This document shows, piece by piece, positions 1-64,000 of a stretch of 64,000 nucleotides of DNA (its first letter is position 1; each line of letters opens with the position of its first letter). Both the position numbers and the translations under genes were made by a program. This stretch comes from Pseudomonadota bacterium. GTDB lineage: Bacteria > Pseudomonadota > Gammaproteobacteria > Steroidobacterales > Steroidobacteraceae. The stretch is taken from positions 62,001 through 126,000 of the forward strand of contig JAJZUT010000006.1 in the NCBI GenBank assembly GCA_021847105.1, in the 5' to 3' direction. Below the pieces are notes generated by a model, which was not told the origin of the DNA, did not search any database, and was given only the letters and a program-made list of their open reading frames with translations.

Positions 1-773
1 TCATAGGTGATGAACAGCGCCCGTCCGCTGTGCTCGTCGGCAACGCTCTCGTCCATTACCGGATCGTGCATGACATCAAAAAAGCGCTTGGTGCGCCGTA
101 CCGTGTAATGGCCCTGCGGGTCGACGTCCGCCACTGCGAGCGATCCATCGGCGCACAGAGAGGCAAAGCCGCGCTTGCCGAAGGGAAACACCAGCCCACA
201 GCCGGGGACTTCGACCGACGTCAGCACCTTGCGGGCATGCAGGTCGATCACGCTGACGGCGGGCGCCGGTTGAAAGCTGTAGACGTATCCGTAATGCCCA
301 TCCGGACTCAGCGCGAAGGTGTGCGTCTTTGGATCGGAGATCAACCGGCCCGGCAGCGCAATCTCGCCCTCGTTCGCAAGCGTCGGCCCCCCGTATATCG
401 ACAGCACATCTTCGCGCTTGCCCCGATTGCCCAACGTCCAATAGGTCTCCGAGATGTACAGCGTGCGGTCATCCGGTGCCCAGGCAAAATTCGCGTATTG
501 CGACGAGTACACGGTCGCTACATCTTGCAGCGTATCCCCATTTATGATGCGCACACCCCCGCCCTCGAGCCCGTCCATCGCGCTGTAGCTGAGGTCGTGG
601 GCGGTGAGTCCGTTGAACGCGGTCACGCCCGCCATCTCGCTCTGCAGCACGGGCGGGGTGTGCGTCGGCGGTGTCAGCGCAGCGCCCCAGGCCGGCATGG
701 CCAGTCCCGCGCCGACCAGCAGCACCAGCGCGGCGCCGGCTGCGATACCCGTTCGGTATGCGATTCGCTTCAT
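1..773 (-). CDS. Amine dehydrogenase heavy (beta-propeller) chain, 3' end outside the window
   Basis: Partial gene: 257 codons are visible and it continues past the left edge. The N-terminus is a Sec-type signal peptide (MKRIAYR, then an Ala/Leu/Val-rich stretch ending near AWGA), so the product is periplasmic. The rest resembles the heavy chain of tryptophan-tryptophylquinone amine dehydrogenases (MauB/AauB, family Me-amine-dh_H): a motif like FQPAPAVSVIDL followed by a VPGC...F and LCADGSLAVADV segment matches the conserved propeller blades of that family. In that family the heavy chain pairs with a small quinone-bearing light chain and passes electrons to a cupredoxin or cytochrome. Its ATG lies one base after the stop of the spermidine dehydrogenase gene, so the two are almost certainly translationally coupled. 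No light chain (MauA) gene is visible; it would have to lie left of the window. Assignment to the family is fairly firm, the substrate is unknown. Confidence 0.8.
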   Translation of the reverse strand, partial: MKRIAYRTGIAAGAALVLLVGAGLAMPAWGAALTPPTHTPPVLQSEMAGVTAFNGLTAHDLSYSAMDGLEGGGVRIINGDTLQDVATVYSSQYANFAWAPDDRTLYISETYWTLGNRGKREDVLSIYGGPTLANEGEIALPGRLISDPKTHTFALSPDGHYGYVYSFQPAPAVSVIDLHARKVLTSVEVPGCGLVFPFGKRGFASLCADGSLAVADVDPQGHYTVRRTKRFFDVMHDPVMDESVADEHSGRALFITY

Positions 774-774
774 A

Positions 775-2865
775 TTACGCCCCCTGAGTATTATGGGACA
801 CAAACGGATAGGCCAGTTTCTCCAGCGCCTGCTCGACCGCCCAGTGCGCCGTGAGGAATGCCGCATCGGTGTGCGGACTCATGGCCGCATCTGCATTGGC
901 GACTGAAATGCGTCCGAAGGGCTGCCGGGCCGTGACGCAGGAGCGCTTGTCGGTCTCGGTGAATACCCAGTCCATCGGATCCTCCAGGCTGCTGTACGTG
1001 TACGAATAACCATGACACCAGCGATTGACCATGATGCCAAGGACGTCCTTGCGCGGATCGAAGCCACCGGATCCGAGAACGCGCACGAGCTGCTCACGGA
1101 TGTTCCGCTCGAAAGTCTCAAACGACGTGCTCATCAGCTCCGCCCGGCCCATGGTGTATTGCGCCTTGCGCGGGTGCCCTGGAAAAGTCGGATAGCGCGT
1201 CATGGAAAGCGCGATCGGATCGCGGGGATGGGCCGAGTGGCGCAACGCGCCGAGGTCCACCGGCTCTGGAAGCCAGAACCGGTCGTGATACATCGTTGGC
1301 GTGACTACGGTGCTGATACCGAGTCTCTCGAATGCCTTCCAGTTGCGCAGGAACACCGTCGTGTACACGATCGGCGCCTTGATGTTGTACGCCAAGGCTT
1401 CCTTTTGCGTCTTGGGCAGCTCTGGGACGAGATATGGAATCATCATGTTCCAGTTGGCCATGATGCAGTAGCACGCCCGAACGTCGTAGAGCTTCCCGCT
1501 TGCGCTCGCCGAGGGGCTGTACGACACGATGACCTCGCGAGCCGTGGCCGGATCCCCGTCGTGACGAACATTGAGTACCGTATGGTTGAGACGGATGCGG
1601 GTCGAGTTTCCTGGACGATCGAATAGCGAATAATCGACGCGCGCCATGCCGACGTCCTCTTGCGTCGAGCCGGGTACCGCGGCGGGAATCAGCTTGCGGA
1701 CCAGCAGCCGCACCAATGTTGCATTGCCGTCTGGGAAATGCACGTCACCGTGCCCTGGGCGCTGGCGCCCGTGCATGCCACCGGGCAGGTCCGCCAGCAG
1801 GCCGCGCGGCAGTGGATCGAGCTTCAAGCCATAGAAGCCGGGCAGGCTGCCCATGCCCCAGGCAAACAATGCCGGCAGCACGTCCGCGCCCGTGCCGAAT
1901 ACGCTGCGTCCGAGATTGCGATAAAACCAGTAGGCCTGCGGGTCGAGCTTGACCACTTTGAGCAAGTAGTCCTCGAAGCTCATGCGCGCCAGCTGCTCGA
2001 GCTTCTGCGCCTGTGTCAGCCCCCGCAAGTAGTCCGGTTGCGCCGGATCCTGCAGGCGCTTCAGATCCTGTTTCGCCTGTTCGGACAGCGGCATTTCGCG
2101 CAGGAATTCATCGGTGAAGCGCGGCTGGGGGTCGCCGAGGACGTTACCCGGCAGGTCACCTGAACCGCGCGGCTGCACAACCAGCCGGTCGGCGCCCCAG
2201 GTCTCGCGGTCGAAGAAATAGCTGCGCCGCAGCCCCATCGAAGCATACAGGCGCTCATTGCTCGCGTTGTCGCGAACGTAGCGTGACAGATCGACGCCGA
2301 TGTCCTGCAGCACCTCGCGGGCCCACTGGTTGTAGCGCTCCGGAGACTCGATGTCATAGGTGCCACCATTGACCACGAGGGTGTCACCGCCGTAGTGGAA
2401 CTCATTGCGCCGCGCGTGTCCACCGACGTCATCGTTGTTATCGATGATCAACACCCGAGCGCCGGGACCGACGTTCTTGTGGAAGAAATGCGCTGCGGCA
2501 AGACCGCTCAACCCGCCCCCGACCACAACGAGGTCATAGTGCTCCCCAGTATGCTCAGCGCGGCCAAGATCGACCTTACGCGTGTCGCGCAGGTGGTGTG
2601 CCGCGGTGTAGGAGCCCGGAGCGAGGCCGCGCAACCCGGTGCGCATCGGTGGATAGGGATAGGTCTCATCCGGTGTCGCAACGGTTGCGGGTGCGGGACG
2701 GTCCGCGTTGTCCGCCGCAAGCCCCACATCCGGCAGGGCAAGGGTTCCGGCCACCATGGCCACGCCATTGAGGAAGTCGCGACGTGAAATGTCTCGGTCC
2801 ATGCCAAGAGCGTGATCGCCGTCCGATGCCACCGGCCCGCAGCGCTGCTCAGGATCTTTCTTCAC
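775..2865 (-). CDS. spdH: Spermidine dehydrogenase-like FAD enzyme, Tat-exported
   Basis: About 696 residues. A twin-arginine signal (SRRDFLNGVAMVAG, RR at about 28-29) precedes a FAD Rossmann motif VVVGGGLSGLAAAHFF at about 113-130 and an NNDDVGGHARRNEF segment. The overall pattern, including the leader LGMDRDISRRDF, matches Pseudomonas SpdH, which oxidatively cleaves spermidine in the periplasm to 1,3-diaminopropane and 4-aminobutanal. Start: a GTG at 2865 has GGAGAT a few bases upstream; a TTG at 2889 and an ATG at 2802 are alternatives, but the ATG would cut residues commonly present ahead of the Tat motif. The gene follows the permease by 68 bases and is followed after one base by the amine dehydrogenase heavy chain, suggesting that both act on amines or on the released products in the periplasm. 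Substrate is inferred from homology. Confidence 0.85.
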   Translation of the reverse strand: MKKDPEQRCGPVASDGDHALGMDRDISRRDFLNGVAMVAGTLALPDVGLAADNADRPAPATVATPDETYPYPPMRTGLRGLAPGSYTAAHHLRDTRKVDLGRAEHTGEHYDLVVVGGGLSGLAAAHFFHKNVGPGARVLIIDNNDDVGGHARRNEFHYGGDTLVVNGGTYDIESPERYNQWAREVLQDIGVDLSRYVRDNASNERLYASMGLRRSYFFDRETWGADRLVVQPRGSGDLPGNVLGDPQPRFTDEFLREMPLSEQAKQDLKRLQDPAQPDYLRGLTQAQKLEQLARMSFEDYLLKVVKLDPQAYWFYRNLGRSVFGTGADVLPALFAWGMGSLPGFYGLKLDPLPRGLLADLPGGMHGRQRPGHGDVHFPDGNATLVRLLVRKLIPAAVPGSTQEDVGMARVDYSLFDRPGNSTRIRLNHTVLNVRHDGDPATAREVIVSYSPSASASGKLYDVRACYCIMANWNMMIPYLVPELPKTQKEALAYNIKAPIVYTTVFLRNWKAFERLGISTVVTPTMYHDRFWLPEPVDLGALRHSAHPRDPIALSMTRYPTFPGHPRKAQYTMGRAELMSTSFETFERNIREQLVRVLGSGGFDPRKDVLGIMVNRWCHGYSYTYSSLEDPMDWVFTETDKRSCVTARQPFGRISVANADAAMSPHTDAAFLTAHWAVEQALEKLAYPFVSHNTQGA

Positions 2866-2933
2866 GAGATCTCCACTGTCGAGTTTCAATCATCGCGCTC
2901 GACGGCGCTATTCGCTGCGCCGGTTTGCGAAGC

Positions 2934-3836
2934 TCAAACGCTATCCTTCACCCCGCCACCCTCGGCACGGGCCGCCGCCGCTTCACGCTGCGCCGAGCGC
3001 AGCATGGCGAGCGCAGCATAGGTCACCACTGCCGCGACCAGCCAGCGCAGGGCTCGCAGCGGCAGACTCTTGACGATGAACGCCGCGATCAGGACTCCGA
3101 GTACGCCCGCCGTAGCGATGCCGACCGACGGCCCCCAGGCAAAACGTCCGCTGCGCAGGAACCTCACGCCGGCCGCGGGCAGCATGACGCCACCGGAGCC
3201 CATCATGATTGGGAAGGCAGCGCGCAGATTGAAACCGAGCAGCGCCAAAATCACCATGGTCGGCGCATACCAACCGATGCCGATCGTCGAGAGCGCGCCC
3301 AGCACGAAATTCGTGGCCACCGCGGCTACAAACTTCCAGCCGGTGAGCGAAAGTGCCGCACCACCAACCGGGAAACTGCCAAGGTTACCCATCACGAAGA
3401 AGGCGGCGGCAACCAGCAGCGCGGCCCCCATGAGCACCTGGATCGAGCGGCGCCGCATGCGGCTCACAACACCGGCTCCGAGCCAAGCGCCGGCGGTGGC
3501 ACTCGCCACCATGGCGAGCAGGAGCTTCGGATCGACCGTGATCAGGGTGACGAAGATGATCGTTTCGGCGATGCCGACCGAGACACTGCCAACGGTCAGG
3601 GTACCGGGGATGAGTTCATCACTCGGTCGGCCGCGGAACTTGTACAGCGCGGTGGTCGTGGCATAGGAGCCAATGCCGAGTGCATCGCCGAAGTTAGTCA
3701 GAAACCCGATACCGAGATCTGACCAGCTCGGCCGTTCGCGCAATTCCCGGCGACGCGACAGCGCGAACCACTGCACGAAGAACAGCGCACTCAGGATCGC
3801 GATCAGCGCGAACAATACGATCTCCGGGATGCTCAT
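2934..3836 (-). CDS. TauE/SafE (TSUP) family membrane permease
   Basis: A 300-residue, very hydrophobic protein with about eight membrane helices in two related halves, each carrying the glycine-rich loop seen in the TSUP family (GIGSYATTTALYKFRG in the first half, GIGWYAPTMVILALLG in the second). Family members export or import small organic and sulfur anions such as sulfoacetate, sulfite or carboxylates. The ATG overlaps the stop of the upstream FAD oxidoreductase (ATGA), so it is in the same operon. A reasonable guess is transport of an acid derived from amine oxidation, but nothing in the sequence fixes the substrate. Confidence 0.8.
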   Translation of the reverse strand: MSIPEIVLFALIAILSALFFVQWFALSRRRELRERPSWSDLGIGFLTNFGDALGIGSYATTTALYKFRGRPSDELIPGTLTVGSVSVGIAETIIFVTLITVDPKLLLAMVASATAGAWLGAGVVSRMRRRSIQVLMGAALLVAAAFFVMGNLGSFPVGGAALSLTGWKFVAAVATNFVLGALSTIGIGWYAPTMVILALLGFNLRAAFPIMMGSGGVMLPAAGVRFLRSGRFAWGPSVGIATAGVLGVLIAAFIVKSLPLRALRWLVAAVVTYAALAMLRSAQREAAAARAEGGGVKDSV

Positions 3837-5158
3837 CCGCCCCCCGGCGCGCGTCCGATCGAGCGATCGAGCGCATCACGAGTCTGTAGGTAGCGTATGG
3901 CGGCGCGTGCCGCCATGCGACTGAAGCCGTGCAGGCGGATGGGTCGGACGGGGGTCAGCGGAAAGCCGAGACTCTCGGCCGGCTCGCCGAGTGCCCGACG
4001 TGCCAGCACTCGCCCAAGGGTGGTCGCCATGGCGACACCACGGCCGTTATAGCCTAGGCCCGCCAGCAGTCCCGGCTCTGGCTCATGCAGGTGTGGAATT
4101 CCATCGCGAGTCATCGCCACGAATCCACCCCATCGATATTCGATTGGCACGCCGGCGAGTTCCGGATAGAGCTCGCGCAGCGCCCGCTCATGGGTCGGGG
4201 TGTTCGCCGGAGACGGAATGTCGGTGTACGCGCCGCGCGTGCCAAGTACAAACCGTCCGGAAGCATCGAGCCTGAAGTAGCGCAGAATTCTCTGCGTATC
4301 CGAAACCGATTGCCCGTGCGGCAGAATGCGTGTACGTAGCTCCGTTGGCAGCGGTGCACTTGCCACCTGGATCGACGGAACGGCGACCACCGTGCGCCTG
4401 AGTTGATCGAAAACGCGATCGGTGTAGGCATCAGTGGCGACGATGACGGTTTGCGCGGCAACCGCGCCGCGCTCGGTGTCAATGCGCCAGATCCCGCCCT
4501 GGCGGGCCAAGCGTCTCGCCGGACTGCGCGCAAACAGACGCACCCCATGCCCCTGACAGGCTCTCGTCAGACCGCGCAGGTAAGCCAGCGGCTGCACGGT
4601 GCCACCGCGACGGTCTATCCAGCCCCCACAGTAACGCGCCGTACCAGTGAGTTCCGCTGCATCGCGGGCCGAGAGCACCGCGACATCGGCGCCACGACTA
4701 CGCCATTGCGCCGCCCGCCGTTCCAGCCCCGGCAGCTGAGTCTCGCTGACCGCGAGCTGCAACCAGCCGGTGCGCACCGCGTCGCATTCGATCCCATATT
4801 GCTTAATCAGATCGAAGACCAGGTCCGGTGCGGAACCCGCGCAAGCCGCAAGCTGTGCGCCCGCCTGTTCGCCGTAAAGGCGCTCGAGTGCATCGGGGTC
4901 ATGCTTCAGACCGGCGATCACCTGTCCGCCGTTCAGTCCCGAGCCGCCCTCGCCGATTTCGCCGGCTTCGAGCACGAGGACGTCGCGGCCGGCACTGGCC
5001 GCATGTAGCGCCGCGGACAAGCCCGTGTAGCCCGCGCCGATCACCGCGATTTCGGCGCGCGCTTCTGTCCCGAGTTGCGGCAGCGGCGCCAAGGGCGCGC
5101 AACTCGACATCCAGAGCGAGCCGGTCGTCGATGCCACGCTGACGTGCCCCCTGCTCAT
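3833..5158 (-). CDS. FAD-dependent amine oxidoreductase (DAO/PuuB-like)
   Basis: 441 residues, no signal peptide, so cytoplasmic. A classic dinucleotide-binding motif (AVIGAGYTGLSAALHAASAG, about 38-57) is followed by VLVLEAGEIGEGGSGLNGG, where the S/N-GG signature of gamma-glutamylputrescine oxidase (PuuB) and related DAO enzymes is present. A C-terminal GLGYNGRGVAMATTLGR motif is the usual second FAD contact of this group. The family oxidises primary or secondary amines using oxygen. Being first in the run FAD oxidoreductase-permease-spdH-heavy chain strongly suggests polyamine or amine catabolism. A 9-bp inverted repeat sits 5 to 29 bases upstream of the ATG. Substrate not determinable. 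Confidence 0.8.
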   Translation of the reverse strand: MSRGHVSVASTTGSLWMSSCAPLAPLPQLGTEARAEIAVIGAGYTGLSAALHAASAGRDVLVLEAGEIGEGGSGLNGGQVIAGLKHDPDALERLYGEQAGAQLAACAGSAPDLVFDLIKQYGIECDAVRTGWLQLAVSETQLPGLERRAAQWRSRGADVAVLSARDAAELTGTARYCGGWIDRRGGTVQPLAYLRGLTRACQGHGVRLFARSPARRLARQGGIWRIDTERGAVAAQTVIVATDAYTDRVFDQLRRTVVAVPSIQVASAPLPTELRTRILPHGQSVSDTQRILRYFRLDASGRFVLGTRGAYTDIPSPANTPTHERALRELYPELAGVPIEYRWGGFVAMTRDGIPHLHEPEPGLLAGLGYNGRGVAMATTLGRVLARRALGEPAESLGFPLTPVRPIRLHGFSRMAARAAIRYLQTRDALDRSIGRAPGGG

Positions 5159-5162
5159 ATTG

Positions 5163-5187
5163 TTTATTGATTATCGATATCAATAAA
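5163..5187 (-). promoter_or_regulatory. Inverted repeat, probable operator in front of the amine-oxidation operon
   Basis: Perfect 9-bp arms, TTTATTGAT (5163-5171) and ATCAATAAA (5179-5187), separated by 7 bases (TATCGAT). It is strikingly AT-rich against the GC-rich surroundings and ends five bases before the FAD oxidoreductase start. A dyad of this size and position is typical of a repressor site that would cover the 5' end of the message; a role as an mRNA hairpin sequestering the start is an alternative. Confidence 0.55.
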
Positions 5188-5352
5188 TCGAACCATGAGC
5201 GAGCATAGGCCAGCCTCCGAGCAACGTCAATGCGAACCGGGACTCCCCCTGGAGCCCGTTCGTTGGCGCATGGCGAAGACCCGACTCAGCACGGACCTTC
5301 GCGACACGACGTAAGAGTTATCCCAGAGGCGCACCGACCGGGATCGTCGGCG

Positions 5353-5373
5353 CTGGCTGAGGCGCTCAGCCAG
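5353..5373 (-). terminator. Hairpin over the mauD stop codon, terminator-like
   Basis: CTGGCTGAG (5353-5361) and CTCAGCCAG (5365-5373) form a 9-bp perfect stem with a 3-base loop. The mauD stop codon lies inside it. No T-run follows on the minus strand, so it is either a weak attenuator between mauED and the downstream amine operon or a 3'-end stabiliser. Confidence 0.35.
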
Positions 5374-5962
5374 AAGATGCCGCGCGCTGCCGGGCGAGAT
5401 AGTCCTGTACCGATCGCAGCCCGAGCTCATGCGCCGAGATCAGGCTCTCCAGATGCTCGCGGCTGTTGACCAGGCCCTGCGCGGCGATGACGCCGAGTTC
5501 GTTGACGAGCACCGCATACGGCAGCTTGGCGACCTGGAATGCGCGACCGGCCTCGGGTGCATTCACAAACCGCTCGAGTGCGACATCATGGCGTGCCGCC
5601 ATCTGCCGCTGCTGCTGCAGATCGCCGTCTCCCACCAGGAGCAGATCAAGATGCTCGCTTTGCGCGAACGCCTTGACGGTGGGCAGGAGCGACTTGCAGA
5701 TGGGGCAGGTCGGGGAGACAAAAAAGAGCAGCCGCAGTGCGCCGCCGGGCTGCGGGCCGCCGATCTCGAGCGCATCGCCCGCGAGCGTGCGCACAGTGAG
5801 CCTCGGTGCCGCCTCTCCCGTCTGCGGTCCACGTCCGAGCGCGAGCGCGCCCACCGGAGCGATGCGCTCGTGCAATACACCGACCTGACGGGCCAACGCC
5901 AACACCGCAATTGCCAGCGCAATGACGGCAACCCACAGCATCACTTGGGAAATGAGCAGCAT
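5366..5962 (-). CDS. mauD: Methylamine utilization protein MauD-like thiol-disulfide protein
   Basis: 198 residues. An N-terminal membrane anchor (LISQVMLWVAVIALAIAVL) is followed by a thioredoxin-like periplasmic domain with a CPIC active site (Cys86, Cys89) in the context FFVSPTCPICKSLLPTV, as in MauD. MauD is thought to form or shuffle the many disulfides of the quinone-bearing light chain of methylamine or aromatic amine dehydrogenase. The start was placed at the ATG that overlaps the mauE stop (TGATG); the upstream reading frame is inside mauE. In known mau/aau clusters the order is B-E-D-A. Here E-D are separated from the heavy chain by four genes, which is unusual. Confidence 0.85.
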   Translation of the reverse strand: MLLISQVMLWVAVIALAIAVLALARQVGVLHERIAPVGALALGRGPQTGEAAPRLTVRTLAGDALEIGGPQPGGALRLLFFVSPTCPICKSLLPTVKAFAQSEHLDLLLVGDGDLQQQRQMAARHDVALERFVNAPEAGRAFQVAKLPYAVLVNELGVIAAQGLVNSREHLESLISAHELGLRSVQDYLARQRAASSG

Positions 5963-6504
5963 CACGCAAACCTCTTGCGAAGCTCCGCCGTGGATTGGCG
6001 CAGCGAAAGCAGCTGATCGAACGTCCGGTACAGCCCGTAAGCGGCCAACCCCGCGCCGACCCCGTCGACCCACTGCAGCGGTCCGCCCCAAGCGGAGGTC
6101 GCGGCGAACAAGGGCGATAGGGCAAGGGCGAGTACCAGATTGCGGACAAGCAGGCCCGGGCTCAACGATTGACGCAATCCTGACTGAAAGCATCCGCAGT
6201 CAATCTCGCGCCGCCCGCGGACCAGATTGATGCCCATCGCCAGTGCAAAACCACACAGCAGCGCGATCGCGAGCGCCGCGCCACTGCGGGCATACAGCCC
6301 GGTCGCCAAGGACACCGTCACCAGCGACTCCAGGCCGACCACCAACCACGCCATGGACGCGGCCAGCGGTTCCGGAACCAGCCGATAATTGACCACCACG
6401 CCTGCCAATTCGTGGCGATGTGCGAGCTTGCCCGCCACTGCGGTCAGGAACACCAGCGCGCCCAGCAGGCGGCTGGCCAACGCGATGGACGGATCGATCG
6501 TCAC
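5962..6504 (-). CDS. mauE: Methylamine utilization protein MauE-like (DoxX-like) membrane protein
   Basis: 180 residues, about four membrane helices. It contains the CGCF motif (REIDCGCFQSGLRQ) characteristic of MauE, thought to cooperate with MauD in disulfide formation or electron delivery to the periplasm. The start chosen is a GTG at 6504 with GGGGAG about seven bases upstream; this gives the usual MauE length and begins just before the first helix. The longer open frame upstream is low-complexity and has no protein character. Overlaps mauD by one base. A strong hairpin sits directly ahead of the ribosome binding site. Confidence 0.82.
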   Translation of the reverse strand: MTIDPSIALASRLLGALVFLTAVAGKLAHRHELAGVVVNYRLVPEPLAASMAWLVVGLESLVTVSLATGLYARSGAALAIALLCGFALAMGINLVRGRREIDCGCFQSGLRQSLSPGLLVRNLVLALALSPLFAATSAWGGPLQWVDGVGAGLAAYGLYRTFDQLLSLRQSTAELRKRFA

Positions 6505-6516
6505 TTGAACGCTCCC

Positions 6517-6539
6517 CACGCGCTGGCGCGCAGCGCGTG
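6517..6539 (-). promoter_or_regulatory. Stem-loop immediately upstream of the mauE ribosome binding site
   Basis: CACGCGCTG (6517-6525) and CAGCGCGTG (6531-6539) form a 9-bp GC-rich stem with a 5-base loop. On the minus strand the stem's last base abuts and partly overlaps the GGGGAG ribosome binding site of mauE. It could control translation or protect the 5' end. Confidence 0.4.
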
Positions 6540-7191
6540 ATGCACTGTAGTTGTCGCACGGCGAGCCGGCTGTCCAGTTGAGACGAAGCTCAGCGCCACA
6601 TCCATAGTATCGGCGACGATACGCAACAGCAATCCCACGCGTCTGGCGCTGATGTCCGTTGCGAATATCGATAACGCGACGAACACCCGTTGTCGGCACC
6701 GCACTCGCGAGGCTCGGTGAACGGCAGATCGTTCGTCCGCACCGCCGGATCGTTACCCGCAGCACCGAACTTGATGGCAGCGCGTATGGCTGAAATTGTC
6801 GTCGGGCAACATCAACTCAAGCGAAATCGTTACGCCATCATGTGCAACAATTCGCAGCCGATGATCTGCGCGGACAACGAACTGCACACCAGGGCCCGGA
6901 AATGTCGCACGCCCTCGCAGGTCACGACTGGAAACGCTCTTGTTTGACGGCAAGCGGCATCTGGCATTCCGATCGCGGGGCTCGATGCGCCCGTTCCAGT
7001 CCTAAGTCTCCCCTTCGCCTCGCATCACGACACGCCAGGGGGTCGACTCTTGGCGCTGCCCGGCAGGTTCCTCGAGCTTCATGGTGTGCCGTTCACTCGT
7101 CGAAGCCGCTTGGCAGTCTCGGCTCGACCAGGCGACACGATACGCGACGACCGCATTGCTCAAGAGCATTCCGCCCGCTTAGCATCAGTGG
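6540..7191. other. Divergent intergenic region, no gene recognised
   Basis: About 650 bases between the mauE leader (minus) and xdhC (plus). Open frames on both strands here lack protein character, a good ribosome binding site or any recognisable motif. The part around 6770-6900 is somewhat less GC-rich than the flanks. It must hold the promoters of both divergent operons, but no convincing -35/-10 pair could be singled out. Confidence 0.5.
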
Positions 7192-8274
7192 ATGGAATCC
7201 TGTCTGGGCGCCCTTCTTCCTTTGCTGTCGCGCGAGCGTGCTGCCGGACGCGCCGTCGCACTTGCAGTCCTGACGCAGACGACAGGCTCCACCTACCAGA
7301 GGCCCGGAGCTCTGCTGCTGATCGCCGCGAACGGGGAGTATGCCGGGTTAATCTCCGGCGGCTGCCTCGAGGGCGACCTGGCCGAACAGGCTCGCGCGGT
7401 CATTCACTCTGGCGAGGCGCGCGAGATCGTCTATGACCTGCGCGACCCGAACGATCTGGTGTGGGGGATCGGCTCGGGCTGCGAGGGGGCGATGCGCATT
7501 CTGCTGCTGCGGGTGGGGCCACAGGAGCGCTGGCAACCGCTGGCTCATCTGACGGAATCCCTCGCCTCTCATTCCCCGACCGCGATTGCGCTCGTCGCCG
7601 CATCTACCGATGAGCGCGTTGCACTCGGCTCAGTCGCATTGCCCGAGGAGCCGACCACGCACTGGCTCACGGAGCCGGCCCGTGCGGCGCTCGCGGCGGC
7701 GAGCCGCGCGCACGAGCCCAGCTGGTTCGACCTGTCCGCGCGCTACCGCCTTTTTCTGCTGCCGCTCGCGCTGCCGCCGCGACTGCTCGTGCTCGGCGCC
7801 GGACCCGACGCCGCGCCGCTAGCCCGCCTGGCGGGGGAGCTGCGCTGGAAAGTGACACTTGCCGATCATCGCGCCGCCCTGGCGATACCAGCGCGCTTTC
7901 CGACAGCGGAGCGGGTGGTCGAAACACGCCCGGAATCGCTACATGCGGTCGTGGATTTAACGGCCTTCGATGCCGCCGTCATCATGACGCACCAGCTGGA
8001 GATGGATCGTGCCTACCTGCGCGTGCTGGCCGAGAGCGCGTTGCCCTACATCGGGCTGCTCGGCCCGCCGGCACGCGCGGCGCGTTTGCTAGCGGAGCTC
8101 GGCGAGCAGGCGAGCATGCTGCACGGCCGGCTGCGCGCGCCCGTCGGCTTGCACCTCGGCGGTCGTTCACCGGAGGCGATTGCGGTAGCCATCGTGGCCG
8201 AGATCCTCGCGTTCCTGAACGGGCGATTGCCGATTGCCGCACCGTTTGCGCCCATCGTACCGGGCGCGCCATGA
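7192..8274 (+). CDS. XdhC/CoxI family molybdenum-hydroxylase maturation protein
   Basis: 360 residues. The N-terminal XdhC_CoxI domain carries the SGGCLEGDLAE signature (about 54-64) and the C-terminal half is an XdhC Rossmann domain with LLVLGAGPDAAPLARLA (about 198-214). XdhC proteins bind molybdenum cofactor, promote its sulfuration and insert it into xanthine-dehydrogenase-like enzymes. It is the first gene of a four-gene operon, and its stop overlaps the start of the cytidylyltransferase gene (ATGA). The client is almost certainly the iorAB-type enzyme downstream. Confidence 0.88.
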   Translation: MESCLGALLPLLSRERAAGRAVALAVLTQTTGSTYQRPGALLLIAANGEYAGLISGGCLEGDLAEQARAVIHSGEAREIVYDLRDPNDLVWGIGSGCEGAMRILLLRVGPQERWQPLAHLTESLASHSPTAIALVAASTDERVALGSVALPEEPTTHWLTEPARAALAAASRAHEPSWFDLSARYRLFLLPLALPPRLLVLGAGPDAAPLARLAGELRWKVTLADHRAALAIPARFPTAERVVETRPESLHAVVDLTAFDAAVIMTHQLEMDRAYLRVLAESALPYIGLLGPPARAARLLAELGEQASMLHGRLRAPVGLHLGGRSPEAIAVAIVAEILAFLNGRLPIAAPFAPIVPGAP

Positions 8275-8870
8275 ACAGGTCTGCAGGAGAGCTGCACGCA
8301 CTCGTTCTCGCGGCCGGCGCCGCGCGGCGCTTTGGCGCTGTAAAGCAGCTCGCGCAGATCGACGGCGAGCCGCTGCTGCGGCGAGTCATCAGGTGCGCAG
8401 CCCCGGCGGCAGAACGTACCTGGGTCATCCTCGGGGCCCACGCCCGCGAAATCGAGCCGCTCCTTACCCGATCGCCGGTGACCACATACTTCAATATGCT
8501 GTGGCACGAGGGGATCTCCAGCTCGATCCGCGCCGGCATCGAACTGCTGCCGCACTCCTGCACGGCGGTGATGTTAGTTCTCGCCGATCAACCCCTCATC
8601 CGCACGCTCGATTACACTCGGCTCGCGCAGGCGTGGCGCGCGGCGCCGACCACGATCGTTGCCGCTGGCTACGGAACCCATGCGGGGGCGCCCGCGATCT
8701 TCCCGCGCCGATTCTTCTCCGAACTGCAGCAGCTGAAAGGCGATGTGGGAGCGAAGTCCCTTCTGCAGCAACATGCCGCTGCTTTACATACGGTGCCGAT
8801 GCCGAGGGCCAGCTTCGATGTCGACACGCCGGCAGATCTTGCCGCCGCGCCAGACTCCACCATCGACTGA
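8271..8870 (+). CDS. mocA: Molybdenum cofactor cytidylyltransferase (MocA-like)
   Basis: 199 residues. NTP-transferase fold with the signature LVLAAGAARRFGAVKQLA (about 10-27), a variant of the LAAGxSxRxGxxK loop, and VLADQPLI (about 103-110), matching MobA/MocA-type nucleotidyltransferases. MocA converts molybdopterin cofactor to the cytosine dinucleotide form used by xanthine-oxidase family enzymes. Position between xdhC and the hydroxylase subunits supports MocA over the guanylyl enzyme MobA. Translationally coupled to xdhC. Confidence 0.85.
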   Translation: MNRSAGELHALVLAAGAARRFGAVKQLAQIDGEPLLRRVIRCAAPAAERTWVILGAHAREIEPLLTRSPVTTYFNMLWHEGISSSIRAGIELLPHSCTAVMLVLADQPLIRTLDYTRLAQAWRAAPTTIVAAGYGTHAGAPAIFPRRFFSELQQLKGDVGAKSLLQQHAAALHTVPMPRASFDVDTPADLAAAPDSTID

Positions 8871-9007
8871 GGCTGAGCAAGCAGTATCGTCAGGCGGCGC
8901 AACCTGTTGCAGCCACGTTACGGCTGACCGCGTTGAGCGGATCTCCTATACTTTTGCTTCGCGAACGCCGGCCGTCGTTCGACGGCGCCACTGAAGCGGA
9001 GGCGCTC

Positions 9008-9493
9008 ATGAGATTCTCCATTCTGGTCAATGGCATCCGGCACGAGGTCCAGGCCGATGCGGACACGCCACTGCTGTGGGTTCTGCGCGACGAGCTGCAT
9101 CTGGTCGGTACCAAGTTTGGCTGTGGAATTGCGGCGTGCGGGGCGTGCACGGTGCACCTGAATGGCGAGCCAGCACGCGCGTGCGTCACGCCGATCTCGG
9201 CAGTCGGCACGGCTGCGATCGTGACCATCGAGGGAATCGGCGCCAGCGAGTGGGGACGCAGGATCAAGAGGGCCTGGCTCGAGCTCGACGTGATGCAGTG
9301 CGGCTACTGCCAAGCCGGCCAAGTCATGTCCGCCACCGCGCTGCTGAGCAAGAATCCTCATCCGAGCGATCAGGACATCGACGCGGCGATGAACGGCAAC
9401 ATCTGTCGCTGCTGCACGTACACCCGCATCCGGGCGGCGATCAAGCAGGCTGCCGGCCTGCCGACCGCAGACACGCGCGAGGTGAGATCATGA
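9008..9493 (+). CDS. iorA: (2Fe-2S) subunit of an isoquinoline 1-oxidoreductase-like molybdenum hydroxylase
   Basis: 161 residues. The N-terminal plant-type ferredoxin domain has the cysteine set GCGIAACGACTVH with a later Cys near 60, and the C-terminal helical [2Fe-2S] domain has QCGYCQAGQ and NICRCCTYTRIR. This two-cluster layout is that of the small subunit of IorAB, aldehyde dehydrogenase and similar two-subunit xanthine-oxidase family enzymes, which lack a separate FAD subunit. It transfers electrons from the molybdenum site to a cytochrome or quinone partner. Start is the ATG at 9008, matching the family N-terminus. The stop overlaps the large-subunit start. Confidence 0.9.
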   Translation: MRFSILVNGIRHEVQADADTPLLWVLRDELHLVGTKFGCGIAACGACTVHLNGEPARACVTPISAVGTAAIVTIEGIGASEWGRRIKRAWLELDVMQCGYCQAGQVMSATALLSKNPHPSDQDIDAAMNGNICRCCTYTRIRAAIKQAAGLPTADTREVRS

Positions 9494-11742
9494 GCGGCGA
9501 GACCTCCGCAGACGATCCCCGGGCGGCGCCCGGGGGATTGCGCATCTCACGGCGCGCCTTTCTCGCGGCGGGCATTGCACTCGGTGGCGGGTTATTGCTG
9601 ACGCTGCGATTCAGCGAGAGCGCCTCGGCGGAAGATGCCCTGATCGGCGCCTACGTCAAGATCGCTCCCGACGGGATCGTCACCATCACCGCCAAGAATC
9701 CCGAGATCGGTCAAGGTATGAAAACCACCTTGCCGATGCTGATCGCCGATGAGCTCGATGTCGACTGGCAGAACGTGCGCGTCGAGCAGGCCATGCTTAA
9801 TTCGATCTATGGCCCGCAGTTTGCCGGCGGCAGCCTCGGCACGCCGCTCAATTGGATTCCCATGCAACAGGTCGGCGCGGCCGCACGCCAGATGCTGATC
9901 AGCGCCGCAGCCAGTGCTTGGGCCGTCCCGGCGGCACAGTGCGTGGCCAGCCGAGGAGTAGTCCGGCACCCCCCGAGTGGCCGCCAACTGACCTACGGTG
10001 CACTGTCGGAGAGGGCGGCAGCGCAGCCCGCACCGGACCTTGCGTCCGTGACGCTCAAAAAGCCCAGCGAGTACACCATCATCGGGAAATTCACCGGCGG
10101 GGTCGACAGCGCACGCGTGCTCGATGGCGCACCGCTGTTCGGCATCGACGTGTCGCTGCCGCAGATGAGTTATGCAGTCTACGAGAAATCCCCGGTGTTC
10201 GGCGGGCGCGTGGTGCGCGCGAACCTTGCGGAAATCAAGGCGCTGCCCGGGGTGCGCGAGGCGTTCATCCTGCGCGGCGCCAGCGCCGACGCGGCAGTGA
10301 AAATGGGATTGGTCGATGGCGTTGCGATCATCGCGGACAAGTGGTGGGATGCCCAGAAAGCGCTTGAGAAGCTGCGCGTCGAGTGGTCGCCGAACAGCGC
10401 GCCGTCGCAGAGCACGTCCGGGTTCGAACAGCAGGCCGCTCAACTTGCGCGCGAGGCACCTCATGCGATCATCCGCCGCGACGGGGATGTCGCCGCGGCG
10501 CTGCGTGGCGCAGCGAGGCGCCTGGAAGCCTCCTATGCGTACCCATTCCTTGCCCACGCGACGCTCGAGCCGCAGAATTGCACGGCGCGAGTCAATCGCG
10601 ACGGCAGCGTTGAGATCTGGGCACCGACACAGAACCCTGGCCCCGGAGCACAGCTGGTCGCGCGCACCCTCGGCATCGACGCCGCGAGGATCCGCGTGCA
10701 CATGACCCGGGTGGGCGGTGGCTTCGGCAGGCGGTTGAACAATGATTACATGGCCGAAGCGGCCATGATCGCCCGATGGCTTGGACGGCCGGTGAAGCTG
10801 CTCTGGAACCGGCCGCAGGACATCCAGCACGATGCGTACCGGCCGGGCGGGTTCCACCAGTTCGTCGCGGGTCTCGATGCCGCGGGCAAGCCGATCGCAT
10901 TTCGCGATCACTTCATCACGTTCGGCCAGCAGGGACATGTTGCCTCCTCCGCCGACCTGCCGCGGGATCATTTCCCGGCGGGCTTCGTGCCGAACCTCGA
11001 ATACGCGCAATCGCTCATCGAGCTCGATGTACCCACCGGCCCGATGCGCAACCCCGGTGGCAACGCCCTGGCATTTGCGTTCGAGTCATTCCTCGACGAG
11101 ATGGCCTACGCCGCAGGCCGTGATCCGCTCGCCCTGCGGCTCGAGCTGTACGGCCCACCACGGATCCTGCCGGCTCCACCGGCGCGCGTCGGACTGAAAA
11201 TTCCGCCGTTCGATACCCGCCGGGTGCGCGGCGTACTCGAGCTCGTGGCAGAGAAGTCCGGCTGGGCGCAACGCCACGCGTTACCGCGCGGAACAGGGAT
11301 GGGGCTCGCGTTCTACTACAGCCATCTCGGCTACGTGGCCGAAGTAGTCAAGGCAAGCGTCAACCCCGACGGGGTTCCACAGATACACAAGATATGGGCC
11401 GCCGTCGATATCGGTCGGCAGATCATCAATCCCGCTGGAGCGTTCAATCAGGCGCAAGGCGCGATCCTCGACGGGCTTGGGCAGGCCCTGCACCTGTTCA
11501 TCACGATCGAGAACGGGCGGGTCGTGCAGCGCAACTTCGATGCCTACCGTCTGCTTCGCATGCACGAGGCGCCGCCGCTCGAAGTGCACTTCTTGCGCAG
11601 CAACAACGATCCAACCGGTCTCGGCGAGCCGGCGCTGCCTCCGGTGCTGCCAGCGCTGTGCAATGCGTTGTTCATGGCCACCGGCAAACGTATCCGCACG
11701 CTGCCCATTGACCCCCAGGCGCTGCGTCGCAGTGCCGCCTGA
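9490..11742 (+). CDS. iorB: Molybdenum-binding large subunit of an isoquinoline 1-oxidoreductase/aldehyde oxidase-like enzyme
   Basis: 750 residues. A twin-arginine motif (RISRRAFLAAGIALGGG, about 17-33) suggests Tat export of the assembled complex, with the small subunit carried along. The body has two xanthine-oxidase family molybdopterin regions with NPEIGQGMKTTLPM, GGGFGRRLNNDY and GLGEPALPPVLPAL motifs, the last including the Glu expected to act as catalytic base. Homologues hydroxylate N-heterocycles such as isoquinoline or oxidise aldehydes in the periplasm. Because the neighbouring locus oxidises amines to aldehydes, aldehyde oxidation is an attractive role, but this is inference. Overlaps iorA by ATGA. 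Confidence 0.88.
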   Translation: MSGETSADDPRAAPGGLRISRRAFLAAGIALGGGLLLTLRFSESASAEDALIGAYVKIAPDGIVTITAKNPEIGQGMKTTLPMLIADELDVDWQNVRVEQAMLNSIYGPQFAGGSLGTPLNWIPMQQVGAAARQMLISAAASAWAVPAAQCVASRGVVRHPPSGRQLTYGALSERAAAQPAPDLASVTLKKPSEYTIIGKFTGGVDSARVLDGAPLFGIDVSLPQMSYAVYEKSPVFGGRVVRANLAEIKALPGVREAFILRGASADAAVKMGLVDGVAIIADKWWDAQKALEKLRVEWSPNSAPSQSTSGFEQQAAQLAREAPHAIIRRDGDVAAALRGAARRLEASYAYPFLAHATLEPQNCTARVNRDGSVEIWAPTQNPGPGAQLVARTLGIDAARIRVHMTRVGGGFGRRLNNDYMAEAAMIARWLGRPVKLLWNRPQDIQHDAYRPGGFHQFVAGLDAAGKPIAFRDHFITFGQQGHVASSADLPRDHFPAGFVPNLEYAQSLIELDVPTGPMRNPGGNALAFAFESFLDEMAYAAGRDPLALRLELYGPPRILPAPPARVGLKIPPFDTRRVRGVLELVAEKSGWAQRHALPRGTGMGLAFYYSHLGYVAEVVKASVNPDGVPQIHKIWAAVDIGRQIINPAGAFNQAQGAILDGLGQALHLFITIENGRVVQRNFDAYRLLRMHEAPPLEVHFLRSNNDPTGLGEPALPPVLPALCNALFMATGKRIRTLPIDPQALRRSAA

Positions 11743-11759
11743 GCCGGCACGGCTGGAAC

Positions 11760-13487
11760 TCAACCGCGGGTTGCCCGCAGGAGCGGTCGCAGTTGCGCGA
11801 GCGAGCGTGTGTTGAGCACGTCCTGCTTGCGCGCCCACCCGCGCCGCGCCTGACGAACGGCACCGTCGAGGTTGGCGAACTGTCCGATCGCGTGCGCGTC
11901 GCTGTCGAGCGCGAGCGGAACGCCACGCTCGACGGCGGCTTTGACATGCACATCGTCGAGATCGAGCCGCAATGGCTGGCCATTCACCTCCAGGTAGCAG
12001 GGCCGCTCGTGCACCGCGGCGAGCACTCGCTCGAAATCCAACGCGTAGGACTCACGCTGGCCCAGCAGCCGACCGGTGGGATGCGCCAGGATCGTCACGT
12101 GCGGCCGCTCCAGGGCACGCAACACACGCCGTGTCTGCTTGGCCTCCGGCAGATCGAAGTGACTGTGAATCGCGACCACGATGACATCGAGTGGCGCTAG
12201 GGCTGCGTCACTCATGGCAAGACGCCCGTCCTCCAGGATGTCCACCTCTGCGCCCTTGAGCACCGTGAACCCGTGCAATTGCTCGTTGAGCCCATCGATG
12301 GCGTCACAGTGGCGCGCCAGACGCTGCGCATCGAGGCCGCGCACGATTCCCAGATACTTGCTGTGGTCGGTGATGGCGACATAGCTCAGTCCCGCTGCGC
12401 GCGCCGCCGCCACCATCTCCTCCAGCGAGGCGCTCCCGTCCGTGGCACGGGTGTGAACGTGCAAATCGCCCCGCAGGTCAGCGCGCTCGACGAGTCGTGG
12501 CAGCATGTCGTGCTCGGCCGCCTCGAATTCCCCCCGGTCCTCACGCAGCTCCGGCGCGATCCACGCGAGGCCGAGTGCGGAGTAGATCTGCGCCTCATTG
12601 CGGCCGAACAGTCGGCGCGATCCGTGGAACAGGCCATACTCGCTCAATTTCAGGCCGCGAGCGTGTGCGCGCTGGCGCAGGCGGATGCCGTGTTCCTTGC
12701 TCCCTGTGAAATACTGCAGGGCGGCGCCAAAGCTCTCCGGCCGGACGACCCGCAGGTCGAATTGCAGCCCGTTGCGCAGCACACCGGAAGCTTTCGTCCG
12801 ACCGGAAGCCGTGCGCGTGTCGAGATCGGCATAAGCACCCAACCCCCCGATCACATCGACGCCTGCCGAGGCCGCGACCAGCAGGTCGAGATCCCCGACG
12901 GTTTCGCGACCACGGCGGTAACTGCCGACGATCTCGACACGCTCGACGCCAGGTAAGGCCGCGAGGAAGCGCCTAAATGGCTCAGCGTATTCGGCTGCCT
13001 CGGCAATCGGCATCCTGCGCGCGGTAGCCTCTGGCGCACGCGTCAACACCGACTCGAGCTTCGCGCGCAGCGACGACCCAAATCCGCGCAATGAAGCGAG
13101 CCGGCCCGCGGCGAGTGCTCGGCGCAGATCGGTGCGATTTTTGATCTTCAGCACCGTCCCTAAGGCGCGCACCCGCGCCGGTCCCAAGCCGGGAAGAGCG
13201 AGCAACTCGCGCAATCCGGGTGGCACTTCGCTACGCAATTTCCGCAGTGCGGCGAGCTGTCCGGTCGCAATGATTTCCGCAATTTTACCGGCCAAGTCTG
13301 TGCCGATGCCGGGGAGTTCCGCATAGGCAGAGGAATCACCCGCCTCCGCGAGCTGGTGCGGCAGACCGCGCACGGTCTGGGCCGCGCGCCGATAGGCGCG
13401 GATCCGGAACGCATTTGCGCCCTGGATCGACAGCAGATCGGCGATCTCGTCGAAGGCTGCCGCGATGTCTGCATTGTGGATGCTCAT
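11760..13487 (-). CDS. polX: DNA polymerase X family protein with C-terminal PHP domain
   Basis: 575 residues, the usual bacterial PolX length. Order: N-terminal helix-hairpin-helix 8-kDa-type domain (PGIGTDLAGKIAEI, then PGLGPARVRALG), palm with GSYRRGRETVGDLDLL holding two catalytic Asp and a third at LQFDLRVV, then a PHP domain from about residue 335 with DLHVHTRATDG, TDHSKYL, EVDIL, ILAHPTGR, EVNGQ and DSDAHA, i.e. the full metal-ligand set. PolX enzymes fill short gaps in base excision repair; the PHP domain gives 3'-5' exonuclease or AP-endonuclease activity. Start is the ATG at 13487 beginning MSIHNADIAAAF, the family N-terminus. It converges on iorB and is divergent from prs. Confidence 0.92.
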   Translation of the reverse strand: MSIHNADIAAAFDEIADLLSIQGANAFRIRAYRRAAQTVRGLPHQLAEAGDSSAYAELPGIGTDLAGKIAEIIATGQLAALRKLRSEVPPGLRELLALPGLGPARVRALGTVLKIKNRTDLRRALAAGRLASLRGFGSSLRAKLESVLTRAPEATARRMPIAEAAEYAEPFRRFLAALPGVERVEIVGSYRRGRETVGDLDLLVAASAGVDVIGGLGAYADLDTRTASGRTKASGVLRNGLQFDLRVVRPESFGAALQYFTGSKEHGIRLRQRAHARGLKLSEYGLFHGSRRLFGRNEAQIYSALGLAWIAPELREDRGEFEAAEHDMLPRLVERADLRGDLHVHTRATDGSASLEEMVAAARAAGLSYVAITDHSKYLGIVRGLDAQRLARHCDAIDGLNEQLHGFTVLKGAEVDILEDGRLAMSDAALAPLDVIVVAIHSHFDLPEAKQTRRVLRALERPHVTILAHPTGRLLGQRESYALDFERVLAAVHERPCYLEVNGQPLRLDLDDVHVKAAVERGVPLALDSDAHAIGQFANLDGAVRQARRGWARKQDVLNTRSLAQLRPLLRATRG

Positions 13488-13688
13488 GGCGGTGATTTGC
13501 CCAAACTCGGTCCAGCGGGCACACCGCAAGCGTACCGTCCTGCCCGTCTGCGCCCATCCGGGCCACTACCACTCCGATACGCACAGCTGCGGATGCCGCA
13601 GCGCACCCCAGGCACGGTACTTTGCATCGCTGATTCGCAAAACCGGTATCGGTGGCAAATCAGCCACGCCGTGACCGGAGCGAGAGCG

Positions 13689-14699
13689 ATGTCGCCGAAT
13701 CCCTTGTCAGCCGCCGTCATCGGGCTCAGCGAGAGTCAGCCGCTCGCGCAGGCCATCGCACAGCACGCCGGCCTACCGTTGCTGCCGATCGAGGAGCGCG
13801 CCTTCGAGGGCGGGGAATTCAAGCTGCGGCCGCTCGAATCGGTGCGGGGACGGACACTGTTCGTGGTGCAGTCCCTGGCGGCTACGGAAGATGCACCGAC
13901 GCCTCTGCGTCTGTTGCGGCTGCTGTTCCTGCTGCAGGGACTGCGCGATGCAGGCGCGGGTAGTCGTACCGTCCTGTTACCGTATTTTGCATTCGCCCGC
14001 AAAGATCGACGCACACAGCTCCGTGACCCGGTGAGCGCTCGCTACGTTGCGGAACTGCTCGAAACGGCGGGCTGTGGTTGCCTGATCGGTCTCGACGTGC
14101 ACAATCCGGCGGCATTCGATAACGCGTTCCGCATTCCCACGATACATCTCAGCGCGCTCCCGATGCTGGCGGAGCATTTTCTGTTGCAATCGCCGGCTGA
14201 CACCGCCCTCACCGTCGTCTCCCCCGATGTCGGCGGGATCAAACGCGCACAGATCTTCCGCGAGCTGCTGACCGCACGATCCGCAAGGGACGTCGGACTC
14301 GCATTCGTCGAGAAGCGCCGTGCCCGGGGTGTCGTGTCCGGCGGCGTGCTTGCCGGTGAGATCGGCGGTCAAACCGCGATCGTGCTGGACGATCTGTGTG
14401 CGACCGGCGGAACCCTGGTGCGGGCGGCCGCCTCCTGCCTCGAGCAGGGCGCCACTGCAATCCATGTCGCCGTCACGCACGCTCCGCTCAGCACCGGGCT
14501 GTCGAGTCTTGCGGCCGCGAAGTGCATCACGAGCATCACGCTGACCGACAGCGTCGGCGCCGCCCTGTCGATACCGCCCGACGATTCCCGAGCGCAGCGA
14601 ATCGTAACGCTGCCCATCGGTGTGCTGTTTGGTCAGACTGTGCGCCGAATGCTCAGCGGTGAACCGGTCTCGCCACTCCTTGAGCGCTGGCCCGTGTGA
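13689..14699 (+). CDS. prs: Ribose-phosphate pyrophosphokinase
   Basis: 336 residues. PRPP synthetase motifs are present: PYFAFARKDRR (ATP-binding), VVSPDVGGIKRAQIF (divalent cation binding) and VLDDLCATGGTL, the PRPP loop. It makes PRPP from ribose 5-phosphate and ATP. The sequence is divergent from the housekeeping E. coli-type Prs and resembles the stand-alone PRPP synthetases found beside PEP synthase and CBS-domain genes, so a second housekeeping copy elsewhere is likely (inference). Its 3' end overlaps the convergent kinase-like gene by 47 bases. Confidence 0.85.
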   Translation: MSPNPLSAAVIGLSESQPLAQAIAQHAGLPLLPIEERAFEGGEFKLRPLESVRGRTLFVVQSLAATEDAPTPLRLLRLLFLLQGLRDAGAGSRTVLLPYFAFARKDRRTQLRDPVSARYVAELLETAGCGCLIGLDVHNPAAFDNAFRIPTIHLSALPMLAEHFLLQSPADTALTVVSPDVGGIKRAQIFRELLTARSARDVGLAFVEKRRARGVVSGGVLAGEIGGQTAIVLDDLCATGGTLVRAAASCLEQGATAIHVAVTHAPLSTGLSSLAAAKCITSITLTDSVGAALSIPPDDSRAQRIVTLPIGVLFGQTVRRMLSGEPVSPLLERWPV

Positions 14700-15789
14700 C
14701 CGGCATCGCTTGCCGGGACGCCACCGGATCGTGCTCGGCGAGTCGCTCTGCCCGCGCAATCGCACGCATCGCGTCATCGAGGTACGAATGGGCGCGCGCA
14801 CGCCACAGTCGCGCGAACCTCGCGAACGCAGGATCACGCAGGTGCCAAGCGGCAATCAGCGCACGCACCACGGCACGCCGGCTCATGTAAAAAGCGATCA
14901 CGGCGGACGGTACCGGATCACCCATCGCTCGGGCGCAACGCCCCAGCAAATCACCGGCCAGGCGCGCCGCACCGAGACGTCGGCACTCCAGTGCCAGAAA
15001 AGCAATTTCCTCGGCCGGATCGAGTCGCCTGAGACTGGGATCGAACTCCAGACAATCGATGACGCACGCAGCATGCGAGGCGTCGCCGAGAAAGACGTGC
15101 TCCGGACGCAGATCGCCGTGTCCATCGCGCAGCCTGCGCCCTCGTCCGAGGAGCAGTCGCCTCCATTGAGCAAGCCACGCGAGCTGTCGCGCCACGACCG
15201 CCTGCACCGGATCCCTCGCGAGTGCGAGATCGGCTGCACCGAGCTCACGCCCGCTCGCCCGGATTTGGCGGCGCAGGTGCGCAAAGTAGCCACGGTCACT
15301 CATCGGCAACGGCGCTGCACTGCGAAAGAACAACGCGAGACGGGCCGCGATCCGCTCGAGGTCACGCCCACCGACCGAACGGTCGGCGATCGCCTTATCG
15401 AGCATGCGCGCCGCCTCAAGCCGTCGCATCTGCACCAGCCAGTCGACCACCTCGCCGGCACCGGCGCGCAGCGTCAGCACACCTGCACGGCTGCGCCCGA
15501 GCGGGACGATTCGACGATACACCTCGGGAGCGAGCCGCCTGTTGAGTTCGAGTTCCGCCCGACACGCCCGCTCGCGCAATGCTACGGTCCGATAGTCCAT
15601 CGATCCCCTGTGCAGCGGCTTTTTCAGTTTGTACGCTCGCTCACCGGCAAGGAAGATCCAGGCGAAATGGGTCTCGATGGATGTGACCATCCGCGGTCGA
15701 TGCGGATAATGATGTGGTTCGGCCAGAAAGGCCGTCTTCGCCTCGAGAGCGCACTCTGCTGCTCGGTTCCGCGGCGCGATGGGTTTCAT
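14653..15789 (-). CDS. Aminoglycoside-phosphotransferase-like kinase (COG2187 type)
   Basis: 378 residues. The ETHFAWIFLAGERAYKLKKP segment near the N-terminus is the lysine-bearing ATP site of the COG2187 family, and the catalytic loop reads DGHGDLRPEHVFLG (Brenner motif HGDLxxxN with His in place of Asn) followed by VIDCLEFDPSLRRLDPAEE in place of DFG. The substrate of the family is unknown; many members carry an extra P-loop ATPase domain, absent here. Basic residues are numerous at both ends. Translation may begin at the ATG at 15789 or at a Met about 34 residues in. It converges on prs with 47 bases of overlap. Confidence 0.65.
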   Translation of the reverse strand: MKPIAPRNRAAECALEAKTAFLAEPHHYPHRPRMVTSIETHFAWIFLAGERAYKLKKPLHRGSMDYRTVALRERACRAELELNRRLAPEVYRRIVPLGRSRAGVLTLRAGAGEVVDWLVQMRRLEAARMLDKAIADRSVGGRDLERIAARLALFFRSAAPLPMSDRGYFAHLRRQIRASGRELGAADLALARDPVQAVVARQLAWLAQWRRLLLGRGRRLRDGHGDLRPEHVFLGDASHAACVIDCLEFDPSLRRLDPAEEIAFLALECRRLGAARLAGDLLGRCARAMGDPVPSAVIAFYMSRRAVVRALIAAWHLRDPAFARFARLWRARAHSYLDDAMRAIARAERLAEHDPVASRQAMPVTRASAQGVARPVHR

Positions 15790-16059
15790 AACTTCCAGTC
15801 CGGGACGCCGCGCGGACTGTCCTGACCGTCTGACTCACACCAAGCGTGCAGTGTCTGACCGGCAGCGCGCGGTGCGCGATCCGCATTTGCCGCAGCAGAC
15901 TGCGGCCAACGCACCGCCTGCGCGCGACTCCGCCAGCCGATAGGCACAACTGCGGATTCACGCCATCGGCCACACGCGTACCGTCTCTACAGAGACAGGC
16001 GTGGTGGCACCCGTAAGCACTTCCGCGGGAGTCGCGCACCGCCTGCCGGGAAAGAGGTC
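15790..16059. other. Intergenic region upstream of pps with a short hairpin
   Basis: 270 bases between the divergent kinase-like gene and pps. GCCGCAG (15889-15895) and CTGCGGC (15900-15906) form a 7-bp stem with a 4-base loop. No convincing promoter was picked out and no coding frame is supported. Confidence 0.35.
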
Positions 16060-18495
16060 ATGATGGGTGCGCCAGCACGCTATATCCGGTTTTTTGAACA
16101 GATCTCGGCCTCCGATCTATCCCTAGTCGGCGGCAAGACCGCCTCGCTCGGGGAGATGTACCAGACCCTGCGTCCACTCGGGGTGCTGATACCGAACGGC
16201 TTCGCAATTACGACCGATGCATACCGCGACATGCTGCAGCGCGCGCAGGCCTGGCAACCGTTGCATGAGCTGCTCGCCGAGCTGAAGGTGGATGATCCGC
16301 AAGACCTAACCCGCCGCGCACAGCGGGCACGCGAGATCGTCTACGCAGCCGGCCTGCCGGAGGATCTGCGCACACAGATACTGGCAGCGTATCGACGCCT
16401 GCGCGAGGAATCCGAGCAGCCGATCAGCGTCGCAGTGCGCAGCTCCGCAACGGCCGAGGATCTGCCGACGATGAGCTTTGCCGGGCAGCAGGACTCGTTT
16501 TTGAACATCCAGGGCGAGGCGCGGCTGCTCGATGCCTGTCGACGTTGCTTCGCAAGTCTATTTACGGATCGGGCCATCCACTACCGCGTCGACAATGGCT
16601 TTGATCATTTCAAAGTCGCCTTGTCGATTGCGGTGCAGAAGATGGTGCGCGCCGATCTCGCCGCGAGCGGCGTCATGTTCACACTGGATACCGAAAGCGG
16701 CTTTCGCGACGTGGTGCTGATTACCGGCAGCTACGGACTCGGCGAGAATATCGTGCAGGGTGCCGTCGAGCCCGATGAGTTCGTCGTGTTCAAGCCGACC
16801 TTCCTCACCGGACGGCGAGCGGTTCTGCGCCATACCCTCGGCCGCAAGCAAATCCGCATGATCTACGCCGAGGAGGCTGCGCACGAGCCTACCCTCAACG
16901 TGGCCACCACGCCTGAGGAGCGAGAACGCTTTTGCCTCAGCGACGAGGAAGTACTGGTGCTTGCCGACTACGCGATCAAGATCGAGCAGCACTACAGCAG
17001 GCAGGCGAAGCGGGCCATGCCGATGGATATCGAGTGGGCCAAGGACGGCATCGATGGTCACCTGTACATCGTGCAGGCCCGGCCGGAGACCAGCGCGTCG
17101 CGCCGTCGCGAGACCACTCTCGAGGAATATCGACTAGGGACGACGCCCGAGCCGATCGTGACGGGATATGCCGTGGGCGCTCGCATCGCCGGCGGAACAG
17201 TCCGGTTGATCAAGAGCGTCGCGGAAATCGGCACCTTTCGCCCCGGCGAAGTCCTCGTCACAGACAGTACGACGCCTGACTGGGAGCCGATCATGCATCG
17301 TGCCGCGGCGATCGTGACCAATCGCGGCGGGCGCACCTGCCACGCCGCGATCGTCGCGCGCGAATTCGGCATCCCGGCGGTCGTCGGTACCGCAAACGCG
17401 ACCGAGCGCCTCTCGAGCGGTCAGTTCGTGACAGTCTCCTGTGCCGAAGGCGAACTCGGCCGCGTCTACGCGGGGAAGATCCCCTTCGAGATCCGCCGTA
17501 CCGATCTCGCGACGCTCGCCCGACCGCACACGAAGATGATGCTGATCCTGGCCAATCCCGCTACCGCCTTTCAAATGAGCTTTCTGCCAAATGATGGCGT
17601 CGCGCTCGCACGCATGGAGTTCATCATCACCGAGCACATCAAGGCGCACCCGATGGCACTGCTGCACCCAGACCGGGTGGCCGATGAGAGCGAACGGGGC
17701 GCCATCGAGGCGCTGACCCGCGGATATGCACACGCGCGTGATTTTTTCGTGCAGCGACTCAGCGAGGGTCTCGGCACGATTGCCGCGGCGTTCTATCCGA
17801 AGCCGGTGATCGTGCGCATGTCGGATTTCAAGAGCAATGAATATGCCGGCCTGCTCGGTGGCCGCTGGTTCGAGCCGAAGGAGGAAAACCCCATGCTCGG
17901 ACTGCGCGGTGCCGCCCGTTACACTCACCCGAGCTATGCGGAGGGATTTGCGCTTGAGTGCGCGGCGATTCAGCGGGCCCGCGACAACCTGGGGCTCGTG
18001 AACATCACGCCGATGATTCCGTTCTGCCGGCGGCTCGAGGAAGGCGCAGCAGTCCTGGCGCGCATGCGGGATCTCGGCCTCGAACGCGGCAGGAACGGTC
18101 TCGAAGTCTACGTCATGTGCGAGATTCCCAATAATGTGCTGCTGATCGACGAATTCAGCCGACTGTTCGATGGTTTCTCGATCGGCTCAAACGATCTGAC
18201 ACAGCTCACGCTGGGCGTCGATCGTGACTCGGCCTCGGTCGCGTTCGACTTCGACGAGCGCGACCCGGGTGTGCGCAAGCTGCTCAAGCTCGCGGTCGAG
18301 GGCTGTCGGCGCAATGGCCGGCACTCCGGGATCTGCGGCCAGGCGCCATCCGATTATCCGGAGATCACCGCCGAGTTGGTCCGCCTCGGCATCGATTCGA
18401 TTGGCCTGAACCCCGATGCACTCGTCCCAACGACGCTACGGGTCCTCGAGCTCGAACGTGAAATGGCGAGCGCCCCCAAGCAGTCGGCCGCGTAG
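16060..18495 (+). CDS. ppsA: Phosphoenolpyruvate synthase
   Basis: 811 residues, the usual PpsA length. N-terminal ATP-grasp pyruvate-phosphate-dikinase domain (VGGKTASLGEMYQTL, then SVAVRSSATAEDLPTMSFAG), central swivelling domain with the phospho-acceptor His in TNRGGRTCHAAIVAREFGIP, and C-terminal PEP/pyruvate TIM barrel with SIGSNDLTQLTLGVDRD and a catalytic Cys in HSGICGQAPSDYPE. It makes PEP from pyruvate with ATP converted to AMP and phosphate, feeding gluconeogenesis. AAAGAGG lies just upstream of two consecutive ATGs (16060 and 16063); either could be used. It leads the run ppsA-CBS-pfk-CBS on the same strand. Confidence 0.95.
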   Translation: MMGAPARYIRFFEQISASDLSLVGGKTASLGEMYQTLRPLGVLIPNGFAITTDAYRDMLQRAQAWQPLHELLAELKVDDPQDLTRRAQRAREIVYAAGLPEDLRTQILAAYRRLREESEQPISVAVRSSATAEDLPTMSFAGQQDSFLNIQGEARLLDACRRCFASLFTDRAIHYRVDNGFDHFKVALSIAVQKMVRADLAASGVMFTLDTESGFRDVVLITGSYGLGENIVQGAVEPDEFVVFKPTFLTGRRAVLRHTLGRKQIRMIYAEEAAHEPTLNVATTPEERERFCLSDEEVLVLADYAIKIEQHYSRQAKRAMPMDIEWAKDGIDGHLYIVQARPETSASRRRETTLEEYRLGTTPEPIVTGYAVGARIAGGTVRLIKSVAEIGTFRPGEVLVTDSTTPDWEPIMHRAAAIVTNRGGRTCHAAIVAREFGIPAVVGTANATERLSSGQFVTVSCAEGELGRVYAGKIPFEIRRTDLATLARPHTKMMLILANPATAFQMSFLPNDGVALARMEFIITEHIKAHPMALLHPDRVADESERGAIEALTRGYAHARDFFVQRLSEGLGTIAAAFYPKPVIVRMSDFKSNEYAGLLGGRWFEPKEENPMLGLRGAARYTHPSYAEGFALECAAIQRARDNLGLVNITPMIPFCRRLEEGAAVLARMRDLGLERGRNGLEVYVMCEIPNNVLLIDEFSRLFDGFSIGSNDLTQLTLGVDRDSASVAFDFDERDPGVRKLLKLAVEGCRRNGRHSGICGQAPSDYPEITAELVRLGIDSIGLNPDALVPTTLRVLELEREMASAPKQSAA

Positions 18496-18541
18496 CCGGC
18501 CTCACCTTACGCATGACTTACCCCAGCCGCACGGTGCCATC

Positions 18542-18994
18542 ATGAATGTCGGAAGCATTTGCAAACATCAGGTCGTCACCATTACCCCGGGCACGGATCT
18601 GGTTGCCGCCGCGGAGCGGATGCGCGAACAGCACGTCGGCTTCCTGGTCGTGGTGGAGCCGGAGCCGAACACTCCCTACGGACGCCCAGTAGGTGTGCTT
18701 ACCGATCGCGACATCGTCGTGTCTGTCGTAGCCCGTGGCGCCGATCCGAAGCAGCTCACTGCTGCGGATCTGATGAAGCAGTACCCGGCCGTCGCGGATG
18801 AATCCGATGCACTGGAACAGGCGTTGCGCACGATGCGGCGCATGGGCGTGCGACGCCTGCCCGTGGTCGGCGTTGCAGGCATGCTGACAGGCGTGCTGGC
18901 CTTGGATGACGTGCTCGATGTTGTGGCCGGGGAGATCGGTGACCTATCCGGAACCGTACGCAACGAGCAACGCATCGAGAATCAGCTGCGATGA
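18542..18994 (+). CDS. CBS-pair domain protein
   Basis: 150 residues made of two CBS motifs only: about 8-60 with VGVLTDRDIVVSVVARG, and about 78-135 with RRLPVVGVAGMLTGVLALDDVLDVV. CBS pairs bind adenine nucleotides such as AMP or ATP and act as energy sensors. It lies 46 bases after ppsA and 52 bases before the phosphofructokinase, in the same orientation, suggesting a regulatory role for one or both enzymes. This role is inference from context. Confidence 0.82.
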   Translation: MNVGSICKHQVVTITPGTDLVAAAERMREQHVGFLVVVEPEPNTPYGRPVGVLTDRDIVVSVVARGADPKQLTAADLMKQYPAVADESDALEQALRTMRRMGVRRLPVVGVAGMLTGVLALDDVLDVVAGEIGDLSGTVRNEQRIENQLR

Positions 18995-19046
18995 GCATGC
19001 CAGTCGTTGACGCGGCTGGAAGACATCCGGGCGAGGAAGGCGGGGC

Positions 19047-20039
19047 ATGGGGCGGCGGCAGGACATGACAAGGCGGGTTGCAATCCTCACCAGCGGCGGC
19101 GATGCACCGGGGATGAACGCGGCAATCCGCGCCGCCGTGCGCACCGGCGTCGCGCGCGAGCTGGAGATGTTCGGTGTTCGTCACGGCTACACGGGACTGA
19201 TCGCCGGGGATTTCATTGCTCTGGGTATCCGGGAGGTCGGCGGCATCATCGACCGCGGTGGGACGATGCTCGGCACGAGTCGCTGCCCCCCGTTCCTCAC
19301 CGATGCAGGCCAGCAGGCTGCGGTCCGCCGGTTGACCGAGCACGGCATCACCGGACTCATCGTCGTGGGCGGAAATGGTTCGCAGCATGGCTCGCTCGCG
19401 CTCGCGCAGCGCGGCGTCCCGGTGGTCGGCATTGCCTCAACGATCGACAACGACCTCGCCGGTTCAGAAGTCACGCTCGGTGCGACCACAGCGCTAGATG
19501 TGGCGCTCGAGGCCATCTCGCGCCTGCGCGTCACGGCCTCGGCGCACGGCCGGGTTTTCCTCGTCGAGGTGATGGGGCGCGCATGCGGTTATCTGGCCCT
19601 GATGGCCGGCATTGCCGGCGGCGCCGAGGCGATAGTCATTCCCGAATCCGAGCAGTCCCCGGAACAGGTCGCCACGGCGATCCAGGAGGCCTATGAGCGC
19701 GGCAAGAGTCACGCCATCGTGGTCGTGGCCGAGGGCGCAAGACACAACGCCGACGCCCTGGCCGGCTATTTCACCGAGCACGCCGAACGGCTCAATTTCG
19801 AGCTACGGGTGACGAAGCTCGGCCACGTGCAGCGCGGCGGCAGCCCTGGCGCCTTTGACCGGCTGAGCGCAACGATCCTTGGGGCCACTGCGGTCGAGCG
19901 CCTGTGCGCCGGGGAGCACGGCATCCTGCTCGGGCTCACCGGCACACAGGTCACGACGAGCACACTGGCCGCTGCGGTACAAGCCGCCAAGCCCATCGAG
20001 TCCCAGTGGCTGCATCTGGCGCACGTGCTCTCGCGATGA
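19047..20039 (+). CDS. pfkA: 6-phosphofructokinase with altered GGDGS motif
   Basis: 330 residues, ATP-PFK length. Seen: N-terminal TSGGDAPGMNAAIRA, STIDNDL (catalytic Asp at 134/136), VEVMGRACGYLA and LGHVQRGGSP. The Mg-ATP loop that reads GGDGS in E. coli PfkA is GGNGS here (Asn110 in place of the metal-site Asp); pyrophosphate-dependent enzymes instead have GGDD. The phosphate donor is therefore uncertain. The start at 19047 has GAGGAAGG upstream; a second ATG at 19065 is less well placed. It is flanked on both sides by CBS-pair proteins and follows ppsA, an enzyme of the opposite direction of glycolysis. Confidence 0.88.
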   Translation: MGRRQDMTRRVAILTSGGDAPGMNAAIRAAVRTGVARELEMFGVRHGYTGLIAGDFIALGIREVGGIIDRGGTMLGTSRCPPFLTDAGQQAAVRRLTEHGITGLIVVGGNGSQHGSLALAQRGVPVVGIASTIDNDLAGSEVTLGATTALDVALEAISRLRVTASAHGRVFLVEVMGRACGYLALMAGIAGGAEAIVIPESEQSPEQVATAIQEAYERGKSHAIVVVAEGARHNADALAGYFTEHAERLNFELRVTKLGHVQRGGSPGAFDRLSATILGATAVERLCAGEHGILLGLTGTQVTTSTLAAAVQAAKPIESQWLHLAHVLSR

Positions 20040-20103
20040 GACGGGCTGCGCGATGGTCAGGCGAATCAGATCAGAATGGAACGGGTAGTGAGGAGTCCGG
20101 ATC

Positions 20104-20553
20104 ATGAAATTGAAAGAGTTGTGCACGCCCGACGTCGTTTATTGCTCGGCCGACATCAGTGTGCTGCACGCGGCACGACTCATGCGCGAACGGCATGTCG
20201 GCGATCTGATCATCGTCGATGAGAGTGACGACGATCACGCACCGCTTGGGATCGTCACCGATCGCGATTTCGTGGTCGAAGTGCTCGCCAAAGAGCTGGA
20301 TGCCGCCAAGGTGCGGGTTCGAGACATCATGCGCGCACCGCTGGTCATCGGACGTGCGTCGGAGGATGCCGAGTACGCGCTTGAGCGGATGAAAGCCCAT
20401 GGCGTGCGCCGCGTTCCGGTGCTAGACGAGGCCGGCAAGCTGACCGGCATACTGACCCTGGACGACCTCATCAGACGCCTGGCCGCCGAGGCGGCCGTCC
20501 TCGCTCAAGTGATTACCCAGGAGCAGGACCGCGAACACCGTCTGCGGCGGTGA
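20104..20553 (+). CDS. CBS-pair domain protein
   Basis: 149 residues, two CBS motifs: about 8-62 with LGIVTDRDFVVEVLAKELDA, and about 72-130 with RRVPVLDEAGKLTGILTLDDLIRRLA. It is a paralogue of the CBS protein upstream of pfkA: both share the MREQHVG/MRERHVG and VTDRDxVVxVxA patterns. It carries no attached catalytic domain, so it probably acts by binding a partner in response to adenine nucleotides. Ends in a short, charged helix (ITQEQDREHRLRR). Confidence 0.82.
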   Translation: MKLKELCTPDVVYCSADISVLHAARLMRERHVGDLIIVDESDDDHAPLGIVTDRDFVVEVLAKELDAAKVRVRDIMRAPLVIGRASEDAEYALERMKAHGVRRVPVLDEAGKLTGILTLDDLIRRLAAEAAVLAQVITQEQDREHRLRR

Positions 20554-20698
20554 GCGCCGCCCGCGTCCGCCCCCCGCCCCCGCGGCACCCGCAGGCTGTC
20601 CGGATTGTGCCCGGACGGTCCATGCGCACCCAGCACTGCTAAACTTCGCGCAGGCCGCAAGCCCGCCCGGGCGAGCGTAAACCCTGCCAGCACACTGG

Positions 20699-21823
20699 AT
20701 GACAATGAACCCGCCTGCTCTCTTCACGCCCCTGCGTCTCCGCAATCTCGATCTGGTCAACCGGATCGTGATCGCGCCGATGTGTCAGTACTCGGCCGAC
20801 AATGGCTGCATGAGCGACTGGCATCTGATCCATCTCGGACATCTGGCGCTCTCCGGTGCGGCGCTTCTGACGATCGAGGCAACCGCGGTCTCGCCTGAAG
20901 GCCGCATTACCTACGGCGACGTCGGGTTGTGGGATGAGCAGACCGAGACTGCGATGGGGCGCACCCTGGAGCGCATTCGCCACTGGTCGCCGATGCCGAT
21001 TGCGGTGCAACTGGCCCATGCCGGTCGCAAGGCCTCGACCGAGGCGCCCTGGAAGGGCGGTCATCAGCTCCCCCCGCATCACCCGCACGGTTGGCAGACC
21101 GTCGCGCCGTCGGCGCTTGCCTTCGGTGCGGCCGAAAATCCGCCCACCGCGCTCGATCGCGCCGGCTTACGGGCGGTGCGCGAGGCGTTCGCCGCGGCAG
21201 CAGCCCGCGCAAGCCGGATTGGACTCGATGCCGTGCAGATTCATGCTGCGCATGGTTACCTGTTGCACCAGTTTCTCTCGCCGCTCGCCAACCGGCGTGA
21301 GGATGAATACGGTGGTTCGCTCGAGAACCGCCTGCGCTTTCCGCTGGAGGTCTTCGACGCGGTACGTGCGGCATTTCCGGCGGACAAACCCGTCTCTGTG
21401 CGGGTATCGGCGACCGATTGGCTCGAGAGCGGATGGGACCTTGAACAGACCGTCGCCTTCGCCGAGAAGCTGCAGGAGCGCGGCTGCGATGCCATTCACG
21501 TCTCAAGCGGTGGTCTGCATCCTGCGCAACGCATTCCGGTTGGACCGGGCTACCAGGTGCCCCTGGCACGCGCCGTCAAAGCCGCGGTGCGAATCCCGGT
21601 CGTCGCCGTTGGACTGATCAGCGGCTTCGAGCAGGCAGAAGCCATCGTTGCGACGGGGGACGCGGACTTCGTGGCCCTCGCCCGCACGATACTCTACGAC
21701 CCGCGCTGGCCCTGGCATGCCGCCGCGGCGCTTGGCGCACAAGTGCGTGCGCCGAACCAGTACCTACGGTGCGAGCCGCAGCGGCTGCGCGGCCTGTTCA
21801 AGCCGGAACAATCTACCGGATGA
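20699..21823 (+). CDS. Old-yellow-enzyme family NADH:flavin oxidoreductase (YqjM/XenA type)
   Basis: 374 residues, FMN-binding TIM barrel. The N-terminal APMCQYSADNG motif has the redox-tuning Cys of the thermophilic-like subclass (YqjM, XenA), and QIHAAHGYLLHQFLSPLANRR contains the substrate-binding His and the conserved phosphate loop nearby. These enzymes reduce activated C=C bonds of enals and enones with NAD(P)H and often protect against electrophiles. It converges on zwf with a 29-base gap and no obvious terminator. Physiological substrate unknown. Confidence 0.9.
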   Translation: MTMNPPALFTPLRLRNLDLVNRIVIAPMCQYSADNGCMSDWHLIHLGHLALSGAALLTIEATAVSPEGRITYGDVGLWDEQTETAMGRTLERIRHWSPMPIAVQLAHAGRKASTEAPWKGGHQLPPHHPHGWQTVAPSALAFGAAENPPTALDRAGLRAVREAFAAAAARASRIGLDAVQIHAAHGYLLHQFLSPLANRREDEYGGSLENRLRFPLEVFDAVRAAFPADKPVSVRVSATDWLESGWDLEQTVAFAEKLQERGCDAIHVSSGGLHPAQRIPVGPGYQVPLARAVKAAVRIPVVAVGLISGFEQAEAIVATGDADFVALARTILYDPRWPWHAAAALGAQVRAPNQYLRCEPQRLRGLFKPEQSTG

Positions 21824-21852
21824 GCACGCGGCCCTAGCGCCGCTCGCAACAC

Positions 21853-23232
21853 CTAAGCCGCAACGGTCGGATCGTACCAACCCTCGGGCGGAGCCACTCG
21901 GGCCGCTTCCTGCGGACCCCAACTGCCCGGCTCATAGGGATGGACGGGGGTGTTCGCCTTCAGCGCCGGATCGACGATACGCCACGCCTCCTCGACGTAG
22001 TCCTCGCGCGCAAACAGCGTCCGGTCGCCGGCCATCGCGTCGGTGAGTACCCGTTCATAGGCGTCCATCTCATTGGCCCCGGCGTGACGGCTCGCCAACA
22101 GCTCGTTGGTCTGGCCTATACCGAGCTCGGCATCGTCCATCACATTCAAGCCGATGGCCATTTCGTTCTCGGGACTGATACGGAACCGGAAGTAATCATG
22201 TTGCGGCGTACAGCCCGGATAGACCGCCGGCGGCCGACGCAGATGCGCAACCACCTCAGTACAGGTCACGGGGAGCGATTTGCCGGCCCGGATATAGAAG
22301 GGCACTCCCTGCCACCGCCAGTTATCGATCGCCAAACGCATGGCCGCGAACGTTTCGGTCTTTGAGTCCGGCGCGACCCCCTTCTCATCGAGATATCCCC
22401 GGAACTGGCCGCGCACCAGATCGGTCGGCGTGAGCTCTGGAATCGCCTTGAGGACCTTCACCTTCTCGTCGCGAATCGATTCGCTGTCGGTGCGTGCCGG
22501 CGGCTCCATGGCGAGATTGGCCAACACCTGGAACAGGTGGTTCTGCACGACGTCGCGTACCGTGCCGATCGGGTCGTAAAAGGCGCCACGACCCTGAATG
22601 CCGAAGTTCTCGGCCATCGTGATCTGCACGCTCTTGATGTAATCGCGATTCCAGAACGCCTCGAGCAGCGCATTGGTGAAGCGGAAGAACACCATGTTGT
22701 GCACGGGGCGCTTGCCCAGATAGTGATCGATGCGAAAGATGTGTTCTTCGTCGAACACGCTGAGCAGGATCTGATTGAGCGCGCGTGCCGACTGCAGATC
22801 CCTCCCGAAAGGCTTCTCCACCACCACACGGGCGCCCGCATCGGTACAGCCTGCCTGTGCCAACTGCTCGACGACTTTGCCGAACAGGGAGGGCGGAATC
22901 GCCAGATAGTGCGCCGGACGGCGGGCCGTACCGAGCAGCTTGCGCAGCGTGCGGAATGTCGCCGAGTCGGCGTAGTCGCCGTCGACATAGGACAGCAGCG
23001 AGGTCAGCTGGGCAAACGCCTCGGGATCCACGCCGCCCCCATGCTTCTCCAGGCTGTCGCGCGCCCGCTCCCGCAACTGCTCAACGCCCCAACCGGCTTT
23101 GGCCACACCGATGACGGGCACCTTGAGCGCACCCCGTTTGATCATCGCCTGCAGTGCCGGGAAGATCTTCTTGTAGGCCAGATCTCCGGTGGCGCCGAAG
23201 AACACCAGCGCATCGTTGTGGGTATTGTTCAT
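21853..23232 (-). CDS. zwf: Glucose-6-phosphate 1-dehydrogenase
   Basis: 459 residues. Contains the nucleotide-binding FFGATGDLAYKKIFPAL at about 10-26 and the active-site RIDHYLGK signature. It oxidises glucose 6-phosphate to 6-phosphogluconolactone with NAD(P)+. The ATG at 23232 (MNNTHNDALVFFGATG) fits the family; the longer frame upstream lies in the gap and gnd. It is the last gene of tal-glk-pgi-gnd-zwf, following gnd by 22 bases. No pgl (lactonase) gene is present in the run. Confidence 0.94.
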   Translation of the reverse strand: MNNTHNDALVFFGATGDLAYKKIFPALQAMIKRGALKVPVIGVAKAGWGVEQLRERARDSLEKHGGGVDPEAFAQLTSLLSYVDGDYADSATFRTLRKLLGTARRPAHYLAIPPSLFGKVVEQLAQAGCTDAGARVVVEKPFGRDLQSARALNQILLSVFDEEHIFRIDHYLGKRPVHNMVFFRFTNALLEAFWNRDYIKSVQITMAENFGIQGRGAFYDPIGTVRDVVQNHLFQVLANLAMEPPARTDSESIRDEKVKVLKAIPELTPTDLVRGQFRGYLDEKGVAPDSKTETFAAMRLAIDNWRWQGVPFYIRAGKSLPVTCTEVVAHLRRPPAVYPGCTPQHDYFRFRISPENEMAIGLNVMDDAELGIGQTNELLASRHAGANEMDAYERVLTDAMAGDRTLFAREDYVEEAWRIVDPALKANTPVHPYEPGSWGPQEAARVAPPEGWYDPTVAA

Positions 23233-23254
23233 GGTGTGCTCACCTGACTCACGC

Positions 23255-24271
23255 CTACTTCGAGGGCTTCTCGAGATGACCGCCAAACTCGTAGCGCATC
23301 GCAGAGAGGACCTTCGCCTGAAAATCCGCCTCGCCCCGTGAGCTGAATCGCTCATAGAGCGCGGTGGTGAGCACCGGAGCCGGCTGACCCTCATCGATCG
23401 CGGCCTTGATCGTCCACCGTCCCTCGCCGGAATCGGATACGTGCCCGGCAAACTGCGTCAGCTGCGGATCGCTGTACAGCGCGGCGGCGGTCAGGTCGAG
23501 CAGCCATGAGGCGATCACGCTGCCACGTCGCCACACTTCGGCGATGTCCGCGAGGTTCAGATCGTACTGATAGTGCTGCGGATCACGCAGCGGAGTGGTC
23601 TCGGCGTCCACCTCGCCAGCACGCTTGCCAACATTCGCCGCGCGCAGAATGCCCAAACCCTCCGCATATGCGGCCATGACGCCGTACTCGATTCCGTTGT
23701 GGACCATCTTGACGAAATGACCTGCACCGTTCGGGCCGCAGTGCAGGTAGCCCTGTTCGGAAGTGCCTGTGGATCGCTCGCGACCGGGGGTGCGGGCAAT
23801 ATCGCCCATGCCCGGAGCAAGGCTTGCGAAGATCGGATCGAGGCGCTGAACCACAGCCGGCTCGCCTCCGATCATCATGCAGTAGCCTCGCTCAAGGCCC
23901 CAGACGCCGCCGCTGGTGCCGACATCTACATAATGTATGCCTTTGCTCGCGAGCATCTGCGCACGACGAATATCGTCCACGTAGTAGGAGTTACCGCCGT
24001 CGATGACGATATCGCCCTTCCCCAGCAAAGGCACGAGCTCCGCGAGCGTGTCATCAACCACCGCCGCGGGCACCATCAGCCACACGGCGCGCGGCGCTGT
24101 GAGTTTCTGCACGAACTCCGCCATTGAGCCGGCGCCCGTCGCCTTGTCCCGCGTCAATGCGGCCACCGCCGCAGCCGAGCGGTCGAACACCACGCAATCG
24201 TGTCCGCTGCGCACCAGCCGGCGCACCATGTTCGCGCCCATCCGTCCGAGTCCGATCATTCCAAGTTGCAT
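23255..24271 (-). CDS. gnd: 6-phosphogluconate dehydrogenase, short (YqeC/GntZ-like) type
   Basis: 338 residues, clearly shorter than the roughly 470-residue E. coli Gnd and matching the NAD-preferring short form. N-terminal Rossmann GMIGLGRMGANMVRRL, VIDGGNSYY, and the catalytic segment GPNGAGHFVKMVHNGIEYG with Lys and His/Asn. It decarboxylates 6-phosphogluconate to ribulose 5-phosphate. AAGGAG precedes the ATG at 24271. Lies 83 bases after pgi and 22 before zwf in the same operon. Confidence 0.92.
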   Translation of the reverse strand: MQLGMIGLGRMGANMVRRLVRSGHDCVVFDRSAAAVAALTRDKATGAGSMAEFVQKLTAPRAVWLMVPAAVVDDTLAELVPLLGKGDIVIDGGNSYYVDDIRRAQMLASKGIHYVDVGTSGGVWGLERGYCMMIGGEPAVVQRLDPIFASLAPGMGDIARTPGRERSTGTSEQGYLHCGPNGAGHFVKMVHNGIEYGVMAAYAEGLGILRAANVGKRAGEVDAETTPLRDPQHYQYDLNLADIAEVWRRGSVIASWLLDLTAAALYSDPQLTQFAGHVSDSGEGRWTIKAAIDEGQPAPVLTTALYERFSSRGEADFQAKVLSAMRYEFGGHLEKPSK

Positions 24272-24354
24272 GATTCGCTCCTTTGTCTGTACTCGACAGA
24301 TCAACGCCGCGGCGAGTTCCCCAGCGGAGCCTCCTCCGTCCGGCGCTTGCGCGG

Positions 24355-25994
<1,640 letters not shown>

Positions 25995-25998
<4 letters not shown>

Positions 25999-26708
25999 GC
26001 ACGATCTCCCTGCTTGCGATGCGGCCTCACCGGCGTTTTGGCCCGCCGCTTGCCGACTCTCGCCTTCTCCCAGAGCTTGAAACCACCCGCGAAGGCGTTA
26101 GCGTTATCGCCAGCGCGGCAGCGTGGCGGCAGTTCCTTCAAGTGCCTGACATTGCCGCCGCCGATCACCACCTCATCGGGTTCGAGCGCATGCGTGAGCC
26201 GCTCGATCACATCCGCGACGTGCTTGCGCCATTTCTTCTTGCCCATGCGTGCAAGGGCGCGGTCGCTGACGTAATCCTCGTAGGTGTGCTTCAGGTACGG
26301 CAGATGCCCGATCTCCATCGGCTCGACGATGCCGTCGATGATAAGTGCGGTCCCAAGACCGGTGCCGAGCCCCAGGAACAGCATCTTGCCACCGCGGTAA
26401 CCGCCGAGGGCTTGCATGGCCGCATCGTTGATGACGCGCACCGGACAGCCAAAGGCACGCGCAAAGTCGAACCCGACCCAGCCGGAACCAAGATTGTGCG
26501 GCTCGGCAACGACCCGGTCGTGCATCACCGGTCCGGGGTAGCCGATGGCGACGACGTCGTAGCGCCAGCCACGCGCCAGCCGCTTGACCTTCGCGACCAT
26601 CTGCCGGGCCGTGAGCTTCGGTCCCGATGCGAACTCCCGTTTCTCCGTCTGGCCGGTAGCAAGAATTTTGACGTGTGTTCCGCCGACATCGACGACCAGT
26701 ACGTTCAT
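25995..26708 (-). CDS. ROK-family glucokinase, polyphosphate-glucokinase-like
   Basis: 237 residues. Has the N-terminal phosphate loop [11 protein letters not shown], catalytic Asp in [23 protein letters not shown] and the C-terminal [12 protein letters not shown]. The short length, lack of the ROK zinc-binding Cys cluster and the overall pattern resemble the strictly polyphosphate/ATP glucokinases (PPGK). It would phosphorylate glucose to feed pgi and zwf. The C-terminus is strongly basic ([18 protein letters not shown]). It sits three bases after tal and overlaps pgi. Confidence 0.82.
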
Positions 26709-26710
26709 AT

Positions 26711-27796
26711 TCAGGCCGCCGTACCGAGCGTTGCGCTCTTGGTCGCAATGACCCCGAGCAGTTCCTGCCAGGACTTCACGAACGCCTTGGCACCTTCGTC
26801 CTGCAGCTGCGCGGCGAGTGCCTCGACGTCGATACCGGCCTGCCCGAAGCGAGCAAGCACTGCCTCGCAGTCCCCGCCATCGGCCGCCATCCCCGCGCCA
26901 ATCTCGGCGCGACGGGCCAATGCCTGCAGAGTCGCCTCAGGCATGGTGTTCACTGTGAACGGCGCGGCCAGGGACTTCACATACAGTACTTCATCGGCTT
27001 TTGGATCCTTCGTGCCGGTACTGGCCCAGAGCAGCCGCTGCGCAAGCGCGCCGGCGTTGAATGCGCGTTGCCAGCGTGACGAGACGAGCAACTGCTGAGC
27101 CGCCCGATAGGTTCGCCCGGCAATGGCGATGCCGAGGCGGTTGGTCAGTTCAGCCGGCACCCTGCCGGCGCTGGCCACGTCCCAGCGACTGATGAATACC
27201 GACGCCACCGAGGCAACCGCCGGATTGAGCCCGGCGGCGATGCGCCGCTCGACCCCGCGCAAATATGCCTCGGCGGCGGCCAGATATTGCTCGCGGGAGA
27301 ACAGCAGCGTCACATTGACCGGGATCCCGGCGAAGATCGCCGCCTCAATCGCCGGCAGTCCTTCGCGGGTGCCCGGAATCTTGATGAACAGGTTCGGTCG
27401 CTTCGCCCTCGCGTGCAGATCCCGGGCGGCGGCAATCGTGCGCTGCGCATCGTATGCGAGCAGCGGCGAGACCTCGAGCGACACCCAACCGTCAACGCCG
27501 TTGGTGCGTTCGAAGGTCGCGCGAAACTCATCGGCCGCGCGGGTGATGTCCTGCAGAGCGAGATCGAAAAACAACTCCTCGCCGCTGCGCCCGCGCTTCA
27601 GTCCGTCGCGAATCGAGGCGTCGTACGCTGCGCTCTTCTTCAGCGCGTGATCAAAAATCGTCGGATTCGAGGTCAGACCAGTGACCGACAGCTCGGCGAT
27701 GTACTGCCGGAGCGTTCCACTGTCAAGCAGGTCACGGGTGATGTTGTCGAGCCAGATGCTCTGGCCGAATTCGTGCAGCAGCTGGGTTGCCTTCAT
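26711..27796 (-). CDS. tal: Transaldolase
   Basis: 361 residues, the long cyanobacterial/actinobacterial-type transaldolase. Motifs: VTGLTSNPTIFDHAL at about 38-52, the Schiff-base Lys in RPNLFIKIPGTREG, and WASTGTKDP. Start ATG at 27796 follows a near-perfect GGAGGTGAGATC ribosome binding site. It is the first gene of the five-gene sugar operon, so its 225-base upstream gap (27797-28021) should carry the operon promoter; no clear -35/-10 or operator was recognised there. Confidence 0.93.
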   Translation of the reverse strand: MKATQLLHEFGQSIWLDNITRDLLDSGTLRQYIAELSVTGLTSNPTIFDHALKKSAAYDASIRDGLKRGRSGEELFFDLALQDITRAADEFRATFERTNGVDGWVSLEVSPLLAYDAQRTIAAARDLHARAKRPNLFIKIPGTREGLPAIEAAIFAGIPVNVTLLFSREQYLAAAEAYLRGVERRIAAGLNPAVASVASVFISRWDVASAGRVPAELTNRLGIAIAGRTYRAAQQLLVSSRWQRAFNAGALAQRLLWASTGTKDPKADEVLYVKSLAAPFTVNTMPEATLQALARRAEIGAGMAADGGDCEAVLARFGQAGIDVEALAAQLQDEGAKAFVKSWQELLGVIATKSATLGTAA

Positions 27797-28021
27797 GATC
27801 TCACCTCCATCGCAGACCGGATCGTGCGCCGACACTGCAGGCAATGCGTATGGGCGCGGGTGAATCGATTCGTTCGATCGGCGCGGTCGCCGCGGGGGAC
27901 GGCGCAGGGGCTGCTCAACGGGCACGACGGCCGCGAGCAAGCCCATCCGGCGCTACTCCATAGGTGTTTAGATTACCACATCGAGCCCAAGTGCGTCAGC
28001 ACGGTGGCGTTCGCCGCAACG

Positions 28022-28618
28022 TCATTCGCCGAGGTGGCGCGTGTCATTCCAGAGCCGCACGACCGGCTCGTGTGCGTTGTGTTCATAGCCGAGCGCGCTC
28101 AAGCTGGCGGTGCCGAGCAACAACAATCGACCGGCGTCGGCGGGCAGGCCGAGCCAGCGCGCGGTCAACACGCGCAGCAAGTGTCCGCTCGAGAACAGCA
28201 GCACGTTGCCCCCGGCGGCCCGTGCCCGCGCAATCACCCGATCGGCGCGCAGCGCGACGTCGGCGGCCGACTCCCCGCCCGGACAACCATCCCGAAACAG
28301 CTCCCAGCCGGGCCGTTGAGCGCGGATCTCCGCCGTGCGGCGCCCTTCGTATGCCCCGTAATTCCACTCGCACAGATCGGCATCAGCACGGGCCTCCTCG
28401 GCAAATCCGGCGAGCGCGCAGGTACGCGCCGCGCGTTGCAGCGGGCTGGTCAGCACCAGAGTGAAGCGCGGTTCGCGCAGCCGGGGCGCGAGGGCGCGCG
28501 CGGCTCGCTCGCCGCGCTCGGTCAGCGGCAGATCGCTGAGTCCGGTGTGCTGTCCGGTGAGGCTCCAGGCGGTCTCGCCGTGCCGGACGAGAAAGATGAT
28601 CGGCAACTCGGCGCTCAT
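28022..28618 (-). CDS. Histidine phosphatase family protein
   Basis: 198 residues. N-terminal catalytic RHGE motif (IFLVRHGETAWSLTGQHTG), then LTSPLQRAARTCALAG and, near residue 150, LLFSSGHLLRVL with the second catalytic His. This is the phosphoglycerate-mutase superfamily; substrates vary from sugar phosphates to nucleotides and cannot be read from sequence. The ATG at 28618 was preferred because GAGGAAC lies six to eight bases upstream. Located directly upstream of the sugar operon on the same strand. Confidence 0.85.
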   Translation of the reverse strand: MSAELPIIFLVRHGETAWSLTGQHTGLSDLPLTERGERAARALAPRLREPRFTLVLTSPLQRAARTCALAGFAEEARADADLCEWNYGAYEGRRTAEIRAQRPGWELFRDGCPGGESAADVALRADRVIARARAAGGNVLLFSSGHLLRVLTARWLGLPADAGRLLLLGTASLSALGYEHNAHEPVVRLWNDTRHLGE

Positions 28619-28774
28619 GTGTTGGTTCCTCGGAACGTGGCGCAATGCGGGCCGATCCTACGCAGGATGCGCACGCAAGTGAAGCTCACGGCCGGCTGCG
28701 CGGCTGATTGGCGCGTCATTTATGCTAGGGTGGGCGCGCAGAAGCGAGCCCCGGCACAGCGGTGGAGGCACACA

Positions 28775-29473
28775 ATGATCGACTTGTACTACTGGCCGAC
28801 ACCGAATGGCCACAAGATCACGATGTTTCTCGAGGAAGTCGGCCTGCCCTACCGCATCGAGCCGGTGAACATTGGCGCGGGCGAGCAGTTCCGGCCGGAG
28901 TTTCTCGCCATCTCGCCGAATAACCGCATGCCGGCAATTGTCGATCACGTGCCGCTCGATGGCGGCAGCCCTCTGTCAGTGTTCGAATCCGGAGCGATTC
29001 TCTGGTATCTCGGCAAGAAAACTGGCCAGCTCATCCCCGCCGATCTGCGCGGGGAAACCGAAGCCCTGCAGTGGCTGTTCTGGCAGACCGCCGGCCTCGG
29101 ACCGGCCGCCAGCCAGACTCATCACTTCAGTCACTACGCGCCGGAGAAGATCCCGTACGCGATTGACCGCTACGTGCAGGAAACCTGCCGTCTGTACGGT
29201 GTGCTCAACCAGCGACTCGCCGATCGGCCGTACGTCGCGGGCGCGTCCTACACGGTAGCCGACATCGCCTGTTATCCGTGGATCGTGCCGCATGAGCGGC
29301 AGCGGCAACAGCTCGAGGACTTCCCGAACCTGCAGCGCTGGTTCAACCACATCGCGGCACGCCCGGCAACGGTCCGGGCGTACGCTCGGGCGCCGGAGTT
29401 CACCGCTCTGCCGCTGTCCGGGATGGGGGCACACCGGGGCGCTACCGATGCGCCCGACCCTCACGCGCGTTAA
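28775..29473 (+). CDS. Glutathione S-transferase (Nu-class, YfcG/YghU-like)
   Basis: 232 residues. Thioredoxin-fold N-terminal domain starts IDLYYWPTPNGHKITMFLEE with the conserved T-P-N-G-H-K of the YfcG group, followed by NNRMPAIVD and the SNAIL-like ESGAILWYL; an all-helical domain follows. YfcG-type enzymes bind two glutathiones and reduce disulfides. GGTGGAGG is placed ten bases upstream of the ATG. It converges on the aldehyde dehydrogenase with a 13-base gap. Confidence 0.9.
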   Translation: MIDLYYWPTPNGHKITMFLEEVGLPYRIEPVNIGAGEQFRPEFLAISPNNRMPAIVDHVPLDGGSPLSVFESGAILWYLGKKTGQLIPADLRGETEALQWLFWQTAGLGPAASQTHHFSHYAPEKIPYAIDRYVQETCRLYGVLNQRLADRPYVAGASYTVADIACYPWIVPHERQRQQLEDFPNLQRWFNHIAARPATVRAYARAPEFTALPLSGMGAHRGATDAPDPHAR

Positions 29474-29486
29474 ATCGCATCTGGCA

Positions 29487-30932
29487 CTACGTGGACCACT
29501 TCATCAACATCGCCAGCAGACGTCGAGCGCGTGCTCCGTAGGGAGGAAGGAACGCACCGGAGAGCTGCACTTTCGCCTCGAGAACCGCACGCTCGTGCGA
29601 GAAGGCGCGAATCCCCCATTCGCCGTGATAGCTGCCGATTCCGGAGTGATTGACCCCGCCGAAGGGGAGGTTGTGCTGCAGAAACTGCAGCGCGACCTGA
29701 TTGATGCAGGTGCCTCCAGCGCTGGTACGTTGAATCAGCTGGCGGGCGAATTCCCGCCGTCGGGTCCAGACATACAGAGCGAGCGGCTTAGGTGCCGCGT
29801 TGATGCGCTCGATAAGTTCCTCCTCGCTCCGGTAAATCAGGACCGGCAGCACCGGGCCGAAGATCTCCTCGTGCATGATCCGCGCGCCATCGGGCACCCC
29901 ACCGAGCACTGTTGGCGCGATGAAGCGCCGCTCGACGTCGACACTCCCGCCCTGCAACACGGCTGCGCCATGCCGGCGCGCATCATCGATCAGATCCGCC
30001 AGGCGCCGCGCATGGCGCTCATTGACGATGCGGGCCAGATCCGCCGCCTGCTCTGCGTGCGCGCCATACCAACTGGACAGTCGCGACCTGAAGCGCTCGA
30101 TCACCTGCTCATAGACCGAGGCGTGCACGTATAGATGGTCCGGAGCAATACAGGTCTGGCCGGCATTGAGGCATTTCGCCCACGCGATCGTATCGACCGC
30201 GCGGGGCACATCCGCGCTGGCGTCGATGATGACCGGCGACTTGCCGCCGAGCTCGAGCGTGACGCTCGCCAGAGATTTGGCCGCAGCCGCCATGACGAGT
30301 TGGCCCACGCCGGGAGAGCCGGTGAAGAACACGTGATCGAACGGCAGATCGAGCAAGGCAGCGCCCACCGACGCATCACCCTCGAACACCGCGACCTCAC
30401 TCTCATCGAAGGCGGAGCGGATGATCTGCACCAAGACACGCGAGCTGTGCGGTGCGAGCTCGGAGGTTTTGATGATGGCGGTGTTGCCGCATGCCACTGC
30501 CGGAATGAGCGGCCCGAGGCTGAGCACGATGGGGTAATTCCAGGGGGCGATAATAAGCGTGCGACCACGCGGCTCGCGCTGCACCCAGGCGCGCGTGCCG
30601 AGCGTTGCGACGGTCGGGCGCACGCGCCGCGGCCGCAGCCAGCGGGCAAGGTGGCGGCGGTGGTCGGCGAGATCCGCCAACACCGGCAGCAACTCAGCAA
30701 GCTCGGTTTCCAGGGTGGGACGGGCAAGATCGGCCACGACGGCTGCGATGAGGGCGGCACGGTGCGCCAGGATCGCTGCACGCAGTCGCTCGAGCCGGGC
30801 GAGACGTTCGGCCACGGTACTCGCGCGCAACCGCAACGCAACGGGCCGCTGCGCCTCGAACACGGTCCGCATCCGGGCAGCGAGCTCGGGGCCGAGATGG
30901 ATCGGTTCGGCGGACGTGGTGGACTGGTTCAT
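29487..30932 (-). CDS. Aldehyde dehydrogenase family protein (coniferyl/fatty aldehyde dehydrogenase-like)
   Basis: 481 residues. Catalytic Cys in NAGQTCIAPDHL, general-base Glu in VTLELGGKSPV, and the NAD-site IIAPWNYPIVLSLGPL and FTGSPGVGQLV. The C-terminal half ends with a hydrophobic, basic tail (RRLLAMLMKW) as in membrane-associated class-3 ALDHs. It oxidises aldehydes to acids with NAD(P)+. Substrate open: aromatic or long-chain aldehydes are most likely by similarity. Not obviously in an operon. Confidence 0.88.
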   Translation of the reverse strand: MNQSTTSAEPIHLGPELAARMRTVFEAQRPVALRLRASTVAERLARLERLRAAILAHRAALIAAVVADLARPTLETELAELLPVLADLADHRRHLARWLRPRRVRPTVATLGTRAWVQREPRGRTLIIAPWNYPIVLSLGPLIPAVACGNTAIIKTSELAPHSSRVLVQIIRSAFDESEVAVFEGDASVGAALLDLPFDHVFFTGSPGVGQLVMAAAAKSLASVTLELGGKSPVIIDASADVPRAVDTIAWAKCLNAGQTCIAPDHLYVHASVYEQVIERFRSRLSSWYGAHAEQAADLARIVNERHARRLADLIDDARRHGAAVLQGGSVDVERRFIAPTVLGGVPDGARIMHEEIFGPVLPVLIYRSEEELIERINAAPKPLALYVWTRRREFARQLIQRTSAGGTCINQVALQFLQHNLPFGGVNHSGIGSYHGEWGIRAFSHERAVLEAKVQLSGAFLPPYGARARRLLAMLMKWST

Positions 30933-30989
30933 GAGGGCACCCCGAGCGCGCAGCGTTGATGCGGCGATGATACTGGAGGCGCCGTCCGG

Positions 30990-31898
30990 TCACGTTTCGC
31001 GATGCGAGGGATCCGCGGTGAGCTGACGCGCCGCGGCGACGAAGTTGCGCACGGCACTCGAGCGTTCCTCGTCGCGACAGGCGATGCCGAGCAACGCATG
31101 CAGCGGCTCGCCCTCGAGCGGCAGGTAGGCGACCAGTTGCGCCTGCAGCGAGCGCATGCTCGCCGGCACAATGGAGATGCCGAGGGAGGCGGCCACCAGA
31201 TTGACCGTCGAAGACAGCTGCGGGGCGTACTGTCCGACGCGCGGGGTGAAGCCGGCCGCCTCGCAAGCACTGACCACCTCGTCGGCGAGTCCCGGCCGGA
31301 CCGCGCGCGGATAGAGGATGAACGTCTCGCGCGCCAAGTCACGCAGTGCAAGACGCCGGCGCCGCGCCAGCCGGTGACCCAGCGGCAGGACCGCCACGAG
31401 GGGCTCGCGCTCGAGCAGATCGAACACCAGGCCGCGCCCCTCGCGCAGCGGCGGGCGCACGAATCCGACGTCGATCCGCCCCTCGCGCAGTGCCGCCGCA
31501 AGCTCGGTGGACGGATGTTCCTCGAGTGACACCTCGACCCCCGGGTACGCGGTGCGAAAGGCCCGCAATGCCGAGGTAACCAGCGGATTGAACGAGGCGG
31601 ACTCCGTGAACCCCACCCGAACTCGCCCGGAGGCACCGCTCGCAGCGGCGCGCGCCATTTGGCCTGCCCGACGCACCTCCTCGAGAATTCGCCCCGCCTC
31701 GAGCGCAAACAACCGCCCGGCATCGGTGAGCCGGATGCGGTAGCCGGTCCGATCGAGCAACGCCACACCGAGTTCCGCCTCGAGCGCCTTGATCTGCTGG
31801 GTGAGCGGCGGCTGCGAGATGTTCAGCCGCCGTGCCGCCCGGGTGACATTGAGTTCCTCGGCGACGGCGAGGAAATAACGCAGGTGACGCAGCTCCAT
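30990..31898 (-). CDS. LysR-family transcriptional regulator, divergent from prpC
   Basis: 302 residues. N-terminal winged HTH begins MELRHLRYFLAVAEELNVTRAARRLNISQPPLTQQIKALE, a canonical LysR N-terminus, followed by a periplasmic-binding-protein-like effector domain. ATG at 31898 chosen because the family begins at this residue. Only 76 bases separate it from the divergent prpC, and that gap holds a T-N11-A dyad, so it most likely controls the methylcitrate operon and its own gene. Gammaproteobacterial prp operons are more often governed by the sigma-54 activator PrpR, or by a GntR-type regulator. Confidence 0.9.
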   Translation of the reverse strand: MELRHLRYFLAVAEELNVTRAARRLNISQPPLTQQIKALEAELGVALLDRTGYRIRLTDAGRLFALEAGRILEEVRRAGQMARAAASGASGRVRVGFTESASFNPLVTSALRAFRTAYPGVEVSLEEHPSTELAAALREGRIDVGFVRPPLREGRGLVFDLLEREPLVAVLPLGHRLARRRRLALRDLARETFILYPRAVRPGLADEVVSACEAAGFTPRVGQYAPQLSSTVNLVAASLGISIVPASMRSLQAQLVAYLPLEGEPLHALLGIACRDEERSSAVRNFVAAARQLTADPSHRET

Positions 31899-31901
31899 GA
31901 C

Positions 31902-31918
31902 GATACTTTTTGCATATC
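31902..31918. promoter_or_regulatory. LysR-type operator (T-N11-A dyad) between the regulator and prpC
   Basis: GATA (31902-31905), nine bases, TATC (31915-31918); including flanking C/G the arms are five bases. The T at 31904 and A at 31916 give a textbook T-N11-A LysR box. It lies 3 to 20 bases from the regulator start and about 57 bases ahead of prpC. A weak promoter for prpC may be TTGCAT (31910-31915) with TATATT (31935-31940), spacing 19. Confidence 0.6.
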
Positions 31919-31974
31919 GAGTCGGCATTTTCAATATATTTTCGTCTGATCTGCGCACGGGCTAAAGTGCACGC

Positions 31975-33135
31975 ATGAGCCAGAACGAACAGCCGGCCTC
32001 CGCGCCGAAGGCGAAGAAATCCGTCGCGCTCTCAGGCGTGACGGCGGGCAACACCGCGCTGTGCACCGTGGGGCGCAGCGGCAATGATCTGCATTACCGC
32101 GGCTACGACATCCTCGAGATCGCCGGTGCGTGCGAATACGAGGAGATCGCCCATCTGCTGGTTCATGGCAAGCTGCCGAACCGAACGGAGCTCGCCACTT
32201 ACAAGGCCAAGCTGCGCTCCTTGCGCGGCCTGCCTGCGGCAGTGCGAACGGTGCTCGAGAGTCTGCCGGCGGCGGCCCATCCGATGGACGTGCTGCGCAC
32301 GGGGGTTTCTGCACTCGGCTGCGTGCTGCCGGAGAAGGACGACCACGGTGCCGCCGGTGCGCGCGATATCGCCGACCGGCTGATCGCCTCGCTCGGCTCG
32401 ATGCTGGCGTACTGGTATCACGCCAGTCACGGCGGGCATCACCTGAGCGTCGAGACCGAGGATGAGTCGATCGGCGGGCACTTCTTGCACCTTCTACACC
32501 GCCGCCCGGCGCCGCCCGACTGGGTGCGCGCCATGCACACCTCACTCATCCTCTACGCCGAGCACGAATTCAATGCCTCAACCTTCACGGCGCGAGTGAT
32601 CGCCGGCACCGGCTCAGATCTGTACTCGTGCATCGCCGGGGCGATCGGGGCGTTACGCGGGCCGAAACACGGCGGGGCGAACGAGGTGGCCTGCGAGATT
32701 CAGCAGCGCTACGAGGACCCCGATGGCGCCGAGGCGGACATCCGCTCTCGCCTGGCCAACCGGGAAGTGATCATCGGCTTCGGTCACCCGGTTTACACCG
32801 TGGCCGATCCACGCCATCAGGTGATCAAAGCCCTCGCCCGAGAGCTGGCCGAACAGGCCGGCGACCTGAAGATGTACGCGGTCGCCGATCGGATCGAGAC
32901 CGTCATGATGCGCGAGAAGCGCATGTTCCCCAACCTCGACTGGTTTTCGGCGGTGTCCTATCGCCTGATGGGCGTGCCGACCGCGATGTTCACGCCGTTG
33001 TTCGTGATCGCACGCACGGCCGGCTGGGCCGCGCACGTGCTCGAGCAGCGCGCCGACGGCAAGATCATCCGTCCGACCGCGAACTACGTTGGCCCGGAGC
33101 CGCGTCGCTTCGTGCCCATCGAACAGCGCTCCTGA
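31975..33135 (+). CDS. prpC: 2-methylcitrate synthase
   Basis: 386 residues, citrate synthase fold of the short type. Active-site residues appear in [14 protein letters not shown] (His) and GPKHGGANE (His), with Asp/Arg region [15 protein letters not shown]. The short length and the prpD-prpB genes directly downstream make it 2-methylcitrate synthase, condensing propionyl-CoA with oxaloacetate. The ATG at 31975 follows TAAAGT by a few bases; no ribosome binding site is evident. Cofactors for propionyl-CoA supply are discussed at the BCKDH genes. Confidence 0.92.
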
Positions 33136-33157
33136 GATCCTCACACCCCTCCACATC

Positions 33158-34609
33158 ATGTCCACCCAACACACTGCCGCGCGACCGGCCCCCGACCAAG
33201 TCCTCACCGACATCGCCGATTACGTGCTCGGCGGCGACCCGGGAGGGGCTCTCGCCTACCAGACCGCGCACTACTGCTTGCTCGATACGCTCGGCTGCGG
33301 TCTCGAGGCGCTCGAATATCCGGCCTGCACGAAGCTGCTCGGTCCGATCGTGCCCGGCACCTGGGTGCCGCATGGCGCACGCGTTCCGGGTACGCAGTTC
33401 CAGCTCGATCCGGTGCAGGCGGCGTTCAACATCGGGGCGATGATCCGCTGGCTCGACTTCAACGATACCTGGCTCGCCGCCGAGTGGGGCCACCCCTCGG
33501 ACAACCTTGGCGGCATTCTTGCCACCGCCGACTGGCTCTCGCGCCAGGCGCTCGCCAACGGACGCGCCCCGCTCACGATGCGCGACGTACTCACCGCAAT
33601 GATCCGCGCGCACGAGATCCAAGGAGTGATCGCGCTCGAGAACAGCTTCAATCGTGTCGGGCTCGACCACGTGGTGCTGGTGAAGGTGGCCTCCACGGCA
33701 GTGGTTGGACGCCTGCTCGGGCTGACCCGCGAGGAAATCATCAATGCCGTCTCGCTCGCCTGGGTCGACGGGCAGAGCTTGCGCACGTATCGCCATGCGC
33801 CAAACGCCGGTTCGCGCAAGAGCTGGGCGGCCGGCGATGCGACCAGCCGCGCGGTGCGTCTCGCGCTGATTGCGCGCAGCGGAGAAATGGGCTACCCGAC
33901 CGTGCTCAGCGCCAAAACCTGGGGGTTTTACGATGCGCTGTTCCGGGGCCAGCCGCTGAAGTTCACTCGTGCGTATGGTTCCTACGTCATGGAGAACGTG
34001 CTGTTCAAGATCTCCTATCCAGCCGAATTCCACGCACAGACTGCGGTGGAGGCCGCGATGCAGGTGCACCGGCAACTCAATGAGCTCGGCGTGACGCATG
34101 AGGCAGTCGAACGGATCACCGTGCGCACCCACGAGGCGTGCGTGCGCATCATCGACAAGCACGGGCCGCTCGCCAACCCGGCCGACCGGGATCACTGCAT
34201 CCAATACATGATGGCCGTACCGTTGATCTTCGGGCGGCTGACCGCGGCGGACTACGAGGACTCCGTGGCGGCCGATCCGCGCATCGATGCACTGCGCGAG
34301 CGGATCCATTGTGTCGAGGATCCGCAGTTCACGCGCGATTATCTCGATCCGGACAAGCGATCGATCGCCAATGCGCTCAGTGTGCGGCTGAAGGATGGAC
34401 GGGAGCTGCCAGAGGTGCGAGTCGAGTATCCGATCGGACACAAGCGCCGGCGTGCCGAGGGTATTCCATTGCTGATTGAGAAGTTCCACCGCAATCTCGC
34501 GCGCCGATTCCCGGACAAACAGCAGCGCGCAATCGCCGAACTCGCACTCGACCCGACCCGGCTTGAGCGCACTGCGGTGAATGAATTCCTCGATCTGTTC
34601 GTCATCTGA
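33158..34609 (+). CDS. prpD: 2-methylcitrate dehydratase
   Basis: 483 residues. MmgE/PrpD family with the diagnostic [16 protein letters not shown] and [20 protein letters not shown] segments, closely matching E. coli PrpD. It dehydrates 2-methylcitrate to 2-methyl-cis-aconitate. The ATG at 33158 lies 22 bases after prpC. No AcnD/PrpF pair is present, so a PrpD-type cofactor-free route is used, with a housekeeping aconitase presumably doing the rehydration. Confidence 0.94.
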
Positions 34610-34620
34610 GGGCCACTCCG

Positions 34621-35526
34621 TTGAGCACCTATCTGATTGGCGCCGATGTCCCGCAGGTGCCGGCCGGCACGCGCTTCGCGGCGCTGGTGCAGCGCGGGCC
34701 GATCCTGCCCATCCCGGGGACATACAACGGGCTGGCCGCCCTGCAGGCCAAGCGCGCCGGCTTCGAAGCACTGTATCTCTCGGGTGCAGCGATGAGCGCA
34801 TCGATGGGACTGCCCGACCTAGGCATCATCACCGTCGATGAGGTCTGCGGGTTCATCCGTCAGGTGAGCCGCGCATCGGCGCTACCAGTGCTCGTCGATG
34901 GCGATACCGGCTACGGTGAGGCGCTCAATGTGATGCACATGGTGCGCGCGTTTGAGGAAGCCGGCGCGGCAGCGGTACACATCGAGGATCAGGTGCTGCC
35001 CAAGAAGTGCGGACATCTGAACGACAAGAGGCTGATTCCGGCCGAAGAGATGGCCGTGAAGATCGCCGCGGCGGCGCGCGCCCGGCGCCACCTGTACATC
35101 ATTGCCCGCACGGATGCCGCCGCCAGCGAGGGCCTCGACGGCGCAGTGGCACGGGCGCAGCGGTACCTCGCCGCGGGAGCCGATGCCATCTTCCCCGAAG
35201 CGCTCACCAGCGAGGAGATGTTTCGGGAATTTGCCCGCCGCGTCGATGCGCCGCTGCTCGCGAACATGACCGAATTCGGCCGGACACCGTACTTCACGGC
35301 CGAACAATTTCAGGCGCTGGGGTACCGGATGGTGATCTGGCCGGTGAGCGCTTTACGGCTTGCCGCGAAAGCGCACGAGCGGCTCTATGCGACGATTGCC
35401 CGCGACGGCGGCCCACGCACTCTCATCGACGAGATGCAGACCCGGCAGGAACTCTACGAGACCATCGCGTATGGGGACTACGAGGCACTCGATGCCTCGA
35501 TCGTCAAGAGCGTCCTACCGCAGTAA
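34621..35526 (+). CDS. prpB: Methylisocitrate lyase
   Basis: 301 residues. ICL/PEPM superfamily: LPVLVDGDTGYGEALNV binds Mg2+, and the catalytic loop KKCGHLNDKRLIP has the active-site Cys. It splits 2-methylisocitrate into succinate and pyruvate. Translation starts at a TTG (34621), with GAGGG upstream; the family N-terminus (MSTYLIG...) supports this start. The paralogous isocitrate lyase lies 2.5 kb downstream. Confidence 0.93.
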   Translation: MSTYLIGADVPQVPAGTRFAALVQRGPILPIPGTYNGLAALQAKRAGFEALYLSGAAMSASMGLPDLGIITVDEVCGFIRQVSRASALPVLVDGDTGYGEALNVMHMVRAFEEAGAAAVHIEDQVLPKKCGHLNDKRLIPAEEMAVKIAAAARARRHLYIIARTDAAASEGLDGAVARAQRYLAAGADAIFPEALTSEEMFREFARRVDAPLLANMTEFGRTPYFTAEQFQALGYRMVIWPVSALRLAAKAHERLYATIARDGGPRTLIDEMQTRQELYETIAYGDYEALDASIVKSVLPQ

Positions 35527-35563
35527 GTGGCCGCCCGCGCGTGCAGCGGGACGAACGGGCCGA

Positions 35564-35650
35564 TCACCCCCGGCGTGAGGTAATGAACTCTAGCGAGCCG
35601 CCGACGAGCAGCGCGAGCGTAAGGACGATCTGGGAAACTGCGATAACCAT
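35564..35650 (-). CDS. Possible 28-residue single-span membrane peptide
   Basis: A very short frame: ATG at 35650, TGA at 35564-35566. The product is one hydrophobic helix (VIAVSQIVLTLALLVGG) with a short basic tail (TSRRG). AGGAAG lies six bases upstream of the ATG, a good ribosome binding site. It is convergent with prpB. No family recognised; KdpF was considered but the sequence does not resemble it. Treat as a candidate small protein. Confidence 0.4.
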   Translation of the reverse strand: MVIAVSQIVLTLALLVGGSLEFITSRRG

Positions 35651-35909
35651 GTTGCTCTTCCTGTTGTTCAACGAACGGGCGCAAGTCTAGGTATTCGCAC
35701 GGCCGCGGACATGCCCATCGCGAGGGTGTACGGCGTGTGCAGCGCGAGGGGATGCGGCATGCCCTGCACGAGGGCTGCGCAGCTACTCCTTTTGAGGGGG
35801 CCGACCGGACGCGGCGTGACGCAGTTCACGGGCGCGCGCTACAATTCCCGAAACCTGCCGCAGAATCCCTTCGGCGCCGCCCCCGAGCGAACTCCTGGAG
35901 CTTTATCAG
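35651..35909. promoter_or_regulatory. Region upstream of slyD with a candidate promoter
   Basis: With the small frame this forms a 383-base stretch (35527-35909) without an established gene. A sigma-70-like promoter GTGACG (35816-35821), spacing 18, TACAAT (35840-35845) would give slyD a leader of about 58 bases. Nothing else recognised. Confidence 0.4.
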
Positions 35910-36395
35910 ATGTCCATTGGCACAGATTCCGTCGTCACGATTCACTACACGCTCAAGGATGACGCCGGTGCGGTCCTCGATCATTCCGAACCGGGCGAGC
36001 CGCTCGCCTACCTGCACGGTCACGGCAACCTCATTCCGGGTCTGGAGAAGGAGCTGACGGGCAAGGACACCGGCGATGCCCTCACGGTCACGGTGGCACC
36101 GGCTGACGGCTACGGTGAGTACGATGCCGCGCTGGTGCAGAGCGTCCCGCGACGAGCCCTGCGCGGCATCAAGGACATCAAGGCCGGAATGCGCCTGCAT
36201 GCGCAGACCGAGGAGGGCCCGCGAGCGGTGACCGTGACAAAAATCATGGGCGACATGGTCACCCTCGACGGCAACCATCCCCTCGCGGGCAAGAGCCTGC
36301 ACTTCGACGTGCGCATCGAGGGCGTGCGGCCAGCAACCGAAGAGGAGCTCGCGCACGGGCACGTACACGGGCCCGATGGGCACGATCACCACTAA
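35910..36395 (+). CDS. slyD: FKBP-type peptidyl-prolyl isomerase SlyD
   Basis: 161 residues. FKBP domain interrupted by the IF chaperone domain: VTIHYTLKDDAGAVLDHS, LIPGLEKELTGKDTGD, then the flap insertion and GNHPLAGKSLHFDVRI. The C-terminus is short and His-rich (HGHVHGPDGHDHH), giving a metal-binding tail as in SlyD, which delivers nickel and assists folding. The tail is shorter than in E. coli. Cytoplasmic. Confidence 0.93.
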   Translation: MSIGTDSVVTIHYTLKDDAGAVLDHSEPGEPLAYLHGHGNLIPGLEKELTGKDTGDALTVTVAPADGYGEYDAALVQSVPRRALRGIKDIKAGMRLHAQTEEGPRAVTVTKIMGDMVTLDGNHPLAGKSLHFDVRIEGVRPATEEELAHGHVHGPDGHDHH

Positions 36396-36402
36396 TCTGC
36401 GG

Positions 36403-36430
36403 TGCACCCCGGCCCATGCGCCGGGGTGCA
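36403..36430. terminator. Bidirectional hairpin between slyD and the 2OG-oxygenase-like gene
   Basis: TGCACCCCGGC (36403-36413) and GCCGGGGTGCA (36420-36430), an 11-bp perfect stem with a 6-base loop, placed eight bases after the slyD stop and three before the end of the convergent gene. No T-run on either side. Confidence 0.65.
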
Positions 36431-36433
36431 GCC

Positions 36434-37042
36434 TCAGAACCAGTTGTAATTGAAGCTGATGCTGATGCGCTCGCCGACGGGATTGGCGGGTACCTCATGG
36501 CGCAGCCAGCTCTCGAACAGCACCAAGCTACCGGCGGTCGCCGGGATCTCGACCCACGGGCGGTTCGCGCGGCTTGCCGTACCCCGCCGCGGCGGAGCGG
36601 CCATCATCCGGTCGAGCCGGGGATCCTCCAGCTTCAGCGCCGCGCACCCACGCGGGGTCTTCAGGTAATACGTTCCGCTGATCGTCGCGAGTGGATGCAG
36701 ATGCAATCCGTGCGCAGTGCCGGGCGGCATGATATTCACCCAGCAATCGGTCATCGCGAGCGAGCGCCCGGTCAGATCAAGCTGCAGCGCACGGGCAAAC
36801 GCTCCAACGTGCGGGTCGATGGCGCGTTCGAGCGCGGCGAACGTCGGGGAAAGCCGCTGCATGCGGCAGGCCGAGCCGTACGAGGTGTATCCACCCGGAT
36901 AGTTCTTCGCCGACCAGCGTCGCCCGGCGGCATCATCAAGTCGCAGCTGCCGGCATTCGCGCAGCAGCCGCGGACCGAGACGGCCCGCGGCTGCCGAGCG
37001 ACGTGAATAGATCAGAGTCGGAAACAGCTTCTCGATACTCAT
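36434..37042 (-). CDS. Putative 2OG-Fe(II) oxygenase, TIGR02466 type
   Basis: 202 residues. The jelly-roll signature HLHPLATISGTYYL with CWVNIMPPGTAHGLHLHP upstream supplies the first His and an acidic or polar partner, and the distal FESWLRHEVPANP supplies the second His, while the Arg in VGERISISFNYNWF would bind 2-oxoglutarate. Members are uncharacterised oxygenases often linked to phage or secondary metabolism. N-terminus MSIEKLFPTLIY fits the family. Ends 24 bases upstream (in gene order) of aceA, same strand. Confidence 0.78.
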   Translation of the reverse strand: MSIEKLFPTLIYSRRSAAAGRLGPRLLRECRQLRLDDAAGRRWSAKNYPGGYTSYGSACRMQRLSPTFAALERAIDPHVGAFARALQLDLTGRSLAMTDCWVNIMPPGTAHGLHLHPLATISGTYYLKTPRGCAALKLEDPRLDRMMAAPPRRGTASRANRPWVEIPATAGSLVLFESWLRHEVPANPVGERISISFNYNWF

Positions 37043-37066
37043 CCACTCAGTATAACGGCGCTCTGC

Positions 37067-38365
37067 TCAAGCCGTCGCGAACTGCTGCTCCTCCGTGCTG
37101 CCCGCGAGCGCCGCGAGCGAAGAAGTACCGCCGGTGATCGCCTGCGTCAACTCGTCGAAATACCCGGCGCCGACCTCGCGCTGATGCCGCGTGGCGCTGT
37201 AGCCGTGCTGCTCGGCGGCGAACTCCGCCTGCTGCAGCTCGACATAGGCCGCCATCTGCCGCTCACGATAGCCGCGGGCCAGCTCAAACATCGAGAAGTT
37301 CAGCGCATGGAAGCCCGCCAGAGTGATGAACTGGAAGCGATAACCCATCGCGCCGAGTTCACGTTGGAAGCGCGCAATGGTCGGCTCATCGAGCTTGCGG
37401 CGCCAGTTGAACGAAGGCGAGCAGTTATATGCCAGCAGCTTGCCGGGATGGCGCTCGTGCACGCCCTCGGCGAAGCGGCGCGCCTCATCAAGATCGGGCT
37501 TGGCGGTCTCGCACCACAGCAGGTCTGCATACGGCGCATAGGCGCAGGCGCGCGCAATGGCCTGTTCGAGACCCGCGCGCACGTGAAAGAATCCCTCCGC
37601 GGTACGCGCCCGACCCGAGTCGATGAAGGGACGGTCGCGCTCGTCGACGTCGGCAGTGAGCAGACTCGAGCCCTCCGCGTCAGTGCGCGCGACCAGCACC
37701 GTCGGCACGTTGCACACATCGGCCGCGAGGCGCGCTGCCTGCAGCTTATTGATTGCCTCCTGAGTCGGCACCAACACCTTGCCACCCATGTGACCGCACT
37801 TCTTGGCCGAGGAGAGCTGATCCTCGAAGTGCACGCCCGCCGCACCGGCCTCGATCAGCTGCTTCATCAGCTCAAAGGCATTGAGTACCCCGCCGAATCC
37901 GGCCTCCGCGTCCGCCACAATGGGCTTCAGCCAATCAATACTGTCATCGCCCTCGGCATGGCAGATCTGGTCGGCCCGACGCAGCGTAGAGTTGATCCGG
38001 CGCACCACCGCCGGCACCGAGTCGGCCGGGTAGAGCGACTGATCGGGATACATCTGGCCGGCAAGATTCGCATCTGCAGCCACCTGCCAGCCGGACAGAT
38101 AGATCGCCTCGAGTCCGGCCTTCACCTGCTGCATGGCCTGGTTGCCGGTCAGCGCGCCGAGGGCGTTGATGAACGACCGCTCATTGAGCATGCGCCAGAG
38201 CTTCTCCGCAGTCAGTCGTGCCAGCGAATGCTCGACGGCAATCGTGCCGCGCAGCCGTACGACATCCTCGGCTCGATAGGTCCGCTCGATCCCGCGCCAG
38301 CGGGGGGAGTCTTGCCACGAGCGGCGCAGGTCGGCCGCACTCGGCAACTGTTCATTCGGTTTCAT
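37067..38365 (-). CDS. aceA: Isocitrate lyase
   Basis: 432 residues. Catalytic [11 protein letters not shown] loop, DAEAGFGG metal site and [19 protein letters not shown] are diagnostic of isocitrate lyase over the related PrpB. It cleaves isocitrate into succinate and glyoxylate. Follows aceB by 19 bases on the same strand, so the two glyoxylate-bypass genes form an operon. Confidence 0.96.
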
Positions 38366-38384
38366 AGCGAGGGTACTCCAGGCG

Positions 38385-40022
38385 TCAGTCGATCAGTTCG
38401 TAAGCGGGCAGCGTCAGAAACTCATCAAAGGTGTCCTGCTTGATCATTCGCTCCATCAAGCGCGCAGCGCTCGGAAACACCCCACCGAGCAGTCGCGCGG
38501 CGCCCACTTCCTGGTGGATCCGATCGAGCTCCTCGGCGAACAGCCGGTCGATACGCTCGGGGGTGACCTGCTGCTGGTCGCTCGTGCGCGCGCCATGGTG
38601 CATCCACTGCCACAGCTGCGCGCGAGAGATCTCGGCAGTGGCGGCATCCTCCATGAGGTTGTACAGCGGGACGCAGCCATTGCCCCGCAGCCAAGCCTCC
38701 AGGTACTGCACGCCCACCCGGATGTTGTTACGGATTCCCTCCTCCGTGATCGTACCGCCGGGCACACGCAACAAATCTTCGCGCCGCACCGCGACCTCGG
38801 CACGCTGCACGTGCAATTGGTTTGGTCCGCTCATGACGGTGTCAAAGGCGGCGCGTGCGACCGGCGCAAGCCCAGGATGGGCAATCCACGTCCCGTCGTG
38901 CCCGGCGCGCGCCTCGCGCAGCTTGTCGGCGCGCACACGCTCCATGGCAATTGTGTTGGCCTCAGGATCGCGAACCGGAATCTGGGCGGCCATGCCGCCC
39001 ATTGCATGGGCACCACGGCGATGGCAGGTCTGAATCAACAGATCCACGTAGGATTTTAGAAAGTGCCGGTCCATCGTCACCTGCGACCGGTCCGGCAGCA
39101 GATATTCGCGACGGTTGCGCAGCTTCTTGATGAAGCTGAAGATGTAGTCCCAACGCCCGCAGTTCAGGCCCGTCACGTACGGACGCAGCTCGAACAGAAT
39201 CTCGTCCATCTCAAACGCCGCCGGCAACGTCTCGATAAGCACGGTCACTCTGATCGTGCCGCGCTTCAGTCCCAGGGCGTCCTCAGCCGCGGCGAACACC
39301 TCGCTCCACAATCGCGCCTCGAGATGACTCTCCAGCTTCGGCAGATAGAAATACGGACCGGTTCGGGCGCGGGCCAGCGCCTCGTGATTGCGCGCCAGGT
39401 ACAGTGCGAAGTCGAACAACGCACCGGCGACCGGCTCACCATCCACCCACACGTGCTTTTCCGGCAGATGCCAGCCGCGTGGCCGCACGATCAGGGTCGC
39501 GCGGCGTTGCCCGAGACGATACATCTTGCCGCTTCCCGGGTCGCAGTAACTGATCGCGCCGTCGAGTGCATCGGCGAGGTTGATCTGTCCCTGCACCAAA
39601 TTGCGCCAGGTGGGACTGCAGGAGTCCTCGAAGTCGGCCATGAATGCGCACACCGGAGCATTCAGCGCATTGATGATCATCTTACGATCCACGGGACCGG
39701 TGATCTCAACGCGCCGATCGATGAGATCGTGCGGCACCGGCGCGATGTGCCAGTTGCCACAACGCACATCGGCCGTCTGCGGCAGGAAATCCGGCAGATC
39801 GCCGTCGTCGAAACCCTGCTGCCGGCGGGTGCGCGCCGCGAGCAGCTCCAGGCGCCGCGGGTTGAACTTGCGATGCAACTGCGCCAGCAACTGCAGCGCG
39901 CCCGCGGTCAACACTTCACCAGATCGCTCGACGGGAGGGCCGGCGACGACGACCGCAGGCGTGAGCGCAGGGGCAGCCGCGCGCGCGGCGGATGGGGCCA
40001 GGGATGCGGTGCTCGTGTTCAT
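38385..40022 (-). CDS. aceB: Malate synthase A
   Basis: 545 residues, the AceB length. Motifs [37 protein letters not shown] and [18 protein letters not shown] include catalytic Arg and Asp positions of malate synthase. It condenses glyoxylate with acetyl-CoA. Start at 40022 begins [13 protein letters not shown]; an in-frame ATG 12 bases further upstream (40034) is equally possible, and neither has a clear ribosome binding site. First gene of aceBA, divergent from the scfR/ramB-like regulator. Confidence 0.95.
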
Positions 40023-40052
40023 GGGACCGAGCATAGCCCCGGAGATAAGAGT

Positions 40053-40094
40053 AATTTGACTAAGGAAACTTCACATTGTTAATTTCACAACTCC
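40053..40094. promoter_or_regulatory. Three direct repeats at 14-bp period plus the regulator's promoter
   Basis: AATTTGACT (40053-40061), AACTTCACA (40067-40075) and AATTTCACA (40081-40089), each starting exactly 14 bases after the previous; consensus AAyTTsACw. The array covers a good sigma-70 promoter for the regulator, TTGACT (40056-40061), spacing 16, GTTAAT (40078-40083), and lies about 30 bases ahead of aceB. Likely operator of the ScfR/RamB-type regulator. Confidence 0.6.
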
Positions 40095-40129
40095 GGGGCC
40101 GAACCCCGTCGAGACGCCCAGGTGCCACC

Positions 40130-41680
40130 ATGCCGCCATTGCTGCGCAAAGGACACTTCCTCGGAGCGAAGCTGCGCGAGCTGCGCAAACGCAACGGACT
40201 CACGCTCGAGGAACTCTCCTCGCGCTGCATCCAGCGCGATGCGCAGCGAGCGCCCTCGGTGTCGTATCTGAGCATGATTGAGAGCGGCAAGCGGGTGCCC
40301 TCGAGCGAGCTGCTGGAGTTGCTCGCGGCAGTCTTTCAACGCGATCCAAACTGGTTTCTCGATGAGAGCGGCGGAGCGGAGCTGGGCTCGATGTCTGCAC
40401 CCGCCGGCGGCGCGGCCAAGGTCCCGTTGGAGCCAGCGTTTCTCTTCTCGAAGGAGGTGCTGCAGGCGGCGATCCCGGAGCTGCTGCAGCAGACCGGCAC
40501 CAGCGGGCGGCAGTTCGCACATCTGCTAATCCGCACCCACCAGGAATTCTCACGCAATGACTTCCCGGATCTCGAGCGCGCCGCCGAGGAGATTGGCGAG
40601 CGGAAATTCCCGCTCGGAGTGGAGGAGTTGCTGCGCCTGACACGCCGCGCCGGCCTCGAAATTCGCTGGTTTGAGCGCAAGCCGGTGCTGGCGCGCGACA
40701 AGGACCGCGAGGTGCGCAGCATGGTGCGCTCGTTCTTCGAGCCGCCGCGCTACGTCTATGCCAATCGAGCCCTGCAGTCGGATCCGGCGCGTTTGAAATT
40801 TGATCTCGCTGCGCACATCGCCCACAAGGTGCTGCACGGCGGCGACGGCCTGAAGTCCGCGCACGCCACCGGCGGGGAAATGGGCGGCAGCCCGGAGGGC
40901 GCATCGGCGGCCGGCATGAACGCCGAGGATGTGCTGCACGCCTGGCGGGATTTCGAATGCAGCTTCTTCGCCGGCGCGCTGCTTGCACCGCGCGCGCCAT
41001 TCCGGCGCTTCCTCGCTCGCGAACGGTACCGCGTCGAAGCCGGTGCGAAACTCGAATTGACACCCGCGGTCGTCATGCGCCGCATGACCAAAGTCTCCCC
41101 TTACCCGTATTGGCATTTTTTCGACGCCTATCCGCCGGGATATCTGCGCGCCGTATACCGTGGCAACGGCATCCCGCTACCCTGGGGCAATCTCGCTCAG
41201 GTGAGCGATCCGTGCCCGAACTGGGCCGTGTTTCGCATGCTCGGTGGCGATCGCGACACCGGGTCGCAAATCTCGGTGCTGCGCGACGGGAGCCGCTCGC
41301 TGCTGTACTGCTGCCACTCGCGCCGTGTGCGCGACATGGCAGGAAATCCTCATGTTCTGTCCGTCGGGGTCGACCTTGCGCCGGCGCTCGACGCGAATGG
41401 CGCCTCGAGCGCCGAGTTGACCGAGGCCATCCTCACCGAGTGCCTGCGCGACGGAGGAGAGGCGCGTCCGCCGAAGGCCGCGCGGGCCGCGCTGCAGGCG
41501 GTCGCCAATGTGTTGAACATCGCCTGGATCGACGCGGCGCTCGAACGGCCCGCGCACATCATCTGTCCGCGCAGCTCGAGTTGTCCGCGTCCCGAGCGCT
41601 GCGCGGAGGCCAAGCAGCGTCTCTCGCGCGCCCGGGAAATCGACGAGGTGCGCGCGGAGATTCTGGGCGCGCCGCGTTGA
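40130..41680 (+). CDS. ScfR/RamB-type short-chain acyl/acetate metabolism regulator
   Basis: 516 residues. N-terminal XRE helix-turn-helix (GAKLRELRKRNGLTLEELSSRC...VSYLSMIESGKRVPSS), a middle IrrE/peptidase-like region with AAHIAHKVLHGGDG (a degenerate HExxH), and a C-terminal DUF2083 with a cysteine cluster ICPRSSSCPRPERC. This layout is RamB/ScfR, which senses acetate or propionate metabolism and controls aceA/aceB and prp genes. ATG at 40130 was chosen at the family N-terminus; the longer frame starts with TTG and spans the promoter. Divergent from aceBA, so it probably regulates them. Confidence 0.88.
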   Translation: MPPLLRKGHFLGAKLRELRKRNGLTLEELSSRCIQRDAQRAPSVSYLSMIESGKRVPSSELLELLAAVFQRDPNWFLDESGGAELGSMSAPAGGAAKVPLEPAFLFSKEVLQAAIPELLQQTGTSGRQFAHLLIRTHQEFSRNDFPDLERAAEEIGERKFPLGVEELLRLTRRAGLEIRWFERKPVLARDKDREVRSMVRSFFEPPRYVYANRALQSDPARLKFDLAAHIAHKVLHGGDGLKSAHATGGEMGGSPEGASAAGMNAEDVLHAWRDFECSFFAGALLAPRAPFRRFLARERYRVEAGAKLELTPAVVMRRMTKVSPYPYWHFFDAYPPGYLRAVYRGNGIPLPWGNLAQVSDPCPNWAVFRMLGGDRDTGSQISVLRDGSRSLLYCCHSRRVRDMAGNPHVLSVGVDLAPALDANGASSAELTEAILTECLRDGGEARPPKAARAALQAVANVLNIAWIDAALERPAHIICPRSSSCPRPERCAEAKQRLSRAREIDEVRAEILGAPR

Positions 41681-42958
41681 TCAGAGCCGAGTCGGCATGA
41701 AGATCGTCGCAGGATGCTCGAGAAGTTCCTTCAGTGCCTGAATCATCGCTGCCGCGTCATAGCCGTCCACGAAGCGATGATCGAACGATGACGACAGGTT
41801 CATCATGCGTCGCACCACCACCGCGCCGTCGGCGACAACCGGCCGCTCGACCGCTCGATTGACACCGAGGATGGCCACCTCCGGCGCATTGATGATCGGC
41901 GTGCTCGCAATTCCACCGAGCTTGCCAAGACTGGTGAGCGTGATGGTCGAGCCGCTCAGCTCCGCGCGCGTGGCCTTGTTCTGTCGCGCGGCCTCCGTCA
42001 CCCGGCGCATCTCGGCAGCAATCTCCCACAGCGAGAGCCGCGCGGCATCGTGCACCACCGGAACCTTCAGGCCATCAGGCGTCTGCGTTGCAACGCCGAC
42101 ATGCACGGCGCGGTGACGAATGATCACGCCACGCTCTGCGTCATAGTGAGCATTGCACTGCGGAAAGTCCGCGAGCACCCGGACCAGCGCGAGCACCAGA
42201 AACGGCAGGTAGGTGAGTGCCGGTGCGCCCGCGGCGAGCCGGCCGTTCAGATGCCGGCGCAGCCCCTCGAGTTCGGTCACGTCGAGTTCCTCGACATACG
42301 AGAAATGCGGGATGGTGCGCTTGCTTTCGCTCATGCGCTGAGCGATGAGGCGACGCACGCCAATGACCTTGATTTCCTCGTACGCCGGAGCTCCTGGCTC
42401 TGTGGCACCCGCTGCGCTGCGGCGCGTCTCGCCCGCTTCGCCGCGCAGGTACGCCTCGAGGTCCTGTCGGCGGATCCGACCCTGCGGACCGCTGCCAGGT
42501 ACGGCGCGCAGATCGACTCCCGCCTCGTGAGCGCGCCGCCGATTCGCCGGCGAAGTCATCACGCGCCCGCGCGTGAGCTCACCGCCAATCTCAGTGTTGC
42601 ACGCGCCCTCGCTCTGTGAGGTCACGCCCACATCGCTGCGGGCGGGCTCGGCCGTCGCCATCGCCGCGGCAGCCTGCGGCACGACCTCGTGCGGCGCTGG
42701 CGCGCCCGCCGAAGCAGCGCCGGTTTCGAGCGCGATCAGTTCGGCACCGACGGCGACCAGATCGCCCGGCTTGCCGGTAGTGGAGAGCACCGTGCCGCTC
42801 ACCGGCGAGGGCACCTCTACCGCCGCCTTCTCGGTCATGACCTCGACCAGGACTTGTTCTTCTTCGACGACATCGCCAGGCTCGACATGCCAAGCGACGA
42901 TCTCCGCGGACACCGTGCCCTCACCGAGATCCGGCAGCTTAAAAACGTAACGGCTCAT
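41681..42958 (-). CDS. bkdB: Branched-chain 2-oxoacid dehydrogenase E2, dihydrolipoyl acyltransferase
   Basis: 425 residues. Lipoyl domain with the modified Lys44 in VEVMTEKAAVEVP, a linker rich in Ala/Glu, a peripheral-subunit binding domain (SPANRRRAHEAGVDL to RRQDLEAYL, about 135-170), and a catalytic domain ending in the SSSFDHRFVDGYDAA active site. It transfers acyl groups to CoA. Its stop abuts that of the convergent regulator gene, making TGATCA, with no room for a terminator. It overlaps E1beta by ATGA. No E3 gene is next to it. Confidence 0.92.
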   Translation of the reverse strand: MSRYVFKLPDLGEGTVSAEIVAWHVEPGDVVEEEQVLVEVMTEKAAVEVPSPVSGTVLSTTGKPGDLVAVGAELIALETGAASAGAPAPHEVVPQAAAAMATAEPARSDVGVTSQSEGACNTEIGGELTRGRVMTSPANRRRAHEAGVDLRAVPGSGPQGRIRRQDLEAYLRGEAGETRRSAAGATEPGAPAYEEIKVIGVRRLIAQRMSESKRTIPHFSYVEELDVTELEGLRRHLNGRLAAGAPALTYLPFLVLALVRVLADFPQCNAHYDAERGVIIRHRAVHVGVATQTPDGLKVPVVHDAARLSLWEIAAEMRRVTEAARQNKATRAELSGSTITLTSLGKLGGIASTPIINAPEVAILGVNRAVERPVVADGAVVVRRMMNLSSSFDHRFVDGYDAAAMIQALKELLEHPATIFMPTRL

Positions 42959-43971
42959 CGCGCCTCCATTACACCGCGCAACGCCGCGGCGATGCGCGCC
43001 GGACCTGGGAAATAATCCCACTCGAACGCGTGCGGATACGGGGTGTCCCAACCGGTCACGCGGGCGATCGGCGCCTCGAGATGCCAGAAGCACTCCTCCT
43101 GGATCGTCGCCGAGAGCTCCGCGCCGAAGCCGCTGAAGCGAGTCGCCTCGTGCACGATGACGCACCGCCCGGTCTTGCAGACCGACGTGCACAGCGTATC
43201 GACATCGAGTGGCACCAGCGTGCGCACGTCGATGATCTCGGCGTCGACGCCAGCCAGCTCGACTGCAGCGGCGGCCACGTGCACCATCGTGCCATAGGTG
43301 AGCAGCGTGACATCCGAGCCGCCGCGGACGATCTCGGCCTTGCCGATCGGAATCGTGTAGTGGCCTTCGGGAACTTCGCCCTTCGGATGAGCGCTCCAGG
43401 GCAGCGCCGGCTTGTGCGGATCGCCGTCAAACGGTCCGTTGTAGATGCGCTTCGGCTCGAAGAACACCACCGGATCCTCGTCCTCGATGGAGCTGATCAG
43501 CAGCCCCTTGGCATCGTACGGGTTGGAGGGCATCACGACTTTGATGCCGCAGACGTGTGTAAAGACACCTTCCGGGCTTTGCGAGTGCGTTTGTCCGCCG
43601 CGGATGCCGCCACCGCAGGGCGTGCGGATCGTCACCGGAGCACAAAAATCCCCCGCGGTGCGATAGCGCAGTCGCGCCAACTCGCTCACGATCTGGTCGA
43701 AAGCCGGATAAATGTAATCGGCGAATTGGATTTCAGCCACCGGACGCAAGCCGTTCACGCCCATGCCAATTGCCGTTGCGACAATGCCGCCTTCCGATAT
43801 CGGCGTGTCGAGCACGCGGTGTTCGCCGTATTTGCGCTGCAGTCCATCGGTGCAGCGGAATACGCCACCGAAGTAGCCGACGTCCTCACCGAACACCACA
43901 ACGCGCGGGTCCCGTCCGAGCATGACATCGAGGGCGGAGTTGATCGCATGCACCATGTTCATCTGGGCCAC
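42955..43971 (-). CDS. bkdA2: Branched-chain 2-oxoacid dehydrogenase E1 beta
   Basis: 338 residues, transketolase pyrimidine and C-terminal domains: VVVFGEDVGYFGGVFRCTDG, IRTPCGGGIRGGQTHSQSPEG (substrate channel), and TRFSGFGAELSATIQE. It pairs with E1alpha to decarboxylate 2-oxoisovalerate, 2-oxoisocaproate and 2-oxo-3-methylvalerate. GTG start at 43971 with GGAG eight bases upstream; the next ATG four residues in is possible. Three bases after E1alpha. Confidence 0.92.
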   Translation of the reverse strand: MAQMNMVHAINSALDVMLGRDPRVVVFGEDVGYFGGVFRCTDGLQRKYGEHRVLDTPISEGGIVATAIGMGVNGLRPVAEIQFADYIYPAFDQIVSELARLRYRTAGDFCAPVTIRTPCGGGIRGGQTHSQSPEGVFTHVCGIKVVMPSNPYDAKGLLISSIEDEDPVVFFEPKRIYNGPFDGDPHKPALPWSAHPKGEVPEGHYTIPIGKAEIVRGGSDVTLLTYGTMVHVAAAAVELAGVDAEIIDVRTLVPLDVDTLCTSVCKTGRCVIVHEATRFSGFGAELSATIQEECFWHLEAPIARVTGWDTPYPHAFEWDYFPGPARIAAALRGVMEAR

Positions 43972-43974
43972 GGC

Positions 43975-45252
43975 TCACTCCTTCCCGCTCGGGGCCTGAA
44001 CATCGCCCGGTGCTTGCTGCGCGGCGAGCAGCCGCCGCAGTTCCTCGCGCTGGCGCTTCAGATGCGGTGGCATCTCGTGGAACACGTCCTCGAACATGCT
44101 CAACGGATCGAGCGACACGCCCTCGGTCAGCGTCCCGTAGCTGACCGCCTCCTTCCAACAGGCGGTCACGTGCGCTTCGAGTTCACGCTCGAGCGCGGCG
44201 TGGCGCTCCTCAGTCCATTCTCCCAGCCCGATCAGGTGCTCCTTCAGACGCGTAATTGGATCGCCGAGCGGCCATGCCTGCCACTCCTCCTTGGGACGGT
44301 AGCGTGCCGGGTCATCGCTGGTCGAATGCGCCGCCGCGCGGTAAGTCACGTGCTCGATCAGCGTCGGCCCGCCGCTCGCGCGGGCCCGTTCCGCGGCCCA
44401 CCGGGTCACCGCGTACACCGCCAGGAAATCGTTGCCGTCGACACGCACCCCGGGTATGCCATAGCCGGGCCCGCGTTGCGCAAATGTACGGCGCTCGCCG
44501 CCCGCGAAGCCCTGGAAGCTGGAGATTGCCCACTGGTTGTTGACCAGATTCAGGATCACCGGCGCCTGGTACACCGCCGCGAAGGTCATCGCGTGATGAA
44601 AATCGGCCTCAGCGCTTGAACCCTCGCCGATCCAGCTGGCGGCGATGCGGTCCTCGCCCTTGATGGCCGCGGCCATCGCCCAACCCACCGCCTGCGGGAA
44701 TTGCGTGGCGAGATTGCCCGAGATGGAGAAAATGTTGCCCTCTGCCCAGTGATACATGACCGGCATCTGCCGGCCGCGGCACATGTCGCGCGTATTGGAG
44801 AGGCACTGGCACATCAGCTCGACCAGGCTCTTGCCCCGCGTAATGAACAAGCCCTGCGTGCGATAGGAGGGAAAGAGCATGTCGCGCGGCTGCAGCGCCA
44901 TGCACGGCGCCACCGCAACGGCTTCCTCGCCCGTGGATTTCATGTAGAAGGAGATGCGCCCCTGGCGCTGCATGCGCTGCATGCGCTCATCGAAATGGCG
45001 CGTGAGCAGCATGTGCCGCAGCGCCACCTGCAGCTCCTGCGGCTCCAGATGCGGATTCCAGGGCCCGAGCGCCTGGCCGCGCTCATCGAGCACGCGCACT
45101 AGGCCGGTCCCCAACTGCTCGATCTCGAGCGCCGGGGCGAGCGTGTCCGGGCGGGCCTCACCCCCTGCAGGCGGGATGTGCAGATAGCTGAAATCCGGCT
45201 TCTCCCCCGGGCGGGCCGGAGGATGAGGAACGTGCAGGCGCGACTGCGTCAT
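43975..45252 (-). CDS. bkdA1: Branched-chain 2-oxoacid dehydrogenase E1 alpha
   Basis: 425 residues. Thiamine-diphosphate motif begins IGEGSSAEADFHHA (Glu in place of the common Asp in GDG) and ends NLVNNQWAIS; the SYRTQGLFITRG and AAAHSTSDDPARYR loops match BCKDH E1alpha (the latter is the phosphorylation loop in mitochondria). First gene of the three-gene operon. Its 173-base upstream gap carries repeated RTGCAY motifs. Confidence 0.92.
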   Translation of the reverse strand: MTQSRLHVPHPPARPGEKPDFSYLHIPPAGGEARPDTLAPALEIEQLGTGLVRVLDERGQALGPWNPHLEPQELQVALRHMLLTRHFDERMQRMQRQGRISFYMKSTGEEAVAVAPCMALQPRDMLFPSYRTQGLFITRGKSLVELMCQCLSNTRDMCRGRQMPVMYHWAEGNIFSISGNLATQFPQAVGWAMAAAIKGEDRIAASWIGEGSSAEADFHHAMTFAAVYQAPVILNLVNNQWAISSFQGFAGGERRTFAQRGPGYGIPGVRVDGNDFLAVYAVTRWAAERARASGGPTLIEHVTYRAAAHSTSDDPARYRPKEEWQAWPLGDPITRLKEHLIGLGEWTEERHAALERELEAHVTACWKEAVSYGTLTEGVSLDPLSMFEDVFHEMPPHLKRQREELRRLLAAQQAPGDVQAPSGKE

Positions 45253-45316
45253 GGATGCTGAGCCTTGTCACCGGCGTTGTCCGGCAGAGTGCAAATATTA
45301 CCGCCCCGAAAGCGCA

Positions 45317-45363
45317 ATGCATCTTCCAATCCGTGCATAAATCGTGCACTTGACGCAATGCAC
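45317..45363. promoter_or_regulatory. Four RTGCAY motifs upstream of the BCKDH operon
   Basis: ATGCAT (45317-45322), GTGCAT (45333-45338), GTGCAC (45344-45349) and ATGCAC (45358-45363) lie within 47 bases; the middle pair also form GTGCA-N7-TGCAC, an inverted repeat. The position between the divergent bkd and yciH genes suggests a regulator-binding array, possibly for an Lrp/BkdR-like protein. Confidence 0.45.
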
Positions 45364-45388
45364 ATCGCACACGGCTCGGCAGGACGGG

Positions 45389-45418
45389 TTGGCGCGAACG
45401 CAGCGGGACGGCCATAAT
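45389..45418 (+). promoter_or_regulatory. Probable promoter of yciH
   Basis: TTGGCG (45389-45394), spacing 18, CATAAT (45413-45418), with the GTG start only seven bases further. No ribosome binding site is visible, so the transcript may be leaderless. Confidence 0.45.
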
Positions 45419-45425
45419 CGCTGCC

Positions 45426-45761
45426 GTGAAATCCTACCCTACCGCCCGCGGCGTCGTACTGCGCAACCGCCCCGCCACCGCCGAACGCACTGCCGGGACC
45501 GCCTCCCGTACAAGCGGCGAACCGGGGCGCGTGCGCGTCGCGCGTGAAGTCGCCGGCCGTGGCGGCAAGGCCGTGACAGTCATTCTCGGCCTGGCACTGC
45601 CACCGGCGCAGCTCGAGGCGCTCGGGCGGGAGTTGAAAAAACTCTGCGGCGCCGGCGGCGCGATCCGCGACGGCCGCATCGAGATTCAGGGCGAACATCG
45701 TGACCGGCTGGTCGAGGCGCTGCGCCAGCGCGGCTACGAGGCCAAGCGCTCCGGCGGCTAG
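45426..45761 (+). CDS. yciH: SUI1-type translation initiation factor homologue YciH
   Basis: 111 residues, GTG start. eIF1/SUI1 fold with GRVRVAREVAGRGGKAVTVILGL, KLKKLCGAGGAIRDG-like segment and IEIQGEHRDRLVEALRQRGY. YciH is thought to act in start-site fidelity or translation under stress. Its last four bases overlap the convergent hemJ stop. No ribosome binding site precedes the GTG. Confidence 0.88.
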   Translation: MKSYPTARGVVLRNRPATAERTAGTASRTSGEPGRVRVAREVAGRGGKAVTVILGLALPPAQLEALGRELKKLCGAGGAIRDGRIEIQGEHRDRLVEALRQRGYEAKRSGG

Positions 45762-46171
45762 GGCCGCAGTACCGCCAACAGCACGATCGCGATCAGCAAA
45801 ATCCCCGGCAACTCGTTGAACACGCGGAACCAGCGCTGCGAGTGCCGGTTCCGTCCCTCGACCAGCGCGCGCATCAGCGTGTAACACCATAGGTGGTAAC
45901 CAATGAGCGCCGCCACCAGTGCCAGCTTCACGCGCAGCCAGGTGAAGCTGAGAAACACCGGCGCCATGGCGACCATGGACAGCCCGAAAATGATCGCGAG
46001 GCCGCCGCCAAGACTCATCAGCGCGAACAGCCTGCGCTCCATGAGCGCCAAGCGCGCCAGCCCGGGCGCATCGTGGGTCTCGCAGTGATAGACGAACAGA
46101 CGTGGCAGATAGAACAAACCCGCGAACCACGTCACCACAAATACGATATGGAATGCCTTGAGCCAGAGCAT
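45758..46171 (-). CDS. hemJ: Protoporphyrinogen oxidase HemJ
   Basis: 137 residues, four membrane helices. Has the invariant His of AFHIVFVVTWFAGLFYLPRLFVYH, a second conserved His at LVAALIGYHLWCY, and the RWFRVFNELPGILLI signature near the C-terminus. It oxidises protoporphyrinogen IX to protoporphyrin IX in haem synthesis. The ATG at 46171 starts the hydrophobic family N-terminus. Its upstream bases TTGGTC, spacing 18, TACGAT end five bases before the ATG. Confidence 0.9.
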   Translation of the reverse strand: MLWLKAFHIVFVVTWFAGLFYLPRLFVYHCETHDAPGLARLALMERRLFALMSLGGGLAIIFGLSMVAMAPVFLSFTWLRVKLALVAALIGYHLWCYTLMRALVEGRNRHSQRWFRVFNELPGILLIAIVLLAVLRP

Positions 46172-46176
46172 GCAGT

Positions 46177-46206
46177 ATCGTACCCGGCTTGGGCACGCTT
46201 GACCAA
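46177..46206 (-). promoter_or_regulatory. Probable promoter of hemJ
   Basis: On the minus strand TTGGTC (46206-46201), spacing 18, TACGAT (46182-46177), then five bases to the ATG. Transcription would start at or next to the start codon. Confidence 0.4.
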
Positions 46207-46236
46207 CGAGCGGCGGCACGATTCAGGAGGATCATC

Positions 46237-48606
46237 ATGAGCGAATCCGGATCAGGAGAAGCCCCGGGCGCCCCCGGCCTTTCACCCACCTGGTGCAGCA
46301 GCGCCAAAGACGTCGTGGGATGCTCGCTCGGCCGACCACGACTGTGGTTCACCGTCGGCGGCGGGATCGTCAACGAAGTCTATTATCCACGCGTCGACAT
46401 TCCGCAGATCCGCGATCTCGGCTTCATCGTCGCCGATGGCCGCGGCTTCTGGGTCGAGGTCAAGCGACTCGGCCGTCCGAGCGTCACGCTCGCCGGCCCC
46501 GGAATTCCAGCCGTGCTGGTGGTGCACCGTCACGAGCGCTTCGAGCTGCGCCTGCGCATCGTGCCGGCCGTTGAGCGCGATGCGCTGCTGATCGAGGTCG
46601 AGCTCACCGGCGAGGAGCAGTTGCGTCCGTACGCGCTGCTCGCACCGCACCTCGGCGGCACCGGACATGACAACATCGCCAGCGTCGCCGATCATCGCGG
46701 CCACCGGCTGTTGCTCGCCGAGCAGGGGCCGTTCGCGCTCGGGCTGGCCGCTGTCGATGCCGAACAGAGCGACGCCTGGGGCCGCGCCAGCTGCGGTTAC
46801 GTCGGTGCGAGCGACGGTTGGCAGGACTTCAAGCGTAACGGCGCGATGAGCTGGCAGTACGATCATGCCGGCCCGGGCAACGTCGCGCTGATGGGCGAGT
46901 TGCCGCGCCGTGCGGTGCTCGGCTTGGGCATCAGCAGCAGTACCGAATCGGCCGCAACGCTCGCACTGTCCGCGTTATTCGAACCGTTCGAGACCAGCTG
47001 GCAGCGGCAGATCGAGGACTGGGCGGTCTGGCAGAAGGAATGCGCAACGCGCGCCCCGCTCGTCGGCTCGCTGCCCGCGCAGTGCCGCACGCAGTTCAGT
47101 GTCTCCACCATGGTGCTGCGCACGCATCAATGCAAGACCTTCCCCGGCTCAATGGTGGCCAGCCTGAGCGTGCCCTGGGGCAACACCAAGGACGAGCGGG
47201 CCGGTTACCATCTGGTCTGGCCGCGCGATCTGTGCGAGTGCGCCGGCGCGCTGCTCGCCTTTGGCGCCACACGCGAGGCACTCGACACGGTGCGCTACCT
47301 GCGCGCCACTCAACTCGCCGACGGTCACTGGAACCAGAACCAATGGCTCGGCGGCACGCCATACTGGACTGCCGTGCAGCTCGATGAGACGGCCTTCCCC
47401 GTGCTGCTCGCCTGCGCACTGCACGAGCGCGACGCGCTCGACGGAGTGCACGTGGCGGACATGATCCAGCGGGCGCTCTCGTTCATCGTTCGCAACGGTC
47501 CGGCGTCGGACCAGGACCGGTGGGAGGAAGATGCCGGCATCAACACCTTCACCCTGTCGGCATGCATCGCGGCGCTGGTCTGCGGCGCGGCGCACCTCCC
47601 TGCGGCGGCGCGCGAGCTTGCGCTCGCGATCGCCGATTACTGGAATGCGAGCCTCGAGGACTGGACGGCCGTTTACGGCACGCCGCTCGCTCGCGCCCAT
47701 GGTGTTCCCGGCTACTACGTGCGTGTGGCGCCCGCCGATGCCTTGCACGACCGCGGCGCGCTGCAGAATGCATTGCCCATTCGCAATCAGCTCATCGATC
47801 CGGCCCTGCCGGCCGCCGCGCAGGTTGGGGTCGACTTCCTGCAGCTGGTCCGTTTCGGGCTGCGCGCCGCGGATGATCCGCTGATCGAGGGTACGGTGAA
47901 GCTGGTCGATGCATTGCTGAAGGTCGACACGCCAAACGGTCCGAGCTGGCACCGCTACAACGACGACGGCTATGGCGAGCACGACGATGGCTCGGCCTAT
48001 GACGGTACCGGCCGCGGCCGGGCCTGGCCGCTGCTGACCGGCGAGCGCGGACACTTCGAGCTCGCCGCGGGGCGCGACCCGCTCCCGATGCTCGAGTCCA
48101 TGGCACGCATGGCCTCTCCGGGGGGGATGCTGCCCGAGCAGGTCTGGGACAGCGAGCCGATCGCCGAGCGCTTCCTCGAGCCCGGTCGACCGACCGGTGG
48201 CGCGATGCCGCTGGTCTGGGCACACGCCGAGTTCATCAAGCTCGCGGTCTCCCGGGCGATCGGCCGACCATTTGACCGGCCCGAGCCGCTGTGGCGACGC
48301 TACGGTGGCAAGCGCCCCGCGTTGCAGCGCGTGATCTGGTGTCCGCACGCCCCGGCCGGCTCGCTGCCGCAGGGCACCCCGCTCACCCTGGCGCTGAGCG
48401 AGCCCGGCGTGTTCCGATGGGGCTTCGATGGCTGGCAGAACATCGAGGAGCGCGCGACCTCCGCCAATCCGCTCGGGCTGCACCTCGTCGAGCTCGACAC
48501 CCATGCGCTCGCGGCCGGACGGCAGATCGATCTGACCTACCGCCGCCAGTCCGATGGGCAGTGGGCGGGACAGGATTATCAGATCACCGTACGCCCGAAT
48601 ACCTGA
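46237..48606 (+). CDS. GH15 glucan 1,4-alpha-glucosidase (glucoamylase)
   Basis: 789 residues, no signal peptide. N-terminal beta-sandwich domain (GGGIVNEVYYPRVDIPQIRDLGFIV) and an alpha/alpha barrel catalytic domain with YHLVWPRDLCECAGALL, WNQNQWLGGTPYW and ERWEEDAG-like RWEEDAGINTF (general acid Glu) and MLPEQVWD (general base Glu). A C-terminal beta domain follows. It releases glucose from maltodextrin or trehalose-type substrates, presumably intracellular. AGGAGG precedes the ATG at 46237 by seven bases. Confidence 0.9.
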   Translation: MSESGSGEAPGAPGLSPTWCSSAKDVVGCSLGRPRLWFTVGGGIVNEVYYPRVDIPQIRDLGFIVADGRGFWVEVKRLGRPSVTLAGPGIPAVLVVHRHERFELRLRIVPAVERDALLIEVELTGEEQLRPYALLAPHLGGTGHDNIASVADHRGHRLLLAEQGPFALGLAAVDAEQSDAWGRASCGYVGASDGWQDFKRNGAMSWQYDHAGPGNVALMGELPRRAVLGLGISSSTESAATLALSALFEPFETSWQRQIEDWAVWQKECATRAPLVGSLPAQCRTQFSVSTMVLRTHQCKTFPGSMVASLSVPWGNTKDERAGYHLVWPRDLCECAGALLAFGATREALDTVRYLRATQLADGHWNQNQWLGGTPYWTAVQLDETAFPVLLACALHERDALDGVHVADMIQRALSFIVRNGPASDQDRWEEDAGINTFTLSACIAALVCGAAHLPAAARELALAIADYWNASLEDWTAVYGTPLARAHGVPGYYVRVAPADALHDRGALQNALPIRNQLIDPALPAAAQVGVDFLQLVRFGLRAADDPLIEGTVKLVDALLKVDTPNGPSWHRYNDDGYGEHDDGSAYDGTGRGRAWPLLTGERGHFELAAGRDPLPMLESMARMASPGGMLPEQVWDSEPIAERFLEPGRPTGGAMPLVWAHAEFIKLAVSRAIGRPFDRPEPLWRRYGGKRPALQRVIWCPHAPAGSLPQGTPLTLALSEPGVFRWGFDGWQNIEERATSANPLGLHLVELDTHALAAGRQIDLTYRRQSDGQWAGQDYQITVRPNT

Positions 48607-48680
48607 GCGGGGCCATGGCTATTCCCGGCTCCGCCAGCGCCGTATAGTGGCGATGCGGCGCGCTCGCCCGTGACCGGTTC

Positions 48681-48726
48681 AGGTCCCGTGGCGGGCGTCG
48701 GCGATCGGAGTCAACCACGGGAACCT
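48681..48726 (+). promoter_or_regulatory. Hairpin in the leader of the DUF4136 lipoprotein gene
   Basis: AGGTCCCGTGG (48681-48691) pairs with CCACGGGAACCT (48715-48726), one base bulged, closing a 23-base loop, with CCGG on both outer sides. It ends some 25 bases before the ribosome binding site. Could be a terminator of the GH15 gene or a leader structure. Confidence 0.35.
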
Positions 48727-48766
48727 CCGGACGTTTTGCGAGTCAATCGGAACGGAGGTGGTTACG

Positions 48767-49414
48767 ATGGGCGAGATAACCTTTGGACGGGTACTCAGGA
48801 CGTACGGGACGCTGATCGCTGGAGCGGCAGCGCTGCTTCTGGCAGCCTGCGCCACGACTCCCGTCATCCATACGCGCATGGCTCTGGGCGCCAACCTTGC
48901 GGGGGCGCATACATTCGCTTTCGTCCGCCATCCCGGCACGGATCACGGACCGTACAAATCCCTGACGACGCAGCGGCTTGAACGCGATGTGGCGCAACAG
49001 ATGCAAGCGCGCGGCTACACGCTGGTCGCAGCCGATGCGCAGCCGGACCTGCTGGTTAATTTCCGCGTCACGACCCGCGACCGGGTCGAGGGTGACATCG
49101 GGCCGGCTTTCATGGGCGGTTATTGGGGCGGCTGGGGCCCCTACGGCTGGGGCGGTTGGGGTGGCTGGGGCGGTTGGGGTGGCTGGCCCTACGGCTGGGG
49201 CGGCTATTACAACGACGTACGCACCATCACGACTGCGGCACTGACGATCTCGGTCATCAATCGCACCGATCGGGCGGTGATCTGGAGCGGCACGGCGTCC
49301 TCGGACGTTTCGCACCACATGCGCTATCACCCGGGCAAGTCGATCGATGTCGCGGTGAATCAGATCTTCGCCCACTACCCGGTGCCGATGTCGGCACCGA
49401 TGGCCGCGCGCTGA
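48767..49414 (+). CDS. DUF4136 lipoprotein with Gly/Trp repeat
   Basis: 215 residues. Lipoprotein signal ending LLLAAC (Cys28). Then a DUF4136 domain (TFAFVRHPGTDHGPYKSLTTQRLERDVAQQMQARGYTLV...PDLLVNF, about 50-105) interrupted by a Gly/Trp/Tyr-rich insert at about 118-148 containing repeated GWGGW units, and a C-terminal VINRTDRAVIWSGTASSDV. DUF4136 proteins are envelope lipoproteins of unknown role. GGAGGT lies seven bases before the ATG at 48767. Confidence 0.85.
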   Translation: MGEITFGRVLRTYGTLIAGAAALLLAACATTPVIHTRMALGANLAGAHTFAFVRHPGTDHGPYKSLTTQRLERDVAQQMQARGYTLVAADAQPDLLVNFRVTTRDRVEGDIGPAFMGGYWGGWGPYGWGGWGGWGGWGGWPYGWGGYYNDVRTITTAALTISVINRTDRAVIWSGTASSDVSHHMRYHPGKSIDVAVNQIFAHYPVPMSAPMAAR

Positions 49415-49427
49415 AGCTCAAAGTGGC

Positions 49428-49463
49428 CCGGCGGACGGCCTCGGCCGAGCGTCCGTCCGCCGG
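49428..49463. terminator. Bidirectional terminator between the lipoprotein and the nitroreductase genes
   Basis: CCGGCGGACGG (49428-49438) and CCGTCCGCCGG (49453-49463) give an 11-bp perfect stem, with a second small palindrome CTCGGCCGAG in the 14-base loop. It fills the gap between the two convergent stops and is followed by TTATT on the plus strand. Confidence 0.65.
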
Positions 49464-50027
49464 TTATTCGCTCCAGTAACGGACCCGATCGCGCCAGTCG
49501 CGCGGTTCGCCCGAACCCTCCGTGCCGTCGGGCTCCGTGCCGATGTAGAGAAACGCGACCAGCGCGTCGGACGGCTCAAGCCCGAGCGCTCCCTTGAGCT
49601 GTTCGTCGTAGGCGGCGCCCCCGGTCTTCCACACCCCGTTGAATCCCAGCGCGCGCGCCGCGAGCAGAATGTTCTCGGCGGCCGCCCCCGCACACAACAC
49701 CTGCTCGATTACCGGCACTTTGGCTTGCGGATCGGGCACCGCCGCGACCGCAATAATCAGAGGCGCCCGGAACGCCTTGAGCCGCTCGCGATCGAGCGCC
49801 TCGGGGCTCGATGCCGGACGCACGCGACGCAGTTGCTCGGCGAGCAGGTCGCCGAAGCGCGCCCGCGCCGCATCGCGGATGACGATGAAGCGCCAGGGTC
49901 GCAACCGTCCGTGATCGGGCGAGCGAGCGCCGCTCGCGAGCAACAACTCGAGAGCCGCCTCGTCGGGACCGGGCTCGCCCAGGGTTTTTGCCGAGCGACG
50001 TTGCAACAACAGATCAATGGCTTGCAT
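49464..50027 (-). CDS. Nitroreductase family protein (YdjA-like)
   Basis: 187 residues, FMN-dependent nitroreductase of the small YdjA type. N-terminus MQAIDLLLQRRSAKTLGEP with the RRS substrate/FMN motif, GARSPDHGRLRPWRFIVI, and GFNGVWKTGGAAYD near the C-terminus. Physiological substrate unknown; these enzymes reduce nitro groups or quinones in vitro. The ATG at 50027 fits the family; the frame upstream runs into the apt promoter. Divergent from apt. Confidence 0.86.
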   Translation of the reverse strand: MQAIDLLLQRRSAKTLGEPGPDEAALELLLASGARSPDHGRLRPWRFIVIRDAARARFGDLLAEQLRRVRPASSPEALDRERLKAFRAPLIIAVAAVPDPQAKVPVIEQVLCAGAAAENILLAARALGFNGVWKTGGAAYDEQLKGALGLEPSDALVAFLYIGTEPDGTEGSGEPRDWRDRVRYWSE

Positions 50028-50036
50028 CGGGCAATC

Positions 50037-50068
50037 TTGACACACTTGCGAGGCAAACCGTGTACAGT
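50037..50068 (+). promoter_or_regulatory. Promoter of apt
   Basis: A consensus TTGACA (50037-50042) with TGTACA (50061-50066, spacing 18) or TACAGT (50063-50068, spacing 20). The apt ATG at 50077 is only 8-10 bases downstream, so the transcript should start at or beside the start codon. Confidence 0.55.
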
Positions 50069-50076
50069 CCGCGCCC

Positions 50077-50622
50077 ATGGACTCGCGTGACCTCGAGGCG
50101 CTCAGAGGCGCCATTCGCTGCATCCCGGACTACCCGAAGCCGGGCATCCTGTTCCGGGACATCACCACGCTGCTCGCCGATGCCCCGATGTTCCAGCTCG
50201 CCGTCACGGAGCTGGCGCGACCCTGGGGTGATGCGGGCGTGGAGCGCATCGCCGGTATCGAGGCACGCGGTTTCATTCTCGGCGGCGCGGTCGCCCACCG
50301 CATCGGCGCCGGTTTCGTGCCGATCCGCAAGAAGGGCAAGTTGCCGCACGAGACCGTGCGCATGCCCTACGCACTCGAGTACGGCGTGGATGAGATCGAG
50401 ATGCACCGCGACGCGCTCAAACCCGGCGAACCCGTGGTACTCATCGACGATCTGATCGCCACCGGAGGAACGGCCGAAGCGGCCGTGAAGCTGCTGCGCT
50501 CGCTGGGGGCGCAGGTCCGGGCGGCCTGCTTCGTGATCGACCTGCCCGAACTCGGCGGTACGCGCCGCCTGGAGGCACTCGGGGTGCCCGTGCACACTCT
50601 TGTCGCTTTTCAGGGACACTGA
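50077..50622 (+). CDS. apt: Adenine phosphoribosyltransferase
   Basis: 181 residues, normal Apt length. PRPP loop [20 protein letters not shown] and the adenine-site [20 protein letters not shown] with [20 protein letters not shown] flexible loop. It salvages adenine to AMP using PRPP (a prs gene is in the window). No ribosome binding site is visible before the ATG. Confidence 0.95.
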
Positions 50623-50752
50623 GTCGGCCGCAACATTACGTTCTGGTCATCCACGGTTTCCACCACGGTGTTCCTGCAATAATCCGCCCCGTTCCGGCGC
50701 CGAGCGCTCGGGGCAATTCTAAAACCGCTCAAATTCTCTTTCGGAGATGTCG

Positions 50753-51013
50753 ATGTTCAAGAAGCTCGTCCCTGTACTCGGTGCGCTCCTGGTCGCCGGC
50801 TCGCTGGCTGTCGCTCCGGTCGCCGCCGTTGCGGCCCCGGCCGCCCCCACTGCCGCTCACCACGTCGTGCACAAGAAGATGACGCACAAGAAGTGGCATA
50901 AGAAGGCGATGCACAAGAAGTGGCACAAGAAGGCCATGCACAAGAAGTGGCATAAGAAGGCCATGCACAAGAAGGCCATGATGAAGCACCACATGGCCAA
51001 GAAGAAGGCCTAA
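50753..51013 (+). CDS. Small exported Lys/His-rich repeat protein
   Basis: 86 residues. Sec signal peptide (FKKLVPVLGALLVAGSLAV to about 29), then a basic tail of three perfect nonapeptides HKKWHKKAM (residues 45-71) plus a partial fourth and KHHMAKKKA. The mature protein is nearly all Lys, His, Met and Ala with three Trp. It resembles acid-shock-type Lys/His-rich periplasmic proteins in composition only. GGAG sits six bases before the ATG at 50753; the ATG at 50747 overlaps that ribosome site. A strong terminator follows. Confidence 0.7.
   Translation: MFKKLVPVLGALLVAGSLAVAPVAAVAAPAAPTAAHHVVHKKMTHKKWHKKAMHKKWHKKAMHKKWHKKAMHKKAMMKHHMAKKKA
50885..50965 (+). repeat. Three tandem 27-bp repeats inside the Lys/His-rich gene
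   Basis: Each unit encodes HKKWHKKAM; the copies are nearly identical at DNA level, differing mostly at wobble positions (CAC/CAT, GCG/GCC). Copy number could vary between strains. Confidence 0.85.
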
Positions 51014-51031
51014 GCTGCTGCTGATGCCCGA

Positions 51032-51064
51032 AGAGCCCCGCCCCGTGCGGGGCTCTTTCGTTTA
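51032..51064 (+). terminator. Rho-independent terminator after the Lys/His-rich gene
   Basis: AGAGCCCCGC (51032-51041), 5-base loop, GCGGGGCTCT (51047-51056), then TTCGTTTA. 10-bp GC-rich stem with a T-rich tail. Confidence 0.8.
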
Positions 51065-51129
51065 CGGGCCCGAATTTCGCACCCGTGCCACCCTCCCCGA
51101 GCGGCACTTGCCTCTACAATAAGCAGCCG

Positions 51130-53106
51130 ATGCAGCCGCTCACCCAGATGCTGGTTCTGCTCGCCGCCGCGGTCCTGCTGGTCACCATTGCCCGGCGGCT
51201 CGCCCTGCCGACGGCGGTGCCGTACCTGGCGGTGGGGCTGGCCTGCGGCCCGCACGCCCTCGCGGTGGTACCGGGCTCAGCGACGGTCGGACTGCTCGCC
51301 GAGCTGGGCGTGGCGTTCCTGCTGTTCGCGCTGGGACTAGATGTCTCGCTACCGCGCATGATCGCGATGCGCCGCGAGGTATTTGGTCTCGGGGCCGCCC
51401 AGGTAGGCGCCACCACGCTGGTGTTCGCGCTCCTCGGGCGACTCACCGGCATGGCCTGGCCGGCGGCGGTGGTCGCCGGCGGCGCGATCGCGATGAGTTC
51501 GACGGCGATTTTGCTGCATCAGCTGACCGAGCGGTCTGAACTGAACCGCACCCACGGGCGGCTCGCCTTCAGCATGCTGCTCTTTCAGGACCTGGCATTC
51601 GTGCCACTGCTGGCGCTCGCCTCGGCGCTCGGCCCGGGAGCCAATCACTTTGATCTGCGCGCCGCGCTCATCGCCGCGGGCGGCGGCGCGCTCGCCATTG
51701 CCGCGGTGCTGGCGACCGGGCGCTGGCTGCTGCGTCCGCTCTTTCATGAAATCGCCCACAGTCGGCTGCGCGAGCTGTTCACCCTGGCTGCGCTGCTGGT
51801 GGTAATCGGGGCTGCCTGGGTCTCACGCCTCGCCAACCTCTCAGCCGGTCTTGGCGCATTCCTCGCCGGCATGATGCTCGCCGAGACCGAGTACCGTCAT
51901 CAGCTCGAATCGGTGCTGCGCCCGTTTCGCGACATCCTGCTTGGCGTGTTTTTCGTCTCCGTCGGCATGCTGCTCGATCTGCATCAGCTCGCCGGCGAGG
52001 CCGGCAGCGTGCTCGCCTTGCTGGTGCTGATCGTGACGCTGAAGGCGGCGATCGCGGCTCTGGTGACTCGCCCGTTCGCCGCCTCGCGCTTCAAGGCATT
52101 GCGCACCGGCATCGTGATCGCCATCGGTGGGGAGTTCGGCATTGCGCTTGCCAGCGTGGCGCTCGCCGACCGGGTGTTACCCGGGCGCTTCGGTCAACCT
52201 CTGCTGCTCGCACTGGTCCTGTCCATGGTGCTCAGCCCCCTGCTGCTCAATCACAACAAGGGAATTGCGCGGCTTTTGCTGCGCGAAGCCGGCCCTCCGC
52301 ACCGCACTGCGTTCGAGCGCGAGAGCGCCGCCACGGCGGCCATCGGGGCACGCGCACACGTCATTCTCTGCGGTTTCGGGCGCGTAGGGCAAAGCGTCGC
52401 CCGCGTTCTCGAGTCGCAGGGATTCGAGTACATCGCGCTCGATCTTGATCCGGCGCGCATCGCCGCGGCGCGCCAGGCCGGCGATCCGGTCATCTACGGG
52501 GATTCATCCGATGAGCAGATCCTCGCCCTCGCCGGCCTCACCGCCGCCACCGCCGTGGTGATCAGCTTCTCCGACCCGGCCACCGCCCTCGGCATCCTGC
52601 GCACCGTGCGCGCCCAGCGCCCGGATGTCCCGATCCTCGTGCGCACTCAGGACGATTCGCGCCTGAAGGAGCTCGAGGCCGCCGGCGCAACCGACGTCGT
52701 CCCGGAGACGTTCGAGACCAGCCTGATGCTGGTCTCCCACGTCCTGATGCTGCTCCAGGTGCCGGTCTCGCGCGTCGTCCGCACGATCGGGGAGATTCGC
52801 AATCACCGCTACAGCGTGCTGCGCACTGTGGTGCACCGCGGCGCGGCGCCGGTGCTCGATGCTTCCGGCGAGCTCAGCGAAGAGGTGAAATCGGTGGTCG
52901 TACCACCGGGCGCCTGGGCGATCGGCCATACCCTCGGGGAGGTGCGGGCCCGCGGAGTCAGCGTGACGTTCACGGGCGTTCGCCGCCACGGCATCCTGGG
53001 GCGCGAACCGACCGAGAGCATGCGGCTGCGCGACGGGGACGTCGTGGTGGTGCACGGCACCCCTGAGGAACTTGAGCGCGCCGAAGCGGTTCTGCTCGCA
53101 GGCTAG
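51130..53106 (+). CDS. CPA2 monovalent cation:proton antiporter with RCK domains (YbaL/KefB-like)
   Basis: 658 residues. About twelve membrane helices over the first 390 residues (GLLAELGVAFLLFALGLDVSL, GAIAMSSTAILLHQL), then a RCK_N Rossmann domain HVILCGFGRVGQSVARVLES and a RCK_C domain ending RLRDGDVVVVHGTPEEL. Such proteins exchange K+ or Na+ for H+ under nucleotide or ligand control. The ATG at 51130 is nine bases after TACAAT (51115-51120) and lacks a ribosome binding site. It is followed after 17 bases by ppc. Confidence 0.88.
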   Translation: MQPLTQMLVLLAAAVLLVTIARRLALPTAVPYLAVGLACGPHALAVVPGSATVGLLAELGVAFLLFALGLDVSLPRMIAMRREVFGLGAAQVGATTLVFALLGRLTGMAWPAAVVAGGAIAMSSTAILLHQLTERSELNRTHGRLAFSMLLFQDLAFVPLLALASALGPGANHFDLRAALIAAGGGALAIAAVLATGRWLLRPLFHEIAHSRLRELFTLAALLVVIGAAWVSRLANLSAGLGAFLAGMMLAETEYRHQLESVLRPFRDILLGVFFVSVGMLLDLHQLAGEAGSVLALLVLIVTLKAAIAALVTRPFAASRFKALRTGIVIAIGGEFGIALASVALADRVLPGRFGQPLLLALVLSMVLSPLLLNHNKGIARLLLREAGPPHRTAFERESAATAAIGARAHVILCGFGRVGQSVARVLESQGFEYIALDLDPARIAAARQAGDPVIYGDSSDEQILALAGLTAATAVVISFSDPATALGILRTVRAQRPDVPILVRTQDDSRLKELEAAGATDVVPETFETSLMLVSHVLMLLQVPVSRVVRTIGEIRNHRYSVLRTVVHRGAAPVLDASGELSEEVKSVVVPPGAWAIGHTLGEVRARGVSVTFTGVRRHGILGREPTESMRLRDGDVVVVHGTPEELERAEAVLLAG

Positions 53107-53123
53107 GCTACAATCGCGCGCCG

Positions 53124-55841
53124 GTGAACCGAAGCGATATCCAATTCCCCCCCGAGCACGCAGCACTCCGCGCGGACGTGCACGCGCTCGGGGAACTGAT
53201 CGGGCAGATCCTGAGCGAACAGGGCGGGCAGCCATTGTTCGAATTGGTCGAACTCGACCGGCGCGCGGCGATTGCCCGGCGCGAAGGCGATGCGGCGGCC
53301 GCCGCCGAACTGAACGCCTCGGTGCGGGACCGGCCACCGGCGCTCGCGCGCGAGCTGGTGCGCGCCTTCTCGATGTGGTTTCGCACCGTGAACCTTGCCG
53401 AGAGCGTGCACCGCATCCGGCGGCGGCGCGAATACTTCCGCGAGACCGATCACCCGCAACCCGGGGGCGTCGAGAGCGCAATTGCGGAACTCGCCGGCCG
53501 CGGCATGAACCTCGAGGCGGTGCTGAAGCTGATCGCGTCGTTGCGCATCGAGCCGGTATTCTCGGCGCACTCACTGCAGGCCACGCGGCGCACGCTGCTG
53601 CGTAAGCAGCAACGAATGGCCCAGCGCCTGCTCGCCCGGCTTGACCCGACCCTCACCCCACAGGAGCAGCGCAGCCTGTGGGCCGGGATCCGTTTCGAGC
53701 TCACTACCGGCTGGCAGACCGAGGAACTGCCCCGCAAGCAGTTGACCGTGGGTGATGAGCGCGAACAGATCGTCTTCTACCTGGTCGAGATCCTCTATCG
53801 GGTGGTCCCCGCGTTCTACGAGGAGATTGCACTCGCACTCGGCAAGGTATTCAGCGTCCCGCCCGACTCGATCGAGCTGCCCTGCATTCTGCGCTTCGGC
53901 TCATGGGTGGGAGGGGACATGGACGGGCATCCGGACGTGCACGCCCGCACCATCCGCGAGACGCTCGCCCGCCATCAGCACATGCTCCTCGGCGCCTACA
54001 GCGCGGAGTGCCAGAAGCTCGCCGAGCGCCTGTCTCAGGGCGAACGCCGTACCAGTGTTTCGACCAAGCTGACCCAGCGGATCGAGGAGTACGCCCGGCT
54101 CACGCCCGGGGCGCGTCCGCCGATGCTCGGCCGGCGCGATCGGATGCCATACCGGCTGTTCCTGACACAGATGGCGATGCGTCTGCGCCAGCGACAGGAC
54201 GGCGGAGGAAACGGCTACGACAATGCACAGCAGTTCCGCGACGACGTGCAGCTGATCGCCGAGAGCCTGCAGGCCAACAAAGGCGCGGCCGCCGGTCTGT
54301 TCCAGATCCACCGGCTGCTGCGCCGCATCGATACCTTCGGCTTTCACCTGGCCAGTCTGGATGTCCGCCAACACGCCAGCGTTCTGCACCAGATCATCGC
54401 GCAGGGCAACAACGATCCGCACTGGCCGGAACGCACGAGCAGCGAGCGTGCACGGCTGCTCGCCGAGGCGCTGGAGAAGGACAGCGGACCGCGCGTGGAG
54501 CTCGAAGCACTCGCACGGCGCAACCTGGCGGTCTTTGAGACCTTCGCGCAGATCCGCCACCGCTACGGCCCGCAGGCCATCGGCTCATTCGTCGTCAGCG
54601 GCACCGAAGGGGTGGATGATGTGCTCGCCGCGCTGCTGCTCGCACGCTGGGCATCGATGCTCGACAAAGACACCGGCGAGGTGACCCTCGACATCGCCCC
54701 GCAGTTCGAGTCGATCGCTGCGCTCGAGCACAGCGGCGCCATCATGCAGCAACTGCTGGCCGAACCGACGTATATGCGCCACCTCGAGGGCCGCGGCGGA
54801 CGGCAACATGTACTGCTCGGGTATTCCGACAGCAACATGGAAGCCGGTCCCTGCGCCTCGCGCTTTGCGCTGCATCAGGCACAACTTGCGCTGGCCGCGA
54901 CGCTCGGCACGGCTGCGCAAAGCCTGGCGATCATGCACGTGCGTGGGGCAAGCCTCGCGCGCGGCGGCGCGCGCATCGACCGGCTGGTGAAATCCGCCCC
55001 GCCCGGCACGATGAACGGCGTGCTGCGCCTGCGTGAGCAAGGCGATACGATCCGTCAGGGTTATGGTCTGCGCCCGATCGCCATGCGCACCCTGGAGCGC
55101 GCATTCAATGCGCTCAGTCTGGCGAGCGCCGAGCGCGCCCCACGCGCCACGACGGCAGCGCACATCGAGTGCGCGGCAACGATCGCAGCGGTGAGCCGGG
55201 ACGTCTATCGCGCCCTGGTATATGAGCAGCACGAATTCCACGACTTCTTCCGCGCCGTAACACCGATTGACGTGATCGAACGGATGCAGGTCGGCTCGCG
55301 CTCCACGCACCGGCACGCCGGTGAGGGCATCGCCGGACTGCTGCCGGTGCCCTGGGTGTTCGCCTGGACGCAGACCCGCCACATGCTCCCGTCCTGGTTC
55401 GGCGCCGGCTCAGGACTGCAGGCTGCGGAGCAACGACACGGTGCGCTCACGCTGCGCGCGATGTACGCCGAGTGGCCGTTCCTGCGCAATCTGATCGACG
55501 ACATCGAATCGATGCTGGCTCGGGCCGATCTCGACATTGCCGCGGCATACCACACGCTCGCGCCGCAGGCTCTGCTGCGCTTCGCCGAGCTCATTCGCGC
55601 CGAGTATGAGCTCACCTGTGCACAAGTACTGAAGCTGAAAGGTGCCACCGAGCTGCTCGCGGGTGAGCCGATGCTGCAGCGCGCCATTCGGCTGCGCAAC
55701 CCATACATCGATCCGATGAATCTCATGCAGGTCGACCTGCTCGCGCGCTGGCGGGCCGGAGGCCGTGCCGACCGTGATCTGTTTGAAGCGCTGTTGGTCA
55801 GCACGACGGGCATTGCACAGGGCCTGCAAGGCACAGGATGA
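53124..55841 (+). CDS. ppc: Divergent phosphoenolpyruvate carboxylase homologue
   Basis: 905 residues, full PEPC length and collinear over its whole length. Conserved: SLDVRQHASVL (Arg415), MHVRGASLARGG (His605, Arg607), EQGDTIRQGYGL and GSRSTHRHAGEG with PWVFAWTQTRHMLPSWFGAG. Departures from typical enzymes: the TAHPTE catalytic loop reads SAHSLQ around His149; GGDRDGNP reads GGDMDGHP; and the SDSAKDAG loop reads SDSNMEAG, so the active-site Lys of E. coli (Lys546) is Met572 here. It may be a functional variant subclass or have altered activity. GTG start at 53124 lies nine bases after TACAAT (53109-53114). Overlaps the GNAT gene by ATGA. Confidence 0.85.
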   Translation: MNRSDIQFPPEHAALRADVHALGELIGQILSEQGGQPLFELVELDRRAAIARREGDAAAAAELNASVRDRPPALARELVRAFSMWFRTVNLAESVHRIRRRREYFRETDHPQPGGVESAIAELAGRGMNLEAVLKLIASLRIEPVFSAHSLQATRRTLLRKQQRMAQRLLARLDPTLTPQEQRSLWAGIRFELTTGWQTEELPRKQLTVGDEREQIVFYLVEILYRVVPAFYEEIALALGKVFSVPPDSIELPCILRFGSWVGGDMDGHPDVHARTIRETLARHQHMLLGAYSAECQKLAERLSQGERRTSVSTKLTQRIEEYARLTPGARPPMLGRRDRMPYRLFLTQMAMRLRQRQDGGGNGYDNAQQFRDDVQLIAESLQANKGAAAGLFQIHRLLRRIDTFGFHLASLDVRQHASVLHQIIAQGNNDPHWPERTSSERARLLAEALEKDSGPRVELEALARRNLAVFETFAQIRHRYGPQAIGSFVVSGTEGVDDVLAALLLARWASMLDKDTGEVTLDIAPQFESIAALEHSGAIMQQLLAEPTYMRHLEGRGGRQHVLLGYSDSNMEAGPCASRFALHQAQLALAATLGTAAQSLAIMHVRGASLARGGARIDRLVKSAPPGTMNGVLRLREQGDTIRQGYGLRPIAMRTLERAFNALSLASAERAPRATTAAHIECAATIAAVSRDVYRALVYEQHEFHDFFRAVTPIDVIERMQVGSRSTHRHAGEGIAGLLPVPWVFAWTQTRHMLPSWFGAGSGLQAAEQRHGALTLRAMYAEWPFLRNLIDDIESMLARADLDIAAAYHTLAPQALLRFAELIRAEYELTCAQVLKLKGATELLAGEPMLQRAIRLRNPYIDPMNLMQVDLLARWRAGGRADRDLFEALLVSTTGIAQGLQGTG

Positions 55842-56323
55842 GCACCGCCATGATTGAGATTCGACCGGCCGTTGCAGCCGATGTGGAGCTGATCCTCGAG
55901 TTCATTCGCGAGCTGGCGCGCTTCGAGCGTCTCGAACACGAGGTCATCGCCAGCGCGGCAGGCCTGCGTGAGGCGCTGTTTGGCACGCACCGCTACGCTG
56001 AGGTGGTGTTCGCCTGCGATGCGGGCGAGCCGGTCGGTTTTGCGCTTTTCTTCCATAACTTTTCCACATTCAAAGGTCAGCCGGGCATCTACCTGGAGGA
56101 TCTGTACGTCAAGCCGCACATGCGCGGCCGCGGCGTGGGCCGGCAACTGCTGCGCCACCTCGCTCGCCTCGCCCTCGAGCGGCGCTGCGCACGCCTCGAA
56201 TGGGCGGTGCTCGAGTGGAATGAACCGGCGATCACGTTCTACCGCAGCCTCGGCGCGCGGCCCTTGGCCGACTGGCGAATCTTTCGTCTCACCGGCACGG
56301 CACTCGAACAACTCGGCGGTTGA
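55838..56323 (+). CDS. GNAT family N-acetyltransferase, diamine/spermidine acetyltransferase-like
   Basis: 161 residues. The pattern IEIRPAVAADVELILEFIRELARFERLEHEV and FSTFKGQPGIYLEDLYVKPHMRGRGVGRQLLRHLA (acetyl-CoA P-loop RGRGVG) with a C-terminal EWAVLEWNEPAITFYRSLGA closely resembles the SSAT (diamine acetyltransferase) type. Substrates in this subfamily include polyamines, thialysine and related amines. Translationally coupled to ppc, but with no obvious functional link to it. Confidence 0.82.
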   Translation: MSTAMIEIRPAVAADVELILEFIRELARFERLEHEVIASAAGLREALFGTHRYAEVVFACDAGEPVGFALFFHNFSTFKGQPGIYLEDLYVKPHMRGRGVGRQLLRHLARLALERRCARLEWAVLEWNEPAITFYRSLGARPLADWRIFRLTGTALEQLGG

Positions 56324-56506
56324 GCGGCGATCACCGCTGCGTCGCTGAACGCGTGCTGAACGGCTGCACTGTCGCAACGCCAACTCCCATCGCCACACGG
56401 TCTGGGGTAAGCTTCACGCAACGGAGCGGGACGGAGCGGAAATGCATTGCGTGCCGCTCGCGAAGCGCTCGATCCGCCTGAGCCCCGAGCACTGGAGTAA
56501 CCTGAC

Positions 56507-57325
56507 ATGCGCATTCGTTCCCGCTTGCTCGCCTCGCTGGCCGGCGTGCTGTTCGCACTCGCGACAGTCGCGGCGCACGCGCAGGCCCTGGAGGAAGGCC
56601 GGCTGCTGCTCGCCACCCAGGTTTTGAGCGATTTGAAGGGCACCCGCGACCAGGGCATCCCGCAGTGGCTGCTACAGCGTGCGTACGGCATCGCGGTGAT
56701 TCCGGGGCTCACCAAAGTCGCATTTTTCTTCGGCGCGCGCCGTGGGCACGGTGTACTTGTGGTGCGCAAGGGCGACGGCCGCTTCTCGAGCCCGGTGTTC
56801 ATCACCCTGACCGGCGGAAGTTTCGGCTTTCAGTGGGGCGTGCAGAAGACGGACTTGGTGCTCGTGTTCACCTCGCGCAAGGGGGTCAGAGGCCTCAGCG
56901 GCGGCAAAGTCACGCTCGGAGCATCCGCCTCGGTGGCTGCCGGCCCGGTAGGCCGGCAGGCCTCGGCTGCGACCGTGCAGACGTTCAATGCTGCGGTGTA
57001 CTCCTATTCACACAACAAGGGACTGTTCGCCGGGGTGGCGCTCGGCGGTTCGGAGCTCACCGTCGACAGCGGCGCCAACGAAGATTTCTATCATCAGCCG
57101 CACGTGCACGCCTCGCAGATCATGAATGGCTCGATCTCGAGCAGTAACGCAGCCGCGATCCGCTTCCTCGATGCTCTGGATGTGGCCGCCGGGATGTCGA
57201 GCGAGCCCGGTTCTTCGGTGACGCCGGCAGCGACCGCCCAGCCCGCAGCGGCGCCCGCCCCGGCGAGTCCGGCCGCTCAGGCCTATCCGCTGCAGGACAG
57301 CTCGAGCAGCAATCCCCCGAACTGA
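56507..57325 (+). CDS. SYLF/YSC84 domain lipid-binding protein
   Basis: 272 residues, Sec signal peptide (to about AHA, residue 24). A SYLF domain covers about 50-220: GIAVIPGLTKVAFFFGARRGHGVLVVR, SFGFQWGVQKTDLVLVF and SYSHNKGLFAGVALGGSEL. SYLF proteins bind phosphoinositides in eukaryotes; bacterial ones are secreted or periplasmic with unknown function. The C-terminus is a Pro/Ala low-complexity tail. Confidence 0.87.
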   Translation: MRIRSRLLASLAGVLFALATVAAHAQALEEGRLLLATQVLSDLKGTRDQGIPQWLLQRAYGIAVIPGLTKVAFFFGARRGHGVLVVRKGDGRFSSPVFITLTGGSFGFQWGVQKTDLVLVFTSRKGVRGLSGGKVTLGASASVAAGPVGRQASAATVQTFNAAVYSYSHNKGLFAGVALGGSELTVDSGANEDFYHQPHVHASQIMNGSISSSNAAAIRFLDALDVAAGMSSEPGSSVTPAATAQPAAAPAPASPAAQAYPLQDSSSSNPPN

Positions 57326-57331
57326 TCGAAC

Positions 57332-57363
57332 GGAGCGCCCCGGCCATGCGGCCCGGGCGCTCC
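57332..57363 (+). terminator. Hairpin after the SYLF gene, terminator-like
   Basis: GGAGCGCCC (57332-57340) and GGGCGCTCC (57355-57363), with a further GGCC/GGCC pairing inside and a 4-base loop. No T-run follows. Confidence 0.5.
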
Positions 57364-57471
57364 AACCGACCGTCGCCGCACGGTCGCCGGCCGCGGGCGG
57401 AGCCTCGCCACATCGAGGGAGGCGCGGCGCCAACTATTGCGGCACAGTAGCTGCTCCAGCCGGAGCCGCCC

Positions 57472-58701
57472 TTGAACGAGACCGCCGCCCGTACCCGCGT
57501 CGCGCACGCCGCCGGCCAGACTGCCTTCGCAGTCCTGGCCGCCATCAGCTTCAGCCATCTGCTGAACGACATGATGCAGTCGCTCCTGCCGGCGCTGTAT
57601 CCGATGCTGAAGGCACACTACCGATTGTCATTTGGACAGATCGGGGTGGTCACGTTCACTTACCAGATCACCGCCTCGATCCTGCAGCCGATCATCGGAC
57701 GGTACACCGACACTCGCCCCCGCCCGTATTCGCTTTCGGTCGGCATGGGTTTCACACTGTGCGGGCTGGCTCTGCTCGCCTATGCCCATACCTACCCGCT
57801 GCTGCTCATCGCGGCCGCCCTGATCGGGACCGGCTCGTCGGTGTTTCACCCCGAGTCCTCGCGTGTGGCGCGCATGGCCTCGGGCGGTCGGCACGGTTTG
57901 GCGCAGTCGGTGTTTCAGGTCGGCGGCAACCTCGGTTCAGCGGTCGGTCCGCTGCTTGCGGCGTTCATCGTGCTGCCCTACGGCCAATCGAGCGTCTTGT
58001 GGTTCTCCTGCGCCGCGCTGGTTGGGATGTTCGTGCTGTTCCAGGTTGGACACTGGTACGCCCAACATGGCCTGCAGCGGCTGAAGCCGCGTGGCTCAGG
58101 TCCGGCCGCGGGTGAAACGGTCCCGACGCGCAAGCACGTGACGGTGGCACTCAGCGTGCTGCTGGCGCTCATCTTCTCCAAATATTTCTACCTGGCGAGC
58201 CTGACCAGCTATTACACGCTGTATCTAATCAGCCGCTTCCATGTCTCTATCGAGAACGCCCAGATTCACCTGTTCGTGTTCCTCGGTGCGGTGGCCGCTG
58301 GCACCCTCATCGGCGGACCGATCGGCGACCGGATCGGCCGCAAATACGTGATCTGGGGCTCTATCGTCGGCGTACTGCCCTTTACGCTCCTGCTGCCACA
58401 TGCCAACCTCTTCTGGACCGGCGTCCTGACGGTTCCGATCGGCATGATCCTCGCCTCGGCCTTTCCGGCCATCGTGGTGTACGCCCAGGAACTGCTACCG
58501 GGGCGTACCGGCACCGTCGCAGGCCTGTTCTTTGGTCTGGCCTTCGGCATGGGCGGCATCGGTGCGGCAGTGCTCGGTCAAATTGCCGATACCTCGGGAA
58601 TCGATTTGGTGTACAGACTCTGCGCGTGGTTGCCGGTCATCGGGCTGCTCGCCGGCTTTCTGCCCAACGTCGACCGGCCGCGGCGAGCATCGGCTCAGTG
58701 A
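57472..58701 (+). CDS. MFS transporter, Fsr (fosmidomycin-resistance) type
   Basis: 409 residues, twelve membrane helices. The N-terminal FSHLLNDMMQSLLPALYPML is diagnostic of Fsr-type carriers; GRYTDTRPRPYSLSVGMGF and GPIGDRIGRKYVIWGSIVG are the two MFS loop-2/8 motifs. Fsr proteins export fosmidomycin and related compounds. TTG start at 57472 with GGAG eight bases upstream. Substrate here unknown. Confidence 0.85.
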   Translation: MNETAARTRVAHAAGQTAFAVLAAISFSHLLNDMMQSLLPALYPMLKAHYRLSFGQIGVVTFTYQITASILQPIIGRYTDTRPRPYSLSVGMGFTLCGLALLAYAHTYPLLLIAAALIGTGSSVFHPESSRVARMASGGRHGLAQSVFQVGGNLGSAVGPLLAAFIVLPYGQSSVLWFSCAALVGMFVLFQVGHWYAQHGLQRLKPRGSGPAAGETVPTRKHVTVALSVLLALIFSKYFYLASLTSYYTLYLISRFHVSIENAQIHLFVFLGAVAAGTLIGGPIGDRIGRKYVIWGSIVGVLPFTLLLPHANLFWTGVLTVPIGMILASAFPAIVVYAQELLPGRTGTVAGLFFGLAFGMGGIGAAVLGQIADTSGIDLVYRLCAWLPVIGLLAGFLPNVDRPRRASAQ

Positions 58702-58711
58702 CCCGCGCGCA

Positions 58712-59263
58712 TCAATGGCGAGCCGCTGGCGGCGCATCGGGGCGCAACACCTCGGCGTTGAGATAAGTACCCAACATGATCTGATGCGGCACACAGTCCG
58801 CACGCATGTGGATATTGCGGGCCGCGAACAGCGGGAGAAACTTCCGCCGGAATTGCGCGATGAGGTCGCATTTGCCACCTCGATTGAAGTCCGCGCCTTC
58901 GCGGGTCAGGTCCACCTTGTGCCAATGGGCCGCAACACGCGCTGCGGCGGGGTCTTTGGGACCGGCCGGCACCAGCACCTGCATCGTCACACGCACGCCC
59001 GGGAAGGGATTGGGCCGTCCCGGCCGCACACAAGGGTCTTCGACGATCTTCAGATCGCGCACGCCGAGCCGGGTCAGCAGAGTCTCAATCTCGTCGCGCA
59101 ATCCGCCACAGGAATACAGCGTGGTGAAACTCTGGTATACAAAATGCACGTGCCGCGGCACCCAGACCCCCTGCACTGCCGGAGCGGCCGCCCACGCCGG
59201 CGCCGAGAGCAGCAGGGCCACCAAAGCCGTGATTACCGAGCGAGGCCAGCCGATCGCACGCAT
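58712..59263 (-). CDS. Exported protein of unknown function, four cysteines
   Basis: 183 residues with a clear signal peptide (VITALVALLLSAPAWAAA). The mature part begins VQGVWVPRHVHFVYQSFTTLYSCGGLRDEI and has four Cys (YSCGG, EDPCVR, GKCDL, ADCVPH), enough for two disulfides. No known domain recognised. AGGAGG nine bases before the ATG. First gene of no clear operon; a small membrane protein gene lies 81 bases upstream on the same strand. Confidence 0.7.
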   Translation of the reverse strand: MRAIGWPRSVITALVALLLSAPAWAAAPAVQGVWVPRHVHFVYQSFTTLYSCGGLRDEIETLLTRLGVRDLKIVEDPCVRPGRPNPFPGVRVTMQVLVPAGPKDPAAARVAAHWHKVDLTREGADFNRGGKCDLIAQFRRKFLPLFAARNIHMRADCVPHQIMLGTYLNAEVLRPDAPPAARH

Positions 59264-59344
59264 TGCGGTATCCTCCTCATGCCATCTGGCAGGAAATTAG
59301 ACCGGATCTGCGCCCGACGGTTCCGGCCCCGCTCGACCTGGCCG

Positions 59345-59698
59345 TCAGGTCACGTACGGTGCGATCACCATGCAGACCACGGTACCGGAGAGCAGTAGCG
59401 CAGCGATTCGCTGTGCGCGAACGGGCGTACGGCGCATCGAGCCCTGTACGCCGGCGGCGATGAGCGCCAGTGCCGCGCCGAGCTGTAGCGTGTGCGCCAT
59501 CGGATCCTGAGCGCCGCGGATGACGATGCCCCACAGCGCCAAGCCCGCCACGACCGCGAGCGTCGCTGCCACCATCTGCGCCCGAAACAGCTTCGGCGTC
59601 AGCTCGAAGTAGGAGTGGGTCAACGCCAGCGTCGAGCCAACCCAGAACACACCCGCGAGCGCGTGTATGGCCAACAGTCCCATCACCAGCATGTGCAT
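59345..59698 (-). CDS. Small four-helix membrane protein of unknown function
   Basis: 117 residues, about four hydrophobic helices: MLVMGLLAIHALAGVFWVGSTLAL, MVAATLAVVAGLALWGIVI, LQLGAALALIAAGVQG and IAALLLSGTVVCMVIAPY. The IHALAGVFWVGS segment with a His is faintly like CopD/DUF2269 proteins. GGAGGG precedes the ATG at 59698. It follows amt by 54 bases on the same strand. Confidence 0.6.
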   Translation of the reverse strand: MHMLVMGLLAIHALAGVFWVGSTLALTHSYFELTPKLFRAQMVAATLAVVAGLALWGIVIRGAQDPMAHTLQLGAALALIAAGVQGSMRRTPVRAQRIAALLLSGTVVCMVIAPYVT

Positions 59699-59752
59699 GC
59701 TCTTTTCCCTCCACACCGGATCGCCTGCGCGCGCGGTGGACCCGAGCACGCA

Positions 59753-61072
59753 TCATTCATTGTAGGCCCGTTCACCGTGCTGCGAGAGGTCGAGTCCCTC
59801 GCGCTCCTGGTCCTCGCTGACCCGCAGCCCAATGGTCGCTTGCACGACTTTGAGGATCAGGTAGGTCGCCAGCGCACACCACAACGCAACGCTCACGACG
59901 CCCAGAATCTGCACTCCCACCTGCCGCAGCATGTTCATTCCCGCCGCGTAGCCGACCCCGCCGAGGGGTGCGGCGACGAAAATACCCGTCAGCGTCGTGC
60001 CGAGAACCCCGCCGACGCCGTGCACCGGAGAGACGTCGAGCGAGTCATCGATCAGCAGTTTGCGCTTGAGCACCTGGGTCGCGGCGAAGCACACCAGTCC
60101 GGCCGTCCCGCCAATCAGCACCCCGCCAAGCGGACCGACAAATCCGGACGCCGGCGTGATGGTGCCGAGCCCCGCGACCATGCCCGTGACCAGTCCCAGC
60201 ACGCTCGGCTTGCCGAACTTGCGCCACTCGGCACCCATCCAGGCGAGCGCGCCGGCCGATGCCCCCAGATGCGTCACCAGAATGGCCATGGCCGCCGAGC
60301 CATTGGCCGCGAGCGCGCTGCCGCCGTTGAACCCGAACCAGCCGACCCAGAGCATGCCGGCCCCGAGGATCGTCAGCGACATGTTGTGCGGCGGCATGGC
60401 GAGGTGCGGAAAGCCCTTGCGCTCACGCAGCACCAGCGCACTCACCAGCGCTCCGACCCCGGCAGTCACGTGCACGACGATGCCGCCGGCAAAATCGAGC
60501 ACGCCGAGCCGCTCGAGCCAGCCGCCGCCCCACACCCAGTGGCACACCGGCAGATAGACCAGCACCAGCCACAATCCCGCGAACCACAGCACGGCACTGA
60601 ACTTGATCCGTTCGGCAAACCCGCCGATCACGAGTGCCGGGGTGATGATCGCGAAGGTCAGCTGGAACATCGCAAAGGCCGCTTCCGGCGTCGTGCCGTG
60701 CAGCGCAGCGCGGCTGATGCCGCCGAGCCAGCCGCTCGTCGGTGAGCCGATCAGCGCCGCCAGCGCTCCGCCGTGACCGAAAGCCAGTCCGTACCCTCCC
60801 GCCACCCACACAATGCTCACCAGGCAGGCGATCGCGAAACATTGCATGGCGACCGAGAGGACATTCTTGCTGCGGACCAGACCGGAGTAGAACGCCACCA
60901 GCCCCGGCAGCGTCATCGAGAGCACCAACGCCGTGGAGGTGAGCAGCCAGGCGGTATTGCCGGAATTCGGGGCGGGCGCCGCTGCCGCAGCAGCCGCGTG
61001 GACCGTCGGGGCCGAAAGCGCAAGCGCGCACCCGGAGGCCACCGCGAAAGCGGGGGAACGACGACGTGACAT
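59753..61072 (-). CDS. amt: Ammonium transporter
   Basis: 439 residues. Signal-peptide-like N-terminus then eleven helices; conserved segments FYSGLVRSKNVLSV, MFQLTFAIITPALVIGG (phenylalanine gate region) and the two pore His in MPPHNMSLTILGAG and SPVHGVGGVLGTTLTG. It takes up ammonia/ammonium across the inner membrane. The ATG at 61072 with AGGGG upstream was preferred because the longer frame begins in low-complexity sequence. No glnK (PII) gene is adjacent, unlike many glnK-amtB pairs. Confidence 0.93.
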   Translation of the reverse strand: MSRRRSPAFAVASGCALALSAPTVHAAAAAAAPAPNSGNTAWLLTSTALVLSMTLPGLVAFYSGLVRSKNVLSVAMQCFAIACLVSIVWVAGGYGLAFGHGGALAALIGSPTSGWLGGISRAALHGTTPEAAFAMFQLTFAIITPALVIGGFAERIKFSAVLWFAGLWLVLVYLPVCHWVWGGGWLERLGVLDFAGGIVVHVTAGVGALVSALVLRERKGFPHLAMPPHNMSLTILGAGMLWVGWFGFNGGSALAANGSAAMAILVTHLGASAGALAWMGAEWRKFGKPSVLGLVTGMVAGLGTITPASGFVGPLGGVLIGGTAGLVCFAATQVLKRKLLIDDSLDVSPVHGVGGVLGTTLTGIFVAAPLGGVGYAAGMNMLRQVGVQILGVVSVALWCALATYLILKVVQATIGLRVSEDQEREGLDLSQHGERAYNE

Positions 61073-61311
61073 GAAACCCCTCAACAGCGGCGCGGCCGCC
61101 GACAGCAGATTCGCCCGATTGCGGGCGGACGGCGCTGATTCTGGGTCGGCCGGGTGCGGAAAATCAAGCACCCGTGGACATGAGTCCATGGCGAGAATCG
61201 CATGTCCTGCCGGCCGGGCTGCCGGGCAGGGTACGAGCAGTGGCGCGTCCAGGGCGTCAGCAACCCACACCCGGCGCGGCTGGCGCGCCCGGCCGCACGA
61301 TCCTCGCGAGT

Positions 61312-62289
61312 TCAGCCTGCGCTGGGGCCGGAGCCTGCCCCGGCGCGAATCACCCGACGCAACGCCTCTGCCAGTTCGTCCGGAGCAAATTTACCCACGT
61401 AGTCCTCGGCACCGGCCTGTCGCGCGTGCTCCTCGTTTGCCCGTCCGGTGAGCGAAGAATGCACGATCACCGGAATCATCTTCAGGGCCGCATCACCCTT
61501 GACCATTCGCGTGAGCGTGAACCCATCCATCTCCGGCATCTCCAGATCGGTGAGCACCAGCGCAATGCGCTCCGCGGCTCGCCGTCCCTCCCGATGCGCC
61601 GCGTCCGCCAGCTCCCGGATCTTCTCCCACGCCTCGCGACCGGTTCGGGTCAGGACGTACTTGGCCTCCATACCCTTCAGGACCATCGCGATCTGACTAC
61701 GCGCAACCGCGGAGTCATCGGCAATGACGACTACCTGCTCGGACGACAGCCCCAGCCGCACACCAGTCCGCACCGACTCCATCTCCATGGCCTGTGGGAA
61801 CAATACCTCCCCGAGGACCTTTTCTGCATCAAGCACCTGCGCCAGCCTGCTCTGTCCTGCCTCGCTCGGCAGTTTCGCAATGCTCGTGATTGCACCGCCG
61901 ACGGCATGCTCATGCGCCGAGAGCACATCACTCCACTGGAGACGGACAATTTCCTCGACATCCTCGACGGCAAACCCCTGCGTCGATCGCTGGAATTCCG
62001 TCACCAGTAGATATTTGCATTGCTTCGCAGATGCGCCAGCAACCGCGGCAAGATCGATGACCGGCATGATCTGGCCGCGAATATTCGCCACGCCCAGCAC
62101 GTGCGCCGGCCCGCCGGGCATCGGTGTGATCGTCGGCAGGAACAGCACTTCGCGCACCTTGAACACATTGATCGCAAACAGCTCACGCACGCCATTGCCG
62201 AGCGTCCCGATCCGAAACAGCAGAAGCTGCAGCACATCCGTTCCCGTCAGACGCGAGAGCCCTCGAGCCTCCTCTGAAATGCTAGACAT
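61312..62289 (-). CDS. cheV: Chemotaxis coupling/response protein CheV
   Basis: 325 residues. CheW-like domain about 20-170 (INVFKVREVLFLPTITPMPGGPAHVLGVANIRGQIMPVIDL) and a C-terminal receiver domain about 185-320 with acidic pocket IADDSAVARSQI, phospho-acceptor Asp in VLTDLEMPEMDGFTL, and Thr/Ser-Lys pair VIVHSSLTG and YVGKF. It couples receptors to CheA and adapts signalling by phosphorylation. The ATG at 62289 has GGGGAAGA upstream. 19 bases after the chemoreceptor gene, same strand. Confidence 0.92.
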   Translation of the reverse strand: MSSISEEARGLSRLTGTDVLQLLLFRIGTLGNGVRELFAINVFKVREVLFLPTITPMPGGPAHVLGVANIRGQIMPVIDLAAVAGASAKQCKYLLVTEFQRSTQGFAVEDVEEIVRLQWSDVLSAHEHAVGGAITSIAKLPSEAGQSRLAQVLDAEKVLGEVLFPQAMEMESVRTGVRLGLSSEQVVVIADDSAVARSQIAMVLKGMEAKYVLTRTGREAWEKIRELADAAHREGRRAAERIALVLTDLEMPEMDGFTLTRMVKGDAALKMIPVIVHSSLTGRANEEHARQAGAEDYVGKFAPDELAEALRRVIRAGAGSGPSAG

Positions 62290-62308
62290 TTCTCTTCCCC
62301 GACCCATC

Positions 62309-63676
62309 TCAGAGGACCTCTCCCATCAGCTTCTCCAGATGCTCGGTAACGCAATCGCTTGCCTGCTCGAGTTGCTTCGCAAGTTGCGTGACCTGTGCGA
62401 TGTCACCGCGATGCAATGCATCCACGAGTGCCTGTCCGATTGCATGCACCTCCCGGTGCACCTGTTCCGTGGCGTCGTAGGACGGATTGCCGGCAAACTG
62501 CTCGCGTGCCGGACCGTAGTACCACCTGCCGAAGAAGCAGCCGCGCGAATCGGAGACATCCAGATCAACTGCCCGGCCCGTCTGCGCCGCCGAGAGCAGA
62601 TCGCCGATCCAGGCATAGTGCATGGCAAGCGATACGCGCAACGCAATCGCGCCGCTGCCGAACCTGCCGATTTCCGCCGCGCCCTGTCTGAGCTGCGCCC
62701 GCGCCTCGCCTACCGTCGCGAACATCGCCTCAAACTGGCTCGACAGAGTCTGCAGGCTTTCACTGGCGCGCACACCGCTCTGGCGCTGCAAAGCCGCATC
62801 ATCGACCAGCTGACACATGTGCGTCCGCTGCGCATCGGCGACCTGCACAACATCCCGCATCGTGACCCGCGCATCGCGATTCGCATCCTGAACCGTGCCG
62901 ACGAGATTACTTACGCGTTCGGTGCGCCGCACCGCAACCTCCATGTCGCGACCGAGATCCGCCGAATTGTTGCGGATCGAGATCGTGAGATCATCGATCT
63001 TGCTCGCCAAATCCGCCGCCTTGCGGGCGAGGCTGCGCACCTCGTCCGCCACGACCGCGAAACCCCGCCCACTCTCACCCGCGCGCGCCGCCTCGATTGC
63101 CGCATTCAGTGCCAGCAGATTCGTCTGATTCGCAACTTCCTGAATTCCCATCGTCAGCGCCTCGACCGTCTGAACAGACTCGACGAAAGTGGTGAGCTTT
63201 CCTCGCGTGGCCCCGATGAAACTGCTCACGTCCCTCACTTCATCGCGCACTGCATCCAGAGCACGCTGACTGCGCTCGACCTTGTCCGAGGTCAATTTGG
63301 TCTTGCCCTGCAGCTCCTGCATTTCGCTTGCGGTCGTGGCCGTCTCGCTCGCCGCCTTCTGCAGGCGGTGCGCAGTCTCCAGGACCTGCTCGGACAGCTC
63401 AGCGAGCTCAATCTGAAAGCCGGAAACCTTGTTCTCGGCAAAGGCAAGACTCCGGCTGACGTGGCGCACGCTGTCCGCCCCCGCATGAAGCGCGGAACGA
63501 ATGCCGTGGAACCGACCGAGCCACTCTTGCACATCGACATCCACGAGCGAGCGCAGCGCGTCCTCGCCCCTGCCCGACAGCAGTTCGTAGGCCGCGCGCA
63601 ATGCTTGCTCAGCCGAGCTCCCCGACCGAGCACTCGCGTGCGTCACAGTTCGAGCCAATTCAGCAGTCGAGTTCAC
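62309..63676 (-). CDS. Soluble methyl-accepting chemotaxis protein with C-terminal CZB domain
   Basis: About 455 residues, no membrane helix. Coiled-coil N-terminus, cytoplasmic signalling hairpin with [34 protein letters not shown], then a chemoreceptor zinc-binding (CZB) domain: [28 protein letters not shown] and [12 protein letters not shown] carry the 3-His/1-Cys zinc set that senses oxidants such as HOCl or zinc. GTG at 63676 has GGAGAG six bases upstream; an ATG five codons further out (63691) is the alternative. Upstream on the same strand is the ODP-like gene, downstream is cheV. Confidence 0.88.
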
Positions 63677-63825
63677 GGATTGCTCTCCCATGGCGAGCGG
63701 TCCGCCACAGCGATTCGCGCCCAGTCGATGGCGCGGACGTCGCACACCGCCGCGCCGCGAGGCAACCGGCAGTCTTGGCCACAGAAGGTCTCGGTCATTG
63801 CTGATTCACTCTTGAGGTCGAATCT

Positions 63826-64000
63826 TCAATTGGATGCACAGCCCACCTCGAGCCCATCGAACCACTCGATGAATCGCTCGACGTTCTTACCGGTGTAAAT
63901 CGCGCCGTGCTGCGGGCACAGAAAGTCGATATCGAGGCTCGAGACACGGTCGCACCAAGCGCGCTTCGCCGTGTTCGACGGCATCCAGCGTCTGTGAAAA
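63826..64000 (-). CDS. C-terminus of a metallo-beta-lactamase-fold protein (ODP-like di-iron oxygen sensor)
   Basis: Only the last 58 codons are visible; the gene enters from the right edge. Residues read FHRRWMPSNTAKRAWCDRV, then LDIDFLCPQHGAIYTGK and ERFIEWFDGLEVG. The RRxMPSNxAxR and APQHGAxF-like patterns match the C-terminal part of flavodiiron-related MBL proteins that include the oxygen-binding di-iron protein ODP, where the His of PQHG is a metal ligand. In Treponema ODP works with a soluble chemoreceptor. Here a soluble chemoreceptor is the next gene, 149 bases on. Confidence 0.7.
   Translation of the reverse strand, partial: FHRRWMPSNTAKRAWCDRVSSLDIDFLCPQHGAIYTGKNVERFIEWFDGLEVGCASN

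Follow-up and report, generated by a model that had tools for sequence, protein, structure and literature searches.

The closest described relatives of the locus analyzed here are the mau cluster of Paracoccus and the aau cluster of Alcaligenes faecalis, which encode TTQ amine dehydrogenases of the methylamine dehydrogenase (MADH) and AADH types, respectively. The aau cluster reportedly has no mauG and carries a gene for a monohaem cytochrome c after aauA, as does our locus, and the electron acceptor of the A. faecalis enzyme is azurin. Asp32 of the light chain is thought to be necessary for TTQ formation. The flavoproteins QhpG, LodB and GoxB are required for the cofactor CTQ (PMC7876137). 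For the spermidine dehydrogenase of Pseudomonas (PaSpdH), the haem-b ligands have been named (PMC12564564), and Asp282 and Tyr443 are the residues mutated by the authors of PDB entries 7d9i and 7d9j.

Gene content of the locus

The window, which is the whole stretch of 64,000 nucleotides that was analyzed, corresponds to positions 62001-126000 of contig C38 in a 4.02-Mb draft genome that is 88% complete. Positions to the left of the window are given in the coordinates of locus L002, in which the L002 position equals the window position + 10000. A preliminary description had placed a Tat-exported SpdH-like flavoenzyme one base from an amine dehydrogenase heavy chain, and mauE-mauD upstream behind an FAD oxidoreductase and a permease. 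Gene calling and profile searches confirmed both arrangements and found all five of these genes, and the permease, open and intact on the minus strand. The features, in the order of transcription of the minus-strand genes, were as follows.

5962-6504, minus strand: mauE, light-chain membrane maturation partner, GTG start (PF07291 MauE, 2.5e-23)
5366-5962, minus strand: mauD, light-chain thioredoxin-like maturation protein (TIGR02661 MauD, 189.7 bits; cut-off 188.6)
5202-5230, minus strand: predicted promoter TTGACG-17-TATGCT, conserved in the clade
5166-5190, minus strand: predicted operator CGATTTATTGATATCGATAATCAAT, conserved, with a related site upstream of iclR
3833-5158, minus strand: FAD-dependent amine/amino-acid oxidoreductase of the DAO family, predicted first gene of the unit (PF01266, 9.4e-68)
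2934-3836, minus strand: tauE, TauE/SafE-family permease (PF01925, 5.4e-14)
775-2802, minus strand: SpdH-like flavocytochrome with FAD and haem b, carrying the Tat motif SRRDFLNG (match to spermidine dehydrogenase in PDB, E=1.8e-130, 43% identity)
1-773 and on to L002 9571, minus strand: mauB, putative TTQ amine dehydrogenase heavy chain, 400 aa (PF06433, 3.7e-36)
L002 9036-9569, minus strand: mauA, light chain (PF02975, 8.4e-52; TIGR02659, 209.3; cut-off 196.85)
L002 8395-9039, minus strand: monohaem cytochrome c, barely matching Pfam (0.016, below cut-off)
L002 7913-8383, minus strand: iorA, 2Fe-2S small subunit
L002 5610-7916, minus strand: iorB, MoCoBD molybdenum subunit, Tat motif TRRTVLKG
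L002 3320-5482, minus strand: PQQ-type dehydrogenase with a C-terminal cytochrome domain (below family cut-off)
ending at L002 3290, plus strand: further cytochrome c
L002 1841-2758, plus strand: iclR, regulator

The genes are tightly packed. The mauD ATG overlaps the mauE stop codon, the tauE start overlaps the DAO stop codon, and a single base separates the spdH stop codon (777-775) from the mauB start codon (773-771) and again mauB, which runs past the left edge of the window, from mauA; the mauA-cytochrome c junction is likewise one base or an overlap. The Cys-rich light chain with a Tat motif that had been predicted to the left of position 1 was therefore present and adjoined a complete heavy-chain gene of the expected propeller family, and the c-type cytochrome sought there was found directly after mauA. 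The MauG and the cupredoxin that had also been looked for did not occur among the scanned neighboring genes.

The DAO-family protein was nearest to the NCBIfam model for L-pipecolate oxidase, below its cut-off, and its PDB matches to glycine oxidase were weak. The PQQ-type dehydrogenase gene after iorB was also present in L132 and was absent from most kindred loci. On the strand opposite to the mau genes, positions 7192-11742 of the window hold a second molybdenum hydroxylase cluster with XdhC, MocA-like, 2Fe-2S and IorB-like genes. This cluster was rejected as part of the unit, since searches of the kindred loci yielded no relative of XdhC or MocA, and its IorB-like protein matched there only the IorB already identified (37-39%).

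Occurrence and gene order of related clusters

A profile survey detected mauA in 79 of 296 genomes of the order. Heavy- and light-chain genes were adjacent in 46 of the 81 loci found in these genomes and were arranged B-E-D-A in 34, so that the arrangement presented in the preliminary description as apparently undescribed is indeed non-canonical but is not a one-off. Among named relatives, mostly Sphingomonadales, the B-E-D-A order was found in 66/80 loci, and iorAB genes were near mauA in 33 of the 80; both features occur together in the cultured Sphingomonas oleivorans FW-11 (L136). The gene set and order of the window were shared by 12 clusters in related Gammaproteobacteria, namely its own and eleven further loci. 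Searches of the open-access literature returned no description of a cluster combining a TTQ enzyme with SpdH or with IorAB.

Predicted promoter, operator and regulator

The promoter TTGACG-17-TATGCT and the operator CGATTN7ATCGATAATCAAT were located directly before DAO in all nine clusters that were readable at this position, with the operator 11-14 bases past the promoter. The first hexamer was invariant, the second was TATGCT in eight clusters and TATCCT in L133, and the operator of L125 was weaker. Because promoter and operator are conserved before DAO in each of these clusters, the genes from DAO to iorB (FAD oxidase-tauE-[spdH]-mauB-mauA-cytochrome c-iorA-iorB) are predicted probably to form one transcription unit. 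In L133, a 3.2-kb insertion with a transposase-like end (approximately 3317-6480) lies between mauD and the DAO promoter and leaves promoter and operator untouched.

A scan of the whole genome for the operator, allowing ≤3 mismatches, returned three matches, all on the source contig, and none for the reversed control. The matches were located before DAO, just upstream of iclR, and inside DAO, the last of which is probably due to chance. Operators upstream of iclR, with 3-4 mismatches, were found in our locus and in L125, L132, L133, L134 and L153, and none was found in L128 at up to four mismatches. Related operators also occurred between DAO and mauB in the AADH-type clusters L043, L052, L056, L067 and L073. 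In each of nine congeners with mau genes, an operator match was found at the DAO/TTQ cluster and the best matches were near-unique in the genome, with matches elsewhere in two; of the congeners without mauA, two had no match and one had a single match with two mismatches. The position of iclR suggests that the IclR-family protein binds this operator and probably controls the unit.

The predicted TTQ amine dehydrogenase

MauA keeps Asp32, Trp57, Asp76, Trp108 and Tyr119 (MADH numbering), with Ser in place of Thr122, and Trp57, Trp108 and Asp76 were present in 162/162 light-chain homologues; the D105 position was too variable to be used. Together with the PF06433 propeller of MauB and the nearby MauE and MauD, these residues place the predicted enzyme in the TTQ amine dehydrogenase (MADH/AADH) superfamily. 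MauB matched the MADH heavy chain in PDB at 2e-29 and scored 129.9 bits, far below the 454.45 cut-off of the TIGR02658 MADH equivalog; its sequence is that of a clear but distant relative of the MADH heavy chain. This score, and the want of a MauG gene nearby, set the predicted enzyme apart from methylamine dehydrogenase proper.

In a light-chain tree, which with 109 columns is indicative only, the clade of the window (12 loci, 98%) branched beside sphingomonad enzymes on the MADH side. The AADH reference clustered with 21 further loci from the order (99%). The light chain of our locus was thus placed in a clade separate from A. faecalis AADH (97% and 99% SH-aLRT). MauA carries an extra cysteine pair, which is also present in AADH and is absent from P. 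denitrificans MADH.

Asp32 was replaced by Gly or Ser in mauA of L075, L078, L080, L089, L093, L095-L098, L100, L103, L113 and L114. These loci are mostly of one lineage, and eight of them also have an SpdH-family gene nearby.

Maturation in the absence of a nearby mauG

A MauG-family gene was near mauA in only two (L104 and L108) of the 161 surveyed loci, and the other 159 had no such gene nearby; MauG, which the preliminary description counted among the canonical neighbors, is therefore not a partner that our locus has lost. None was found among the scanned neighbors of our locus, and the single CCP_MauG match in the genome was closest to BthA (246 bits), followed by MauG (141 bits). A MauG hidden elsewhere was therefore rejected, within the limits that a draft of this completeness sets to any absence. 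Since this sole MauG-family protein is closest to BthA, the TTQ cofactor in the predicted enzyme is not assured. Five further genomes (G164, G213, G279, G106 and G243) contain mauA and gave no CCP_MauG match, an absence that is strong but not final in drafts 90-98% complete.

A cytochrome c gene directly followed mauA in 157/161 loci. It is conceivable, if rather improbable, that MADH-side TTQ enzymes mature without MauG through a factor that accompanies the cluster, for which the monohaem cytochrome c after mauA would be the best-placed candidate; a role as the physiological electron acceptor is simpler. QhpG as a shared maturase was rejected as a general answer, as qhp genes were found in only 14 of the 79 mauA genomes. 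The compact, conserved clusters and the five genomes with mauAB and no CCP_MauG match allow MauG-free TTQ formation to be tested.

The SpdH-like gene

The SpdH-like protein has an FAD domain and both haem-b histidines of Pseudomonas SpdH (His54 and His562), as expected of a spermidine dehydrogenase. In the alignment, it also keeps Tyr443 and has Ser at the position of Asp282, so that only one of the two mutated residues is conserved. In phylogenetic analysis, PaSpdH grouped with a paralogue in the source genome (L224; 100% SH-aLRT), and the cluster protein formed a separate subfamily; by its sequence, the cluster gene is not an orthologue of PaSpdH. The PaSpdH-type orthologue of this genome (C38:39370-41223, within L225 15361-17247 or C38:39361-41247), with Asp at position 282, lies about 22 kb from the cluster gene, tail to tail with qhpG beside the qhp cluster.

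The state of spdH could be judged in 11 of the 12 clusters, L130 being cut by a contig end. The gene was intact before mauB in our locus, L127 and L131, intact but located after iorB in L153, and decayed to remnants directly before mauB in L129, L132 and L134 (L127 and L132 are from the same MAG); no trace of it was found in L125, L126, L128 and L133. Consequently spdH is an accessory gene of this cluster type, intact in four clusters in two positions, decayed in three and absent from four. Because the remnants keep the tail of spdH that holds the mauB ribosome-binding region, the spdH-mauB arrangement probably came first and disappeared on more than one occasion. The view that polyamine enzymes had been inserted into a mau cluster was not supported, given the subfamily of the protein, the change at Asp282 and the decay or absence of the gene in 7/11 judgeable clusters. 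The adjacency of spdH and a heavy-chain gene was seen in three clusters, our own included, with three decayed copies in the same place, but was limited to the clade of the window and was rejected as a general rule.

SpdH-family genes were found within approximately 9 kb of mauA in 14/81 loci, compared with about 2 expected (Poisson 9e-8, kinship making the strength of this association an upper bound), and fell into a few lineages. SpdH-family matches, many of them weak, occurred in 211/296 genomes of the order. No substrate should be assigned to this common family of flavocytochromes from the label "spermidine dehydrogenase".

Proposed function and alternative explanations

The reading that we infer from these genes, and regard as likely, is that of one amine-utilization operon with a periplasmic TTQ-dependent chain from primary amine through aldehyde to acid, supplied in some clusters by the SpdH-like enzyme. 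FAD oxidase, tauE, spdH-like (where present), mauB, mauA, cytochrome c, iorA and iorB would be read from the conserved promoter, with mauE-mauD just upstream of it, under the control of the IclR protein encoded at the far end of the cluster. MauB and MauA would form a periplasmic TTQ amine dehydrogenase that oxidizes a primary amine to aldehyde and ammonia and passes electrons to a c-type cytochrome, the product of the neighboring gene being the simplest choice, and IorAB, a Tat-exported 2Fe-2S/molybdenum oxidoreductase assigned to aldehydes by family only, would convert the aldehyde to the carboxylic acid. The SpdH-like flavocytochrome, where present, may split secondary (N-substituted) amines into a primary amine and an aldehyde, thus feeding the other two enzymes, and a further step or the transport of the same compounds may fall to the permease and the cytoplasmic FAD oxidase. 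Counting against this reading are the low heavy-chain score, the BthA-like character of the sole MauG-family protein, the draft state of the genome and the cytochrome c, which hardly matches Pfam, so that its role as electron acceptor is a guess. In such an operon, a single conserved promoter and operator would link a TTQ amine dehydrogenase with an FAD oxidase, a molybdenum aldehyde oxidoreductase and an IclR regulator.

A TTQ locus with light chain, cytochrome c and Tat motifs on the SpdH-like protein, MauA and IorB, as expected of a periplasmic system, was thus borne out. The polyamine role proposed in the preliminary description is possible; the particular route, periplasmic cleavage of spermidine or spermine by the SpdH-like enzyme followed by oxidation of the released diamine by the TTQ enzyme, appears unlikely. 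The identity to Pseudomonas SpdH with conserved haem ligands and Tyr443, the over-representation of SpdH-family genes near mauA, and 1,3-diaminopropane as the product of PaSpdH (PMC12564564) are in its favor, and the cluster spdH has diverged in step with its neighbors (71% to L153, compared with 71% for DAO and 73% for mauB), which suggests an old association. It is opposed by the Ser at position 282, by the location of the true PaSpdH orthologue at the qhp genes, by the persistence of mauAB where spdH is decayed or lost, and by the wide distribution of the family, whose name does not fix the substrate.

Somewhat better placed, though still doubtful, is an operon for primary amines that are aromatic or long-chain, in the manner of A. 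faecalis AADH, with spdH as a passenger or an enzyme for a separate substrate. Within the genus, AADH-type TTQ clusters also have this DAO-tauE pair and this operator, spdH was repeatedly lost, the extra cysteine pair is shared with AADH, and MADH "GGFLPN" aligns with "SSQYAN", so that the Phe55 gate appears to be missing; the light-chain tree nevertheless places the clade on the MADH side, and a recent passenger would not be expected to have diverged in step with the cluster, as spdH has. The SpdH-like flavocytochrome adjoins a TTQ enzyme without MauG and might be imagined as a maturase replacing it, as flavoproteins act for CTQ, but this is extremely improbable and close to refuted: clusters without spdH keep intact mauAB, and searches of G164 gave no CCP_MauG match and no SpdH-family gene (best match 7e-4).

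Comparison with known systems

The predicted operon resembles the Paracoccus mau cluster in its MauB and MauA subunits, TTQ residues, MauE and MauD, in a light chain above the TIGR02659 cut-off and in its position on the MADH side of the tree. It differs in gene order (B-A adjacent with E-D upstream, compared with B-E-D-A), in having no MauG, in having a cytochrome c rather than a cupredoxin next door, in a heavy chain below the TIGR02658 cut-off, in the extra cysteine pair and in the DAO, tauE and iorAB genes of the operon. With A. faecalis aau it shares that cysteine pair, whereas its light chain belongs to another clade, its gene order differs and its unit includes iorAB, DAO and tauE. The SpdH-like protein is like PaSpdH (PDB 7d9f-7d9j) in FAD fold, Tat motif, His54, His562, Tyr443 and 43% identity, but has Ser in place of Asp282, belongs to a different subfamily and is optional in an amine dehydrogenase operon.

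A complete qhp cluster was located at L003 1296-10162 (C38:41296-50162), with QhpG, QhpE, QhpB, QhpC, QhpD and QhpA above cut-offs and an ABC exporter, and its gamma gene lies 14.7 kb from mauA. Sixteen of the 296 genomes had qhp, and 14 of these also carried mauA (Fisher 3e-7, which ignores kinship), and only here were both on one contig. The CTQ enzyme is likewise a tryptophylquinone amine dehydrogenase, although its subunits and its maturation (radical SAM QhpD, QhpG and QhpE) are unrelated.

Finally, the IorAB pair is like other IorAB and xanthine-oxidase-family aldehyde oxidoreductases in combining a small 2Fe-2S subunit with a molybdenum subunit exported by Tat, and differs from them in its apparent physical link, as judged from gene order, to a TTQ amine dehydrogenase.
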